DNA from: Parelaphostrongylus tenuis
Lineage: Eukaryota > Nematoda > Chromadorea > Rhabditida > Metastrongylidae
NCBI GenBank assembly: GCA_019055375.1
Contig: JAHQIW010000835.1
Coordinates: forward strand, 1-64,000
Direction: 5' to 3'
DNA: 64,000 nt
The notes below the pieces were generated by a model. That model ran no database searches. It was given only the letters and a program-made list of their open reading frames with translations, and was not told the origin of the DNA. Positions 1-64,000 of this stretch are shown here, in pieces (position 1 is the first letter of the stretch; every line of letters starts with the position of its first letter). Position numbers and translations under genes: made by a program.

Positions 1-238
1 GGCAACGCTAGTGGTTTTATAAAAGCTCATCATAGAACGCTCTAAGAGCGAAAAGAAACATTTCACGCCTAAAATGCTACACCGTCGCTCGGACGTCCCA
101 CGTGGTTCAATGGTAATTATAGGTGAAGTTTATAACTCAGCGGTGCCTCATCGTTGCATAAACGATGGAATATCACGAATCCTTTTATAAAGATTATTGC
201 CAAAAAGCTTCTTTTAAATCCTTCATTTTTTCAGAGGT

Positions 239-252
239 AATACCATATCCTT
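239..252. repeat. 5' target-site duplication of the RTE insertion
   Basis: AATACCATATCCTT here is repeated exactly at 1257-1270, directly after the RTE 3' terminus. The pair brackets the truncated LINE and marks the insertion boundaries. Confidence 0.8.
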
Positions 253-1256
253 TATATAAGGATCTCCATTCTACAACAATATCACCATTGACGTAAGAAG
301 AGGAGTTCAACAAGGCGTACAATTTTGCCAAAACTATTCACTGCCACCCTACAAAACGTCATGCGAACATTAAAATGGGACGAAATGGGAGTGAAAATTC
401 ACGGTCGACAATCAAACCATCTTCGCTTTGCTGACGATATCGTTCTCATAACACCAAACATCAGCCAAGCGGAGCGAATGTTGACCGATTTTAGTAACGC
501 CTGTGGAAAGATTGGTTTCCAACTAAATCTTACGAAAACGATGTTTATGAGGAACGGATGGGTTTTCGATGCCCCATTCACGCTTAACGGAACGACAATC
601 TCCGAATGCTCCAGTTACGTCTATCTAGGTCGTGAAGTCAACATGATGAACGACCTAGCTCCAGAGTTGAGCAGGAGGAAACGAGCGGCTTGGGGAACGT
701 TTAAGAGCATCGAAGATGTAGTGAAGAGGACAAAGAACATCCGACTCCGTGCCCACCTTTTCGACTCGACAATTATCCCTTTCCTAACGTATGCAGCAGA
801 AACTTGGTCGTTACGTAAGCAGGATGAAACATCACTTGGAGTTATCGAACGCGCATTCGAAAGGTCGATGCTAGGAGTATCCCGTATCTCGCAAATGAGA
901 AAAAGGATCCGAAGTTCCGACCTACGTCAACGATCGAAAATCAGAGACGCCGTTCTACACGCCAGGATATCGAAAATAAGGTGGCCAGGACAAGTGATGC
1001 GCTTTAACGACAACCGATGGACGAGAGCCGTTACCGACTGGATTCCTCGGGACGTCAAGCGCTCTAAAGGAAGACCACTGACCCGTTGGTCTGATTCCTT
1101 CATGAAAGCGATAGAAGAAACATATGATGCTCAGCGAATCCCTAGAGCGAGGAGGACCCACTGGGCCACTCTTGCACGCGATAGGGAAAAATGGAAGAGT
1201 TGCTGGTACCCGCTCGAGTCACTCGACGATCAACGGGACGACAGGTGATACAGGTG
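253..1256 (+). mobile_element. 5'-truncated RTE-type LINE (reverse transcriptase C-terminal half)
   Basis: The reading frame 325-1248 (307 aa from a TTG codon) is the C-terminal half of an RTE-clade non-LTR reverse transcriptase. It has the catalytic FADD motif at residues 35-38, then a KTMFMRN segment, a YLGRE segment and the basic tail (RWPGQVMRFNDNRWTRAV) typical of nematode RTE copies. Upstream, about 258-316, the frame continues as RRGVQQG in another phase. One base appears lost near 317 (GVQQGD-TISPKLF is the family pattern), so the copy is dead. The stop at 1246-1248 is followed by only a few bases ending in TACAGGTGA, the very short RTE 3' end. The copy lacks the endonuclease and the front of the RT. 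It is flanked by a 14-bp direct repeat, so it is a genuine target-primed insertion rather than a fragment of host gene. Confidence 0.93.
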
Positions 1257-1270
1257 AATACCATATCCTT
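1257..1270. repeat. 3' target-site duplication of the RTE insertion
   Basis: This is the second copy of AATACCATATCCTT (first at 239-252). It follows the TACAGGTGA end of the LINE and is followed by an A-rich run that belongs to the original locus. Confidence 0.8.
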
Positions 1271-1915
1271 ATAAAAAAATAGACTTTCAGCCACTATTGA
1301 GCATTTTTATTGCCTGTATTGCGAGAACGTAGCTTGAAAACACATCTTCTACAACTGAACATCTTTAGTAGAGGTCTATGTGGAGGTATTTCTAATACGT
1401 AGCTCGTGTAAGTGTAGGAAGAGCGCGCGTTCATCATTGCGTATGATACGGTATCAGTACCTATATGCAGAAAAAAGTATTTATCGCTTTTTGTAGACAC
1501 TTTAATAGTTATTCGATAGCTCAAATCTTGCAAAATTGAAAAGTGTGACTTCATTTTCTGAAAGGTCTCTGTAATACACTGTAACAGGGCAAAGTCTATG
1601 TTATCTAACACTTCAGCATCTTTCGATGAGCAAAGCCCTTCCTCACAAAATTCAGCATTTCTTCTTTAACACAAATTTCTACAAATTTAACTTGAAAATT
1701 TCAAGGATTTGTTTGCTTTTCGGAAGAGAGTTCTTAGTTCGCTGTTACAGGTAGAAGAACATTGAGCTTTACACTCGTTGCGCACCGTACGCCACATAAA
1801 AACTACGAGGAGCGACCGACAAGGCGCCGAGTGCGAAACTCAATATCTTTTAGCTGTTATAACGCACCGAAACGTCCTTCTCAGAAACCAAACTCATCAT
1901 AGGATACAATTCAAA

Positions 1916-2697
1916 AGTTCGACTTTCTATAAACCTCGGCATAATTAACTGTTATATGAAAATCGAGAAAAACTTATCTTGACTAGCTGACGCGAGGTTG
2001 GTAAATTAGTCGTAGAAGTTCGGCTGACGTTTCGGCGACCCGCCTTCTTAAGAGCCTGGGCGTATGTAGTGGTAGACTATTTGAATGGTTCAAATGGTCT
2101 TATTTATATGCTGTCTAGGTCAAGTTAGAAGATCAAACGAAGAAAGGGCGCGAGCTCTCGTGTGATGGTGACGCACTCGTCCTTCCGATTCATTTCGGAT
2201 TTTGGACGTTTATCCAAAATGCCTCAAGAGTCTTGCGCGTGGATGTTTCTGATTCCTGCGCTAAGATTGTGACAGTCACATCAAAATCGTTGTTGTTGCG
2301 TTTTTGTGCCCTATGTAAACCTAAAGCTTTCGTTTTATCTATTTCAGATCCACTATCTAGATGTTCTCTTATGCGGACGAAAAGTGGTCTACCCGTTTCG
2401 CCTATATATTCTTCCCCGCATGTTTTACATGTTAGTAAATAAATTGTGCCCGATCTCATACAATCTCCCTCTTTTCCGTTAGGGCAGATCATACAGTTTT
2501 TGGTGTTGCACAGTCGATCATAAAGTCTCTTGCGCATCAACTGATGGCGTAGGGTGGGAAGTGGAACTTCAACATCTACCACGGAACTTTCAAGACCGCA
2601 TCTTTTTAGGCACCTTTTAACCGCGCTACTAATTTCGTTTGATATAAATGGCAGTTTGAAGGGAACTCTATTCAGGTGCGGAGTATTGTTCTTTTGA
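1916..2697 (-). mobile_element. Penelope-like element copy P1, GIY-YIG end and 3' terminus
   Basis: On the minus strand 2582-2190 encodes a GIY-YIG endonuclease domain of Penelope-like retroelements. It shows a cysteine cluster (C30, C33, C41), then GTIYLLTC, then EEYIGETGRP, then RIREHL. The open frame extends back to about 2680, where homology to copy P2 (from about 5100) stops, so the copy is 5' truncated. A base lost near 2220 shifts the last codons out of frame. The 3' region to about 1930 contains a hammerhead motif at 2022-2056 and ends with the same terminal sequence as copies P2 and P3. The RT domain is absent. Confidence 0.88.
2022..2056 (-). ncRNA. Hammerhead ribozyme motif in PLE copy P1, decayed
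   Basis: Read on the minus strand it has stem I GGCT/AGCC, stem II GGCG/CGCC and the GAAACGTC stem III and cleavage block. The conserved CUGANGA box is CTTAAGA, a G5 to U change that should abolish catalysis. Intact relatives lie at 56565-56599 and, with wobble pairs, at 6539-6573. Confidence 0.6.
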
Positions 2698-4385
2698 TTT
2701 TTTGGCAGTTGGAAATATTCATTCTAATATCATTATATCACAAATTGTTCATGCAACAGACACTCACAGCGCGGCCTTTGGCACCTAGCCCCACAGGAAC
2801 TCCATTAGTGTTAAGAGTAGATTTGATGTTATTCATACAGTTGCTCAGATACGTCATCATCAAAATCGGTGCCAACTGAAAACATCATTTTAATAAAAGC
2901 AAAGACAACTCGACAAGTTCCATAAGGAAAGAGAAAGCAATGGAATCAATGTCGCGCTACTCACCGCCGGTTTCTCCTTTCTATAGTCATGTCAGGTTCC
3001 GGTAGAGAACAGCCCTCACTATTCACTGGAACAAAACTATTACTTGACAAATGCAAAGACGTCCGCACCCATACAACAATAAACATCAATTTTGAATGAC
3101 ATGCTTGTATCAGACTGCTTTTATATTTTCAATTCATTTGGTATCACAAAAATGAGAGAATCTATGAAAACGCATCACTATTATCAAACGTATTGATGTT
3201 ATCCTTTCGGGAGATTCCAGAAGGATTTGGGATGCTCAAAAACCGTACTAAGAGCTAAAACTATGACGTGTATTCGACTATATATTAACCAAAACATCAA
3301 AACACATCAGCTCTTCTTGTGACTTGCATTAAATGCCTCTGTAAAGTGCTGTTCTGATACTTGGGACAGTGTTTGCAAAACGGGTACTACATCATCAGCT
3401 GTCAGTACAGGAGTCGGTGGCGCGCTACTCTAAAAAGGTAGAATATTATTTGATCCTTATATTTTTAAGTTATTGGAATAAAGGGCTGCGTATAGGCTGA
3501 TGTCACTAAGTCGAACATTGCCTCCATTATACATGAAAACAAGCGCATGGTTAATAACATTCCAAACATTTCAACCGAGTACCCTAAATATCTGTAAATA
3601 AGAGCAGTCTGTGCTAGAAAGTAGATGCGTGCGTACACTTTTTCCCGTAATTTCGTTGACTCTATCTTTTCCTAGTTTTGAATTTTCTTGTTTTTTTCCA
3701 CTTAAATATGCACTTTTATTTATAAATGACGAAAAACTATTTCATTACCAAAATGCGCGCGTAGTGTCCATCCTTTCTTCATAAATGAATCGCTTTTATT
3801 CAAAGATAATTAGGTACTGAAAGATATAAGAAAAAAATTTGAAAAACATCAACGACAGAAGAACGTCTCACAGGAAAGCTAACACTGACCCATTAACTAC
3901 TTTACAGCACGAAAGCATCTTTTCAAATTGACAGCATCACTCAAATGAACAATAACTTCCGGTATTATCAGTGATTGTCACGATTGGTAAATTAGAGATA
4001 TTGCTCCGACTAATTTCTGAAGTTCCAACCACTATAATGCTAAAACAATAACTGTTTTTGCTATAAGACTTATAAGTGAATTTTGTTTCGGACAATTTCA
4101 CCATGATTACTTTTAGCGTCTTTTTCTTATTCAACAACTGTCATAGAGCGCTCTATTTGAAACTCAATTTACAAGAAATTTTACGCTGTTCAAATCATGC
4201 TTTGAAATAATAAATGTAGCACCATTCATTTCGCTCCTTAAGTTCAAATTGGATGTAAAACAAGAATAGCGACATCAAATAACAGTGAGAGAGGGAAAGC
4301 TTTCAGAGGAGTAAAGCAGAGATAATATAGCAGTTCTTCTCCCGAATAACTGCTCTGATGCTTGCTGCTCAATCTACTTTACATG
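2698..4385. other. Gene-free stretch
   Basis: AT-rich sequence with only short chance reading frames. I see no coding motif, RNA gene or recognisable repeat here. Confidence 0.5.
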
Positions 4386-4571
4386 TATAGCAAATCTCCC
4401 AATGGAGTTTGCTATCTTTTCGGGAATTCCATGATAATTTAGCCAACGCAGATGGTTCATGACCTTCGAGAGCAAATGGTATCGCAGAGGTTCGAGGACC
4501 TTAGACAGAAAGTGGTGCAAGGGGCGAGGGCGGCACCCAGCTGCCACCAACCTCAACAGACAGTTCAATCC
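4386..4571. repeat. Dispersed repeat R1, copy 1
   Basis: About 185 bp that recurs in the same orientation at 31503-31684 with many shared blocks, such as GCTATCTTTTCGGGAATT and GGCGGCACCCAGCTGCCACC. No coding potential is evident. Copy 1 ends about 20 bp before the tRNA-like cluster, which is not found next to copy 2. Confidence 0.75.
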
Positions 4572-4591
4572 CCACACAATGCACTAAATGT

Positions 4592-4663
4592 GCATCGGTG
4601 ATTCAGCGGTAGAATTGCTCGCCTGCCACGCGGGCGACTCAGGTTCGATTCCTGGTCGATGCA
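4592..4663 (+). tRNA. tRNA-Gly(GCC)-like gene or retro-pseudogene
   Basis: The sequence folds as a cloverleaf. The acceptor GCATCGG pairs with TCGATGC (one G.T). The D-arm is ATTC/GAAT. The anticodon stem CTCGC/GCGGG has loop CTGCCAC (anticodon GCC), and the T-arm has loop TTCGATT. Two things argue against a standard gene: one extra T sits between the D-arm and the anticodon arm, and the discriminator A is followed by a genomic CCA at 4664-4666. Eukaryotic nuclear tRNA genes do not encode CCA, so this may be a reverse-transcribed mature tRNA or the head of a SINE. A working tRNA gene is still possible. Confidence 0.65.
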
Positions 4664-4695
4664 CCAAGATTGTAGCAAAGGCGCCACCAGAAAAT

Positions 4696-4766
4696 GCATT
4701 GGTAGTTCCGTGGTAGAGAGATGGCACCCCAAACTGGCGATCCGGCTTTGATCCCACGCCAACGCA
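4696..4766 (+). tRNA. Degenerate tRNA-Gly-like sequence (plus arm of palindrome)
   Basis: It starts GCATTGGTAGTTC and ends CCAACGC plus A, giving an acceptor stem with one mismatch. The D-loop is GTGGTAGAG-like. The expected anticodon position reads CCC and the T-loop is degenerate (TTTGATC). It lies in inverted orientation to 4774-4844, so an RNA through both would form a long hairpin. Probably a pseudogene or tRNA-derived repeat. Confidence 0.45.
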
Positions 4767-4773
4767 CATTTGG

Positions 4774-4844
4774 TGCCCTGGGCGGAGATCGAACCAGCGT
4801 CGTCAGCGTGGCGTGCCATCCCTCTACCACTGAACCACCAATGC
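4774..4844 (-). tRNA. Degenerate tRNA-Gly-like sequence (minus arm of palindrome)
   Basis: On the minus strand it reads GCATTGGTGGTTCAGTGG for the acceptor and D-arm, a loop containing GCC at the anticodon position, a GGTTCGATC B-box, then CCAGGGC plus A. Like the tRNA at 4592 it is followed by a genomic CCA (4771-4773 on plus). The acceptor stem has one mismatch. It is a close inverted relative of 4696-4766. Confidence 0.5.
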
Positions 4845-5151
4845 ATTGGGTATCGCCTTTGCTACAACATATATACCTCAGGAGACTGCTTCGCATTACT
4901 CGTAGGATTGTTCATTTCTAATAATTCCAACTATTGATTGCATAGTATTTATCCAAGTTCTCTGTAGGTTTATTGATATCGGTGTCTTGATGTTGTCGTA
5001 TTATAATGTACGTACACCGATTTTATTGCCCAAGTTTACAGCTTGATCTACTGCAGTGAACGAAAATTACCGCATGACGAAACGATGAGAAAAGCATTCT
5101 ACACGGAAGAATCGCAGCAGAAGAATACCAACCCATCTACTCAATACCCAA

Positions 5152-5685
5152 ATGTTCCTAGATCACCTACGTTGCGCGATACCAAACAACTCGCACGTAA
5201 TGGAGTCATTTGATGTTATCTCACTCTACAAAAACGTATCAAATGACTCTGCAATGCAAGCCATTTCTAAACTCTTAAATGAAAATGAACAAAAAGTAAA
5301 TATGCATGGCTTCACATTTCAACAACTAATGACCCTCCTAAAACAATGTCATAGTTGTTCAGTTTTTCGGAGGTCGGGAAAGTACCTTAAACAACTCAGA
5401 GGGTTAGCCATGGGTCAACGTTTAGCACCTAGTCTTGCCATCGCTTTTATGTATAAGATGGAAGCTTCAGTTCTCCTTCACCGCCCATTGCTCTACTGCC
5501 GATATATAGACGATTGCTTCATTTTCTGTTCCACCCACGAGGAAATGGACAAGTGTTTTGAAATCTTGAACGGACAGTCAGAGAATATAAAATCTACGCG
5601 AGAGAGTACAAACGGGAGCTGGCTTCCATTCTTAAACATCCAAGTAAAGCTTTTGGATAGTGGCTATAGTACAAGATGGTATTGA
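5152..5685 (+). pseudogene. Penelope-like reverse transcriptase fragment
   Basis: The 177-aa frame holds the RT core motifs in order: FDVISLYKNV (residues 20-29, motif A with its Asp at 21), RGLAMGQRLAPSLA (motif B) and YCRYIDDCF, where Y-I-D-D at 118-121 is the catalytic pair of motif C. The spacing and the AMGQRLAPSLA block are typical of Penelope-like elements rather than LINEs or LTR elements. A stop at 5683-5685 ends the frame; the following sequence still resembles the PLE thumb region but with further stops. Not functional. Confidence 0.88.
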
Positions 5686-5934
5686 AAACCAAGTAATAAA
5701 AACATTTTGGTTAATCACCTTTCCTCTCATCCTTCACGCAGGAAAAAATCTCTAATTAAAAACATGTTTCGAACGGATAAAAATGTGTACACAGGAGAAG
5801 AATAGAGGAACGAATCATCAGAGTTGGCAAGAAAAATTGCCATTTCCAACGGCTACAAAACATCTGCTACTTGGGAATATTCAAAAAGTGGAATTAGGTC
5901 CCTGAAGAACGATACTCCACACCTGACTAAATTC

Positions 5935-6470
5935 CCTTCAAACTGCCATTTATATCAAACGAAATTAGTAGCGCGGTTAAAAGGTGCCTAAAAAGATGCG
6001 GTCTTGAAAGTTCCGTGGTAGATGTTGAAGTTCCACTTCCCACCCTACGCCATCAGCTGATCCGCAATAGACTTTATGATCGATTGTGCAACACCAAAAA
6101 CTGTATGATCTGCCCTAACGGAAAAGAAGGGGATTGTATGAGATCGGGCACAATTTATTTACTAACTTGTACAACATGCGGGGAAGAATTTATAGCGAAA
6201 CGGGTAGACCACTTTTCGTTCGCATAAGAGAACATCTAGATAATAAATCTAAATTAAATAACGAAAGCTTTAGGTTTACATAGGGCACAAAAACACAACA
6301 ACAACGATTTTGATGTGACTATCACAATCCTCGCGCAGGAATCAGAAACATCCACGCGCAAGACTATTGAGGCATTTAGGATAAACGCCCAAAATCCCGA
6401 AATGAATCGGAAGGACGAGTGCGTCACCATCACACGAGATCTCGCACCCTTTCTTCGTTTTATCTTCTAA
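5935..6470 (+). pseudogene. Degenerate GIY-YIG endonuclease domain of PLE copy P2
   Basis: 6015-6227 parallels copy P1 almost residue for residue through the cysteine cluster and the TIYLLTC strand. It loses the frame at the YIG motif, where one G is missing near 6192 (FIAKRVD replaces YIGETGR). Homology resumes in another frame and runs to the end of the protein near 6468 (block CVTITRDLAPFLRF). A deletion also removes part of the stretch after the GIY-YIG core. Confidence 0.85.
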
Positions 6471-6538
6471 CTTGACCTAGACAGCATATAAATAAGACCA
6501 TTCGAACCATTCAAATAGTCTACTACTTTATACGCCCA

Positions 6539-6573
6539 GGCTCTGAAGAAGGCGGGTCGTCGAAACGTCAGCC
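6539..6573 (+). ncRNA. Hammerhead ribozyme motif in PLE copy P2
   Basis: Stem I GGCT/AGCC, core CTGAAGA (fits CUGANGA), stem II GGCG/CGTC with one G.T wobble, then GAA, a two-base stem III ACGT and C as the cleavage residue. This minimal stem III layout is the one reported for hammerheads in Penelope-like elements. All core bases are present; activity is an inference. Confidence 0.72.
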
Positions 6574-6649
6574 GAACTTCTACGACTAATTTACCAACCT
6601 CGCGTCAGCTAATCAAGATAAGTTTTCTCGATTATCATAGGATAGTTAG

Positions 6650-9380
6650 GATTTGTGCTATCGAATGGATATTGAAAGTCTGAAAAAAAACCTCTGTCCA
6701 GCGAAAAATGCTTGAGTGTGAAAGAAAAATTGGTAAATCTACGTTGAGAGGTGACAAATTTTTAAGCCACTCTCATTCTCGGAACAGGCAATTCAGGCAG
6801 AAGTGTTGTAGTCATTCGGAGGCTTAAAACTCTGCCTAAAGCTACACGTTGCCGATCTTTTAAAACACCCTTTTATAACTGTAGCATCCGAAAAAAACTT
6901 CATTTCTCACTCGCATTTCGCCTTCATTTTCACCACGAGTATAATTTGCTAAAAGCACGAAAAGCTTGTCAGTGTGTACACAATTTTCCGCTGTGTCAAA
7001 ATCACTCGTTTTGATCTAAAGTTTCTGTCGATGGGGTGAAAAATCCTCAATAGTGTATAACAATAGTTGCCGCCTTTTTAAGCACAGCACAGTAGATCAC
7101 TGTCGATTGCGCAAGGCAGATCAGGAGATTATCCTACTGACAAGTCATTGCTGTGGCTTGCCTTCACATTCTATTCTGCTATGAACCTTTTCGGCAACTT
7201 TGCTTACCGGTCAATTCATGGAGCGGAGGAACGGGGCCGGTGCGGAACAACCGATCGCGTTTGAAACATTGTTATTCAATCTCGGATTTTCCACGGAATC
7301 GACAGAAACTTCAGATAAAACGTAGTTTCTGATGCTACTGAGAATTGTCTATGCGCTGAAATGCCTTTCGTGCTTTTAGCGATTCATAGGCATGGTAAAA
7401 ATGAAGGCGAAGGGCGAATGAGAAACGAAATTTTATTCTGGATGCTACAGCGACATAAAAAAGTGATCTAAAAAAATCGGCATCGCAAAGCTGTAGCCAG
7501 AGATTTTAGCTTTCTACTGATTACAAACGCTCCTGAGAAAAGATCCTGACCAGCGAACGAGATTGCCCCAAACATTTGACGCTGTTTAGCTCATAAGTAC
7601 CGAAAATTTTACTTCTCCTTTACAGCATAATTTAGAAACCATTTGATAAATAAAACACACCATTCAGATTCTCGGTATTCAAGCTGTAGAATAATTACTC
7701 GCCTCGAAAAGGGATAAAAAATATTTTCTTCTTGAACATGGATGCGGATAGGCGAGAAGCACAGAGACTTTTCTAGAGACACATATTTCTGACCAATAGT
7801 TTGCATAATGCCGATGCTCTAAGCCTTTTATCCGAACATTGTTGCATTTTACTGCTCAGATTTCTTCCACTGTCCGTAAGTACTTAACCTTTTCTCGCTT
7901 ACCTCAACTTTCGCATAACTGGAAATAAGGGAGTGATTGTTATGAATACAGTTATAGTGAGAGTGTCTGATGAACATTTATCGAATACAGAGGCATAATA
8001 ATTTTTGATAAATCAATAGTTGTTTTCCAATTTGTATCTGCTGTGATGACTCATGGGTCTTACATAAAACTGGGGAAGAGCACAACTAAGGATTTTCATT
8101 GTGATACTCTTTGTACAATGCAAAACAATTGATTGAATGCTAATGTCAGTAAAATTGCGTAGTAAATGAGCGTTTTTCTCTACTGAAGATACGTATAAAT
8201 AAATCGAAAGCATATGAGTAAGTAGAGGATATCTTATTCTATCAAGGCAATGCAAGAAATCAGGAAGTTTTTGCTAAACGAAGAAAAAAAACCTTTGTCA
8301 AACAACGAAAATCGCGCAATCCACTTTGCGCACATCGATTTCTATAGCCGTCAGTTAGGGGTTAATTGCAGTTTATCTTTTTCACTTTGAGCAAAAGTTA
8401 ACGTGCTGAACAATAGACAGTTGTTCAACAAAACTTGTGAAAGTGAATGTTCGCAATCGGATTCACCCCTCCTCCTGTGGGTGTCCTTCACATTTCAATT
8501 TTATGAGCAGTTTGAGAAGATCGCGGATAGCTGCTCCACAAGGGAAGGTGACTGCTTTGGTGATGTGGAAGCGCATAGGCTAGAAACATCTAACAATGTT
8601 GCGGAAGTGTTTGTTCTGGTCTAGAGCAAATTTAACGATGTCTCTCACATGAAAAGATCAACTCACATTCTCTTCGACTGTCTCACAGCAAGACCTGAGA
8701 GATCGAACGTTGAGCGTTTTTTATTACGTAACTTATTTTCCTTTCGTATAATTATATTGTTCAGAATCTATGATAGTAGATCATTCCGAAGTCTTCTTCA
8801 CAAACACTCATTATTATATGTGAAACCAGCAGAAAATTTTTGTGGCTTTGAGCTCATATCTGTATTGGTTGTGAATCCAAACCACCACCATAGACAACAA
8901 TCGCGAGAAAAGGAGACGAATGGAAATCGTGCTGTACTCCGCACAATTCGCGAAGACCAAATGTTGAAATATTTAGGTAAGCAAGTAATAGAAACTTCCA
9001 CCATTACGATTAGATTTTTGATGGAGCAGCGCGATCTTTTGAGCTGATTTGCTTTCAGCCTACAATTTCAAATGATGCTGCCAAACTTTCCCATATAGAT
9101 GGAAATGATAGAATCGTTGGATTCACTGCTGCGCATTGCGGTTGAACACTCAAGAACGACACTGCGACAGAGCGTGACGAGAGACCATTTATGAGTTGTC
9201 CACTTTAGTCTCAAAAAAGACATTAGGTTCCTAGTAAATTGACAGTCGAACACATAACCTTCCGTTTTTTTACCGCACGTCGCAGTTCTATGGATGAATG
9301 GTAGTGGAGTTTTTTCTTAAAAAATAAATTGATAATTTCAAATCTCTCATTCATGTTTGCCATCACCGCTACGATTTTAT
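6650..9380. other. Gene-free stretch with degenerate repeat fragments
   Basis: No gene was recognised. Parts of 6650-7600 (for example GCTATCGAATGG and CTAAAAGCACGAAAAG) resemble blocks of the dispersed repeat best seen at 40.1 and 51.0 kb. The remainder is AT-rich with chance frames. Confidence 0.35.
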
Positions 9381-9639
9381 TTTCTCAGTACCTGTACAGT
9401 GAATCGTATTGCTCATCCAGAAACGTTACATTTTGGACGGCCGCGTTCAGTACTTTTTTGTGAATTTTTTCCGTAAATATGAGGTCTCCAGCTAAGTTTC
9501 TGAACTTGACCCAGAAAACAGAAGTTTTCCCACAAACACAATTTTTTTTACCGAATTTGTGCAAGATTTTCTTGCGCATCGTTTGGTATATTTTTGCACA
9601 TACTCGTCCAACATTGGAGCCGCTATGGGAACTCACTTG

Positions 9640-9960
9640 CAACTTAGTGCTTTACGAGTTTCAATTGAGGCACAATTTTCAAACTGCATTTGACAACATC
9701 AAGCGTGCGAAAGGCCGCCAAATTGTGGGTGGAACTACGGCGTATGAATGGTAAAAAAAAGTTTTGCAATGGAGATACTGATTTGGCCGATCAACCAAGA
9801 TCCGGAATACCACGTGAAATTGATTGAAAAGCAATTATTGAAGCAACTGAAAAAGATCCGAGTTTGTCAAGCGCTGATTTGGCCGATTTTCGCGAAAGAT
9901 GTTGGCAAGAAATGCATCGATGCACACCCAGAGTACTCCAGTTAATGTTATTTGGTCTTT
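9640..9960 (+). pseudogene. Mariner transposase N-terminal fragment
   Basis: In shifting frames the sequence reads as the first part of a mariner transposase: LYEFQLRHNFQTAFDNIKRA, then TTAYEWYKKF, then DTDLADQPRSG and IIEATEKDPSLSSADLAD. This is the paired helix-turn-helix with its linker. The first half lies in a frame ending at 9754 and the second in the frame from 9864, so indels separate them. No catalytic domain follows and I could not place inverted repeats. The sequence differs from the bandit-like MITEs elsewhere in the window. Confidence 0.75.
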
Positions 9961-10199
9961 CGATTACTTGGAAAAACAAATTTTTGAATTTTTGGATCAA
10001 GTTCGAAAACACAGTTGGAGACCTAAAAATCTCCGATCCTCAACCGACCTTCGTGGTTCACCTATGGGGAACGGTGTTCCTTTCGTCTTCGATGTGCTGC
10101 AGAAATTCATTGCTCAATAGGACCTCGCATTATGCCGTGTTTCATATTCCCTTCCTTCCGGAAGCTCAGTTCAGAAGAAATTTTGTGACTGCCTGAACA

Positions 10200-13100
10200 G
10201 ATAAGACATTGTGATTATCATTATTTCCCTCGACGAGCGTATTCATGGCTGATGTTTAAGAATAGATGGCATAACAGCCGAATATCTATGTCGAGCAGAA
10301 GAATGCTAAATGGGAAAAAATTACGCCGGAAACATACAGTAGGTCTCAGAGATACAATTTTCATTCCAAAAGGGTAAATTGTTGAGCAGTGTTGAATGAG
10401 TAGGAAAGTTGCTGTCGATCGATGCTGATTGTCTGAGTTGCTAGTCGATAAAGTAATAAGTTGAGTTAAAAGTTCACAATGCCAGCTGTAAGTTTCACAA
10501 TGCCAGCTGTAAAGTGATGAATGTGCGCTTTTTCTTCGCTTACTCCAATTACATAGTAAAAATATTTCCATATAGATCTCCTCAGAAATCACACATTGTG
10601 AATAAGTGTTATTAAATTACACGTTCACAATAGAGACGATGAAAACACGCAATCGAAGTTGAAAATATGTTCTTTTTTTGAGGATGCGCTTTTCTTGCTA
10701 AAAAAAGGCCGATTTATAAGACGTATAGACGTCCTTTCATATCAAAGATGAATTTCCTATGGTCTGCTTGGCGACATGCCATCTTCTGAGACGATAAAGT
10801 GCCATTTACATCTAAATTTCACTTTATAAGCACAGAAAAAAAATCGAAGTAAAAAATATCGGGATAACTATTGCGAAAGGAAAGCGTAACATTTCCAATG
10901 AGGAGGCCATGACCAAGTCAAGCTATATCTAGCAAGAAAGGTCACTAAGTACATGTGTACTGAAAATCATGTACGCGGCCCCGAAAGGTTAAATTGAGGC
11001 CTGACAAGCAAAGGATTAAATGATACACCAATAAGTGGTTCCAATAGTTATGTTCACGACTATAAGTGAAAGATAACGTATCATTTCACTGAATTCTTTT
11101 TAGTGTTCATATGTCGCAGTGTGTTGTGAAATCGACGGTTGCTTTGTGGGTCACATAACGATTTTTAGAAAACATGCTGGACAAGGAAAACTATTCAATC
11201 TTATTCGAAAGAATATTTATCCATTTAACTATAAATGGCGCGCGATGTAAATAGTTTTCAGTAGCTTTACAGACTTAGGCTCAACAGTTATGTTTCTTTT
11301 TGCCGAAGTTCTCTCATGTAGGGTACAAAATCTAGCCCGTAACATCAACAGCAAACCTTTTACACACGTTGTGAATGTTTCAACGAAAAGACTTCTACAT
11401 GATCCACGAAAATTTTATATTACAAACTAAATTTGGAACTAGACTGATTTTTTTTTACACAGCCCCATAGCAGATTTTGCGCGGACATTAGGACATCTTG
11501 CATCCACTACGCTTCCTTGCATCGACCGCTGCTTGAGATTTTTGGTTTTCTCCATAAATGTGCCTCTCTATAGATATCGCCAAAAAAAAACTAGCGGAAT
11601 GTCGATCCTCATTGGACTATTGGGTTGCAATGCTAAAGCGTTTCGCAGATATGCATTACGACATTTGCCAACGTTTCTGAATTGGACGAAACGGGTAGTT
11701 CCCAAACACTTCTGACATCATTTTCTCCGCCTAAAAGACTGGGCTATTGGTTGACCCAAATGGGCTCAAACCACGGTGTTGCGCGTATTGAATGCCACCA
11801 CTACCGGTTCGGGAATTTACGTCGATTACTTCCAGGTAAATTTAGAAAAAGTCGTGTGAAATCTTTTTTGAACGAATTGCACAATGTCAAATTTTCAAAT
11901 AGTGCCTAATAAGTGAAAAACCATACAAAAGTATTTCCTAAAACATTTAAGGCTTGATTTTGATGTTGAGAATAATAACGCTTTTTGAGAATGTTAGTTT
12001 ACATCTCAAAAATTTCTCACAGCTCTTTTTTCGCCGTAAAATTATTCATATGTTTCCCTACTTCTCGTGACTGTACGAACAACTTTACACTTGATAATCT
12101 CATGAACAATGCTAAGTGGCTCAGAAGCATACGAGATTATCACTAGAATTACCATCGTCCCACAATGTCTCACACCATACAATGGTAAATTCTTATATAG
12201 ACTAGATTCAGATGAGCTTTTGAGTGCCAATGTTGAACTATTACGTAGTTGACATGATGCCATTGGAAAATATATTTCCTCTTTACATCTTGGAACACCG
12301 ACGGGAAACGTCTACAGCTATTATAAGTTAGCGTACATTTTGAATAATAATATGAATAAAAATAAAGAAGAAATGGGCGGTTATCGTAATCGCATCAGAT
12401 GGAGACACTCAATTATTTTCTGAATTCAGCCAGTGAAATTGCTAAGAGCTTTTCGTTTTACTTAAGTGCATTTTCACTACTCTGCGTTGATAGGCGAAAC
12501 ACAACGGTTTCTCATTCTCCACCATTAACAACGATGCATTGAAGCCATGATATTTTTAGATTGAACCAACCAGAACAATTAAGAGTAACCGTACAAGTGC
12601 CATGATTTTTTCCCACCTACCTTTGACTTGTATTCGCATTGACAGATAAAGGAGCAGTGAGTCACAAAGGCGGTGACTCGATGTGACGAAAATCTTAAAG
12701 TGATTTAGCTCAGTTTTCACAAAGACCCAGAAGACCTGGTGGCACCCTGACAAAGACGTAATAGTACCTGGATAGTGTACACGCCATTTATACAATTTTC
12801 CTGCACTGTCTACACGCTACCACAAATCAGAAATAAGGTCCAGCTTTACACTGATTTGGTTTGTACTGATTCCTGGTTCAAAAAATTGTGATATCACTTG
12901 GAATATCACTTTTATCTGTCTTTACCGTTCTCTCTCCTTTTTGCTGTCTCTTTCTCTCTCTCTCTCTCAGTTGATGTATGCAAACATAGATAAGGAAAAT
13001 TTTCGACCAGTAATGGGTTTGCTCTAGATCAATCGATATTAGTTTTTCAGTGCTTAACAGAGCTAGATAAAAGAGTGTGCTCAAGAGTATAATGGAAAAC

Positions 13101-14500
13101 TGTTTTATTATAATTCAAGTACTTAGGACTGGAAAAATTGAGTTAGAACTCAGGTCCAATCAATATCAGCCCAAAATAGCAGCTTAAGGACATCCCAGAT
13201 AGTCTCCACCCACTAGAAATGAGTGTTTCTGGGTATCTGGAAGTGTTCCATGTGATACTCACCTCTTCTGTCGTTATCGCAGTTCAATATGGGAATATGT
13301 CCTCATCACGTTAATATACCAGACCATTCAAGGTAACGTTTTTCCACATAGCAATAAAAAAGGCAAAATATTTCTCTTTAACGGCATGTTTGGATAGGCC
13401 CTTCACCGGACATTCAGATATCAATTATCCTCTAAAAATCTCGGTCACATCATAACCGACAGTGCATAGAGTGTTGAAGTGAAGAGCTCTACAAGGTCAT
13501 ATATGCATCAAGTATCGCCACATAACCAATCCACCAATGGCTCGTTCCTTTCTTCTACTGCATTATAGTAGAGGCTTATTTTCGTTCCATGAATAAGTTA
13601 ATAAAAATTATAAATATAAGATGATGTGTTATACAAAGCAGCATCGCAATCTGTTGAGTTATTCAAACAGAATATTTGAAATTTAAAAAGTTTCTAATAA
13701 AGATACTTCAAAAAAATGTCAAATGTTGCACTAATACTTAATGTACAGCGTGGTATCACTTCGATATGTGCAGTTTCGATTGTCGGCCTTCAAGGTTAGA
13801 CATTTTTTTTTTGAACATCGATAGACGTTTAGTGGATTTGGGAAGTTCTTAATGTAAGTACATAAATGTGTAGAGCTGCTAACCTTTTTCACTCTTGGCT
13901 CTAGAATTTTTACTTTTATTCACACTTTGAAGATTAAAATTACTATTTCGCGTTTGACCGAATTTTGCAAGAAAAAAGTTCATTCAAGTCTCGTTTCTGG
14001 AAATCGGTTTTTTTTTTGTTAACAAGTCCTGCTAGAGCGATAATCCTTCCACGATTCCATTAGCTGCACGGTTTTGTAAGGATTTATAAGACACCTTCTG
14101 AAGAGTAAAATTACCTTAAGGATAAGAGTAGTTCACCATGCACTGTAATCCGCAACATTCAATATTAGTCGACTTTGAGAAGCTCAACTCTCGAAAATGT
14201 CCAACAAATTATCGCATCATATGATTCTGAAGGGCAAAATCCTTGGGAAAAAAGTGGAAAGCAGCGAGAAGCTTTGATTTCCCTATCCAGGTTGAACTGT
14301 GTTACGCTCCTCTAACCGTACGTCAAACTAAGCTATCATGTCTTCTTTGCTGCGAACCCTCACCAACACGCATGATCCGAATGAAAAAAACGTCGTTAAC
14401 GGCGAAAAAGGCGACTTTCTCAGCAAATGTCTCTTTGAAAGAGCCGAAACGACTTCAAACAACAGTGACATATTTATATTTTTGAAAGTGATTAGATTTA
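10200..14500. other. Gene-free stretch upstream of ncam-1
   Basis: Nothing is identifiable as a gene. It holds a 20-bp tandem duplication (TTCACAATGCCAGCTGTAAG) near 10468-10513 and a CT-rich tract near 12915-12970. The 5' regulatory DNA of the following gene presumably lies at its right end, but no promoter element can be named. Confidence 0.4.
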
Positions 14501-14515
14501 CAAAGCTTCTCAGCT

Positions 14516-14521
14516 TTTCAG
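14516..14521 (+). promoter_or_regulatory. Candidate trans-splice or splice acceptor upstream of ncam-1
   Basis: TTTCAG preceded by a pyrimidine-rich stretch matches the nematode acceptor consensus and lies 285 bp before the signal-peptide ATG. It could be the spliced-leader site or a 5' UTR intron end. Sequence alone does not decide. Confidence 0.3.
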
Positions 14522-14805
14522 CAATGACCCACCAGTGCGACACGTACTCTCAGCATTTGCTGGCCCACTTGCGAGTTCTAGAACTCTTAAGCTCAAGCGC
14601 AGTTCTGCCCTAATTCGCCACGAGCGATTTGATCTACGCGCACAGTACACAGGAGGTTATCGCTGCGGGAGTCGTCGCCGTGAGCTGCCTGCTATCGGCG
14701 AGCCGTCGGCCAGCGATGGCTATTCGCGACCAGTGGGCGTGGTCAGCGTGCGCAGCGTCGTATCCCGCCGCTACTTGTCTTCATTTGCTCGTCGTTCGTT
14801 TAGTT

Positions 14806-14854
14806 ATGCGGTGCTCGATGCTGGCTCTGCTATTGCTCATACATCAATGCTCAG
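14806..14854 (+). CDS. ncam-1: ncam-1 exon 1: signal peptide
   Basis: Encodes MRCSMLALLLLIHQCS plus one base, then GTGAGT. A positively charged start, a leucine-rich core and a small residue at the junction make a good secretory signal. The frame is open upstream to 14629, but those residues do not look like a signal, so the ATG at 14806 is preferred. Confidence 0.82.
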
Positions 14855-17800
14855 GTGAGTAGTATTTGATCTACTTCCAAGTAATCGATAAGATCACTTA
14901 AATCTCCAGTTCTGACGTCTATATGCATTCATGGGTTACTGCTGATCGCGTCTATCTGATTTCGAAATTTCATCTGATCGCATATCTACGCTTTTGCATT
15001 CATTTGTTCAAAGCGCCAGGTGGCATCGAGCGAGGTCTTTCTGTCCGTTACGAGTTGACGTCACTTCGTAATCAACTCTTCTTGATCTACGCACCCTATG
15101 CCTCCTCAGCAACAAGTCCTCACACATCGATTTTTACCAGACCTACAGCTCTGTTCTGTACCGTCTCTCTGTCCCTCAGTGTTGTTGAGTTAAGGCTTAG
15201 ATCTCCGTCACTAGTCAGTTGCAGTTTGTTTAATCGTTTGGCCACTACTATTGACAAGTCTAAACACTTGGGATGAGTACAGTCTCAACCTCTTTCGATC
15301 GTCATCGTCGTCCTCAAATATCTACGCCGCTCTAGACGCGTTCTGCAGAAAAGCGATTGAGCTGTTAGTTGAGTTTTTTGAGAAATCTTATCTTTTCCTC
15401 CCATAATGATCAGCTACATCTCTTGTATCAGTAGCTAAAAGAATTTAACAAAAGGTGATAAGCTATCTTATTTTTCTTATTCATAAGAGATATTCGATGA
15501 GAAAAATCTTGCTCTGCATCACTTGTTCTCTTGTTTTCCTTTCTTTTCTTTTGCTTTCGTTTCTTTTCTTTTTTGTTTTCTCATCGCTCTCATTTTATTC
15601 CAGCATTGGAACTCGTCATCACACCGAATGGCGATCGACTTCTCGATCAGAGAACTGGTGGTAACTTCATAGTGTCGTGTAAGGTGAAGGACTACGATGG
15701 TCCTGCTAGCGATGTGAAAGTCGAATGGTATAAAAACGGTGAACTAGCGTCCCAAATCGGCAATATTATGCCGATCGACAAGATCTACGGGAAACAGCTG
15801 CTTATCAATAGTCCGAAAATTACCGACGGTGGAGATTACACTTGCAAAGCTGATGTCAGTGGGAAGCTCCTCGAGACCACAGTCCGTATTACTTTTGCCG
15901 GTAGGTTTTTTTTCTCTCTACTGCTTCGAGAAGAAGGATGACGTCAATATGCTAGTGTTTATTCTCGTGATTCATGAGTGAGGAACATGGGAGCAAATCA
16001 CTTCAATGTAAACATTAGAAAGCAGTAACGAAAAGGCTAATTACTTGTGATTTTCACTGCAACACAAGGTCATCTAGGAGGGGTTAGTGACGATTGACAC
16101 GTACACATTCTATGGCGAGAGTGTTGCAATCTTTTGAACTCGACGAATAAGACAGATTTTTGATCGTTTATTGAGGCAAATGTCATCTTTAGATCCGCCA
16201 AAATTCATAAATCCTGAGACACAACAGCATCCTGAAGAGGGTTCAACGGCCGAAATCGTCTGTAACGTCGAGGGAACCGACAAGCTCGAGGTGTTCTGGC
16301 AGTTCAACGGCTCAATACTTGAAGAAGGTGTGCTCATCTCTGCGATATTCTCTGAAGTCAATGTTTACTAGTCAGATAGCCCCTCCCCCTTGTGCTTGGT
16401 CAATGAATGACCCAGTTCGTACGTCGTCTACATTTAATACGTGCAGTACTTATCGATCTTTCCTCATTGTTGCGCAATCTCATTGCGTATAAGGGCATAT
16501 TGAGCCGAGACGTCGTTACTTCATTGCCTTCCTTTTGATTATTAGGAAGGCTACGGACATATATATATAATATATATATATTATATATTATATATATTAT
16601 ATATATATGTACATGCTTATATACACATACATATTCGTGTATATATATACATGTATATACATGTGCATGTATACATACGTATATGTATACGTTTATATAT
16701 GTGTAAGGTCGTTCTATGAGTTTTGGCACTGGTGCAGTAAAGGCTAAACTTATTATTCAAAAGTAGTCGAAATTGCGTGATTTAAGTGTTGTTCAATTGC
16801 GAATTTTCTTGCGAACATTTGATTATAGAGCTTGCCTATAGTTGCTTGAAGATGGAAATGTCGTGGGAACAAATTTGCTCGCTGCTCATGCCCGAATGAT
16901 GCGTTGGGGAAAATGCTAGTGAAGCAGCGCGCAAGGTTTATGGAGTTTGGGGCGATGATGTAGTTGCAGAAAAGACGACTAGAATGTGGTTCACGAAGTT
17001 CAAAGCTAGAGAGAACAGTTTGGAAGGTTAGCCGATGCTCCTGCCGTCCACAGGAAGCTCCATCAATCTTGCGCGCCGCTTCATTAGCGGTTTTCCCTAT
17101 GTGTCATTCGGACGCGAAGCAAGCGATTCACTCCCATGACAGCTCTATCTTGAAGCAAGTAAAGGCAATTTGCATAAGAAAATGTTTGCAAGAAGATGCA
17201 CAATTGAACGATACAGTATTATGCAATTTTAATTACTCCTGGTTAGTAAATTTGGTGTTTGATTCTCCAGTGCCAAAGCTTATGAAACTACCCTATATTT
17301 ATGTATCTATTGTATAATATTTGTACGTACATAGTATGGATGTACATAGAGGATAGAGCTCTCGGCGACGATCAATCCCTGGGCATAGCACCTCTGACCA
17401 TTGAGTCCCATGCGCTCCATGGATATCGGAGCGGAGTGGGCCAGTAGTTAGTGACGAAATCTTCTAGCAGCAATCGAAGTTTCTTCGAACTCCTCTCTTA
17501 ACTCACTCTTGCAATCTCAGCGACGGCTTTAGGAGGTGCGTAAACTCGGCTACTTCCGAGATTGCAAGAATTGTCTCGACCGATATTCTACAGTATTCAT
17601 AAAGAAGACGAAGACCTCAAGCAACACGTGGAATGTTCAAAGACCATCATGAAAGATGGATGCGAGAAACCATTTGAGTGCAGGAAATACTGGGATCGGC
17701 ACAGTAATATGGGGAAACGGGTCGTGTACAATAAAAAAAATGTAAATATACGTACGTACATGTGTACACATATACATGTGTGTGCATGTATCTGCGTATG

Positions 17801-20800
17801 TATATATACATATTTGTATGCATTATGTAGACACATATACATACATATATATATCCATATATGTGTATCCGCTTGTTTGGTCTAATTTTCAAGTAGTTTG
17901 TGGTATAGTCGTGTAGCTCATTTTAGGCGTTAAAAATCTGCACTTTCGTCTGCATGGATATGAAATGGTCCGTGAAAAGCGAAAGTCATCAGCGATTGGC
18001 CGTTAGCCGGTGAACAATGGTTTGGGAGGCGAGATGTCTTTGGTTTTGACTGACTGCCTTTGTTAGGTGTTCAGACTCCTATAGTGGAGCTTTGCTGGGC
18101 ATTTGCATATGCATGCCACCATAAAAAGGGTCAGGCTATCAACCAATGGTCCTAATCCTTTTGTTGTGAGATTACAGGGCGGTCACAACATCTGCGCCTC
18201 TTACATTTTGTTACGCAGCACCGAGCTTTTGTGCGAATTCGGCATATGGTTCCTCTACGAATTTCGTCTTCAAAGAAATCTCGTGTTTGAAAATTGATAC
18301 CTTGGTGACCCGATTTTGTCCTGTTATCTTATTGTATAACAATGAATCACCTGGTCAATGCTTCATGGGACTCTTACTATTTGATATATTTGTTTGCGTA
18401 CATCAAACTACACATAAAATCGATTACAAAGCAAAGCTTTGTAGATGAATTGTGCCATAGAGAGATGACTGTAAGAAAAACAACACTCATCTCATCTTTT
18501 TGAGGATCTCCACGTGGTTACCAGTTTCAAAATGACAGGCAGATCCTCATCATCCCTGCATACGATTCCAAGAAGGATGACGGTATCTACAACTGCAACG
18601 CTGCACAGTATTCCTCATTTGAAACACTCGCTATCAATGTAACGGGTTACTGTAAGTCATTTATCACAATATTTTATCCTGTGAATCTTTAACTTTCGTG
18701 AATTTCTTACTGCTCCTCAATATTCTTCTAGCTCGGCCTGTAATAACAGTGTTTGACACACCAACGAATGGTTTCGGAATCGAAGGAGACAGTGCAAAGT
18801 TGCAGTGTGGTGCTGTTGGAAAGCCTAAACCAATTTACGAATGGTTTGACAAGGTATGGCGATGTTGACATGCTTGTATGTCTCTCATGCCTTCCACACT
18901 ATGAAGTTCTCTCGAATCCGTCTTGTTGAATGATTTTGATCCTATCTCGGAAGAGTCCCATGAAAATTTCTGCGTGCTTAGACCTAACTCTATGGCACGT
19001 ATTAGTAGTTATGATAGAGCGGGACTCTCTTCAAAGACTCTGTTCAACATGTATAAAATGAACGGAAACACATCCTAGTGATCCAGACATGGATCTTTTC
19101 GTACGCTGTATTGCTGACTTTGATCAGACAAATACTTCTTTCCTCTCTTTTTCTCTCTCCCTCTCTCCCCCTCCCTCCCTCCCTCCTTGACACGAATACT
19201 TTTGACTAAATCTGTAGCTCATGCTAATAACTAGTGACATTAGAGTATTGGGATGAATAATAGTTAGGTGGCGATCCATCTGTCAGCATAAATATCGAGG
19301 TGGTAGTCGACCACCTGTCAATGACGCACGTGAATGATATGGCAGATCGTGGGAAACAAAGCGATTTGTGCGCATCGCGTGACGGCAATACCGTGATTGA
19401 ACGCACGAGAGGTCATTTGCATGTGCAACTGGTTTGTAGTACCTTCGTGTCAGGCCACACCCAACATACATCCATGGATCAACTAAATCTCTGTTATCAT
19501 AACCTCGTGATTGTAGTGACTGTGACTCGAATCCATGGCGAAAATTGAGGGCTTGTAAGGTAGTGATTTGAATTCCTTATGTCGTTTCACTTTACTTATT
19601 AAAATCGTTCCATTAGTTTTACACTAGGGAAGTAAACACCAACTTTATGAACCAAATGTGATTAAAGTTTCATAATCTTGGTTCCAATTAATCGCGCATT
19701 TTCTTGTGAGCATTTTAGTATACAACTTGCCTCTGCTTGCTTTAAGATGGAGCTGTTTTGGGAACAAATTCGCTTGCTATCTGCACGATGGCCGTAGAAG
19801 AAGTGCTAGTGGAGCGGCGCGCAGATTTATGGAGCCTGGGACGTTGATAATGTTGCAGAAGGACGGCTAGGAAGTGGTTCACGAAGTTTAAAGCTGGAGA
19901 GAACATTCTGGAGGATCAGTCAAGCTCGGTCCGTCCAGAGAAAGCTCAATTGATTTTGTGTGTCCTGCACTAACATTTTCCCCTACGCACCGCCATTCGT
20001 GCATAAGTAGTAAGCTAATTTGTTCCCACGGTAGCTCATTTTTTAAAGCAGGTATAGGCAAGTTGTATTTTCAAAATGTACGTTGAAAAATTGCACAGTG
20101 GAGCGATATTAATATCATGCATTTTTAACTACTTTTGGTTGACCAATCTGGTGTTTATTGCCCTAATGCCCGTATTTATGGAGTGACCTAATACTTTACG
20201 TACTTTACACAACGCGTCATCACATTTTTGCTGTGCGGATCCCAGCACTTCCAGCATTTGCATCCTCCACAAATCTTCGAACATTTCTCGTGTTGTTGCG
20301 ACTGCAGCTGACTCCGTCTTCCTTATGGACTATGTAGAATGCTGATCGGACAAATCCCCTTGCAACTCGGAGGAATTAGAGATAGTGTTTTGTAAGATGT
20401 TCGTTGATTGATTGGAAGAGAGTATTGAGGAAAAAGGTTGAACCAGCACACGTTGTTTCTTGATAGCCTGCATCACTGGAGCACTCCGGCCACCGCCGGT
20501 CAACCTGTGTTCTCATATTGAAAGGAAGCTCTTGACGAAAGTCAGCAGCAATGAAGGCCTGTAATCACTATCGTATTGGTAGAAATGGGTGGCAAGGTGA
20601 CGACCAATCGTTCTTTGATCTTTCCAAGACAAAAATCTGTTGTAATGGTTCGGAAGCCTCACGGCTATTCATTTTTTTTTTTGACAGCAGGATACACGGC
20701 CAAATAGAGATTGTGGTAGTGTATACATTTCAGGGAAGATGAGTCATTGAGGTACTTGAGTTTTAATAAAGCTTATGTTTGTTCAACCCAGTGTTAGCTT

Positions 20801-23800
20801 TGACCGCTCTTAAAGCTTTATTCTTGGCTGTAATGATAGTTAGAAGATCTTGTGGTACAGAAAAATGTTAATGGGTTGAACCAGGGCAGTGGCAGGATAA
20901 AAGAAGGTTTTAGAATACGAAGTCGCTCTCCATATGACCATTATCGCTAATTGAATTATCTGATTCTAGTCAGATTATTTCCTTATTCTAACTTTGATGT
21001 CTCATAGTATATCCAACTAATTTGCTGCAAACGTTCAGAAGTTACTTTGCACCATCTTTCTCTCCTTTCCTGTCTCTTCTCTCTCCCTTCCCTCTCTCCT
21101 TCTCTCTCTCCCTTCCTTCCCCTTTTGTCACTCTCCGAAGGCATGTATAGGATTCGCTAAGGTGTTAATCACCATAAATTTACTTTTGACTTTTCCTTGA
21201 ATAAAATAGGTGTGGGATTTGAAAATCCGAATTTGTTGACTAAAGTGCGGCATATGCTTCACAGACAGTTCATTTGAGGGAATTATATATATATATATAT
21301 ATATATATACTATATATATATATATATATGTGTTGCTGAACGAAATCGCGCTGAACCACTAAGCACTAAGATGATCCTTTGATTAGAGAAGGATAGATTT
21401 TTCCTGATGAAATTGGAGAGCATATCTTTTGTTCCATTTTGATTGATCGAGCTTATTTTACATCGGAATACATCTAGCCATTTATTGCATTGGAAACCGC
21501 TAATGATCACCTTCAGTCTTAGACAGAAACATTGGCTACAGCTCCATCAGTTTGGTTTAAGAAAACTGTGAAATTTGCAGATATTTGCCAGTCAGATACA
21601 AGTTTTTACTCTATCAAGATAAAATCATTTTTCTCTGATGCTTTCAAAGTATTTCTTCCCTTTTTCTTCAAATAGCGGTCATACTTTGAACAGCAATGCA
21701 ATAGATTAGGAAGGATTCCGTTGTTCTTTTTATCCTTTGAGAACCAAGTGTACCAAAAATGCTACACTGACCCTTTTCGAGGTTTTCTTGTTGGGACAGA
21801 ATTATCAATAGAATTTCAGAGTCATTCGATAGTTTAAAAAATTGCGATTGTAACACTGTTCGTGATTTATGAAAAGGTCTCTCGGTGCGCTGTGGCAGAG
21901 AAAAGAATTACGTTTTGCTTTCGAGTGTATAATGTTTTGTACTCGTGTTTGCTTAGCTTTTTTGCTAAAGAAAGTTTTTGCACTAAATCTTTAGTCGTTA
22001 TTCGATAGCTTCGATTTTGTTCTGAACTTTGTTTCTAAAAAGACTTCTTATTACGCTAAACAGTCCTATGGGAAAATTACGTTTCACACTCGGCGCGCAT
22101 TTTTTGCTCACATAAATCTTGACGACATCGAGATAAGGTTCAAGTTTTCTGAAGGTTTTCATAGAACTCCGTAGGATAAAAAGATTATGTTTCGCACTCG
22201 AAGTGGGCTGTTGCTTGAACTTCATAGAGGATTTATTTGGTAATAAATTAAACGAAAGCTAACATCTACAGAATGGTATAACAAAGTCTTTTCTACATCT
22301 GTATGACATTTAGATTTTTTTTTGGGAAGAGAGAAAAATCTTCTAAATAAGTAACGAAATTCATCACAGTTCATTCAGAAATTTCTTCTCTGTTTCAAAT
22401 TAAATCAAAATTATTATTCGAAAATCTCATATAACACTGTTTCCTCTACGCTTATACGCTTCAGTTGAGTGAATACTTCTTTTGTATGAGGAAAACCTCG
22501 AGGACGAAACGTAATTTCTTTTTCGCTCCCAGAATCGTATGAAAACAAACCGAAATTTTTAAAAAATTTATATGGTTTATGCTATCAAATGGTTCTTAAA
22601 TGTCTGGTGGAAAGCCATTCAAAGGCCCAATCAGGTGTTGAACAAATTTTATTTTCGCTGCTACAATGAACTAAGAAGGCTTTTTTGAAAGTAAAGTATT
22701 GAATATACCGAGATTTAGCCTATCAAATAATCACCAAGAGTCTTCGGGATACTTTTCCAAGCGAAAAAGACTCGGTTCCGAAAGGATTAAGGAGGACGCG
22801 ATGGTGTGTCCCGGTGTTGCGACCGTGTGGGTTTGCAGTTCCCGTGCTTGTGTATTCAATTTTTGGAGAATGTTCTCATTTTTTTCTTTTCACCTGAAAT
22901 TCTAAGTGAGAACATAGGTTATAAGTATAGAGAGGTTCACGGAGATATAAAATTTTAAAAGGAAATAAAAACGATGGAGCAAAGTCGCTTCTTATATGTG
23001 GGTGGAGTGTGAACAATTGAAATGCTCAAATTGGAGCTTGTTCACGTTGGAATTATAGTTTTTGTCGTGCAAACAGATAGTTTTGTACACCTATGGAGAA
23101 AAAATTGTTGATAACCTGTTTCTACTGTTCTTATGAGTTAAGATTTTCCGCTGATAATTGAACATAACCATTTCATTCTAGAACGACGATATTATTGTCA
23201 ACTCTGACAAGCACAAGGTGAACGATGGCCTTCTGATCATTGAGTCGTTGTCCGAAAATGATGCTGGAGAATACAAATGTGTTGCCTCGAATGCACTTGG
23301 CAATTCTTCACGTGTCGCCCAGTTGAAGATTCTATGTGAGTTGGCTTTTGTTGTTCAACTTACCTAGGGTTGAGCAAAAAGTTCTGAGAAATTTTTGGAA
23401 GTTTTGCTTTTATGTGCTGACTAACAACGAAAACAACACTACTATCCTTCAAACTGTAGACCACTACTGTCCACAATTATCTGCCATCGTTTTGCAAGAT
23501 TGCGGATTTGCTCAAACTACCATTCCGCCTCCTTTGAATTGAAGCTCTTGACATGCTTCTTCAGCTTCATCAAATGATTTAAATCGACACTCACTCAGTG
23601 TTGATTCATCGAAAGAGGTCATTATCGAATAAAGCTCATGCAGATCCAGGCAAGACTTCTTGTGGACGAAGTCGAATTGTTGCAACTTGTTGACAGCGAT
23701 CTGCTGTGGAGAAAAAGCGCTTCAGCCAAATCACAAGTGTTCGATGAAGGCTCAGCATCTAAATCGGCTGCAAGTCACTTTCATTCAAACAGATAGACTG

Positions 23801-26800
23801 TCAGGACGAAGCGTCTTCGTGATCAAAATTGCCGTTTTTGAATCGCTCAAACCATCTGCCCACAGACGATTTTGTCACCATACCAGCACTTTTACCCTCA
23901 TTAGTTTCATCCACGGTTCTCCAGTAGTAGCGGATCAACACACGCAAATCATACTGATCATTAAGTTATGGGAGCTGGACTTTAGAAACTAGATAGATAT
24001 TTACAGAAATATCAATGAAAAGCGACACAAAGATGTCAAAAAAATGAAACTGTCAAAATCTCCCAAAACTTTTTGCTCAACCTAATAACATTGCCAATTT
24101 CTTCGTAGCGCATCACCTAACATTTTTAGTAAAACCTCGCATAGAGAAGATGCCTGATTTTACGAAAAAGGAGGGCGAAGAAGTTGAAGTTGTATGTCGA
24201 TATAGTGGAGAAGATATCGCTGCTGTTAAGTTTGTCTATGGATCAGAGGAGTATTCGGTAAGCTTCGACGAGTCCCCGTCTCTTCAATCACTTGTTTAAA
24301 CGTAACGTGTCTTTTTAGGTGGTCAGTGCTACTGAGGTAGAGGAAGTCGAGAACAAAGTTCAGAGCAGTGATGATGAGCGACGCCTTGTTAGTACGAATG
24401 ACATTGCTGCCGATCATGATGAAGATGATGAAGAAAAGGAAGAAAACGCCAGAATCAAGCGGGTACTATCTATGTATCTAATTGTTCAATCTAAATTATC
24501 TTATGAATGTGTTTTAAGATGGCGCTTATCGGAAAAAAGATAAAAAGAGGCTCTTACTTCCGTGCACGAATTAGTGAGAGTAAGGTTTATCTACATCCCT
24601 CTTGGCACACATGGTTTTGCGTTTCTTCCGGAACGCTTCCCTTCTTTTATGAAAGTAATACGATTTCACAGTAAATTGGTACGACTCTAATAATGCTACT
24701 GTTATCTCACTTAGAAGAGATTTTAGTTCGAAGAAGATGTGACATCAGAGCGCCTCAGTGTGAGAGCTGAGGAAAATGCTCTTATACTACGAATTCGAAA
24801 TCTTAGTCTATTGGATGCTGGCAAGTACAAATGTGCTGTGTCAAACCGAGCCGGATGGACAGAGCGAGTATTTCACATAGCTATCACTCGTGAGGATTAT
24901 TTTCAGTCTTTCCGAGTAATTCCTATCCTGTGGTACATGTCGTTATCTAATGTGTGTCTCCAGATCCACCCGTTTATCGACGAGCTTCTGATGACATTAT
25001 TCGATCCTTTGATGGAAATACGGCCCAAATTTTTTGCGAAGTATCTGCTGTACCGGATCCACTCTGGACATGGCAAAGAGATGGAAGCGAGGTGATATTC
25101 CGGTCCTCACTTTTGACCAGTACATTCGGCCAACTACTGCTTTTGCAGCTTGAAGCTGACGGCTCATCTATAATTGTCGACAGCAAAGGTGGTGTGACAA
25201 AGTTAATTCTACAGAATAGAAATGGACAAAATTATGGAAAATACACGTGTAAGGCTGACAATGGTGTTGGAACTTTGAGAAATCTGCAGATGTAATCAGA
25301 GTTGGTGAGTGATAATTCAGTAGACGACTAAAAAGTGCTGTATGGAATAGTTGTATCAGTAATGAGTAAATTTTCTAGTGGCTCCTTCTGTTCCTCAAGG
25401 CATTGACTGCAAGAAACGCCTTTACCCTAATTATGGAAAGTGTTCTATAAATAGCGAGTTGTACTATGATAAAGCGAGTCGACCGACTCGAGTAGAATTC
25501 CAGGTATTCTAATACTCGCTTTTTATTTTTGAGTCACTGACTGTCAACGACCTCAATGAGTGGTATATTTTAGATTCTCGAGAACACGGATCATGTTACA
25601 AATGACCTTAATTGGGATCAAGCCCGTGTGATTTCTATTCTCTTCGGTGAGGAAAAAGAGAACTTCTCACATGACTGATCCTTAGAAGCGAAGATTTTAG
25701 ATGGAAGTGAGATGTTGATGCGAAATCTAACACCCAATACTCAATACTATGTTCGAGCTCGAGCAGTCAACGAGGCGGGTAGCAGCGACTTCAGCCAGCT
25801 TGCTCTGTTGGAAACAACCGATCCATGGGGTAAATTTGATTTATAATCTGTGTAAAGAATGTAGATGTTATCTACAGAGGTGGGACTCGTTTTAGCACCT
25901 AAAAAGCCTGTTGGTCTTCGTATGGAATGTGGTAAAATATGTACCGTACATTGGGAAGAGTCCAACAATCATGGGTCGGCTATCATCGCTTATCGAGTTA
26001 CAGTTCAAGAATTCGCTGAAAATGATCACGAGGTCTCTTCATCATTTCTACTCCAAATACGTATTAATAAGTGCTAGTTGTTTTGTTTATCTATCTTTAT
26101 CACTATCGCAGAAAGAGTGATAACAGAACAGGAGCCTTGTTTGTGCAGTGTGGTTAGCACGTGTCCCCGGAAAGGGCTCGACACGCGTTCAACCCTCGCC
26201 CTAGGCTCAAAGTTTTACTTATCGATCAACATTACTGGAGATAAAACTCAACCCTTTGCGGACGGCAGCATCCATATCGCTAGTAGCCGTGATTTTCGTT
26301 CTTCAACAAAGGTTTCTTTCTTTATTTCGGGAGAAATGTTTCTTGTACTCATTTGGCAGACCATGATCTTTTCTACAAATTTGTAGACTTTTTGTGCATA
26401 TATGACTCCAGTGTGGAAAGAAAATTCTGAACTTAGTTGTATTTTCGTTCTCACAGGGCGTTATGAAAACCTTTTCGAAAACCAATTCACTTTCAAAATC
26501 ACCGAGATTTAAGCTGCCGAGTAAGCAGTTTAGTCCAATAATAAACGATCCCCAGACTATAGCTGAGGGGATAAGGCAAACCGAATGTGAAACATGGTTT
26601 TATTATGGTTACTGCAGCGTACTACAAAGGTCTTTTGAAAAACATACAAAATATGGGAATCCCCTGGATTTGAGCTTTTGATTATTACTTAAATTCTATG
26701 TAAAAATCTTTGTTTAGTGAAAAAAGACCTCTGGAAATGTGAGGGTCAAACTGACTATCATGTCCGCGAAAGGTTAAACGTTATATCGCTACTAAAAAAG

Positions 26801-28231
26801 GGTTTAATAAAGAGCTTCTGTCTATTACTTATATCTATTCTTAGAAACAAAATGTCGGAAATGCGTTTGTGGTAGAGGTTGGTGGTGATGAAACATCTCT
26901 CAAACTAACTCATATTCGCTCTCATACTTCTTATCGGATTTCTGTTGCTGCAATCAATGCAGTAGGTGCAGGAGAGGTCGAAGAGATTGAAGTTGATACT
27001 GATGGTAGGGTTATTCTCAGCCGTTTTCTTATTCTTCAATAAAATAACGCAATTTTCTTTATAGATTCTCCAGTGATTGCTTCTGCTGAGCTGTTCATGG
27101 TACCGAAGTTGCCACTCATTGTTGGAATCACACTATTCGTGATTCTCTTTGTTATCGATTTTATTTGTTACATAACCAGTAGTTGTGGTCTTATTGCGTG
27201 TTTCTGTATCAACTGTCTTGGACGAACTCCACGTGATCGAAAGGGCGATATGGAATCGGCCAGGTTAGTTAGGAACGATTCCCTTGGTTCGTCGTACTAC
27301 TGTAAATTACAATACATGCCACGTTTCAGAGGAGAAAACAACAAGCTGTTGGAGAACCAAGCTTCTAGGTAATGAGATCTATGTGAAATATCGAATACGT
27401 GCGCGTTTTGTGGTGGGTGAGTATGTGTTCACTAAGTCTGTCAATGGTCACTTGTTCTGAGATTTTTGTGCTAGAACCCGGTTGAAACTGCTAACCATGA
27501 CTTTAGCCTTAGTCGTCTCGTTCATGGAATGCTCTCACGTACACGTGGTAAGCAAGTGTGGAGCTTTACTATGATCGGTAGTACAAGAAATGTTGAAAAG
27601 ATAATTAATAGCAACCGTTGCGGTAAGGGGAAGGGGATGGTAATCTATCTCGTATTTCATTTGCCTTTACCTTCCGTTCGCAGATTTATTTGAGCTCTGA
27701 GATTATAAACATGCTTTTGATCATTCCGAAATCATCAGCTCGATTCTTTAGCGTGCGTCCAATGCTGCAAACTGCTCCGTTAACTACTAGAGTATGACTG
27801 ACGATGTGACTATCTTCAGGATACCCTTTTTTTCCATTTAACCTCGTAAGAACTACTGTATAGGTTCCATTTTCTTTTTTTCTTGCTACATTTTTTTTGC
27901 TTTTTTACATCATTCACTAATTTAGTCCTTCACTTCGAGACGTTGTTATTCTCTTCTCCATTTGTGCTTCTATCAAAAGCTGTCGTCGCTTAACAATCTT
28001 TGAATTTCTTCTCCTCTTAGACTTCATCAAGCGTCATTGGACGCCGTTCAATGCTTGTCTAGCCTATCCTATGACTTGCGGTGGCCAACTGATATAGCAA
28101 GTCAGTACTCAATTCTCCCAGGCAAATATAGCACCAATTCGTTGATCCCCGGTAGGATGGAAGGTCTGATGAGCCTTGACGACAAGATGGAACCATCGAC
28201 AAGGTGGGCGGCTCAGAGATGGGAGACCTGA
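14806..28231 (+). CDS. ncam-1: NCAM/Fasciclin II-like cell adhesion molecule, 20 exons
   Basis: The exons joined by eye are 14806-14854, 15604-15900, 16193-16327, 18505-18651, 18732-18853, 23182-23335, 24130-24257, 24319-24462, 24727-24889, 24964-25091, 25149-25304, 25379-25503, 25574-25646, 25686-25829, 25878-26060, 26112-26311, 26845-27004, 27065-27263, 27330-27368 and 28021-28231. All junctions are GT..AG and phases match, except exon 11 to 12, which needs one extra base. The product has a signal peptide, five Ig domains, two FN3 domains, one membrane helix and a short tail, about 985 aa. The juxtamembrane block IDFICYITSSCGLIACF matches vertebrate NCAM (VDITCYFLNKCGLL), which is the strongest family marker. 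Such proteins act at the cell surface in homophilic adhesion and axon guidance. Exon 20 and the 5' end are the least certain parts. Confidence 0.9.
15604..15900 (+). CDS. ncam-1: ncam-1 exon 2: Ig domain 1
   Basis: One exon carries a whole Ig domain. The first cysteine is in IVSCKV, the core Trp in VEWYKNGE, and the second cysteine in GGDYTCKADVSG (the D-x-G/A-x-Y-x-C pattern). It starts after TTCCAG and ends before GTAGGT, phase 1 to phase 1. Confidence 0.93.
16193..18651 (+). CDS. ncam-1: ncam-1 exons 3-4: Ig domain 2
   Basis: Exon 3 (16193-16327) gives the B-C strands (AEIVCNVEG, VFWQFNG). Exon 4 (18505-18651) gives LIIPAYDSKKDDGIYNCNA with the second cysteine. The 2.2-kb intron between them holds a TA-rich microsatellite, a foldback mariner MITE and a SINE fragment. 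Confidence 0.93.
16555..16700. repeat. TA/TATG microsatellite in ncam-1 intron 3
   Basis: Alternating TA with interspersed ACATG/ATACG motifs. Open frames here on both strands are low-complexity artefacts. Confidence 0.85.
16706..17295. mobile_element. Foldback mariner MITE, copy A (ncam-1 intron 3)
   Basis: Ends AGGTCGTTCTATGAG and, inverted, CTTATGAAACTACCCT. The left arm carries the 5' end of a bandit-like mariner: UTR, the start of the transposase (MEMSWEQICSLL) and the DNA-binding region to about the GRP linker. The right arm is the reverse complement of a shorter piece of the same 5' end. The two meet at the junction CCGTCC-ACAGGAAGCTCC, which recurs in the other copies. Confidence 0.85.
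17340..17730. repeat. SINE-like fragment in ncam-1 intron 3
   Basis: 17565-17725 shares blocks with the S2 SINEs at 36.5 and 61.7 kb (GAGATTGCAAG, AAGAAGACGAAGA, AAATACTGGGATC-like). 17345-17400 read on minus has weak A-box and B-box-like sequence. Degenerate. Confidence 0.4.
17745..17870. repeat. TACATG/TATG microsatellite
   Basis: Alternating ACATG and TATA units. The overlapping frames have the Tyr/His/Cys/Ile-rich composition expected from such repeats. Confidence 0.8.
18732..23335 (+). CDS. ncam-1: ncam-1 exons 5-6: Ig domain 3
   Basis: Exon 5 (18732-18853) has SAKLQCGAVGKPKPIYEWFDK. Exon 6 (23182-23335) has LLIIESLSENDAGEYKCVAS followed by NALGNSSR. This is an I-set Ig domain. The intron (18854-23181) is the largest of the gene, about 4.3 kb, and contains a foldback mariner MITE, pyrimidine tracts and a TA repeat. 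Confidence 0.94.
19140..19190. repeat. Pyrimidine tract in ncam-1 intron 5
   Basis: CTCTCTCCCTCTCTCCCCCT-type tract ending in CCCT repeats. A similar tract lies at 21058-21124. Confidence 0.8.
19600..20191. mobile_element. Foldback mariner MITE, copy B (ncam-1 intron 5)
   Basis: Same architecture as copy A: the long 5'-derived arm on the left (MELFWEQIRLLS-like, then the GENILEDQSSS block) and the short reversed arm on the right, ending GGAGTGACCTA. It is more diverged at the left tip. Confidence 0.8.
21282..21330. repeat. (TA)n microsatellite
   Basis: About 24 TA units with one interruption, in ncam-1 intron 5. Confidence 0.9.
21880..22660. repeat. Degenerate copy of a dispersed repeat
   Basis: Blocks such as TTATTCGATAGCT (also near 1510), TTTCGCACTCG and TATGCTATCAAATGG recur around 1.5-1.9, 6.6-7.5, 40.1-40.8 and 51.0-51.6 kb in similar order. 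No protein is encoded. Confidence 0.4.
23364..24085. mobile_element. Tc1/mariner-type MITE in ncam-1 intron 6
   Basis: Terminal inverted repeats of about 28 bp (GGTTGAGCAAAAAGTT, then TYTGRGARATTTT) with TA at both outer edges. The internal 670 bp shows no intact transposase. The element almost fills the 794-bp intron between exons 6 and 7. Confidence 0.82.
24130..24889 (+). CDS. ncam-1: ncam-1 exons 7-9: Ig domain 4 with acidic insert
   Basis: Exon 7 (24130-24257) has the first cysteine in VVCRYSGEDI but no core Trp (VKFVYG takes its place). Exon 8 (24319-24462, 48 codons, phase 0 at both ends) encodes a hydrophilic stretch with DHDEDDEEKEEN. Exon 9 (24727-24889) closes the fold with LRIRNLSLLDAGKYKCAVS. 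Because exon 8 is a whole number of codons in phase 0, it can be skipped without a frame change. Confidence 0.9.
24964..25304 (+). CDS. ncam-1: ncam-1 exons 10-11: Ig domain 5, with a stop in exon 11
   Basis: Exon 10 (24964-25091) has AQIFCEVSAVPDPLWTWQRDG. Exon 11 (25149-25304) has LILQNRNGQNYGKYTCKADN with the second cysteine. In this sequence the frame reaches TAA at 25293-25295 (after RNLQM). The last bases of the exon then make sense only one phase over, as VIRV joining APSVP of exon 12. One missing base near 25290 (biological or assembly) explains both facts. The 57-bp intron between the exons is itself an open frame. Confidence 0.85.
25379..25829 (+). CDS. ncam-1: ncam-1 exons 12-14: FN3 domain 1
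   Basis: Exon 12 is 25379-25503, exon 13 25574-25646 and exon 14 25686-25829. The proline-rich start (APSVPQGIDC) and the end (LTPNTQYYVRARAVNEAGSSDFS) are classic fibronectin type III strands. The intron between exons 13 and 14 is only 39 bp. It contains an in-frame TGA, so it must be removed. Confidence 0.88.
25878..27004 (+). CDS. ncam-1: ncam-1 exons 15-17: FN3 domain 2
   Basis: Exon 15 (25878-26060) begins APKKPVGLRMECG and has HWEESNNHGSAIIAYRVTV. I end it at GTATTA (26061), because a nearer GTCTCT donor breaks the phase. Exon 16 is 26112-26311. Exon 17 (26845-27004) has TSYRISVAAINAVGAGE, the FN3 F-G strands. Confidence 0.86.
27065..27368 (+). CDS. ncam-1: ncam-1 exons 18-19: transmembrane helix and tail
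   Basis: Exon 18 (27065-27263) encodes about 24 hydrophobic residues (from PLIVGITLFVILFVIDF), then a Cys-rich juxtamembrane block and a basic stop-transfer region (GRTPRDRKGDMES), all NCAM-like. Exon 19 (27330-27368) continues RGENNKLLENQAS. The 66-bp intron between them has no stop in frame and could be retained, adding 22 residues to the tail. Confidence 0.88.
28021..28231 (+). CDS. ncam-1: ncam-1 exon 20: predicted C-terminal exon
   Basis: A good acceptor (TTCTCCTCTTAG) is followed by a frame that fits the phase of exon 19. It runs 70 codons (LHQASLDAVQCLSSL ... STRWAAQRWET) to TGA at 28229-28231. I do not recognise the peptide; the assignment rests on phase and acceptor quality. A SINE begins about 5 bp after the stop. 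Confidence 0.55.
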
Positions 28232-28235
28232 AGTC

Positions 28236-28516
28236 CGCTTGTGCCGCAGTGCTTAGAGATGCACTGCGAAGTACATTTGGGCGATGGTCGATCTCACTCT
28301 CAAAGCTCATTAAGCCTTTCATCACTCCATGGTCAGCGATTTGGCGCCACATCTATCTGGTAAGGTGGATTATTGACTTGATACATCGATTGACCACCGC
28401 GAGCATAGTATAGGCTAGATATGCATTCAGTCACGATGCTCGATGAAGTCGAATGTATGACGCATCCCTCGAAGATTGATCAACGCCGAAGGCTTTATCC
28501 TTATGTTCTTATGTTT
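28236..28516 (+). mobile_element. tRNA-headed SINE S1, copy 1
   Basis: The head has an A-box-like GTGCCGCAGTGCTTAGAG and a B-box-like GGTCGATCTCAC. The body shares many blocks with 30236-30520 and 33465-33755 (TTGATACATCGATTGACC, GATCAACGCCGAAGGC). The tail is a TTATG-type simple repeat. It starts about 5 bp after the predicted ncam-1 stop. Confidence 0.72.
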
Positions 28517-28519
28517 TTC

Positions 28520-30235
28520 GTCAATTTTATGTGCTGTTATTTTCGCCCTCTAGTGAGGAACTGAGGTCGGGTCTATTTTGTTGTGTCAGTTCACTTAATA
28601 CGTTAAGCAATATTTCTGAAATGTTGCATATGATTTATAAATTCATTCATTTCCTCATGTAGAATACGAATTGTCTGGCAAGGAGGTAACTTTATCTTGT
28701 GAAGATTACTGGTTTTGTGTTTATATGATGACGATTACATGAAGTTTCGAACATGTATCTGTAAAGAAATCACTGAGAAGTGAACAACGTACCGAAACAT
28801 GTGAACGTGGCGAAAACTCGGTGAAGTGAGCAATTTTGATAAGTGGATGATAAAAATAGAGGTACATAGATAAGTCACGTGACTAGTATGACGTTTTTTC
28901 TAAAATGTCCACTGGTTTTGAATGTGGTGATGATATGAATTATCGGTAAGGCATCTAGTAGTTGAGGAAATTTTGTGAGAAGCACGCCTTCGCTAGCGAA
29001 AATAGGAGTGGTCATCCATGCAGCGACACGCTAACGCTTGAAGAACCTGAACAGATACATCTCAATCACTACACTGGGCGAGTCGCCTTGTTTACCTCGA
29101 CGAACACAAGATGTTTTCTGATGAAGTGGCACTAGTGAATTAAACACCACGGGCGACTGTCCTCGTATAGAACATTTGTGATGGATTCCGAGATCCACCT
29201 AAAAGTTTCGTCTTGCGATTGCTAAGTCACGTCGAGATAGCAAGTGTATTAGGGAACAAATTAGTTTCGAATCTTACCAATTCCATGCTCTCTGCGCCAC
29301 CATCGGGATCTTCGTCTGAATCACGTCGTAGAATTTGGATCTATAGAAAAAAAAAAACTAAAAAGAATAAGCGATATGATATGTTGGACAAAACTCGTTC
29401 AGGATTTTATATAAAATTTCCCTAACATGTCTGTTTGAGGGTAGAGGTTGTGTTATTTTAATACTGAGCTTCGGTACCTGATTCGGTTCGATTGGTGTAT
29501 GACAAGGAGACACTGCATCTTCAGAAATGATGGCGAATCGGCTATCTGACGGAGGGTACATCTGATATTCAGTTTCGTCAAATTGTCCACGCATCTGTAA
29601 ATCGTGTAGAGCAAATTTGAACTCGCAATGAAATCACATTGGTTATTCTCATAATAGGATATGTCGCAAGTTATAGTCATTTTTAATGCTTTATGATTCC
29701 AACCATTGCTTCATGGAGGGGTACCTTTGAAAGGCGCATAAATTTAGCTTCCCACTGAGATTGGTCATGAATAAAACGACAAGAATCGTTTCCTAGGTTT
29801 CGAATCATGACGATTATGAACTTTGATGGAATTTGATCTCAACGTTTTTCCATATAGACAAATTGAAAAATTGCGTGCAAATTCGGAGGTAACGCAATTT
29901 TCAGAACTTCGACTTTTCAGTGCCGTTATGATTCTTAAGATCTTATAAGAAGATTTCATGACTGAAAGCGGTTATGAATAGCGTAACCGCAAAACTGCAG
30001 GTTGGTTCTATTACCTCTGGTCTAGCTATGCTATTTTTCGAATTGAAAATGTGAATTCATCCCTGAGCGTTATTGGGTTGCTCAGCGACAGCAAGCGGAA
30101 GTCATTTTACAGTTTATACATGCAAAAACAGCTCGACCAAAATCTTATGGATTATTGCGCTGTATTCATATGACACTGAGCAAGTTAATTTATCCAAATC
30201 AACTCTACTCTTCGATACTTTGTCAAAATATCTCA
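28520..30235. other. Gene-free stretch between SINE copies
   Basis: No gene, RNA or element identified; frames are short and lack motifs. Confidence 0.4.
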
Positions 30236-30520
30236 AAAATGCGTGCAGTGCAGTAGCTAGAAGTGCCATGCAATACACACGTGGTCTTTGGTTCGAATCA
30301 GGCTCTGGATTCAGCAGATCTTTAGAGATAGGAAAGTTGATGCACGATTTGCCTGGAAGGACAGCACCATTGAAATTATACATCAAAAGGCCACCGTAAG
30401 TCACTGCATAGGTCAGGTATGCATTCAATTTCCTTTAACAATGTTTGATGAAAATGATGCCATAGTTCATCCTACAGAGATCGCTCAACGTCGAGAGCCT
30501 AATCCTTTGTTCCTTCACTC
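30236..30520 (+). mobile_element. tRNA-headed SINE S1, copy 2
   Basis: The head has CAGTGCAGTAGCTAGAAGTG and a clear B-box TGGTTCGAATCA. The body and tail (TATGCATTCAATTTCC, GATCGCTCAACGTCGAG) follow the same order as copies 1 and 3. Diverged. Confidence 0.68.
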
Positions 30521-31502
30521 AAATTCAGCGATTTTTCCTGGACACGTCATTCTTTTAGCTTTAGCATTTTTTTAACTTATTTTTGTATTACGAAAATTGT
30601 ATTCAAAACACATTACACCTACTATGCAGTGGAGAGAAAGGACTGATTGTTTTACGTTATGTTGGCCATAAAAGAGGAACACATTACGATTTTTTTCTTT
30701 ACAAATTTAATTGTTATTCTACGACGGTTCTCTCTGAGATTCGCAGTCAAGCCGTGTTGCGAGGCTACATAGCACAATACCAGATTGTCGAGATAAACGA
30801 TTGAACGTTAATAACAGTGACCTTGTCGACATGATGGACGCCTACCTCTGCTTTATCTGCTCAACACGTATACGTTCTGTACGAATGCAGATGTATTCTT
30901 TTAGCATGAGTGGTTGTTTTCGTAAATATAGATTGTACTGTAAACGATTTTAACACAAATCTGCAATTGAGTGACTGGAAATATATGGCGAGTGAGTCAA
31001 AGTTTCCTCCAAAAATATGCCCTGAGTTACTTTAAGTGAGGATGATACGACTCCATGGATATATCTAGTTTCCTACGACAGAGTTCGACGAGCTGTCAAT
31101 GAGCAGTTCACTTCAAAAGCGATATAACATAATTCCTCATTTCATTGACCCCGAATATGTCGTCGATGTGGTGATATTGCGGAGGTGCGATCTCATCAGA
31201 CTGATCAAGAAATGAGATATCGCACATCACAAGCCGTTCATGGCAGTGAAGGAAAGTTGATTCTGAGAACATGGGATCGAAAAGAGGTCGATGCAAGCAG
31301 CGTTTCAAATTGCATGTTTGTGGCTGAAAAAATGGAAAATATTGCCTGTCTTGATGGTCTTTGTTGCTAACGCCTGCAGTATAAAATAAAAAAGTTGGCA
31401 TTTTATATTGGAACCGGTGAATTTCTAAGATCTTGTTTTTTGCAGAATCATCTTGGGCAATTCGTTGGTTCAAGTGATGATCTTTTATGAAGACACCTAT
31501 AC

Positions 31503-31684
31503 TATAGCAAACCTCCCAACGGAGTTTTGCTATCTTTTCGGGAATTACATGATAATTTAGGCAGCGCAAATGGTCTACGACCTTAGAGAGCAAGTGGTAT
31601 CGCAGAGGCTCGAGGACCTTAGACAGTGGTCCAAGTGACAAGGGCGGCACCCAGCTGCCACCAACCTCAACAGTCAGTTCGATC
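31503..31684. repeat. Dispersed repeat R1, copy 2
   Basis: Same orientation and extent as 4386-4571, with the shared end CCACCAACCTCAACAG. The tRNA-like cluster that follows copy 1 is missing here. Confidence 0.75.
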
Positions 31685-32082
31685 GCGGGTCATCATCCGA
31701 ACGGTCGTCTGACATCACCCGGACCACCTCACCTCAGTACATTGTCGATCCATTATTGCTCTCTCTAAACAACCTCGTTGTCTTGTAACTAATTACTTTC
31801 ATAAGGTTGCATTCATACAACTCAGATGAATTCAATAGATTTGTGAGCGGAACATAGTACTTCCGTGGCGGAGCAAAATCTTTTTGGCTATGCTCGACCC
31901 ATCACCGCGGTTTAGGGATTCTGCCCATATCTAATCACTAGCGACCCCACTGCTAACACTATATACTCACCCACTGGATCCCGCCGTCGGTGTTCTACTT
32001 GGGGGCGAACATAGCATTCCCAAATGGGCTCCGCCGCTTAGTCATGCTTCGACAATTACGAAACATCGTCAATTACAATAGC

Positions 32083-32215
32083 ATTGTCACTTGTCATAAC
32101 AATGTCAAATGCAATAACAATGTCATATGCAATAACATGATCACTTGATAACATCATCACTTACGATAACATCATCACCGTCAGCTACAATAACACCACT
32201 TGCCATAACACTGTC
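32083..32215. repeat. Imperfect 18-bp tandem repeat
   Basis: Units such as ATGTCAAATGCAATAACA and ATGTCATATGCAATAACA, grading into variants with TCATCACTTACGATAACA. Confidence 0.7.
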
Positions 32216-32283
32216 CTCGATACTCCTCATCAGTCGGTCACCCATATTCACTTACGCATATGTTCACATAACCATATGTCGTG

Positions 32284-32286
<3 letters not shown>

Positions 32287-32336
<50 letters not shown>

Positions 32337-32338
32337 TA
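32287..32338. repeat. (TA)n microsatellite
   Basis: About 25 TA units between the two 18-bp tandem arrays. Confidence 0.9.
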
Positions 32339-32374
32339 TTATTTATCATTTTAGTAATGCATGTATATTATAGG

Positions 32375-32460
32375 TTGTTTGGTTCTACCACATTGTTTGG
32401 TTCTACCACATTGTTTGGTACCACGCCATTGTTTGGTTCCATCCTATTGTTTGTTATAAC
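32375..32460. repeat. 18-bp tandem repeat, about 4.5 units
   Basis: Consensus TTGTTTGGTTCTACCACA. The first two units (32375-32410) are identical and the later ones carry substitutions. Confidence 0.85.
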
Positions 32461-33464
32461 CCATATAAACCACTGAACCTTCACAATACATTACAAATCC
32501 ACTGAACTACCACATAAATATTAGTACATCGGCTACAAACCTTTGCTACATATACCGTTGAGTGGGGCAGAAATGGTTTGCGATTATCGTAGTTTGTAAC
32601 ATTATTGTCTGAGTATGTAGTTGTCCTTAAGTTGATTACATCGTCAATAATTAAATGTTTCTTTTCTCAAAGTTTCTTCATTTCCCATAAAAAGAGTATT
32701 TTGTTCGAGAAATTATGGAAAGGCGCAAAAGACAGGTCTTGATGAGAGAAGAGTGTCTGTGCCGAGTAAAGCTCTAAGTTTACCTTTAACACACGTTCCG
32801 ACATTTCTGACTATTAGACAAAGATGACCGCCCTCCAACATCCAGGCGAAATAGTCACTGTATATCATATTGAGTAGCAAACTATGTTCCTGACGACCAC
32901 TCCGATTTTTAAGTTGTTTATTGTGTACACATAGTCGGCAATAAAAAATCGCACAACATTTACTCATACTGAGAACCCAACATCTGACAAATTTACCTCG
33001 ACCGTTGAGTGTGCGTAAAGAAAAATATCTTTACGAAAGGATTCGTACTTTAGGCACTTTAGGCGTTTAACAGAACGACTCCTTCTGTACAGATACTGGT
33101 GAAAAAGTCGCTACTATCAATGATTCACCTTAGATGATGCGTAGGAGATTTTTGGTGTTCAAAAAAGTACGGAGAGCATGGTGGAAGAAGGATAACTAGG
33201 AATCGCATTCATTTCTTGACTTCACGGTTCTTCTTACAAGCAATGTGAAAACGTTCCCAGCGTTGTCAAGAGCCCTATTGGACGATTGCCATACTACAAA
33301 CACACTGTTTCACCACTCAGAACGGTACGAACAAGAGAGGCGATACAAGATTTTTTATCACTAGGCGATCAAGGACGCTGCCTAAACCGTTGTGATGTCC
33401 AAAATTAGGTGGAACAAAGAGATGAAGTATTTTAGCACTAGCTATCACAGATGATATTGAATAA

Positions 33465-33755
33465 AAGGGCACGTCTGGCGCAGTGGTTGAAGGCTTTTGC
33501 GACACACGTCCTCAATGTTTCGATCCCAAGCCCAAGGCTCACGAAGCCTTCCATTTCTCCAAAGTCGGCAAATTGGTATCAGACTTACCAAATAAGATAG
33601 CAGCGCCGACTTGATACATTGGTGCACCACCGAGAGGCATTCTAAAGGCCACAAGTGTGTTCAGTCACCTTTAGCGCTGCCTGACAAAGTTGAATGCATT
33701 GAATGCATGGCGCCTCTCTCATGGGACGATCAACGTCGATAACTTTATCTCTTAT
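33465..33755 (+). mobile_element. tRNA-headed SINE S1, copy 3
   Basis: This has the best head of the family: A-box TGGCGCAGTGGTTGAAGG and B-box GTTTCGATCCC. The body contains TTGATACATTGGTGCACC and GACGATCAACGTCGA. The tail has TTATC-like repeats. Confidence 0.78.
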
Positions 33756-33875
33756 CATTTATTTATCATTGGTTGGCAAGTAGATAAGAGCGAATGACAC
33801 CGTTTCCTCGACTGAGTTCTTGGAAGCAGATTTGAAAAAATAGATTTTCGATATTGCCTGAAGGAGCGACACTCA

Positions 33876-34451
33876 GTGGGAGCCATGGCGAGCGGCAGGA
33901 ACAAACGGAGATTTTGCATGGGTTTGCTGAAGGCCATGGACTATCAACATGAGGAGCAGCACGAGAAGTGGACAGAAGAAAGAGAACAACATGGATCGCA
34001 TACGGATTTCGTAAAGAAACCACTTGTCGCGGCCAGCGTTTCAACTCATAACTTTTGGTCACGTCAAGAGTACTGCTTCACAGAATTCCTAACAATGTCT
34101 TTTTATGTATGACCAGAATATACAAGATCTAGCCGGCTTGTGCAGTTCAGATCTGCGGAGCCTGTCTCACCTTCGAGATACAGAAGAATATGCATCGATA
34201 GCGAAACAGAGACGGGCCGGTTATATGACAGGAAGAACAGAAGACAGGTGGATGAAAAGAACATGAAGTGGATCTCACGAGACTACATCCATCACCGAGC
34301 ACCACCACCCTCCATATTGAGCATACGTATTGTAAGTGGAATCAACCAGCTGTACCTGCAGCTCCTGATGTTTAACAAATCACGCTATGAAACTCACGCC
34401 AACCGCCATGTTCGAATCAAATTATCACCATGGACGACATTCGAGAATTAG
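33876..34451 (+). pseudogene. Unrecognised coding-like segment split by a stop
   Basis: Two open stretches in one frame (33876-34112 and 34117-34451) are separated by a single TGA at 34110-34112. Composition is more balanced than the surroundings: charged, with segments EEQHEKWTEEREQHGS and CIDSETETGRLYDRKNRR. No family motif is recognised. It may be a decayed element ORF or an exon-like relic; it could also be chance. Confidence 0.25.
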
Positions 34452-34555
34452 CGAAACAAATGGAAAATGTGGTGAGGTTGGCACAACTCGTGAAAAGGGG
34501 CTGTGCAAGTACTCCAAATGAGTAATACCCCATCAAAAGGAATATCTTTCATAAT

Positions 34556-35133
34556 ATTGGGTCATTCCATGAGTTTGGAATCTAAAGCAATCAACACCAA
34601 ATTTATTAACGAGAAGTAAGTAAAAGTGCATGATTTTGATGCAGTTCAATTACGCATTTTCTTGCAAACATTTTCGTATACAAATTGCCCATACTTGCCT
34701 TAAAATGAATCTGGCGTGGAAACAAATTCGTATGCTACACATGCACGAATAGCGCGTAGGGGAAAATCTAGCGAAGTGGCAGACAAGATCAGTGGACCTT
34801 CCTGTAGACGGCCCCAGTGCGACTGATCCTCCACACATTTTTCAACTTTGCGAACCACTTCTTGGCCGTCCTTTCTGTAACCGTATCACCGTCCCAAGCT
34901 CCACTAACCTTGCGTGACTCTCTACTAACATTTTCTTTTATAAGTCATTCGTGCATAAGTAGCAAGAGAACTTCCTAAGACAGCTCCATCTCAAAGCAAG
35001 TATGGCAAGTTGTACACGAACGTTAGCAAGGAAATGCTCAATTGAACGATACCAAAATCATGCAATTTTAGATCGTTCTGCTCAATGAACTTGGTTTAAT
35101 GCTCTAGCTCCAAAAATTAGGGAACGACCTAAT
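34556..35133. mobile_element. Foldback mariner MITE, copy C
   Basis: Same family in reverse orientation: short arm on the left, long arm on the right. The junction reads CTTCCTGT-AGACGGCC, the complement of the copy A junction. The ends are GGGTCATTCCATGAG and GGAACGACCTAA. Confidence 0.83.
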
Positions 35134-36093
35134 ATCATAAGATACATTGTAGGGTTCAAACACTGCAATGTATCCATTGCACCGTCAAAACTTTTTGTTA
35201 ACTGGTTAAAAATGACCCACTAAGTAACAATGTAGAGTAGCCATCAATATGCAAAATAAAGGTATCAACACAAGTTTTATTTGTCGTGCAATGTATTTTA
35301 GCTAAGGATTTTTTTCACAATCAGGTCTGCGGTGCATGATGATAAGCACTTCGACAACTCCATCCGGAATGCCATTTGAGAGCAAATATGGTACTGTAAG
35401 TTGCGTTACTGATGACGCGTACTAACGCAAGCTTCGGCTAGGCGAACATCGGAACTCCAGAAAGCCATGAATAGCCCAATCAGCAACGAACTATCTTCAA
35501 TACCACCCGTAATGGGTGCTACTGCTTACATGTCGAATAGCAGGATCGCCGATGAGAGGCTATTAGATCACTGGTTTTGCAGGACGTCATTGAAAAAACA
35601 CCAGAAGAACAAGACGATGCACAGATTGTTTTCTGCTCCAAACTTAGTACACCAGATCATCATCTTCCAGGGTTTTTGAAGTCGTATCAACATAAATACA
35701 ATTGTCTTATAGGAGGCAAAAACAGGCACAAAAATCTATAATAGTCGAGAAATTCAGCGAAGTGTCGGTGTCTTTATGGATAATTCCGTAACTAAAGGAA
35801 TAGTGGCGACCAAGTTAGACACCCATCCGTCATTTCATTATCAGATCCTATCACCTCGCTTGCCCACGCTTCACCAACCTGTGGTGCTAATAGGAGGGAA
35901 GTGCACACATGATATGATCAGCTAAAGTGTAATAATCAGTAGGAAGGAAATCTTGACATATTATCTATCGGCGACAATAAAGCAAGAAGGGCAGTAAAAT
36001 GCATACAAGGTCGTAAAATTGGAGACCGAAACCGCAATGAGATGTAAAACCCGTCTTGTGAACTTTCTCCCAGCACTCTTCCTCCAAAAATGA

Positions 36094-36948
36094 TAGGTCG
36101 AACGTTTCATAAGTTTTGGCATTAGAGCAATAAACACCAAATTTATAAACCAGAAGTAACTAAAACTGTGTGATTTCGATGTCGTTCAATTGCGCATTTT
36201 CTTGCGAACATTTTGGTGTACAACTGCCCTATACTTTGACATGAAGCTGTCTTGAGAACAAATTCGCTTGCTACTCATGCATGGATGGCACACAAGGGAA
36301 AATACTAGTGAAGCGGAGCGAAAGATTAATGGGCTTGGGACGATTACACGGTTGCAGAAAGGCCGGTTAGGAAGTGGTTCGCTAAGTGCACAGCCGGAGA
36401 GAACAGTCTGGAGGATCAGTCACGCTGAGGCCGTCCACAGGAAGCTCCATCAATCTCGCGCGCCGCTTCACTAGCATTTTCGCTACGGAAAATTCGTGTA
36501 TAAGCAGCAGGCGAAATTGTTGCCACCGAAACTCCATCGTCGTGGCTGAGTAGTGGTGATGCTCGACGAAGCGTGTGCGGAGCCAAGCTCCACCCCAATC
36601 CTCTCCGGCACTCATCAACAACTCCCTACCGAATGTCACACCCATGCAATCCTCAAGATTGCAAGGAGACTCGCTAAGGCAGTACTCTACGACGTTCAAG
36701 GAGAAGACGAAGAACGAATTGAATGCCATAAGTACCTGGGTTCTGACAGCAAGAAAAACACTGTGAAAACAGATCAATAAAACAAAGGAAGTGAAAGCTC
36801 TACCTTGGAGTGAATATAGGCGAGTTATATAGTAAAATGTTCACAGAGAAATGAGCAACTGAACGGTAACAAAGTCATGCAGTTTTACTTAATTCTGTTT
36901 GATAAAATTTAGCGTTTATTGCGCCAGTGTCAAAACGTATGGACTGAT
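36094..36948. mobile_element. Foldback mariner MITE, copy D, with nested SINE
   Basis: Left end TAGGTCGAACGTTTCATAAG, long arm, then the junction CCGTCC-ACAGGAAGCTCC and the start of the short reversed arm. The short arm is interrupted after ACTCCATC by about 270 bp of SINE S2 and resumes near 36815, ending at about 36948. Confidence 0.82.
36536..36806 (+). mobile_element. SINE S2, copy 1 (nested in MITE copy D)
   Basis: The head GTCGTGGCTGAGTAGTGG resembles a tRNA A-box region. The body shares GGAGCCAAGCTCCACC, GATTGCAAGGAGACTCGCT and GATCAATAAA with 61647-61905. Its position inside the MITE shows that it arrived later. Confidence 0.75.
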
Positions 36949-36949
36949 T

Positions 36950-39900
36950 TGAAATAAATTTTCAGGATGGTAATAGTTAGTCGCTGTACGTGATACGATG
37001 ATAATAGATCGCCGCTGAATATGGCACAATGGTAAGACTAATGTGAAGATCATTGACTTCTTCAGAAGCAGAATATGACAAGAGTCTCCAAAACTTCTCA
37101 AAAGCTATATTCTGTACTGGGTTTGGCGACTGAAAATAATTCTCTTCATCAGCCAACAAGACAAATCAAGTCAACTCCGCAGTGTTCTAACTTTTTGTTA
37201 CTGCTTATTCTTTTTCTTAACGGAGTGCGATGTCAAATACAACTTCAAGAATGATCACACGATACGAGCAAAACTCGAAGCTTTGGCTAGGCTACGAACC
37301 AGATTTACCTTTTTCGTAGCCACGCGAATTATTCACTACACTTTCTATGCCCTATGCTTGCCCTTCTCGCTGCGAAGGATTAATTCAAGATTTAGCAACC
37401 AAAAGTTACTAAAGATGTTCAAAGGTGTGGAGACCAAGGTCATTTCATCAGTGCTCGTCAACCAAAGACTGGATTTGTTCCCATAGGAACGCTAGATGAT
37501 TGTTTTCGTAACTGCACTTTGTAAACACTTTCTCTTGTGATTCTTTACCATCCCTATAGGGTCAGGGATCTCACAAAATGAGGCCGTTTCCTCAAAGCTT
37601 ACCGAGTAGATAGTGAGATCTCTCGATTAGTCTATGAGAGTTACGCATTCTATGCAAATCCCTATCAAGTCTTCATCATCTGGAATATATTGCTATTTTT
37701 GTAAAACAGCCGATAAAGCAAAGGTGTTACTCAGTAAATCTAAACGAGACGAAAGGAAGGACTCAAACGCTCATAAATTATGACTAAGTCTATTCCATGG
37801 GAATCCATCAATGCAAAGGTAAACTAATCGAAAAGGACGATCCCTTGGGCTTTTAGATGCTTTACGGCCATAAAAAGCGACATCATGTAAAGTAGGAATC
37901 ACACGGGAGATAGAATTTAGCATGCTACCTTCGGTTACCTAGAGAAAAAATTGACCAGCTGACGTGTCTCATAATTTGCGCGCGCCCTTCCAATTGAAAA
38001 GTCCTTCCATCCATCACATTGTTATATAGAAATGTGGCTTCATAACTCAGTCACGTCTAAGACTCTTCTTAGCACACACAGAATATTTGACTGCATCTTA
38101 TAAACCATAACCATCATCAGCAATACTTGAGAGGAGTGCGCTGATCAAATCTTGATGGTTATCACAGCTTTGAGATTTGAGAGAATGCACATAGAAAGAC
38201 ACACAGATGGGGTGGGGGTGGGGCGGGAGGGGGACATTCGATAACAGCTTATGAAGGAGCAACAAGAACGAAAATTGAGTGGGCTTTACAAAGGACACGT
38301 GCTCCAGGATCAACACCATAGAAATTGATAAATATGTTTGTGACTCTCGTCAATTATCTGCATTCGTATCGGAAGTAATTCACAGGTAACCAAGTAACGA
38401 TTTTTCAGTAAAGTATAAGGAAATTTAGGCCAAGCTAATGCATTTAAGAACAAGTATTTTGTTGATGCAAAGGTTTTAGCAAAACGCTATAGAAATTTAG
38501 TCTATGAAAACGTGATTAACTCACTCGTAACTCGTCTAACTCTTTTGCACTGCAACTAGGTGTTTTCACAGGATAAACGTTGTGAAATTTGCAGAAATCA
38601 ATGTTGTACTGACCATTTTCCATCTTGTAGTGTACCAACTTCTCAAAACTGCAAAGCATCTATTTGAATGGCAGAACACATCGTTTTTGTTGAAGCATGC
38701 TTGTAAACATTCACAAAATTTGTGCTTCAAGAAGTCATTGATAGCGACATATTCTATTAACAGAAATGACAGATACCAATAATTTACTCACATCTATTAG
38801 GTCTAGATTCAGGCGTCTGATTGCAGAAGGTTTAGATATTTGATATTTCTTATAAAGATATTTACTAAACCTCCCGTAATATTTCCCATTTTTGAACTAA
38901 TTTTGACGACTGTGACAAGCAAAATCAACGAATTCAACGCTCAAACGAAAGAAGGAAAGGAAGAAAAGACTCTTTTTCAAACCTAATTTCAAGTTACATA
39001 CGGGCTTCCACTTTTTCCTTGGAAAGATATTGGCAAAAAATCCTTGAATATGTAGAGTTGACGCAAATTTTGAGACTAGATTAAGTTTATATACGAAAAA
39101 CCCACCGTTTCCCCCATAAGATTTCACTGGGTAGATAACTTGTTCTAGCCTGAGTAGTCGATCCGACACTTTCAACGACTCCTTCAAGAATTGCTGAACA
39201 AGAACAACAATAGAAGCATAGTGCAAAATATTCTAAAGACTTTTATCGTTTTGGGATTCCAATGGTGATTCAGAAAAAAAGCTGAAATAGTTACTTGCCA
39301 ATGATTTCGAACTTAGCGCTTCTCAAGTCTGCCTCTCCAATATCGTAAAGAGGGCTCATCTCATCTATCTCATGACAAATAGTTATTGGCCAGATCACAA
39401 AGATTCTATCCAGTCCTCGATCATACCTGTAATTGGGTCCCATTGCAAAACACTAGTGAAACATGACATTTTTTTCACGTTGCTTTTCACGCTTTAGCGC
39501 AGATAGGCAAATTTCTGGCTATTTTGAGAGAGCATTTGTTATGCTATCCTTAACAAAATGTAGAAGTTCACGTGGGAAACAATTTTGAATAGACACTTAT
39601 TTATAATCACAAAGAAATCAGTAGTCTTGTAATCTCACCCAACATCCATATCGAACTGATGAAATGGAAGTAGTTCGCCTTCGTACGTTACACAACGTTT
39701 GATCATCTAGAAGGCCAACTATAATGAACTATTTAATGGGATGCATGCTTTCAGTGTAGTGGTTATTCGACTTTGGGTTTCTATTACCTCTTGTTTACGA
39801 ATTCTTGACTGAGTAGCATCAAGATTATTATGTGTAGGACTCAATAAACTCAGGCATTGATCTAATAATAATCGACTATTTATAAGATGCCGCCACAGCC

Positions 39901-40100
39901 GAAATTGATCGTGAATGGGCTTTTTTATTACGTGTGGAACTAGGTTAAAATATAGGATACATCAACTTTGATGATGGTGAAGGAAGATAGATTCCTTCAG
40001 AGATCCTTCATGTTAGATGAAAACGAATGAAGGAATAACCGCTTTCGCATGGCAAAGACTTTCCATTGCACTTTTAGTAATCATTTGAAAGCTTAAATCT
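36950..40100. other. Gene-free stretch
   Basis: No gene or named element. There is a short G-rich run (GGGGTGGGGGTGGGGCGGGA) at 38210-38229; nothing else stands out. Confidence 0.4.
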
Positions 40101-40139
40101 CAGGCTACTGTGTTAAGTTTGTTTCTCGAGAAGATCTTG

Positions 40140-40760
40140 CTATGGCGCTGTAGCATTCGAAATCGTAATGTTTCACACCAGCCACGCGCTTCTACTAATA
40201 CTTCGCTGGAAGCAAGCAAAGCATATGAACATGCAGAGGAAATCTTGTAGTATCAGAATCTCACGAAATATCTGAAATCTCTTTCAAATCGGAGACAAAT
40301 CCTAAATTGAATGACAAAAATGCAGTTAACATGTGAATCATGTCAATGCGATGAGTTGGTCTCAAATCGGTCCACAGCCGACATCCTACATCCTGATTGA
40401 CAAGCAATACGCCGCGTATGTGATACTTAAGATTATTTTCCCTGTTACAGTGCAGTGAAACTATCTTTTCAGAAAGTAAGCACAGCGTTGGAATCGTTTA
40501 AAATTACGTTAACGAACGATTACTCATGACTTAAGGAAAGAGTTCTATTCTGCCAGAAATATACGTAGGTGAAACACAAATGCTTTCTTTTTACTACAGC
40601 TTTCTAAAGAGGTTTTTCTATAAACAAGGATGTAGCGCAGTAGCCCGTGATTTCAATTTCCGAATGATTGTTCCCCCATTTTCGAAAAGTTTTTATGCAG
40701 CGAGGAATCGTTTCCCCGATTATTTCCGTATATTAGAAACGAACCTCTCTCAGATTAAAT
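40140..40760. repeat. Dispersed repeat R2, copy 1
   Basis: Collinear with 50990-51620. Shared ordered blocks include ATTACTTCGCTRRAAGCA, GGCATATG-like, CAGTGAARC, ACTACAGCTTTSTWAA and GTAGMGCAGTAGCC. About 0.6 kb; function unknown. Confidence 0.65.
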
Positions 40761-42239
40761 TTGCGTCAAAGCTTTGATATATATTGTCCATTCTGAAGTC
40801 AGAAATAGAAGTTTTCAAAAGAGCAGACTGATATAAATTCGACTCTAGCACCGAAAACCAAAATATTTACCTGTAGGCGGATATGAGCTTCAGCAAGACT
40901 ACTCTTTCTCATGTCTCCAACTCGAAAAAGAAGACACAACTTACCATCTCGCATACAGATCACCTAAAATACAAAAATATAAGAATGAAGATTAAGCCAT
41001 GAAACACTAAGTGAGAGGATGCTATAAGTCGTAATGGCCAACCCATACATACAGCGTTTTTTGAGAAGATGAGTGTAGCAGCACGCTTAATCGGACGTGC
41101 AAGTTTGGAGAATATGATTCCAGCCATTAACGTCTGCAATAATAACGGAAAAGATGGTGGGTAGTTATGCTAAACGAAAAATTGACTCTTTTGTTGCAAT
41201 GGAAATCTTGCCGTTATGGGCTATACTTCATTATACTGCATGGCCTCGTCACATTTTATCGCATCTTCGAGCTCCTATGTTATTATTGTAAAAAAGGTTC
41301 ACGCTCAAAATAATTGTTCACATTGTCCTAAGTAGCCGACAAATATACGAAATATGTTACCAAAAATATTCAGCAAATCTCAATAGCGAATCATAGAATG
41401 TTCATCTACTTTGCATCGGATTTTTCTTTAATGAAAAAAAAGCATTGGCTTATTTCATACCCCAAGTGTCCTCGTATCAAAGAAGAATAGCATTCGTTTG
41501 AAAAAATGTACCTATTACAGCAGTTGTGTGATCAAGTTCAAAAGGTACCGAATACGATTTCACATTCAATAGTGAAGCTATGGATATATGAACTTTCTTT
41601 CTGATACTGCGGTGGTAGACTGATTCTTTGGCGATGAACGTATTTGCACATGTGCAAGTGAAGTTGACGGGATGTTGCGCAGTTGACTGCATTTGGATGT
41701 TTTTGGCAAAACAAACTTCCACTCCAATGACGAATATATTACTAGTAGAAGTTGCGGTTCACATGCACAAGGTTAGAAACTTGACCGGAAATGCGAAGGC
41801 TTACAGTTAGCTCTTGCGACGAGCTACGGCCGATTTTGATTAATTTCCCAAGCTGGAGAATTCTGTGAAAGCCGCAGAAATGATCACGAACTCACACAAT
41901 CCCTCTGTTTTTGTGGAAGCACGGTGAGGATCCATAAAAATAGAGAAGGAAAAATGTGATGAAATCTCTTCGGATTCCGATAGTGGAGAAAAAGCCAGGA
42001 ATAAAGCATAGCAATAAACATTTTCGACTATCCATGATCGGAGGAGATGAAAACAATTATCAACAGTAATTTAAGCTAGGAATAATGTGGCGAATCGACA
42101 ACAGGTAACCTTGAAAAGAAAATTCCAATAGTGTTGGTTTAGCAAATGTGAGGCTGACGTCAAAGTGTGCGACGTACGTTGCAATGTTGTCATAAAATTT
42201 CTTTTTAACTTTGTTTTATCTAGTTTTTTTTCTATTTTA

Positions 42240-43025
42240 GGTCGGGTTGTTACCAAAGGCTGTGGCAAGTTGGAGAATGATCTTGTAGCTTAAGCCATAC
42301 ACTTGGATACGAGCGTAGCACCATCGCTCACCATCTGAATGAAGTAGGCTACCTCAAGATGATGTCTCATGCACTGACTGACCACGACCACGCTGCACAC
42401 GTGACCAATTGTGTAACTACTCTCCTACGACCATATAGGCAGGATTTTCTCAAGTCGATTATCACTGAAGGTAAGTCTGGGTCTACTACGAGAACAACAC
42501 GCTCCAAGTCTACTGGTTGCCTCGCAGTAAAGACCCGCCAGGTCAGCCAAAGCCTTAGTTCCATGCTCAGGGACTATGCTCTCGGTTTTCTGGGATTGGC
42601 ATGGTATGCTGTTTTGAGAATTGCTGAGCAACAAGTTGGCAATCAATGCCGATTGTACGAGGAACAACTCCGGAAGTTGACAGCAGCAGTGCGAGAGAAG
42701 CATTCAAAATGACTCAGTGTCTCCTTCATCAGAATAACCTCGACTCGGCACGTTGCAAAGTCGATTCCCCACATGTTGGAGAGAATAGGCTGAACCACAG
42801 TACTACATCGACCCGTATAGCACTGATATGTTTCCGTCAGATTATCATCTCTTCGGCACCCTGAAGGAGCATTTGCGGAAGGTAAAAATTTGAAGGCTAC
42901 AACCAGCTCAGAAGTAACCTCAGCGACTTCTTTGACCGCCAACCTTATTCTTTCTGAGAAGAAGGCGTCCAGTCTTTGTCCAGTGAATGGGCGCATATCA
43001 TTGGTCTTTATAGTGATTATACTGT
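42240..43025 (+). pseudogene. Decayed mariner transposase, catalytic region
   Basis: Read across frames it follows the mariner catalytic domain: MSHALTDHDHAAHVTNC, FLKSIIT, then a damaged GDESW site, a CLAVKTRQVSQS-like stretch, AAVREKHSK, LLHQNNLDSARCKV (family HQDNARPHV; Asp replaced by Asn), and PSDYHLFGTLKEHLR. The first acidic residue is disrupted and the second is Asn, so the DDD triad is broken. The N-terminal domain is not attached. Confidence 0.87.
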
Positions 43026-43280
43026 CGCATGATTGATTTCCTTGAATATTAACAATCGATTTAACAAAAGTGTCGGAATGCGAAAGAAATTATGGGAGAA
43101 TCCAACAGTTCAATGTTGGGAGAATATGATACGATATTCGCCTTCTTGATAACACTGTAACAGATTCATGCCTCGCGTGTCATTCTCCGAATAAATTTCT
43201 TAGCCTGAATATTACCATCCATTATTGATGCAGCAATGGGAATTCGAAAATGATAATATAATGAAACATCGCTAAGATAC

Positions 43281-43882
43281 TAGGTCGTTCCATAAGTTTT
43301 TCCACTGAGCATAAACATTAAATTTATAAACCAAAAATGATTATAACTTCATGATTTTGACATCGTTCAATTGCCCATTTTCTTGCGAACATTTTTTGTT
43401 TGAACTTGCTCAGATAGAACTGTCCTGGGGACAAATTCGCTTGCTACTAATGCACAAATGGCGCGTAGCAAAAAATGCTAGTGAAGCGGAGCGTAGAGGA
43501 AAATGCTAATGAAGCGGCGCACAATGTGTAGGAGCTTCCTGTGGACTGCCCGAGCGCAACTATTTCTCCAGACTGTTCTCTTCAGCTTTGAACTTCGCGA
43601 ACTATTTCTAGCCGTTCTTTCTACAACCGTTTCATCGCCACAAGCTCCATTAATCTTACGCGCCGCTTCACTAGCATTTTTTCCTACGCGCCATTCGTGC
43701 TTGAGTAGCTAGCGATTTTCTACCAGGACAGCTCTATCTTAGAGCAAGTATAGGCAAGTTATATACTAAAATGTCTGCAAGAAAATACGCAATTGAATGA
43801 TATCAAAATTATGCAATATCAATTGCTTCTGGCCATTAACTTGATGTTTATTGCTCTAGTGCCAAAATTTATGGAACGACCT
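43281..43882. mobile_element. Foldback mariner MITE, copy E
   Basis: Ends TAGGTCGTTCCATAAG and ATGGAACGACCT, a near-perfect inverted pair. The short arm is on the left and contains a duplicated piece (GAAAATGCTAGTGAAGCGG-like occurs twice at 43470-43520). The junction CTTCCTGT-GGACTGCC leads into the long right arm. Confidence 0.86.
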
Positions 43883-45222
43883 CGTATTAGAATCCCTCTC
43901 CTCAAAGTAAACTAGAATGTAGAAAAACGAAATGGATGTGAGCGACCAGAAACTTCTCTAGTTTTACTTAATGAAGGAGATAATAACGACTGCATCAATA
44001 TTGTTTGACAAAGGACTGATTTGTAGCTAAGCTTTCGTGAAAGTTATCATAGGAGGAAGTTAATCGGATGAACCGTTCAAGCTGGTTGGTGTGGACACAA
44101 TGGATGTATTTCATTCTTGTTGTCGTCAAGGCTGCGACATAGAATTTGTAACCTAAGCTAATTGCGAAAAAAATACGCACGTGGCGTAATATACACTTTA
44201 CATTCTTGGGAAAGGAGGACACAAAAAAACATACAAATGATGTCCTCCATTGTTATTATGGATTTAATTCAGATATAAGAGATCGGATCATTATGTGTGC
44301 AAGTTGATAATTTAATATAAGTTTCAACTCGAACGAAAAAATGCACGACCACCAATCATGATGGAGAATAGGTATTACTTCTGCGTACATTGAAGTCGAT
44401 ATGGAAATGTAACGATGATTAAGAATAACTGATAGATGGTTCAAGGCTAGAGTAACAGTGAAATTGCTTCAAGAAGTTGAGCATAGAACCATGAACATTG
44501 TTTAATCTTAAACGAATGTGCTTCACTGTTATAGAATCGAGTGAACGTGTTCTGCTCAGTGACAGACAACTATGAATGGCAGGCTGGTAAGAGACAATTT
44601 TTGTCCAAGTATTATAGGTTATGTTACTTGTTAGTGAGTAAACTTCGAAATCACTAACCTGTGTCATTACTCCCCACATAAACTGCACACACATCGTTAC
44701 TATAGTCAATGGGCACTGATCAGTTGGATACCTAAGAAGAATCTGCTGTTCATGGTTTAAGAACGGGTGGCGTTATGCACCCAGCACAAGTCTTCGTGTC
44801 AATGCAAGGACATATATAAAAGAAGAAGTGAGCAGGTAAATGAATAAGAAACTAAAAAATGCCGAATAGATAGTTGATTCTGTGATGGCAAGTCAAGATT
44901 AATTTTCCAATGTCCAGTGACAAACGCAAATTATTAGTTATTAGGGATTAAACCTGTTTGTCTTCTTACTAGTTCATTATAAGGCTTTGATTCTAACTAA
45001 TACCATTACGGTAAATATCGTAGAGAAGAAGCATAAGTGCTTCTGACGCAATCGAACAGTCGAAAAAGTGCCTCCAAATTTCTTAGCTTATGATAATATC
45101 AAGAGCATTTTGATTTTGAGCGATTAATTCTTCATAGAGATTGCCATGAACAATTGAACACCAATGGTGAAACACATGAACCAAGAGCAACAAATTTTGA
45201 TCACTTGAAACTGTGTACTTAC

Positions 45223-45412
45223 AATGTTCCCATAGCTCCTGTATTGTAATGCATCTAACTGTGTTGTAAAACATCATGCAACCGCATTTTACGAAATTCT
45301 GCGAAACACCCCTAAACTCTAGTGAACACCGATTTATCTGCATTAATAAATGCGATCCAAAGGTGCCTAGTATTCTCCGTTCGACATAGGAAGCATTTTT
45401 TTGAACATACAA
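45223..45412 (-). CDS. Tentative irk exon: C-terminal region
   Basis: The frame to the donor GTAAGT (at 45222) encodes VQKNASYVERRIL ... LEFRG ... FYNTVRCITIQELWEH. It resembles the Kir C-terminal TxQxxxSYxxxEILWG ... FxxTxxVxTPxxSAxEL pattern. The acceptor used here (AATAAAG) is poor. Could be chance. Confidence 0.35.
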
Positions 45413-48400
45413 CTTTATTTTTGCAACTTTTCAGGTAAACGTTAGTTATGAGTAGGTGGTCTCGCTATAGCATGAGAGCTTAAAAACACCTACGAACAGC
45501 ATGTTGAGCACACCGGAGTAGATATAGAGCAATCTATTGAGAGTGATCTTGTACTATTTTTTGTGCACTCACTTCCTAGCCACAACTGCAGAACACAAGT
45601 TCAATCGATCTGTTGTGTTTCCTATAGAAAAGCAAAGCCGCGAAGGTATAAATGAGCACAGTCACATATACGATTTTCATTAACTTACAAAGGGTGCAAA
45701 ACTGATCAATGCTCATAATTATCATTTCAGCCAACATGTCATGTGGTCTGTTATGGGCTCTTGCACATCACGATACACGTGTTTCGGCCTTGCGGCCTCG
45801 TCTGTCAGGCAGGCCTTTCGTCTTTATCCAATACTTTCGGGGGTCCCTTACATCCCACTATGTAAAGTAGTCGACGACGAACCATTTACACTTTTGCTGT
45901 CAAGTGAGAAATCATTAAATTGGTAGTGTTTGACTCTCGATTGCTCTTAGCTGGTATTTTCACCGTTTGTTTCCAGTGTTTTCTTAAGACCACACCCACA
46001 GCTAAATATATCTCATAATTATTATTTGACCAACAAGTAGTAAAGTAAAGTGTAGATTGTTCGTTGTCGCCTAGTCTTCATCGAAATGTAAAGGTGCCCG
46101 AGAGGATTGGCTAAAGACCAAGGGCTTGCCCAACTGATGAGGCTGCAAGGCCGAAACATGTGTCGGGATATCAGTTATAAGATACATTCAATTTTGAGGT
46201 GGTCTTGAGGAACTACTCGATTCAAGCCGACAAATTTTTAAGATATGCGCCATTCGTTCGCTTATTCCGAATCGCGGAGGTGAATGAATGCAAATTTGCT
46301 TGCTAGTACGACTTGCAGTGGTTGACCGATATATACAGTCAGCTTTCGATCCACCTCATTCATATTTGCTACCATCCATTAATGGGTGTTCTTCGTAAGA
46401 CTAAAACAAAAAAACCTTTGCGCCAACTGACCCAATCTCAAGAGTTACAAATGAAACTAGTTAGAGAGGGCATTAATGATAAACTAATAAGGTCGAACGA
46501 AAAAGTATTATGTGAGCAGAAGTCTTATCAATGCATATGTATGCATAAGCAGTCGTTCGACGTCAGAGAATCTTAACTTACCGCGAAAAATTGACTGTCT
46601 CTAAAAAGCACATGATGACATGATGCAGTACGGCTAATTCTAAATCGTTCTGTTTTTAAAGAAGGAATACTAATCCTTTTATCGCATGGATTGACACAAG
46701 AAATACAGTTGGCACATGAAATTCCGTGACCGAAAGAAGTAGTTGGACGGAAATTTTTGCCCTTCACGCATATTTCGTTCCGGCTTATGGACACCATAGC
46801 GCCCATAGCGCGCTCCGGTCTTTCACGACGTTGTGTACAATCTCGATACTTACATGAAATGATTGGATTAGAAATGCGCTCTCAAAATCGTGTCTTTTTC
46901 TGACTTAAAGTTGTTGTTTTTTCCGAGCGAAGCAAGCTAAAAACCAGACTTGAAAACAGCACGATGATCTCAAGAAACTAGCTCAGCGCCCCTTTACGGG
47001 TTACTGTTTACAAAAAGGAGTGCTGATTTTTGTACGTGCTCCTAGCGTTCAAATTATGCGCTCTAATGAATTGCCAGCTGCGTTGTGACTGAAAGGAGCG
47101 GAATATGTTAAATACCAAGTAAAAGAGTAAACTAGTAAGAATACCGTCAATTATTAAGAAGAAAATAGTCTTCATAATTTCTCACCGCTTGTAAGTTGTT
47201 ACAGTTTCGCATAGCATTCACTTATAAATAGCTTTAATTTTAGAAAAGTCATTTAGTAGGCGAATGTGCAATTGGATGAGAAGAAGCAGTGCTGAGAACA
47301 ATGCGAGAACGATGCAAATCTAATTACTCCTTTCGCGATCGTGGCCATTTTCGTGTGGCGGTGCCCATCAAGTTGCGCCTAATATTCGCGTATTGTGAAA
47401 TTGCTGATTTTTGACGATAACCAGTAATCCTTTGACAGTTAGGAGAACTAAAGGGTTTTAAAAATGGTGAATTGTAGAAAAGACTTTGATCTGTTGTTCC
47501 ATGGGTGTCAATGGGATGTATGACGTTATACACTATTCCAACTATGGTTTATCGTACAAAAACATTGCTGTCAGCAGTTGAAAATGTTTTTCAGCTTATG
47601 CGTCTCATTTCTGTATTTTTATACCCTGTGCACTCTATACGAGAAGTATGATTCATTGTAGCACACCACATCTCTCCTACAAGCTATCGATTGCAAAAAA
47701 AGTTGTGCCAAAAAAGTTTTGTGCAGTGAAGTAGACTTTTAAGCGTGTGCATTGAAATCACTACACACGGTACGAGACCTACAGCCACACATGCGTCGAT
47801 ATCATTGACACAATCACATAAGGCACAAAAAGTGCAGTCGACAAAAATAGATCAAGAGAGTGAGGAAAAAAACTGACGACTACCTTGAATTCTGTTATGG
47901 CTGTGTTATGTAAGAAAAACTATGGAAGAGCCGAGACAAATCTTATGAATTTTATTTCACGACCCATGAAATTTCGAAAATGATGAAATAAATTTCTATG
48001 ACTTATGATCCTTGCAGTGCGAAAATGATTAGAAACTTTCGAACGTCACGTATTTGCATTCGGAAAAAATTTACGATCACCACTCACCAAATCGGAGCAG
48101 TAAAAGCGGGATAGTAAATAACAACAGAGATAAGTTGGTTTTAAATATGCACTCACCGAAAACCGTAGCCTGCAAATGGAAGCGATTAATTTCAATCCCT
48201 TAGTGCTTTAACGTTTTTTTTTCACAGTTTTGATCACACTTTACAGATACCTGCTGCATAGCTTGTATTCTAAATAGAAAATTTTTGGAACAATATGCAT
48301 ATGAAACTGTGCTCACCGATGGTGGTCTGGGTGGTGAACGAGAATAAGAAAGCGTTGATTTCAGAGTGTACATTAACAATACAAGGTATCCAGCTAAGAT

Positions 48401-49199
48401 TATGTCGATTATCCACATCACCGTGATGCTTGCCAATCGAGTAATAAAGTGAAGCAAAGAACGTCCACGAAATGACAAACGACAGCGAAAAATACAATAA
48501 GCACCAACGCCATTTCATTTCAATCACTGTTGTAAAGATGTCACTAAAAAACTCGTAATCAGTCTCGTAGCGCAAACACAAATCTTTGCATTTTTACGAA
48601 AAACATCAAGTATCAATCGACATCCATTTGCTGGATCTTGAACACTTTTTGGATGTGGGAGGAAACACTTCAAATGGAATAAAATAGCTTTTCCAAGCAA
48701 GAACTAAAAATGGCTGGATTTTAGTAGAGATTTTTTCTATCAGATAGATTCATCACACGAAGTTACGCTCTCAGCTTGTTTTTTCGACCCATAAAAGCAA
48801 GAAAATGCATTAACCATAGAATCACTTTTCTTTTCGCTCACTTGCCGTGAAAAAAATCAACTCTAGTCATTATTGTACTTTTACTTGAGTAATTTCCAGA
48901 GCAATATGACTTACCTGAAATATTTTCGTCGCTGTTTTGGCACATTTTTTAGGCTTATATTACATATTCCCTAAATTCACACAACGTTTTACAGTGATTA
49001 TAGCTACGGAACTATAAGATGACACAATTACCTGCTTCTGAACGAGACGATTTCTCATTCGCCTAGATCCTATGCGTGGTGTCTTGAAAAACGGATACTT
49101 CTTCGATTTCACAAGTGGTTTCTCGAGATCGATCATTCGCTGAGTTGCCAATAGATTAGCTACCGAAGGTGATAGTGCGACAGCAGTTGCCTTACGCAT
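45223..49199 (-). CDS. Inward-rectifier K+ channel (Kir/irk family), partial gene model
   Basis: Minus-strand exons in order: 49199-49032, 48970-48915, 48543-48317 and 48170-48158, all joined by GT..AG in matching phase. Tentative later exons are 46649-46582 and 45412-45223. The first four give an N-terminal domain, then RLVQKQGICNISLKNVPKQ and RRKYFSDIFTTVIEMKWRW, TM1, the pore helix and the filter TIGYGF. These are diagnostic for Kir channels, two-TM tetrameric K+ channels of the plasma membrane that stabilise resting potential. TM2 and most of the cytosolic domain could not be placed, so the 3' half of the model is incomplete. Confidence 0.85.
45735..45905 (-). repeat. Repeat R3 with hammerhead-like motif, copy 1
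   Basis: Shares ordered blocks with 46030-46195 (opposite strand) and 50590-50790 (same strand): GTTCGTCGTCGACT, CGAAAGGC-like, GAGGCCGCAAGGCCGAAACA and CACGTGT. In the motif (about 45770-45812, minus) the core box is CAGACGA instead of CUGANGA. Confidence 0.6.
46030..46195 (+). repeat. Repeat R3 with hammerhead-like motif, copy 2
   Basis: Contains at 46134-46164 the full set CTGATGA, stem II GGCT-GCAA-GGCC, GAA, stem III ACATGTGT and a C at the expected cleavage position. Stem I is poor: it needs two bulged A residues to pair CCC with GGG. Confidence 0.6.
46200..48150. other. Presumed irk introns, undetermined
   Basis: Apart from the tentative exon at 46582-46649 I find no convincing exon. 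The TM2 segment of the channel should lie in this interval unless it was lost. Confidence 0.35.
46582..46649 (-). CDS. Tentative irk exon: start of cytosolic domain
   Basis: A 68-bp segment between AAAACAG and GTAAGT encodes ERFRISRTASCHHVLFRDSQ-FFA. It resembles the Kir block after TM2 (TLxFSxxAVIxxRDGxLCL) with a two-residue insertion. Order and strand are right, but the similarity is weak. Confidence 0.38.
48158..48170 (-). CDS. irk-like exon 4: 13-nt microexon with the K+ filter
   Basis: GCTACGGTTTTCG lies between TTTGCAG and GTGAGT. It joins the last G of exon 3 to give G-Y-G-F and two bases of Arg, completing T-I-G-Y-G-F. Phase, acceptor and donor all fit, and no other exon nearby supplies Y-G. 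Confidence 0.8.
48317..48543 (-). CDS. irk-like exon 3: slide helix, TM1 and pore helix
   Basis: Starts after TTTTTTAG and ends before GTGAGC (phase 1). It encodes SDIFTTVIEMKWRWC, a TM1 of about 22 hydrophobic residues (LLYFSLSFVISWTFF), a turret with HGDVD and PCIVNV, and the pore helix AFLFSFTTQTTI. Every block is a Kir signature. Confidence 0.95.
48915..48970 (-). CDS. irk-like exon 2
   Basis: A 56-bp exon (acceptor GTGTGAATTTAG, donor GTAAGT) encoding GICNISLKNVPKQRRKYF plus two bases. It matches the Kir pattern G-x-C-N-x-x-x-x-N-V before the slide helix. Confidence 0.88.
49032..49199 (-). CDS. irk-like exon 1: N-terminus
   Basis: ATG at 49199-49197, 56 codons (MRKATAVALSPSVANLL ... 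SRRMRNRLVQKQ) to the donor GTAATT. The basic RxRNRLVQKQ end is the usual Kir N-terminal strand before the slide helix. The frame is open a little further upstream, but CCTTCTCTTTGGAG just before the ATG looks like an acceptor, perhaps for a spliced leader. Confidence 0.82.
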
Positions 49200-49799
49200 T
49201 TTTTGACTCCAAAGAGAAGGAAACTTGCTCTTCAAAAGCCGACTCCGTGTGCAGCTGCTGCGTACGCGTATTTCGCTTTCCAACAGAAGGTGGAAATGTC
49301 AGTGAAATAAATGGTTTCGCATAAGCGCACTGAATTATTCTGCTACAGATCGATGACAACGTTGTGAAGGAATGTGCTTTGTTGAACGTCAGCCGTAACA
49401 ATAGCCGTTCTCATTCGACAACCTTCCTTCCAATGATGCACACGTAATGTGATGTGATGTGAAGACGACGAAAAAGACAGTTCTAAACACGTGACTTGTG
49501 GTCGATTGTGTCGTACTAGATTAAGCGTAGATTAGAGCTGCAAAATTGGCTTTTACTTGAAAATTGTCATATTATGGACACATGGAGACATTGTATGGAA
49601 CAGAACCAGCCGAACACAATGTGCTTAGAGTCATTATATTGAATAGATGAAGTAGGGTAGGAAGCACATATGGTGTGTTGTTGGAGCGAAGACGCAGTGA
49701 CGAAAGAATTCTTGTGCGTGCGACGGAGAGCACCATTTAGGCATGTAGTGAAGGCATAAATACATTTATGGTATAATAGATATAGTGTGAATGCAACGA

Positions 49800-49880
49800 T
49801 ACACACGCATATATATACATATATATGTATATATATATATATATATACATATGCATATATATACACGGACACATACACAC
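49800..49880. repeat. TA/ACACAT microsatellite
   Basis: TATATACATATG units passing into ACACATGCACAC. Overlapping frames are low-complexity. Confidence 0.85.
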
Positions 49881-50589
49881 ATGCACACAAGTGCACGCTC
49901 ATACACTTGCGTATACTACCGAGGGATTTACGAAGTGTTTCAGTGAATATGAAGAATTGAAATTGCTTTCTTCTCCCAAACACTGTAAGTCTCTCCAAAA
50001 CTTCTCGACTTGTCTTTCTGAGGAAGAAAATTCTCTTATTGTGATCACTTTAGATTCTTAAAGAGCACTAACAGCCGATTACTTTTGCTTCAAGAGAATG
50101 TCAAGAAAAAACTAATCGCACGTCAAAGAATCGCAATGGTGGAACCAATGTAGCGAAGTTTATGATGTCCCTAGAAAGTCCACTTGGAATCTTTTGTAGA
50201 CCTATAGAGAACCACTTGCCAACAAAATTCAAATCATCCGGAAATGGATTAGTTTTATACTGAGGTGAGCTTTCATGGTGAAATTGAATGGATAGTTCAG
50301 CAACTCTGTGAACTGAAGCCTTCACGTCATTTATTCAAGTCCTGTAGGAAATATTAACAACAGCGAAAACTCTTCATTAATGACGACCATAGCATCCTTT
50401 TTCAAACGTCTAGGATGTTTTCCTCTCAGTACTAGTGCTTTCAAAGTCAAATTTTTTTTAGAAAAAAAATCCGTGAGATTTTCTAGCTCAAAAAGTCTCT
50501 TTCCGTTATCGGGAACAAGTGAAGGAACGATCTTTTTCGCTGGACAAGACTCTTTTGTGAGAGCGTTAGTGATTTTTTGATGAAGTCTG

Positions 50590-50790
50590 TCATGGGCATT
50601 TATTAACTACAAGACACGTGTTTCGGCCTTTCATCCTCGCCAGTTGCACGGTGCCTTTTCGTTCAGCCAGTTCATCGGTGATCCACCCAAATGTAGAGAA
50701 GTCGACGACGAACTTCTTGCACTCAACTGCGGTGATACGACCACCGTAACGTTCTTTCAAAGTGATTGAATGTCAAATGCATGGCGTGTG
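50590..50790 (-). repeat. Repeat R3 with hammerhead-like motif, copy 3
   Basis: Minus strand. The motif near 50606-50652 has CTGGCGA (A6 changed to G), a disrupted stem II, intact GAA-ACACGTGT-C and a stem I GTGCAA/TTGTAG with five pairs. Confidence 0.55.
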
Positions 50791-50989
50791 GTTGTTACGT
50801 AAGCAAATGTAGCTACCACCTCAATCGACTATTTTGAGACTTCGCTCAAAACAATATTATCGTTGGTTATATTGCTCTTGAGCCAAGCCTCAACATAGTC
50901 GATTGCAATGTTTGTTAGTAATTATTCGGGAGCTCAAATTTCTGACTACTGCATTACGTTCCCCCTTTTTGAAAAAAACCTTTCTATAA

Positions 50990-51620
50990 CGCCGCAACAT
51001 CCAAAATAAAATTATGCTTTACACCGACCGCGTGGTTTACTATTACTTCGCTAAAAGCACAAAAGGCATATGGTGATATAGAGGGAATTTGTAGTGTCAA
51101 AGTCATACGTTTTGAATGGAGTTCCTTTTAGAGCGAAGAATAAATCTCCAACCAAATAACAAAAAATTGCACCCCACATGCGAGTCGCTTCAATGCGATC
51201 GATCGATCGATGGTGGAATACCGTGCTGAACTTACATTCACCAGATATTCAAGCCATACACTAGCCGAAAAACATTTACCCACAAATGTGAATCTTGATC
51301 TTATTTTCCCCTATACACTACAGTGAAGCGGTTTTTCCAAAAATTATCAAAGCGTTAGAATCGTGGAAACTTACGCTATCAAATGGCTACTTATACTTTG
51401 AGGAAAAACTCTGTCCTGTGAGAAATATGTGTGCATAAACAAAAAGTTTTCTTCTGTTACAGCTTTGTTAAAAGCTTTTTTCAAGAGAGGCCACGTAGAG
51501 CAGTAGCCAAAAATTTGAACTTTTGAATGACCACTAACAGCGCAAGGGAAGGTTTTTGTCCAGCGAAAGGGGTCATTACTTCATTTGTTTCCCAATAACA
51601 GAAAAGAATCCAGAGAGTTT
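50990..51620. repeat. Dispersed repeat R2, copy 2
   Basis: Collinear with 40140-40760. It includes a CGATCGATCGATCG run at 51195-51210 absent from copy 1. Confidence 0.65.
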
Positions 51621-51629
51621 AAGCACTCA

Positions 51630-53690
51630 AATTGCATTAGATTCCGTAAATTTTGCAAGGTTAGAACCTCCAACATGGTACTCAGCTCTATTAGTGCTTT
51701 GCATTTGCATTTACATCACATTTGCCTTGAATTATAAAAATGAGATTTAGAAATCCTCAAATGTGACCCTGAATCTCTCAACCTGAGTAAAATTTGTTAC
51801 TACTATTTTCTATTTCAAAGCGCTCTAAATGTGCTGACAGTTAAAGTGAAAATTCAATTCATCAACATGCACGGTGAAAAATCTTCTGAATCATTCTCAT
51901 CAAAAGAGTAGTTAAAACAACTCTGAACGTAATTATCACGGAAATGAATGCTGGTGTACATAGGATCGAGATGCGACTAATAACGAATTTTTCCGAATCA
52001 GATGGTCAGAAGAACTAGCTTTTCGTGTGACGATTGCACTCGTGATAGAAACTGATACATGCCCAAGAAATATGCAATTTTTGTGGGCACAACAACAGTA
52101 TTTGCAATATAATAAAAAAAAGTGTACCCATCAAATGACGGAATTAGCTAGGAGGAGTGCTATGCTTTTCGTCGCGAGCATTCCAGACTTTCCGAAAGCA
52201 CAAAAGCAAACTGCGGAGAATTAATCACGATCATCACTACCGTCAAGATGAGTGCTTTTCAATTTTTCGTTAAGAGCCAGAGGATGGCTGTTTAATACAT
52301 GCCATTTCATAAAGGTGATTTCATTGACTGTAGCTGATGTTATCAACAGATCAAGAAAAAGCGTGCCAACATTGCTACAGACACATATAACCAGTCAACC
52401 ACTAGCAAAACGAAGGCATCTCGATGGGTGATATAAAGTGAGTTAGGGCTAAAACCATCAGAAAACCATATGCTGCTTCAGCATGTTCGTGATCCACGAA
52501 CAAGCTACAACATCGAATTCGATCATTTTCTGAATTGCCATCTCACTTGAAGAAGTTTTCGCTTGTTATCGATCATACATGAGGCTTTAACTTAATATGT
52601 GCTATTGAATGCGTAAATGCAATTTTAGGCAAGAAATCTCGCTTCGATCTGAATCCAAATACCACTCTTCCGTGCCACTCTTCGTGGACGAGCATTCGAA
52701 GTCATAAAAACACTCTTGTGACATCATGTTCTACATTTACTGATGTAAAATACTCATATCAACAGACTTTCTCGCTGCTCACTAACTCATTAACATGTCA
52801 TCCGGCAAGAATTCTACTGGTTGATGAAAGGCTGTTGAACTCATGACATGCAAGTAATTTTGACGAGGGAGTGAGTGAAGCCAGCGCATTACAAATAACT
52901 AGAGTTGAAGGGAAATCCAGCTCGCTGAGGATGGGCCTCTGAGAACGCTTCAAAGATCGAGATCAATTAAGATGTATGAGAAGACCAATTACAGGATAAA
53001 AAATTCTCACATTACGAGTAAACAAATGTACTCGTGTTGAACAAGATGAATTTCGAGCAACTATGACATGTGATCCTGAGACGAGTTTATATGGTTTGCT
53101 ATATGTCTGGCCAGGATCACCAGTTTATAAAACATGTCTACCATCGGCTTTCCATTACTTACTATGTTCTGTTTTTCGAGTGAGAAGGCCAATAGAACTA
53201 CCAGATTCTCCTTATCGAAATGTGTTCACAAGTGAACCGGATTGTGATGACCACTCAAGCAGATAAATGCACAATGTCGAACTTCATTACGCATTCAATA
53301 TGTATATCTGAGATCAAAGAGAACTTTTACATCAGTTGTTTTCATACGATGATAAAATTCAAATAGAAGCACTACCACTCATTTTTCACCTTCAGTCGAT
53401 GAACTTTTTCACCGCTTTTCGTCTCATAAGGTTTCCGAAATGAGTGAAATGTCATTAACACCAACATTGTTAATTAGAAGGAAGAAACTTTTACACTTAC
53501 TTTGTACGAGTAGTGCAATCGTCTGCAAATCTAAGCGAAGCTAACGGGCGTGCTATCTTTTATTTCACAGCGTACTAGTTTGCAATGATTTAAAGTAAAC
53601 AGAACATGAAACAACAGAAAAAGTCTGATGATCTGAGCACGGTAGACCGTAGTTGTCCAACATCAGTCGGCTTAACTTCTCTCTTTGTCT
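51630..53690. other. Gene-free stretch
   Basis: Only short frames without motifs; no RNA or mobile element recognised. Confidence 0.4.
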
Positions 53691-53693
53691 CTT

Positions 53694-53731
<38 letters not shown>

Positions 53732-53809
53732 ATTATATATATATATATATATATACTTCTCTTTGTCTCTTCATATATATATATATAACCTCCTTGTCTT
53801 TTATATATA

Positions 53810-53853
<44 letters not shown>
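53690..53853. repeat. (TA)n microsatellites with CTCTTTGTCTCTT duplications
   Basis: Three TA blocks separated by copies of a CTTCTCTTTGTCTCTT-like spacer. Frames across it are artefacts. Confidence 0.9.
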
Positions 53854-53859
<6 letters not shown>

Positions 53860-56200
53860 ATCTCATGCACTGTTAATGCCTGAGGACCGGAAGCATAAAA
53901 ACTGAAAAAGACTCTAGTACGAAATTTTGTCACCTAATTGAGATGAAAGCGACCCGGAATTATTGTACAACAAATTCTCAGCGAGGAATACTAATTTGAA
54001 GGATGCGATTCTAATCTCTCGTCTCCTGAGTTCTGCTTTTGCACGTCTAGGATGTCGTCACTGAGAAATGAACATAGAAAGTGGCAAAAGACAACGCTTT
54101 AAATTTGAAAAAGGAAAAAGGATTATTCGATGCATTAAAGCATAAATTGAAGTAAAGGGTAGTCAATGGCAGTGGAGATCCTAATTCAAAGGATGTGATG
54201 TTTTTTGCTTCATTCAAAAAATGGTGAATGTAGGCTTTATGGGTGCACCTCTGAGCTGCTCGGTAATTAACGAAGTCACAAATGATACATATGATCACTC
54301 TGATATTCGACGTAAATCGAATTTTACAAAAGGAGGCATGTACTGGTGTTTACCACGGTGTTCTACCAATCTGGGTATGTCATTAGTTCTTTTCTCATAG
54401 AACGATTTGTCTCACAAAATAGAGCTAGAGATCAAGTAAATTTGAGCAAGGCTAAATATGAGGAAACCGGAGCTGAACAGGCTTTTGGAAAATGAGCAAT
54501 TACTGTATCCCCGAAAAGGAAACTCAAACATGTAGGGGTTGAAGATGATGGTTGTTTAGGATCTAGGCAATGAATACTTCACTTTCTTTTCCCAATCACT
54601 AGCAAACGTCTTGTGAAGAAACCGTACAGGTGAGGAGATGTGAGAATATCACAAGGATTTGCTTTCTCGCGATACATAAGTGAAAAGTCGTCCATAATGT
54701 CTACTGCAGCTTTCTCCTTTTCCATTCGAATTAGGGCTGAATGTGTATAAGGCGAAGCAATTAATTACCTATAAAAAGCGGAAGAAGGTTCAATACAGAA
54801 AACTATGAATGTTCCTTCAATTCAATGAACAACTAATAATGCTCTATTTCTATCATGATAGAGATGGTAGTAATGTGAGTCGAGAATTAATCATTAATTT
54901 AAATAAAACAAAAAAAGTAAAAGCTCGCAAGTGAATAGTTGTGAACGGCTGAAAAAATCACTGAGATGAGCACTTGATTGCTAGTGTTTGACCTGACTAA
55001 TGATCAATCGAAAATCAAAACATAGGATTTTCGACGAACAACCGATCTGCGTTACACTAGTAAATAAATTTGTTCAAATTCGATTGTTTGAGCAATTAGC
55101 CAGGACTTGTTTGAAACTGTGGTCAAGCTACCAAGGATGAAGTGGCAGTAATGAGAAAAAGTTTCTGTCAATTTCTAGTCACGTTTCCCATGAGGACTCT
55201 CTTTCTCGCATACATTCCAGAATTACCATGTGACTCAGGATGAAGTAGAAAAAAAAGACGGGAAACGCATCTCACATAAGCGTTTTATGTTGCAAACTAG
55301 CTTGCGGAATGACAAATTCTGTTTTAACCTTGTGGAAGTGAAGGGAGCCCGAATCTCTCAAGAAAAGCTACTTTTAATGAGAACACGGCTAGAATTGGCA
55401 CGAAAGACGCGCCACTAATGATGGATACTCTATCGAAAACCCATTAGACGCTGTAAAGATGGAAAAATATAAAACGTTTGTTCTAAAAATGAAATTCACA
55501 CTGAGTGCAGGAAAACCACTTATGATGCGCTATATGTCAACTAATAAAGATCTATAGTCACCACAGAAGCTATAACATTTGCATCAGAGCGGTGTTGGAT
55601 AAAATGGAACTGAAGCGTACCACATTTTCAAAGAAGACGCATAAAAACAAAATGGATTGTCGAAAAGGTCCACAATTTCAAGGCTTACCAAGCGAAGCGT
55701 CAGACAAGCAGTTTTGCAAAGTAAATAAGTTTCGAATTCCGTTGGAAGATTGTCTATTTCACATTCAAACCCATGCACTTAAAAGGTTTTGATATTCCTT
55801 TTCTTCCCGATAAACCTCAAATTTCGTAGCCAACGAATTTCCGAAAAAACTATTATGCGCCATTTATAGAAAGTCTTTAGCAATAAACACAACACTTCAA
55901 CCAAGGGGAGTTTTATAAACGAAGTAAAAGCTATTGGAGTTTACATTCTCCAACAGCAATACATGGGTTCTTTAATTGTTATGTTCAAGAGTTCAACAGA
56001 TTTACTCTCTTGAGCAGTTTGGTTTTTAAAGATGCCGCAAATAGCTGTTCGGCAAGGTGAGAGGAGATGAGCCTCATATTTCACATAGTGACACTTTTGT
56101 GACTATAATCCGCATCATATGCCGTTAAATTAAATCAGGTATCAAGCAAACTCAAAATCTTGTAAAAAATTATATCAATTCGACATCTAACACTTTTCTA
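53860..56200. other. Gene-free stretch
   Basis: No recognisable gene or element. Confidence 0.4.
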
Positions 56201-56672
56201 AATTGATATATAAAAATCGAGAAAACTTATCTTGATTAGCTGGCGCGAGCTTACAACATCTACACAGTAAATCTAAAATAGATATAACCAAACCTTTAGG
56301 TTTACATAGGGCACAAAAACACAACAACAAGGATTTTGATGTGACTGTCACAATCCTGGCGCAGGAATCAAAAACGTCCACGCGCAAGACTCTTGAGGCA
56401 TTTTGGATAAACTCCAAAAACCCCGAAATGAACCGAAAGGAAGAATGTGTCACCATCACACGAGATCTCGCGCCATTTCTTCGTTTTATCTACTAACCTG
56501 ACCTAGGTAGCATATAAATAAGACCATCCGAATCATTCAAATAGACTAACACTACATACGCCCAGGCTCTGAAGAAGGCGTGTCGCCGAAACGTCAGCCG
56601 AATTCTACAACTACTTTACCAACCTCGCGCCAGCTAATCAAGATAAGTTTTCTCGATTTTCATATATCAATT
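56201..56672 (+). mobile_element. PLE copy P3: 3' end with inverted terminal copy
   Basis: 56300-56498 encodes the last residues of the PLE protein (GLHRAQKHNNKDFDVTVTIL ... CVTITRDLAPFLRF, then stop), followed by the 3' UTR. 56624-56672 is the PLE 3' terminus. The same 49 bp occurs inverted, with one mismatch, at 56201-56249 on the left side. The copy is therefore a 472-bp unit bounded by inverted repeats. Homology to copy P1 continues about 45 bp past the right repeat. Confidence 0.88.
56565..56599 (+). ncRNA. Hammerhead ribozyme motif in PLE copy P3, intact core
   Basis: Stem I GGCT/AGCC, core CTGAAGA, stem II GGCG/CGCC with loop TGT, GAA, stem III ACGT, and cleavage expected after C56595. 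All bases of the consensus core and both stems are Watson-Crick. Best of the three PLE copies. Confidence 0.78.
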
Positions 56673-56750
56673 GATTATGCCGAGGTTTATAGAAAGTCGA
56701 ACTTTTGAGTTATTGAACAGCTATATATAACCGTGGGTGAAATACAAAAC

Positions 56751-56820
56751 TTCCAACCTCATGCTGGAATCGAATCTATCGCTCACCTTATCCGAGAGTG
56801 CGCGTTCACCAATTGTACCA
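56751..56820 (-). repeat. tRNA-like SINE head, copy 1
   Basis: On minus: ACAATTGGTGAACGCGCACT (A-box-like) and GATTCGATTCCAGC (B-box). Same length and layout as 57406-57484. Confidence 0.5.
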
Positions 56821-56954
56821 TCAAGGTTCCTGTCCTGTTATCATTACTTCTGTGGCGCAAGAAATCAGTGCCTCCGCAACCAACCGTTAACGGTGACAAT
56901 GAGAAGAATAGCTTGAGTACTAATCTTTCTTTGAGCCTCACGAAGTTGGTATCT

Positions 56955-57110
56955 TCTTCCCGATCGATTGTTCTCCTTTCTGGTTGATAGGTTTTCTTGG
57001 TTGCTTGTGGCTGACTTTTCAGAAGGCTTTGAGGAAGGCTAATTTGTCGAAACGTCACCCACGAGCAACCAAGAAAACGCATCGACCGGAAAGAACAATA
57101 GTCGATTGAG
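56955..57110 (+). ncRNA. PLE-type hammerhead motif inside a long hairpin
   Basis: Arms 56991-57010 and 57059-57078 pair over 20 bp with one G.T, and the pairing continues outward with gaps to about 56955 and 57110. Between them is GGCTTTGAGGAAGGC ... GTCGAAACGTC, the PLE hammerhead layout with C3 changed to T (TTGAGGA). From a different PLE family than P1-P3. Confidence 0.55.
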
Positions 57111-57291
57111 AAAAAGATATCAGCCCCGTAAAACTTAGAATAAAGCTTGGTTCTTAAGCTATTTTTCTCGTTATCACAGTTTTATATTTTCAACATGCTA
57201 AGGTTTGAAGAAAGTTGGTCTTTCAAGTTGTTACAACCGTTGACGGTGTGGCTCGGCAAGCACATACTGTCATTGGACCCAGTTACGGTGG

Positions 57292-57292
57292 C

Positions 57293-57323
<31 letters not shown>
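57292..57323. repeat. (TA)n microsatellite
   Basis: Short TA run with one ACA interruption. Confidence 0.85.
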
Positions 57324-57324
<1 letters not shown>

Positions 57325-57405
57325 GGTGTTAAAAACATATATACAATAATGTTGAGCGTCCATACATCATATATCCAATAATGTTGAGGGATATGTAAAA
57401 AATCT

Positions 57406-57484
57406 GAACCTCAGACGAGAATCGCACCCGCATTTCACCTTGTTAGGTAGCGCGTGTTGACCGATTGCACTACTGAGGCGCCTA
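57406..57484 (-). repeat. tRNA-like SINE head, copy 2
   Basis: On minus: CAGTAGTGCAATCGGTCAAC (A-box-like) and GGGTGCGATTCTCG (B-box). It aligns end to end with 56751-56820, so both derive from one tRNA-derived repeat. Confidence 0.5.
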
Positions 57485-57561
57485 TTTTGCTGTCATTCCT
57501 ACTGCGATACAATGTAAATAAGCTTGATTCAGTTAGAGCGTACAAGTAGAAGCAATATCAT

Positions 57562-58143
57562 CAGGTCATTCCATAAGTTTTGGCACTAAAACATTAAGCA
57601 TCAAATTTAATAACTAGAATCAATTAAAACTGCATGATTTTTGCATCGTTCAATGACGGATTTCCTTTTAAACATTTTGGCTTGCAACTTGCCTATACTT
57701 ACTTTCAGATGGTGCTGTCTTGGAGAACAAATTCGTTTGCTGCATGCACGAATGGCGCATAGAGGGAAAGTGCTAGAAAAGCGGTGTGCAAGATTGTCGG
57801 AGCTCCCTGTTAACATTTTGAGCGCGACTAATCTCTAGACTGTTTTCTCTAGGTTTATACTCTCGAACCGCTTTCAAGTCGTCATTTCTGGAGAAGTATC
57901 ATAGCCCCAACCTCCAATAATATTGCGGGTCGCTTCACTAGTGCTTTACGCGATATTCTTCCACCACTAGCAAACGAATTTGTTCCCACGACAGCTCCAT
58001 CTTAAAGCAAGTCTGGACAAGTTGTATGCCAAAATGTTCTCAAGGATATGCGCAACTGCAAGAGACTAATCATGCACTTTTAATTACTTCGTTAATAAAC
58101 TATGTGTTTTTTGTTCTGCTGTCGAAACTTATGGAAACGACCG
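57562..58143. mobile_element. Foldback mariner MITE, copy F
   Basis: Ends CAGGTCATTCCATAAG and TTATGGAAACGACC. Short arm left (MVLSWRTNSFAA-like start), junction near CTCCCTGT-TAAC, long reversed arm right. More mutated than copy E but the same architecture. Confidence 0.82.
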
Positions 58144-58325
58144 AATATTTGTGAATTCGGCCCAGGACAAGCGTTGATCTTATACGCAGTCTAAAACTGT
58201 ATACCTAAATATAACCTTGGCTCTGGAATTTCTTTTTAGCGTAATGGCAGAATACTTTTGGTGAAAGACGTGAAAATGAAAATTGTGAGTAAAGTAAGGA
58301 TATGACATATTTTGAGCCATAGGTC

Positions 58326-58378
58326 TAGTGCTATATAGGCGCCTATTTCGTCCTATTGGGACTCATCAGTAGCACCCT
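58326..58378 (-). ncRNA. Hammerhead ribozyme, unit 1, intact, minus strand
   Basis: Exact reverse complement of unit 2: CTGATGA is encoded by TCATCAG at 58363-58369, and stem I by 58370-58375 with 58328-58333. Transcripts of the minus strand would carry this ribozyme, while plus transcripts carry unit 2. Confidence 0.85.
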
Positions 58379-58393
58379 CCCTCGGTTCCGTCG

Positions 58394-58426
<33 letters not shown>
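58394..58426. repeat. (ACT)n trinucleotide repeat in the ribozyme element
   Basis: About 11 ACT units forming the loop between the inverted arms. Confidence 0.9.
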
Positions 58427-58427
58427 G

Positions 58428-58480
58428 ATGGTGCTACTGATGAGTCCCAATAGGACGAAATAGGCGCCTATATAGCACTA
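58428..58480 (+). ncRNA. Hammerhead ribozyme, unit 2, intact
   Basis: Stem I GTGCTA (58431-58436) pairs with TAGCAC (58473-58478). Core CTGATGA is at 58437-58443, stem II GTCC/GGAC with loop CAATA, then GAA, stem III ATAG/CTAT with loop GCGC, and the cleavage triplet ATA ending at 58472. This is a type I hammerhead with every consensus base. Confidence 0.85.
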
Positions 58481-58709
58481 GACCTATGGCTCAAAATATG
58501 TCATATCCTTATCAGATTAAATCATTTTGAGCGGGCCTGTAAAAAAGCAGTCGATAGAAGAAGTATAGATTCATTTTAAAAGCCGTAAGCTCGACTGCCG
58601 GTCACCACAAAGTCAGGTAATAACATCATCCTACTTTGGGTGCTTAATTTTACTCGGCGTCGGTTCCTTTAGAGGATTGTTTACCTCAAGGGATCGACGG
58701 AACCGAGGA

Positions 58710-58762
58710 AGGGTGCTACCGATGAGTCACAATAGGACGAAATAGGCGCCTATATAGCACTA
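58710..58762 (+). ncRNA. Hammerhead ribozyme, unit 3, decayed
   Basis: Same layout as unit 2, but the core is CCGATGA (U4 to C) and stem II is weakened (GTCA opposite GGAC). Probably inactive. Stem I, stem III and the ATA cleavage site are unchanged. Confidence 0.75.
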
Positions 58763-58860
58763 GACCTATGGCTCAAAATATGTCATATCCTTATCAGATT
58801 AAATCATTTTGAGCGGGTCTGTAAAAAAGCAGTCGATAGAAGAAGTATGTGAGTAAAGTA

Positions 58861-59267
58861 TTAAGCTGCCAGGAAATTTTCCGGGCTTTTTCGTTTTACT
58901 TGATTACTTTTCAAGCATTTGAGCTTTTGTTTTTACTATAATTTACAGCAGCTTCTTGCAGTTATTCTGATATGTAACGCTTTCACATTTGCGCTAAGAT
59001 GGAATTATCCCGAAAGCAGAAACGATTGTTGATGCTACACCAGTATCGTTGCGTACCCAAGCAGCTTTTGAACCCAGTCGATACTCATATAGCGTCAACA
59101 ATTGTTTCGCTCTCGCAACGATCTCATTTCAAAGCAAATGTTTGGGTGCTTTATATAAAAATAACCACAAGAAGCTTTTCTAAACGACAGTTAAAGCAAG
59201 AAACAAATGCATAATAAATAATTAAGAAAAACGAAAAAGTCCGGAAAATTTCTCGCTAACCCAATAA
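58861..59267. mobile_element. Mariner-derived MITE with transposase N-terminal remnant
   Basis: Inverted ends TTAAGCTGCCAGG and TTATTGGGTTAGCGAG (right, complemented) share AAATTTTCCGGRCTTTTTCG, with TA on each outer side. The frame 58999-59214 begins MELSRKQKRLLMLHQYRC, a mariner transposase start, then becomes nonsense. Internal deletion derivative, different from the bandit-like foldback family. Confidence 0.8.
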
Positions 59268-59269
59268 TA

Positions 59270-61640
59270 CCTCAATGACCGACTTTTATGAAATTCTTCG
59301 AGATAATCAATGGAATTTTAGTTCATATGATTGAACTGACATGAAGTTGGTATATAAAGGTTCATTGGCTACTGTGACGTTTTTGTCTTAAGCCTACTGA
59401 TCCGAGTCATTACTACCACAGTCGTTCGTCCACGTTGTGACCTTCGCCTTCGTTGTTCAACTCAAATCTGCTTCATGAAGCTCCTGTTGTCTCGGCGGAA
59501 TGATTGAAACCGTGTCCTGAAATAACGGCTATCGTATTGCAAATTCTTTATAGTTTGCGTTTTTTCTGAAGGAAGTGGTTGTCAAAAGTATTGATGGAGA
59601 CGTTTTATAGACTTTTTGAGCTTGAAATGTTTACCCTTTGAAGGTAATGCACAAAAAATTACTTTGATGTCAGAGATTGGCTCACGGTTCCTTGATTACG
59701 TTTGACAATTCCCAATTTTTAAAATGCCCAATTTTTAGCAAATGCTTAGTTGGATAGTTGGGTATTTGGATGATCCCTTTTGCACCACTTGTGCGGACCC
59801 CACCACATATTCCATTCGTTTCTGTCTCGTGATAATCATTCATAGTCGCTGTTTGAACTAAGGACGGATGCTGGTCGGGTTTCATACAGTGACCTGTAAA
59901 ATATCGGCAGCTGCGAGTACAACTGATTGAATCTTCGTACGAAAACGTCCGTCTAAGGAGTAGGTGGTAGTCTTCGAGAGAGCGTACATTGTCGTGAAAC
60001 CCACTTTACAGTTTCTTGCGTTCATCTGTCGTCTGTTTTTCTTACTATTTGACCGGCCCATCTGTGTATCGCTGCAGCTGTGCAGTCTCCTAGATCAAGG
60101 AGATGGAGCAGACTTCCATGACCTGAGCTGCGCAAGCTCTACTAGATGTTGTGCACACCGACTAAATTTTAGGCTCGCTTGTTTGAGTCTAATCCTACCC
60201 GGACCATGTTTCTGTCATCTTAATGATAGAATCTAGCTTTGAGGGAGGGAGAACCAGTCCAGCAACGGAGCTATTCTTCTTAATTTTGCATGGAAATGAG
60301 AAGAAAGAACTATTGAATGGATTAAAGTAGAAGCTGCGATTAATCGTATCCATTGCCTATCTGAAGGACGCAGTACTTCGATCGCGGCGTTGTCGTGCAA
60401 TCATCTTATTCTGGTAAGTGGCAAATTTTCGGTGCTGCGAATATACCAATCAAATGTTGTCGTATCTAATCCTTTTGAATTGCATCATTAGACACTTACT
60501 GAAAAACTCAGACGTGATAATCTGCAATTATAGGAATGAGACTCAGATATTATTTTCATAAGTCCAGGAAGCTTACACCATAAATTCACGTGCACCTCAG
60601 TAACTCAGGTCGCTTTTCACCCGTTAATGATCCATCAGCTCAAAATCTAATTATGACGTGGAAGACCTACGTGACTCATTTTTTAATTCGACCCATCTCA
60701 CAGCTTTTTCTTCTTTGTGGGGATCTCAGTATTTCTAGCATCACCTGATTTTTTGTCTTCATCTTAGACGTCGTAGAGTATTGATTAAGCGGGCCTCGTT
60801 CAATCTTGCAAATAACCTAGCTGTGGCGTTTTATAGGGCATTCGTTGTTGAATGTCGAAGAGTGTTATGGGTTGAAGGATTAAAATCTTGTTGCGGAGAG
60901 CATACCAACCTTTAGGCCACGACCTCCTCTTCACGGATCTGCGTGACAATGTGCAAAAAGTGTACATACATGAGTTTGACGCCAAGGTCAGTTTGAATTT
61001 TGTTTAGATGGACAGCACTCATGTGACTTCACAGAAGTTCACTACTACTCTCGAAGGTAGTGGTTGGCAGTCAGAGAGACCAAGGCGCTATGCTGATACT
61101 TAAATGAAATTTATGTATATGTTAAAGCAGAAAATCTTGTGCAACGCATGCAGCGCAGATAAAATCGACATACATCCTTGTTATTGTTGAGATTGTATAA
61201 GTAGTAACCACAGGGAATTTATGCATAATTGTTAGTTCGGGAGATTGTATGCGAAGGCTGTGACTGTGAATTTTACATAAGTGTTTATGATTACAATATC
61301 CACGACATGGTGGTTGCTGATGTTGTGTGGTCCCGGATCCGTCTACATACAGTAGGCATGGCTAGAGAAGTGATCCTTTTTTCTAATGACGATTGAGTGT
61401 CCTGTGTCAGGTCCTAAGATTGAGGTTTACATCGAAGTACAAGTCGTACATCGCACAAGCTATTACCCCACGTCAACATAAGTAATATAGATTATAGTAC
61501 TATCGAAAAGAGTTCTATTTATACAATGCTTTTAAGCGGTGGTATGATGCTACAAATATGCCCAATGATGAAGAGTGACGTGCAGGACTTTAACGTCAGG
61601 CTGGAGTCGACCATAATACTACAAGGTTTTTGAAGGTTAT
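59270..61640. other. Gene-free stretch
   Basis: No recognised gene. A B-box-like TTTGAGTCTAATCC near 60184 is isolated and not called. Confidence 0.4.
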
Positions 61641-61646
61641 GTAAAA

Positions 61647-61905
61647 AAATGGAACGCCGTGGACGAGTGGTTAAGATGTTTGTCGTAGCGCCCGTGGAGC
61701 CGAGCTCCACCTCCAGTCACCTCTCCAGCAGTCAACTTGAACGCCTTATGGAACGCCACAGCCAAGCTGTCCTCGAGATTGCAAGGAGACTCGCTCATCC
61801 AATATTCTGCGCCCGTTTAAGAAGGCGGTAAATAGATGAATTGAATGCCGGAGGTACTGCGATGAAAAAACACTGTGAAGACTGATCAATAAAGTAAAGT
61901 ATATA
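61647..61905 (+). mobile_element. SINE S2, copy 2
   Basis: Head GCCGTGGACGAGTGGTTAAG (tRNA Ser/Leu-like A-box region). The body aligns with 36536-36806 (GGAGCCGAGCTCCACCTCC, GAGATTGCAAGGAGACTCGC, GAATTGAATGCC) and the tail has GATCAATAAAGTAAAG. Confidence 0.75.
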
Positions 61906-61909
61906 AAAA

Positions 61910-63285
61910 ATTAATAGCACACTATAGAGGCAATGAAAAATGGTTCTGATTGCGATCAGTCAACACTCTGGTGCTAACTCTTTATAAAAAATGAGATAAA
62001 AAACCTGCATTTGATTAGAAGATCAGTAATATTTTTATGCTAAAAATTTAGGAACTGATATCGATTTCTCTACCGATTCTAAAAGCTTACTAAGTGTGTG
62101 GAACGACACGACAAGAAATTTCCTCTTCGTTACAAATGCTCTTTCTGAATGCTGGATGCATAGATACTTTTCGAAATTCTGAGATATTCATGTTATGACG
62201 TTCCCATGTGGAGTAAAGCAATATCTACACAGTTTGGTATAATTTTTTTTCAGTCATAGAGGCATAGGAGGCTTGCTAGGCGGGAAGCAGAGTTGAACCA
62301 CCAGTTGAGTAGTTAAGCCAGTCGCATGAAGGTATCACTATCGCTGCACTTCAAGGAGTTTTCTTGAATGCAAAAGAAGTATGAGAATTTGCAAATTGTA
62401 GCCCGTAGACCGAAAGTTTCCTTGCTTTATTAGAGTGAATCACTGGTTTTTTTTATGTTTACCAAACGTATTCCGTGCACATTTGGCCGTCGTGGCTCAC
62501 ATTCCAAAAATCAAAGCAATCGTACGAGCGCCCATTATGTCCATAAGAATACGATGATGCCTCTAAATGTGCTCATCCATGTGACTCCAGGGATTTGATT
62601 TTATATTTTGACAATTTATATTCTGACGTCATTTTCTTGGAATATTTTTAACTCGAACAAGTTCAAACGCTGAAAAAGGATTTTGAAGAACTACATTTAC
62701 GTCGTTAGAATGAAGTATCTACTATTAGCCCACAAAATTGTCTACTCTTTAATTGCTTGAGTTATTGAAAGATTATCTTCAAGTTGTAAAAAAAATCAAC
62801 TTTGCATTTTATCTGCTGGCACTTAAATCAAATATAAAGACAGAGGATCGTGTATACGAGTGTGATATATGAAAGTGCATTGAATTTGTCGAAGCAACAA
62901 GTTTTCTTCTCACTTAAACTCAATTTTTTTTTCAAAGGTTGAGCAGTTCTGGGTGATTTACTCCTTATCATCTTCTCTATAACAGTTACTGTAATAAAGG
63001 ATTTTTAGGTGATTGTCACAAACAGGATTCGATTTCATTCGTCACTTGATGGTAGTGCCTGTGAGAAATCCTACCATAGAACTAAAATTTGTGGGTTATG
63101 CCTCACTGCTCAATAGTTTTTCAGATTACAAGAATTTCTTGGGCAAGTGAACGACCGTGCCCGTGGTAGACCGTATCATGCATTTCAATTTGATAGTAGG
63201 AGCACACTTTGGTCGGCAATCAGTTATAGAGCTGCGGGGATACTGAAGATATGATGATGATCGACGGCTGTTCTATTAACGCATT
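61910..63285. other. Gene-free stretch
   Basis: AT-rich; no gene or element recognised. Confidence 0.4.
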
Positions 63286-63290
63286 GGTAA

Positions 63291-63364
63291 CGACAAGGGC
63301 CGAAATCGGCCGTTGTCGGGCGGGAAGGCGCGGCAGGGAGGCCCGGCGGCGCGACGGGGCGGAG
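63291..63364. repeat. GC-rich block headed by a hairpin
   Basis: 63291-63318 is a near-perfect palindrome (CGACAAGGGCCGA, AA, TCGGCCGTTGTCG) with one mismatch pair. It is followed by about 45 bp of almost pure G+C (GGCGCGGCAGGGAGGCCCGG). The surrounding kilobases are AT-rich. Confidence 0.7.
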
Positions 63365-64000
63365 TCTCTACTATCGGCTTTGCGATGGAGATATCGTAGT
63401 TTATTTGATATTCTGAGGTACTGAGAGGATATTATCGTGATGAAGTGATGAAATATAATAGGAGATGCTTCGATAAAAGCTTTGTATTTAAAAGAAATAC
63501 CCATGTATCGAAAAATCAGCCGTTTTAATTAGTCATTGGATAACTTGAATAACGCCGCTTTGATAGTAAGCCTGGTTCCTAGAAGAACCCCATTACTACG
63601 TTACACTGAAGGAGAAGATTGACGTTTCGCCCTCACGATGCGTTGTTTCAAATTCACAAGGAAATTTTACTGTCCTTCCAAGCAATAAACTTTGATTATA
63701 TGCAAAGCTAATTACTAGGAAAGATAGCTCATTGTTAGAGAGATTTTTATGAAAAGTACTTCTAGTAGAAACAGCGCCTAGTTATCAAAAATCTTCTCTG
63801 ACCAAATTACGTAGCTAAGAACGAGCGGAATGCTCTCACTATTTATCAGTCCTCCTGAGGAATGGTGATATGCAGCTATCTGGTCAGTATGGTCCACCAC
63901 CAACTTTCTCCTATTGTACATCTCGACGACCTCAAACTTGTCCGCGCAGGGATTTTTGGCACGCAAAATGAATCGCAGAACCATAACGCCATTTTGATTC

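Follow-up and report, generated by a model that had tools for sequence, protein, structure and literature searches.

A head-to-head hammerhead retrozyme in Parelaphostrongylus tenuis, probably mobilised by Penelope-like elements

The insertion and its ribozymes

The window, by which we mean the whole stretch of 64,000 nucleotides analysed here, contains an insertion of 551 bp (58297-58847) flanked by target-site duplications that form an exact 13-bp repeat, TGTGAGTAAAGTA, at 58284-58296 on the left and 58848-58860 on the right. Its type I hammerhead units, one inverted and two direct, have a repeat period of 282 bp. Unit positions (q) are counted from the first base past the ribozyme cut, q1, with the 282-nt unit of contig C3232 as the reference, and the parts of the insertion were placed by alignment to this unit. 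From left to right these parts are an inverted arm on the reverse strand (58297-58394; q222-282 and q1-37), whose outer end after correction for the duplication is site A (q37); a 32-nt filler of CTA/ACT repeat that links the arms, delimited by junction analysis (58395-58426); a first direct partial unit on the forward strand that reaches the cut site of unit 2 (58427-58472; q237-282); a complete 282-nt unit from cut site to cut site, also forward (58473-58754); and a last forward partial unit (58755-58847; q1-93), whose outer end is site B (q93). The inverted arms are 99% alike over 85 nt, 82 nt of these being identical, and the inverted arm agrees at 100% over 100 nt with a unit of another copy. 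The original prediction, which gave identical inverted arms of 81 bp and flanking repeats of 12 bp, was right about the near-identity and about the presence of a duplication, and both sizes needed correction.

Three hammerhead units, two of them intact and in opposite orientation, had been recognised by eye, and a search with the 27-nt ribozyme core and the Rfam model find them at the same places. Unit 1 (58328-58375, reverse strand, cut between 58334 and 58333) and unit 2 (58431-58478, forward strand, cut between 58472 and 58473) contain the core with no mismatch, at 58343-58369 (-) and 58437-58463 (+), and unit 3 (58713-58760, forward strand) contains it with two mismatches at 58719-58745 (+), for a chance expectation of 0.00. 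Unit 3 had been called decayed, and indeed it is altered in the core (CCGATGA for CTGATGA) and in helix II (GTCA for GTCC). The fold follows the type I order, with GTGCTA, CTGATGA, GTCC/GGAC, GAA, ATAG/CTAT and A before the cut and TAGCAC after it, and the four pairs of helix III with the GCGC loop make up a 12-nt palindrome. Against the Rfam Hammerhead_1 model (RF00163), units 1, 2 and 3 score 29.5, 29.5 and 17.1 bits (E = 4e-5, 4e-5 and 0.5, with 751 bases searched). The gathering score of this model is 34 bits, and because all three units lie below it, a search of the window at the gathering level returns two tRNAs only and no hammerhead. The covariance-model check proposed with the original prediction gave a match for every unit, in each case under the Rfam gathering score. 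The two tRNA matches lie at 4592-4663 and 57407-57479 (48.3 and 33.9 bits). Directly past the insertion there is a 49-nt inverted repeat (58873-58921 and 59204-59252, 86% complementary, with 282 nt between the halves) that may be another small element.

A genome search with Hammerhead_1 at E ≤ 10 listed 69 matches (74 of 119811 candidates scored), 20 of the 69 above the gathering score; at the same threshold the model also matches in 11 of 14 control genomes, never above the gathering score. A scan for the ribozyme pattern gave 212 places in overlapping loci, and since that scan itself filters on pairing, covariation was taken instead from 53 distinct copies picked by alignment. In these copies 93.1% of the cells of the ribozyme helices pair and 6 of the 14 pairs are altered on both sides, values of which neither is reached in any of 500 shuffles. 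When the register is slid, 25-41% of cells pair and covariation does not exceed 0.037, compared with 0.114 in the true register, and the control slid by -1 has nine pairs altered on both sides, more than the six of the true register. One pair of helix III is C-G in place of U-A in 12 rows (ACAG/CTGT instead of ATAG/CTAT). Judged from these aligned copies, the covarying ribozyme helices show that the RNA fold has been under selection. A second, divergent hammerhead-like pair in head-to-head arrangement, with helix II GCCT/AGGC and a ACAGGCCTGT palindrome, occurs at positions 44-250 of locus L043; it scores below the Rfam cut-off and perhaps represents another retrozyme family.

Genomic copies and their ends

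The search of the host genome for further copies that the original prediction had suggested (G000; 481.5 Mb in 5105 contigs) found 1429 exact copies of the 27-nt core, 681 forward and 748 reverse, and none of the reversed control; a 141-base query has at least 44 genomic matches (40 of 1418 candidates scored). Of the 1429 core places, the first 100 fall in 63 clusters, and 25 of these clusters contain more than one exact core, 22 in head-to-head and 3 in same-strand arrangement. Among the same 100 places, neighbours on opposite strands within 1.5 kb are always (-)(+) (22 cases, with no (+)(-)), and 15 same-strand neighbours are spaced 280-285 bp. The arrays have the form (-)n(+)m, that is, tandem units set head to head, and can be long, as on contig C4833, where inverted units extend over 3.9 kb (about 13) and direct units over 1.2 kb (about 4). 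We merged the fetched loci into 20 stretches, numbered from the ribozyme cut; these 20 best-matching stretches are mostly 95-100% alike. The supposed likeness to retrozyme tandem repeats is borne out by these further 282-bp copies with type I hammerheads. One insertion with identical flanks is present four times (L003, L004, L005 and L006, on C4926, at two places on C3537 and on C1553), which could reflect a segmental duplication, a larger carrier or uncollapsed haplotypes. The 22-base nematode spliced leader SL1 has 102 exact copies in the genome (reversed control 0), and on contig C3131 the exact spliced leader stands in a tandem array with a spacing of mostly about 568 bp.

The ends of the insertions were analysed at 44 non-redundant loci, namely 16 of the 20 stretches and 28 of 30 Rfam loci. 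Among the stretches, C3689 was dropped because it aligned poorly, and C3537_99020, C1553 and C4926 because their insertion is already represented by C3537_29279; the Rfam loci dropped were L034, a mirror of L033, and L036, which overlaps L035. A target duplication of at least 9 bp is found in 27 of the 44 loci and is absent at that length in 17. The mode is 12 bp (12 loci), followed by 13 bp (7), 11 and 15 bp (3 each) and 9 and 14 bp (1 each), so that the insertion by a retrotransposition-like process that had been proposed for the window copy agrees with the wider set. Within the 27 loci, the 46 outer 3' ends fall at q33-49 (site A, 25 ends), at q79-102 (site B, 20 ends) and once at q16; sites A and B lie about 50 nt apart on the RNA. 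The two sites are paired within insertions. Among the 19 head-to-head insertions with a duplication, 16 are clear A/B, the window copy being one of them (left end A at q37, right end B at q93), one is A/A, two are unclear and none is B/B [P = 0.002 for at least 16 of 19 A/B if the sites were independent]. The exceptions are C4489, which is A/A, L043, which is q16/B, and L049, which joins an A end to an end at q79 with 11 untemplated bases. A further 13 head-to-head loci lack a duplication of at least 9 bp; with the alignment ends as the only guide, 8 of them are A/B-like and 4 are not (L032, L033, L041 and L060). The last of the 13, the composite C4000, has two B-like outer ends (89/96) and an inner pair at q50/q96. 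In addition there are 5'-truncated copies of a single arm with target duplications (C1554, C3232, C2894, C694 and L045).

The bases at these ends agree with the target more often than expected. Microhomology between target and RNA has a mean of 1.95 nt, against 0.55 in shuffles, and none of 2000 shuffles is as high; the test covers 44 of the 46 ends and leaves out the two with untemplated bases. The longest microhomology is 6 nt (C3537, C780). This pattern fits annealing of each target 3' end to the RNA, as far as the end sequences tell.

The arms of one insertion also resemble each other in their variants. Allele sharing is 0.91 between arms within an insertion and 0.82 between insertions [permutation P = 0.0006], the value within being the higher one for 10 of the 12 insertions. 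The exceptions are C907 and C4489, whose arms are closer to those of other insertions than to one another, and because its arms agree poorly and its ends are A/A, C4489 may stem from two RNAs. On C4833, variant 86C>A is carried by every one of the 16 listed units spanning that position (11 inverted, 5 direct), with two unit-long gaps unscored; it is also present in C679 and C1554. The arrays on C4926, C1695, C1323 and C907 are mosaics of haplotypes, and hence not every array comes from one circle, and template switching or multimeric RNA would also be involved. Gene conversion, once offered as a source of the arm identity in the window, is unneeded, since the 20 best stretches are mostly 95-100% alike and arms of the same insertion share variants.

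Penelope-like elements and the origin of the paired ends

Penelope-like elements (PLEs) of like anatomy are found in the same genome. GIY-YIG domains are abundant, at no fewer than 150 places (150 scored of 1723 candidates), with open frames of up to 902 aa, and the 22 neighbour pairs within 6 kb among the scored places comprise 20 (-)(+), none (+)(-), one (--) and one (++). At locus L074 a frame of 893 aa carries both RVT_1 and GIY-YIG, the duplication is 12 bp, the arm ends corrected for it lie about 59 nt and about 110 nt past the cut, and a minimal hammerhead can be putatively read in the sequence. A short end is likewise combined with a long one in L075 and L076, both of which have 12-bp duplications. 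Of five PLE insertions examined, four pair a short and a long ('tail') end with duplications of 11-12 bp, and the fifth, L077, is ambiguous; in a second PLE family, 12 ends picked from 44 matches were classed by eye as 7 short and 5 long. The window itself contains a head-to-head PLE insertion (1896-6644) between 11-bp duplications (1896-1906 and 6634-6644), with a long (B) end on the left and a short (A) end on the right, as judged by eye, and with coding parts at 2128-2669 (-) and 5125-6467 (+) degraded by stops. A PLE fragment on the forward strand (56254-56598), with C-terminal coding sequence at 56254-56493 and a putative minimal hammerhead stretch at 56562-56598, precedes the retrozyme by about 1.7 kb. 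Homologues of the PLE protein of this genome (103 listed, 7992 candidates scored) come, where the organism is named, mostly from strongylids (Necator, Ancylostoma, Haemonchus, Nippostrongylus). Together with the spliced leader copies, this gives good support to the strongylid nematode host presumed in the original prediction. A blastn comparison of retrozyme and PLE gave no alignable sequence, only matches of 19-20 nt with E values of 2.8 or worse, and an Rfam hammerhead search of eight PLE loci returned none at E up to 1.

In PLEs the tail stands optionally at one of the inverted pLTRs, according to the available text of PMC3846280, and it is bounded by two internal start sites of the reverse transcriptase, with both target strands cut and extended (PMC11167929). 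An inverted arm with a tail at one end is also what the retrozyme has, in the 16 clear A/B cases of 19. Further points of likeness to PLEs, as these two sources describe them in the portions available to us, are the head-to-head layout, the tandem copies, duplications of about 8-12 bp and a hammerhead upstream of two internal start sites. PLEs, unlike the retrozyme, encode a reverse transcriptase and a GIY-YIG nuclease; the 551-bp element has no such open reading frame and its longest stop-free stretch is 58 aa, so that it does not count as a PLE in spite of its PLE-like insertion. The hammerheads differ too, with a four-pair helix III in the retrozyme and a putative minimal form in the PLE of this genome. 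The microhomology and the A/B strand pairing of the retrozyme are unlike the PLE result in vitro (PMC11167929), where the start sites are reported to lack homology with the cut DNA and the two strands to behave alike.

Predicted folds bring the two RNAs closer. In the C3232 unit, folding places a hairpin around each priming site: hairpin A (q17-25 paired with q52-60), which transferred to the window lies at 58489-58532 (+) with the arms GCTCAAAAT and ATTTTGAGC and site A in its loop, and hairpin B (q75-82 with q118-125), at 58547-58598 (+) with the arms GCAGTCGA and TCGACTGC and a loop that includes site B and the motif AGAAGTA. For the PLE stretch the predicted fold likewise has two hairpins, GCTCA/TGAAGC and CAGTCGG/CCGACTG, and AGAAGTA lies in the loop of the latter, as in hairpin B. 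After dinucleotide shuffling of the PLE stretch, a stem arm common with the retrozyme appeared in 92 of 20000 trials, and in 3 of 20000 the loop contained AGAAGTA as well. As the common hairpin was spotted first and tested afterwards, these figures are support and not proof; by the fold model, the hairpin that can form at the distal site is similar in retrozyme and PLE RNAs. Most of the copies that span hairpins A and B are nearly identical.

The units, duplications, paired ends, microhomology, allele sharing of the arms and PLEs of like anatomy are all read from the DNA, and on their strength we regard the feature as a non-autonomous retrozyme mobilised by PLEs and inserted by dual target-primed reverse transcription, in which the two target strands prime at different sites of the RNA (probability about 0.8). 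The absence of alignable sequence between retrozyme and PLE, the exceptional insertions and the in-vitro findings on start sites and strands speak against it. The inverted first unit had originally been compared with twin priming or PLE-style insertion, and the further head-to-head copies and the PLEs of the same anatomy agree with that comparison.

Twin priming is known from L1 as an occasional outcome: each target strand primes a cDNA, and the two cDNAs are joined within the insertion. It leaves long target duplications, inverted 5' parts and joints that overlap or contain filler. All of these could be produced here in the same way by a LINE, for example RTE or CR1, if it moved the element through standard target-primed reverse transcription and twin priming were frequent. 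Nematostella repeats with 15-bp duplications have been likened to LINEs, at least in the available part of PMC4918200. We nevertheless consider a LINE improbable, as head-to-head clusters are here 22 of 25 multi-core clusters (within the first 100 core places) with two fixed priming sites, as most of the 19 insertions have arms that stop at two distinct and defined internal positions, which is the signature of the PLE tail, and as the PLEs of the same genome, the group that we compared, show paired ends with equal duplication length.

The inner junctions bear on another possibility, namely that the head-to-head form arises by self-priming or fold-back of a single cDNA or antisense template. 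This has been proposed for rotifer PLEs from palindromes at inverted junctions, as the accessible text of PMC3846280 relates. Fold-back finds some room in two of 32 inner junctions that lie within 10 nt of symmetry (C2499 and L043), but uniform placing alone predicts 2.4 such cases; the other 30 are asymmetric, and each outer end has its own priming site and target microhomology. We have set this explanation aside as a doubtful one. By alignment, 8 of the 32 junctions show an overlap and 24 have inserted bases, some of them element-like, and the long overlaps in L043 and L055 may be effects of the alignment; as far as can be read from these junctions, the pattern fits end joining of two cDNAs. 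At the inner junction of L047 there is a CA-rich filler of 119 nt, unlike most others, which may be compared with the CTA/ACT repeat of the window. Least credible of all is a satellite that recombination has spread, or a DNA transposon bounded by inverted ends, in either of which the hammerhead would be a relic, for although 282-bp tandem arrays are satellite-like and the inverted arms resemble terminal inverted repeats, the target duplications, the 5'-truncated single-arm copies that carry them, the variable truncation and inner ends, the two separate end positions and the covarying helices led us to set it aside.

Insertion mechanism and relation to known elements

For the PLE-mobilised retrozyme we propose the following course. 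Genomic copies would be transcribed as multimers, which the type I hammerheads would cleave into 282-nt monomers, and the monomers would probably be ligated into circles. The RT/GIY-YIG enzyme of PLEs in the same genome would take up the retrozyme RNA by reason of its two PLE-like hairpins, which present priming site A at about 33-49 nt and site B at about 87-102 nt past the cut. The enzyme would nick both target strands about 12 bp apart, and each target 3' end would pair with the RNA over a few nucleotides and prime a cDNA, site A serving one strand and site B the other. Copying round a circle or along a multimer would give tandem units, and the host would join the two cDNAs end to end, which would leave (-)n(+)m arrays whose inner junctions vary, flanked by a short target duplication. 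We infer the cutting of the RNA, the circles and the dependence on PLEs from the known retrozyme cycle (PMC7229834), and the joining step is likewise a proposal.

In its sequence the window unit fits the metazoan non-LTR retrozymes described by Cervera and de la Pena in 2020 (PMC7229834). As in the available text of that work, the hammerheads are of type I, here with an intact core in units 1 and 2; the non-coding tandem repeats fall in the range of about 150-450 bp with one hammerhead in each unit (282 nt here); GC is below 45% and coding capacity is absent (GC 0.429 and a longest stop-free stretch of 58 aa in the window unit, 0.440 and 93 aa in the C3232 unit read circularly); the target duplications exceed 4 bp (9-15 bp in 27 of the 44 loci); and PLEs coexist in the genome. 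The same source, in the part available, treats PLEs as a strong candidate for the enzyme that moves animal retrozymes; mobilisation by PLEs was suggested there from common traits and coexistence, whereas here the insertion ends give evidence for it. Like the plant LTR retrozymes, as far as PMC4918200 and PMC7229834 could be drawn on, the element is non-autonomous and has hammerheads that bound one unit. Plant LTR retrozymes differ in having type III hammerheads within LTRs, 4-bp duplications and LTR machinery, and for them, in those same portions, a circular RNA intermediate is shown, which is inferred in the present case. The hammerhead repeats of schistosomes, newts and cave crickets are likewise short tandem repeats with type I hammerheads, and head-to-head arrays with A/B ends are not described for them in the available parts of PMC7229834 and PMC4918200.

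Among the open-licence papers listed, none on a nematode retrozyme was found, nor, among those on twin priming with Penelope or on head-to-head PLEs, any retrozyme of head-to-head form. Words beginning with nematod- are absent from the main texts of PMC3088659, PMC4918200 and PMC7761336, as are words beginning with nematod-, inverted and opposite from the main text of PMC7229834. New here is the anatomy of the insertion, with head-to-head arrays whose ends are paired at two positions of the RNA about 50 nt apart, and as far as the open-licence literature shows, nematodes are added to the hosts of retrozymes.

The insertion ends of the retrozyme, bounded by target duplications, carry the signature of PLEs beside PLEs of the same genome. 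There is an even chance, in our estimate, that target-primed reverse transcription from two sites is the normal mode of PLE insertion, with retrozymes mimicking the pair of hairpins and with circular RNA giving rise to many tandem units. If this is true, one RNA with two priming hairpins, each used once and one for each cut strand, would account both for the head-to-head layout and for a tail on one side only. Two primers on one RNA, as in the A/B pairing, also offer a simple explanation, open to test, for two peculiar traits of PLEs: the inversion of a pLTR and a tail that is present only in some cases. Since the first 100 of the 1429 cores already fall into 63 clusters, this genome probably holds hundreds of natural insertions in which the priming rules of PLEs can be studied.
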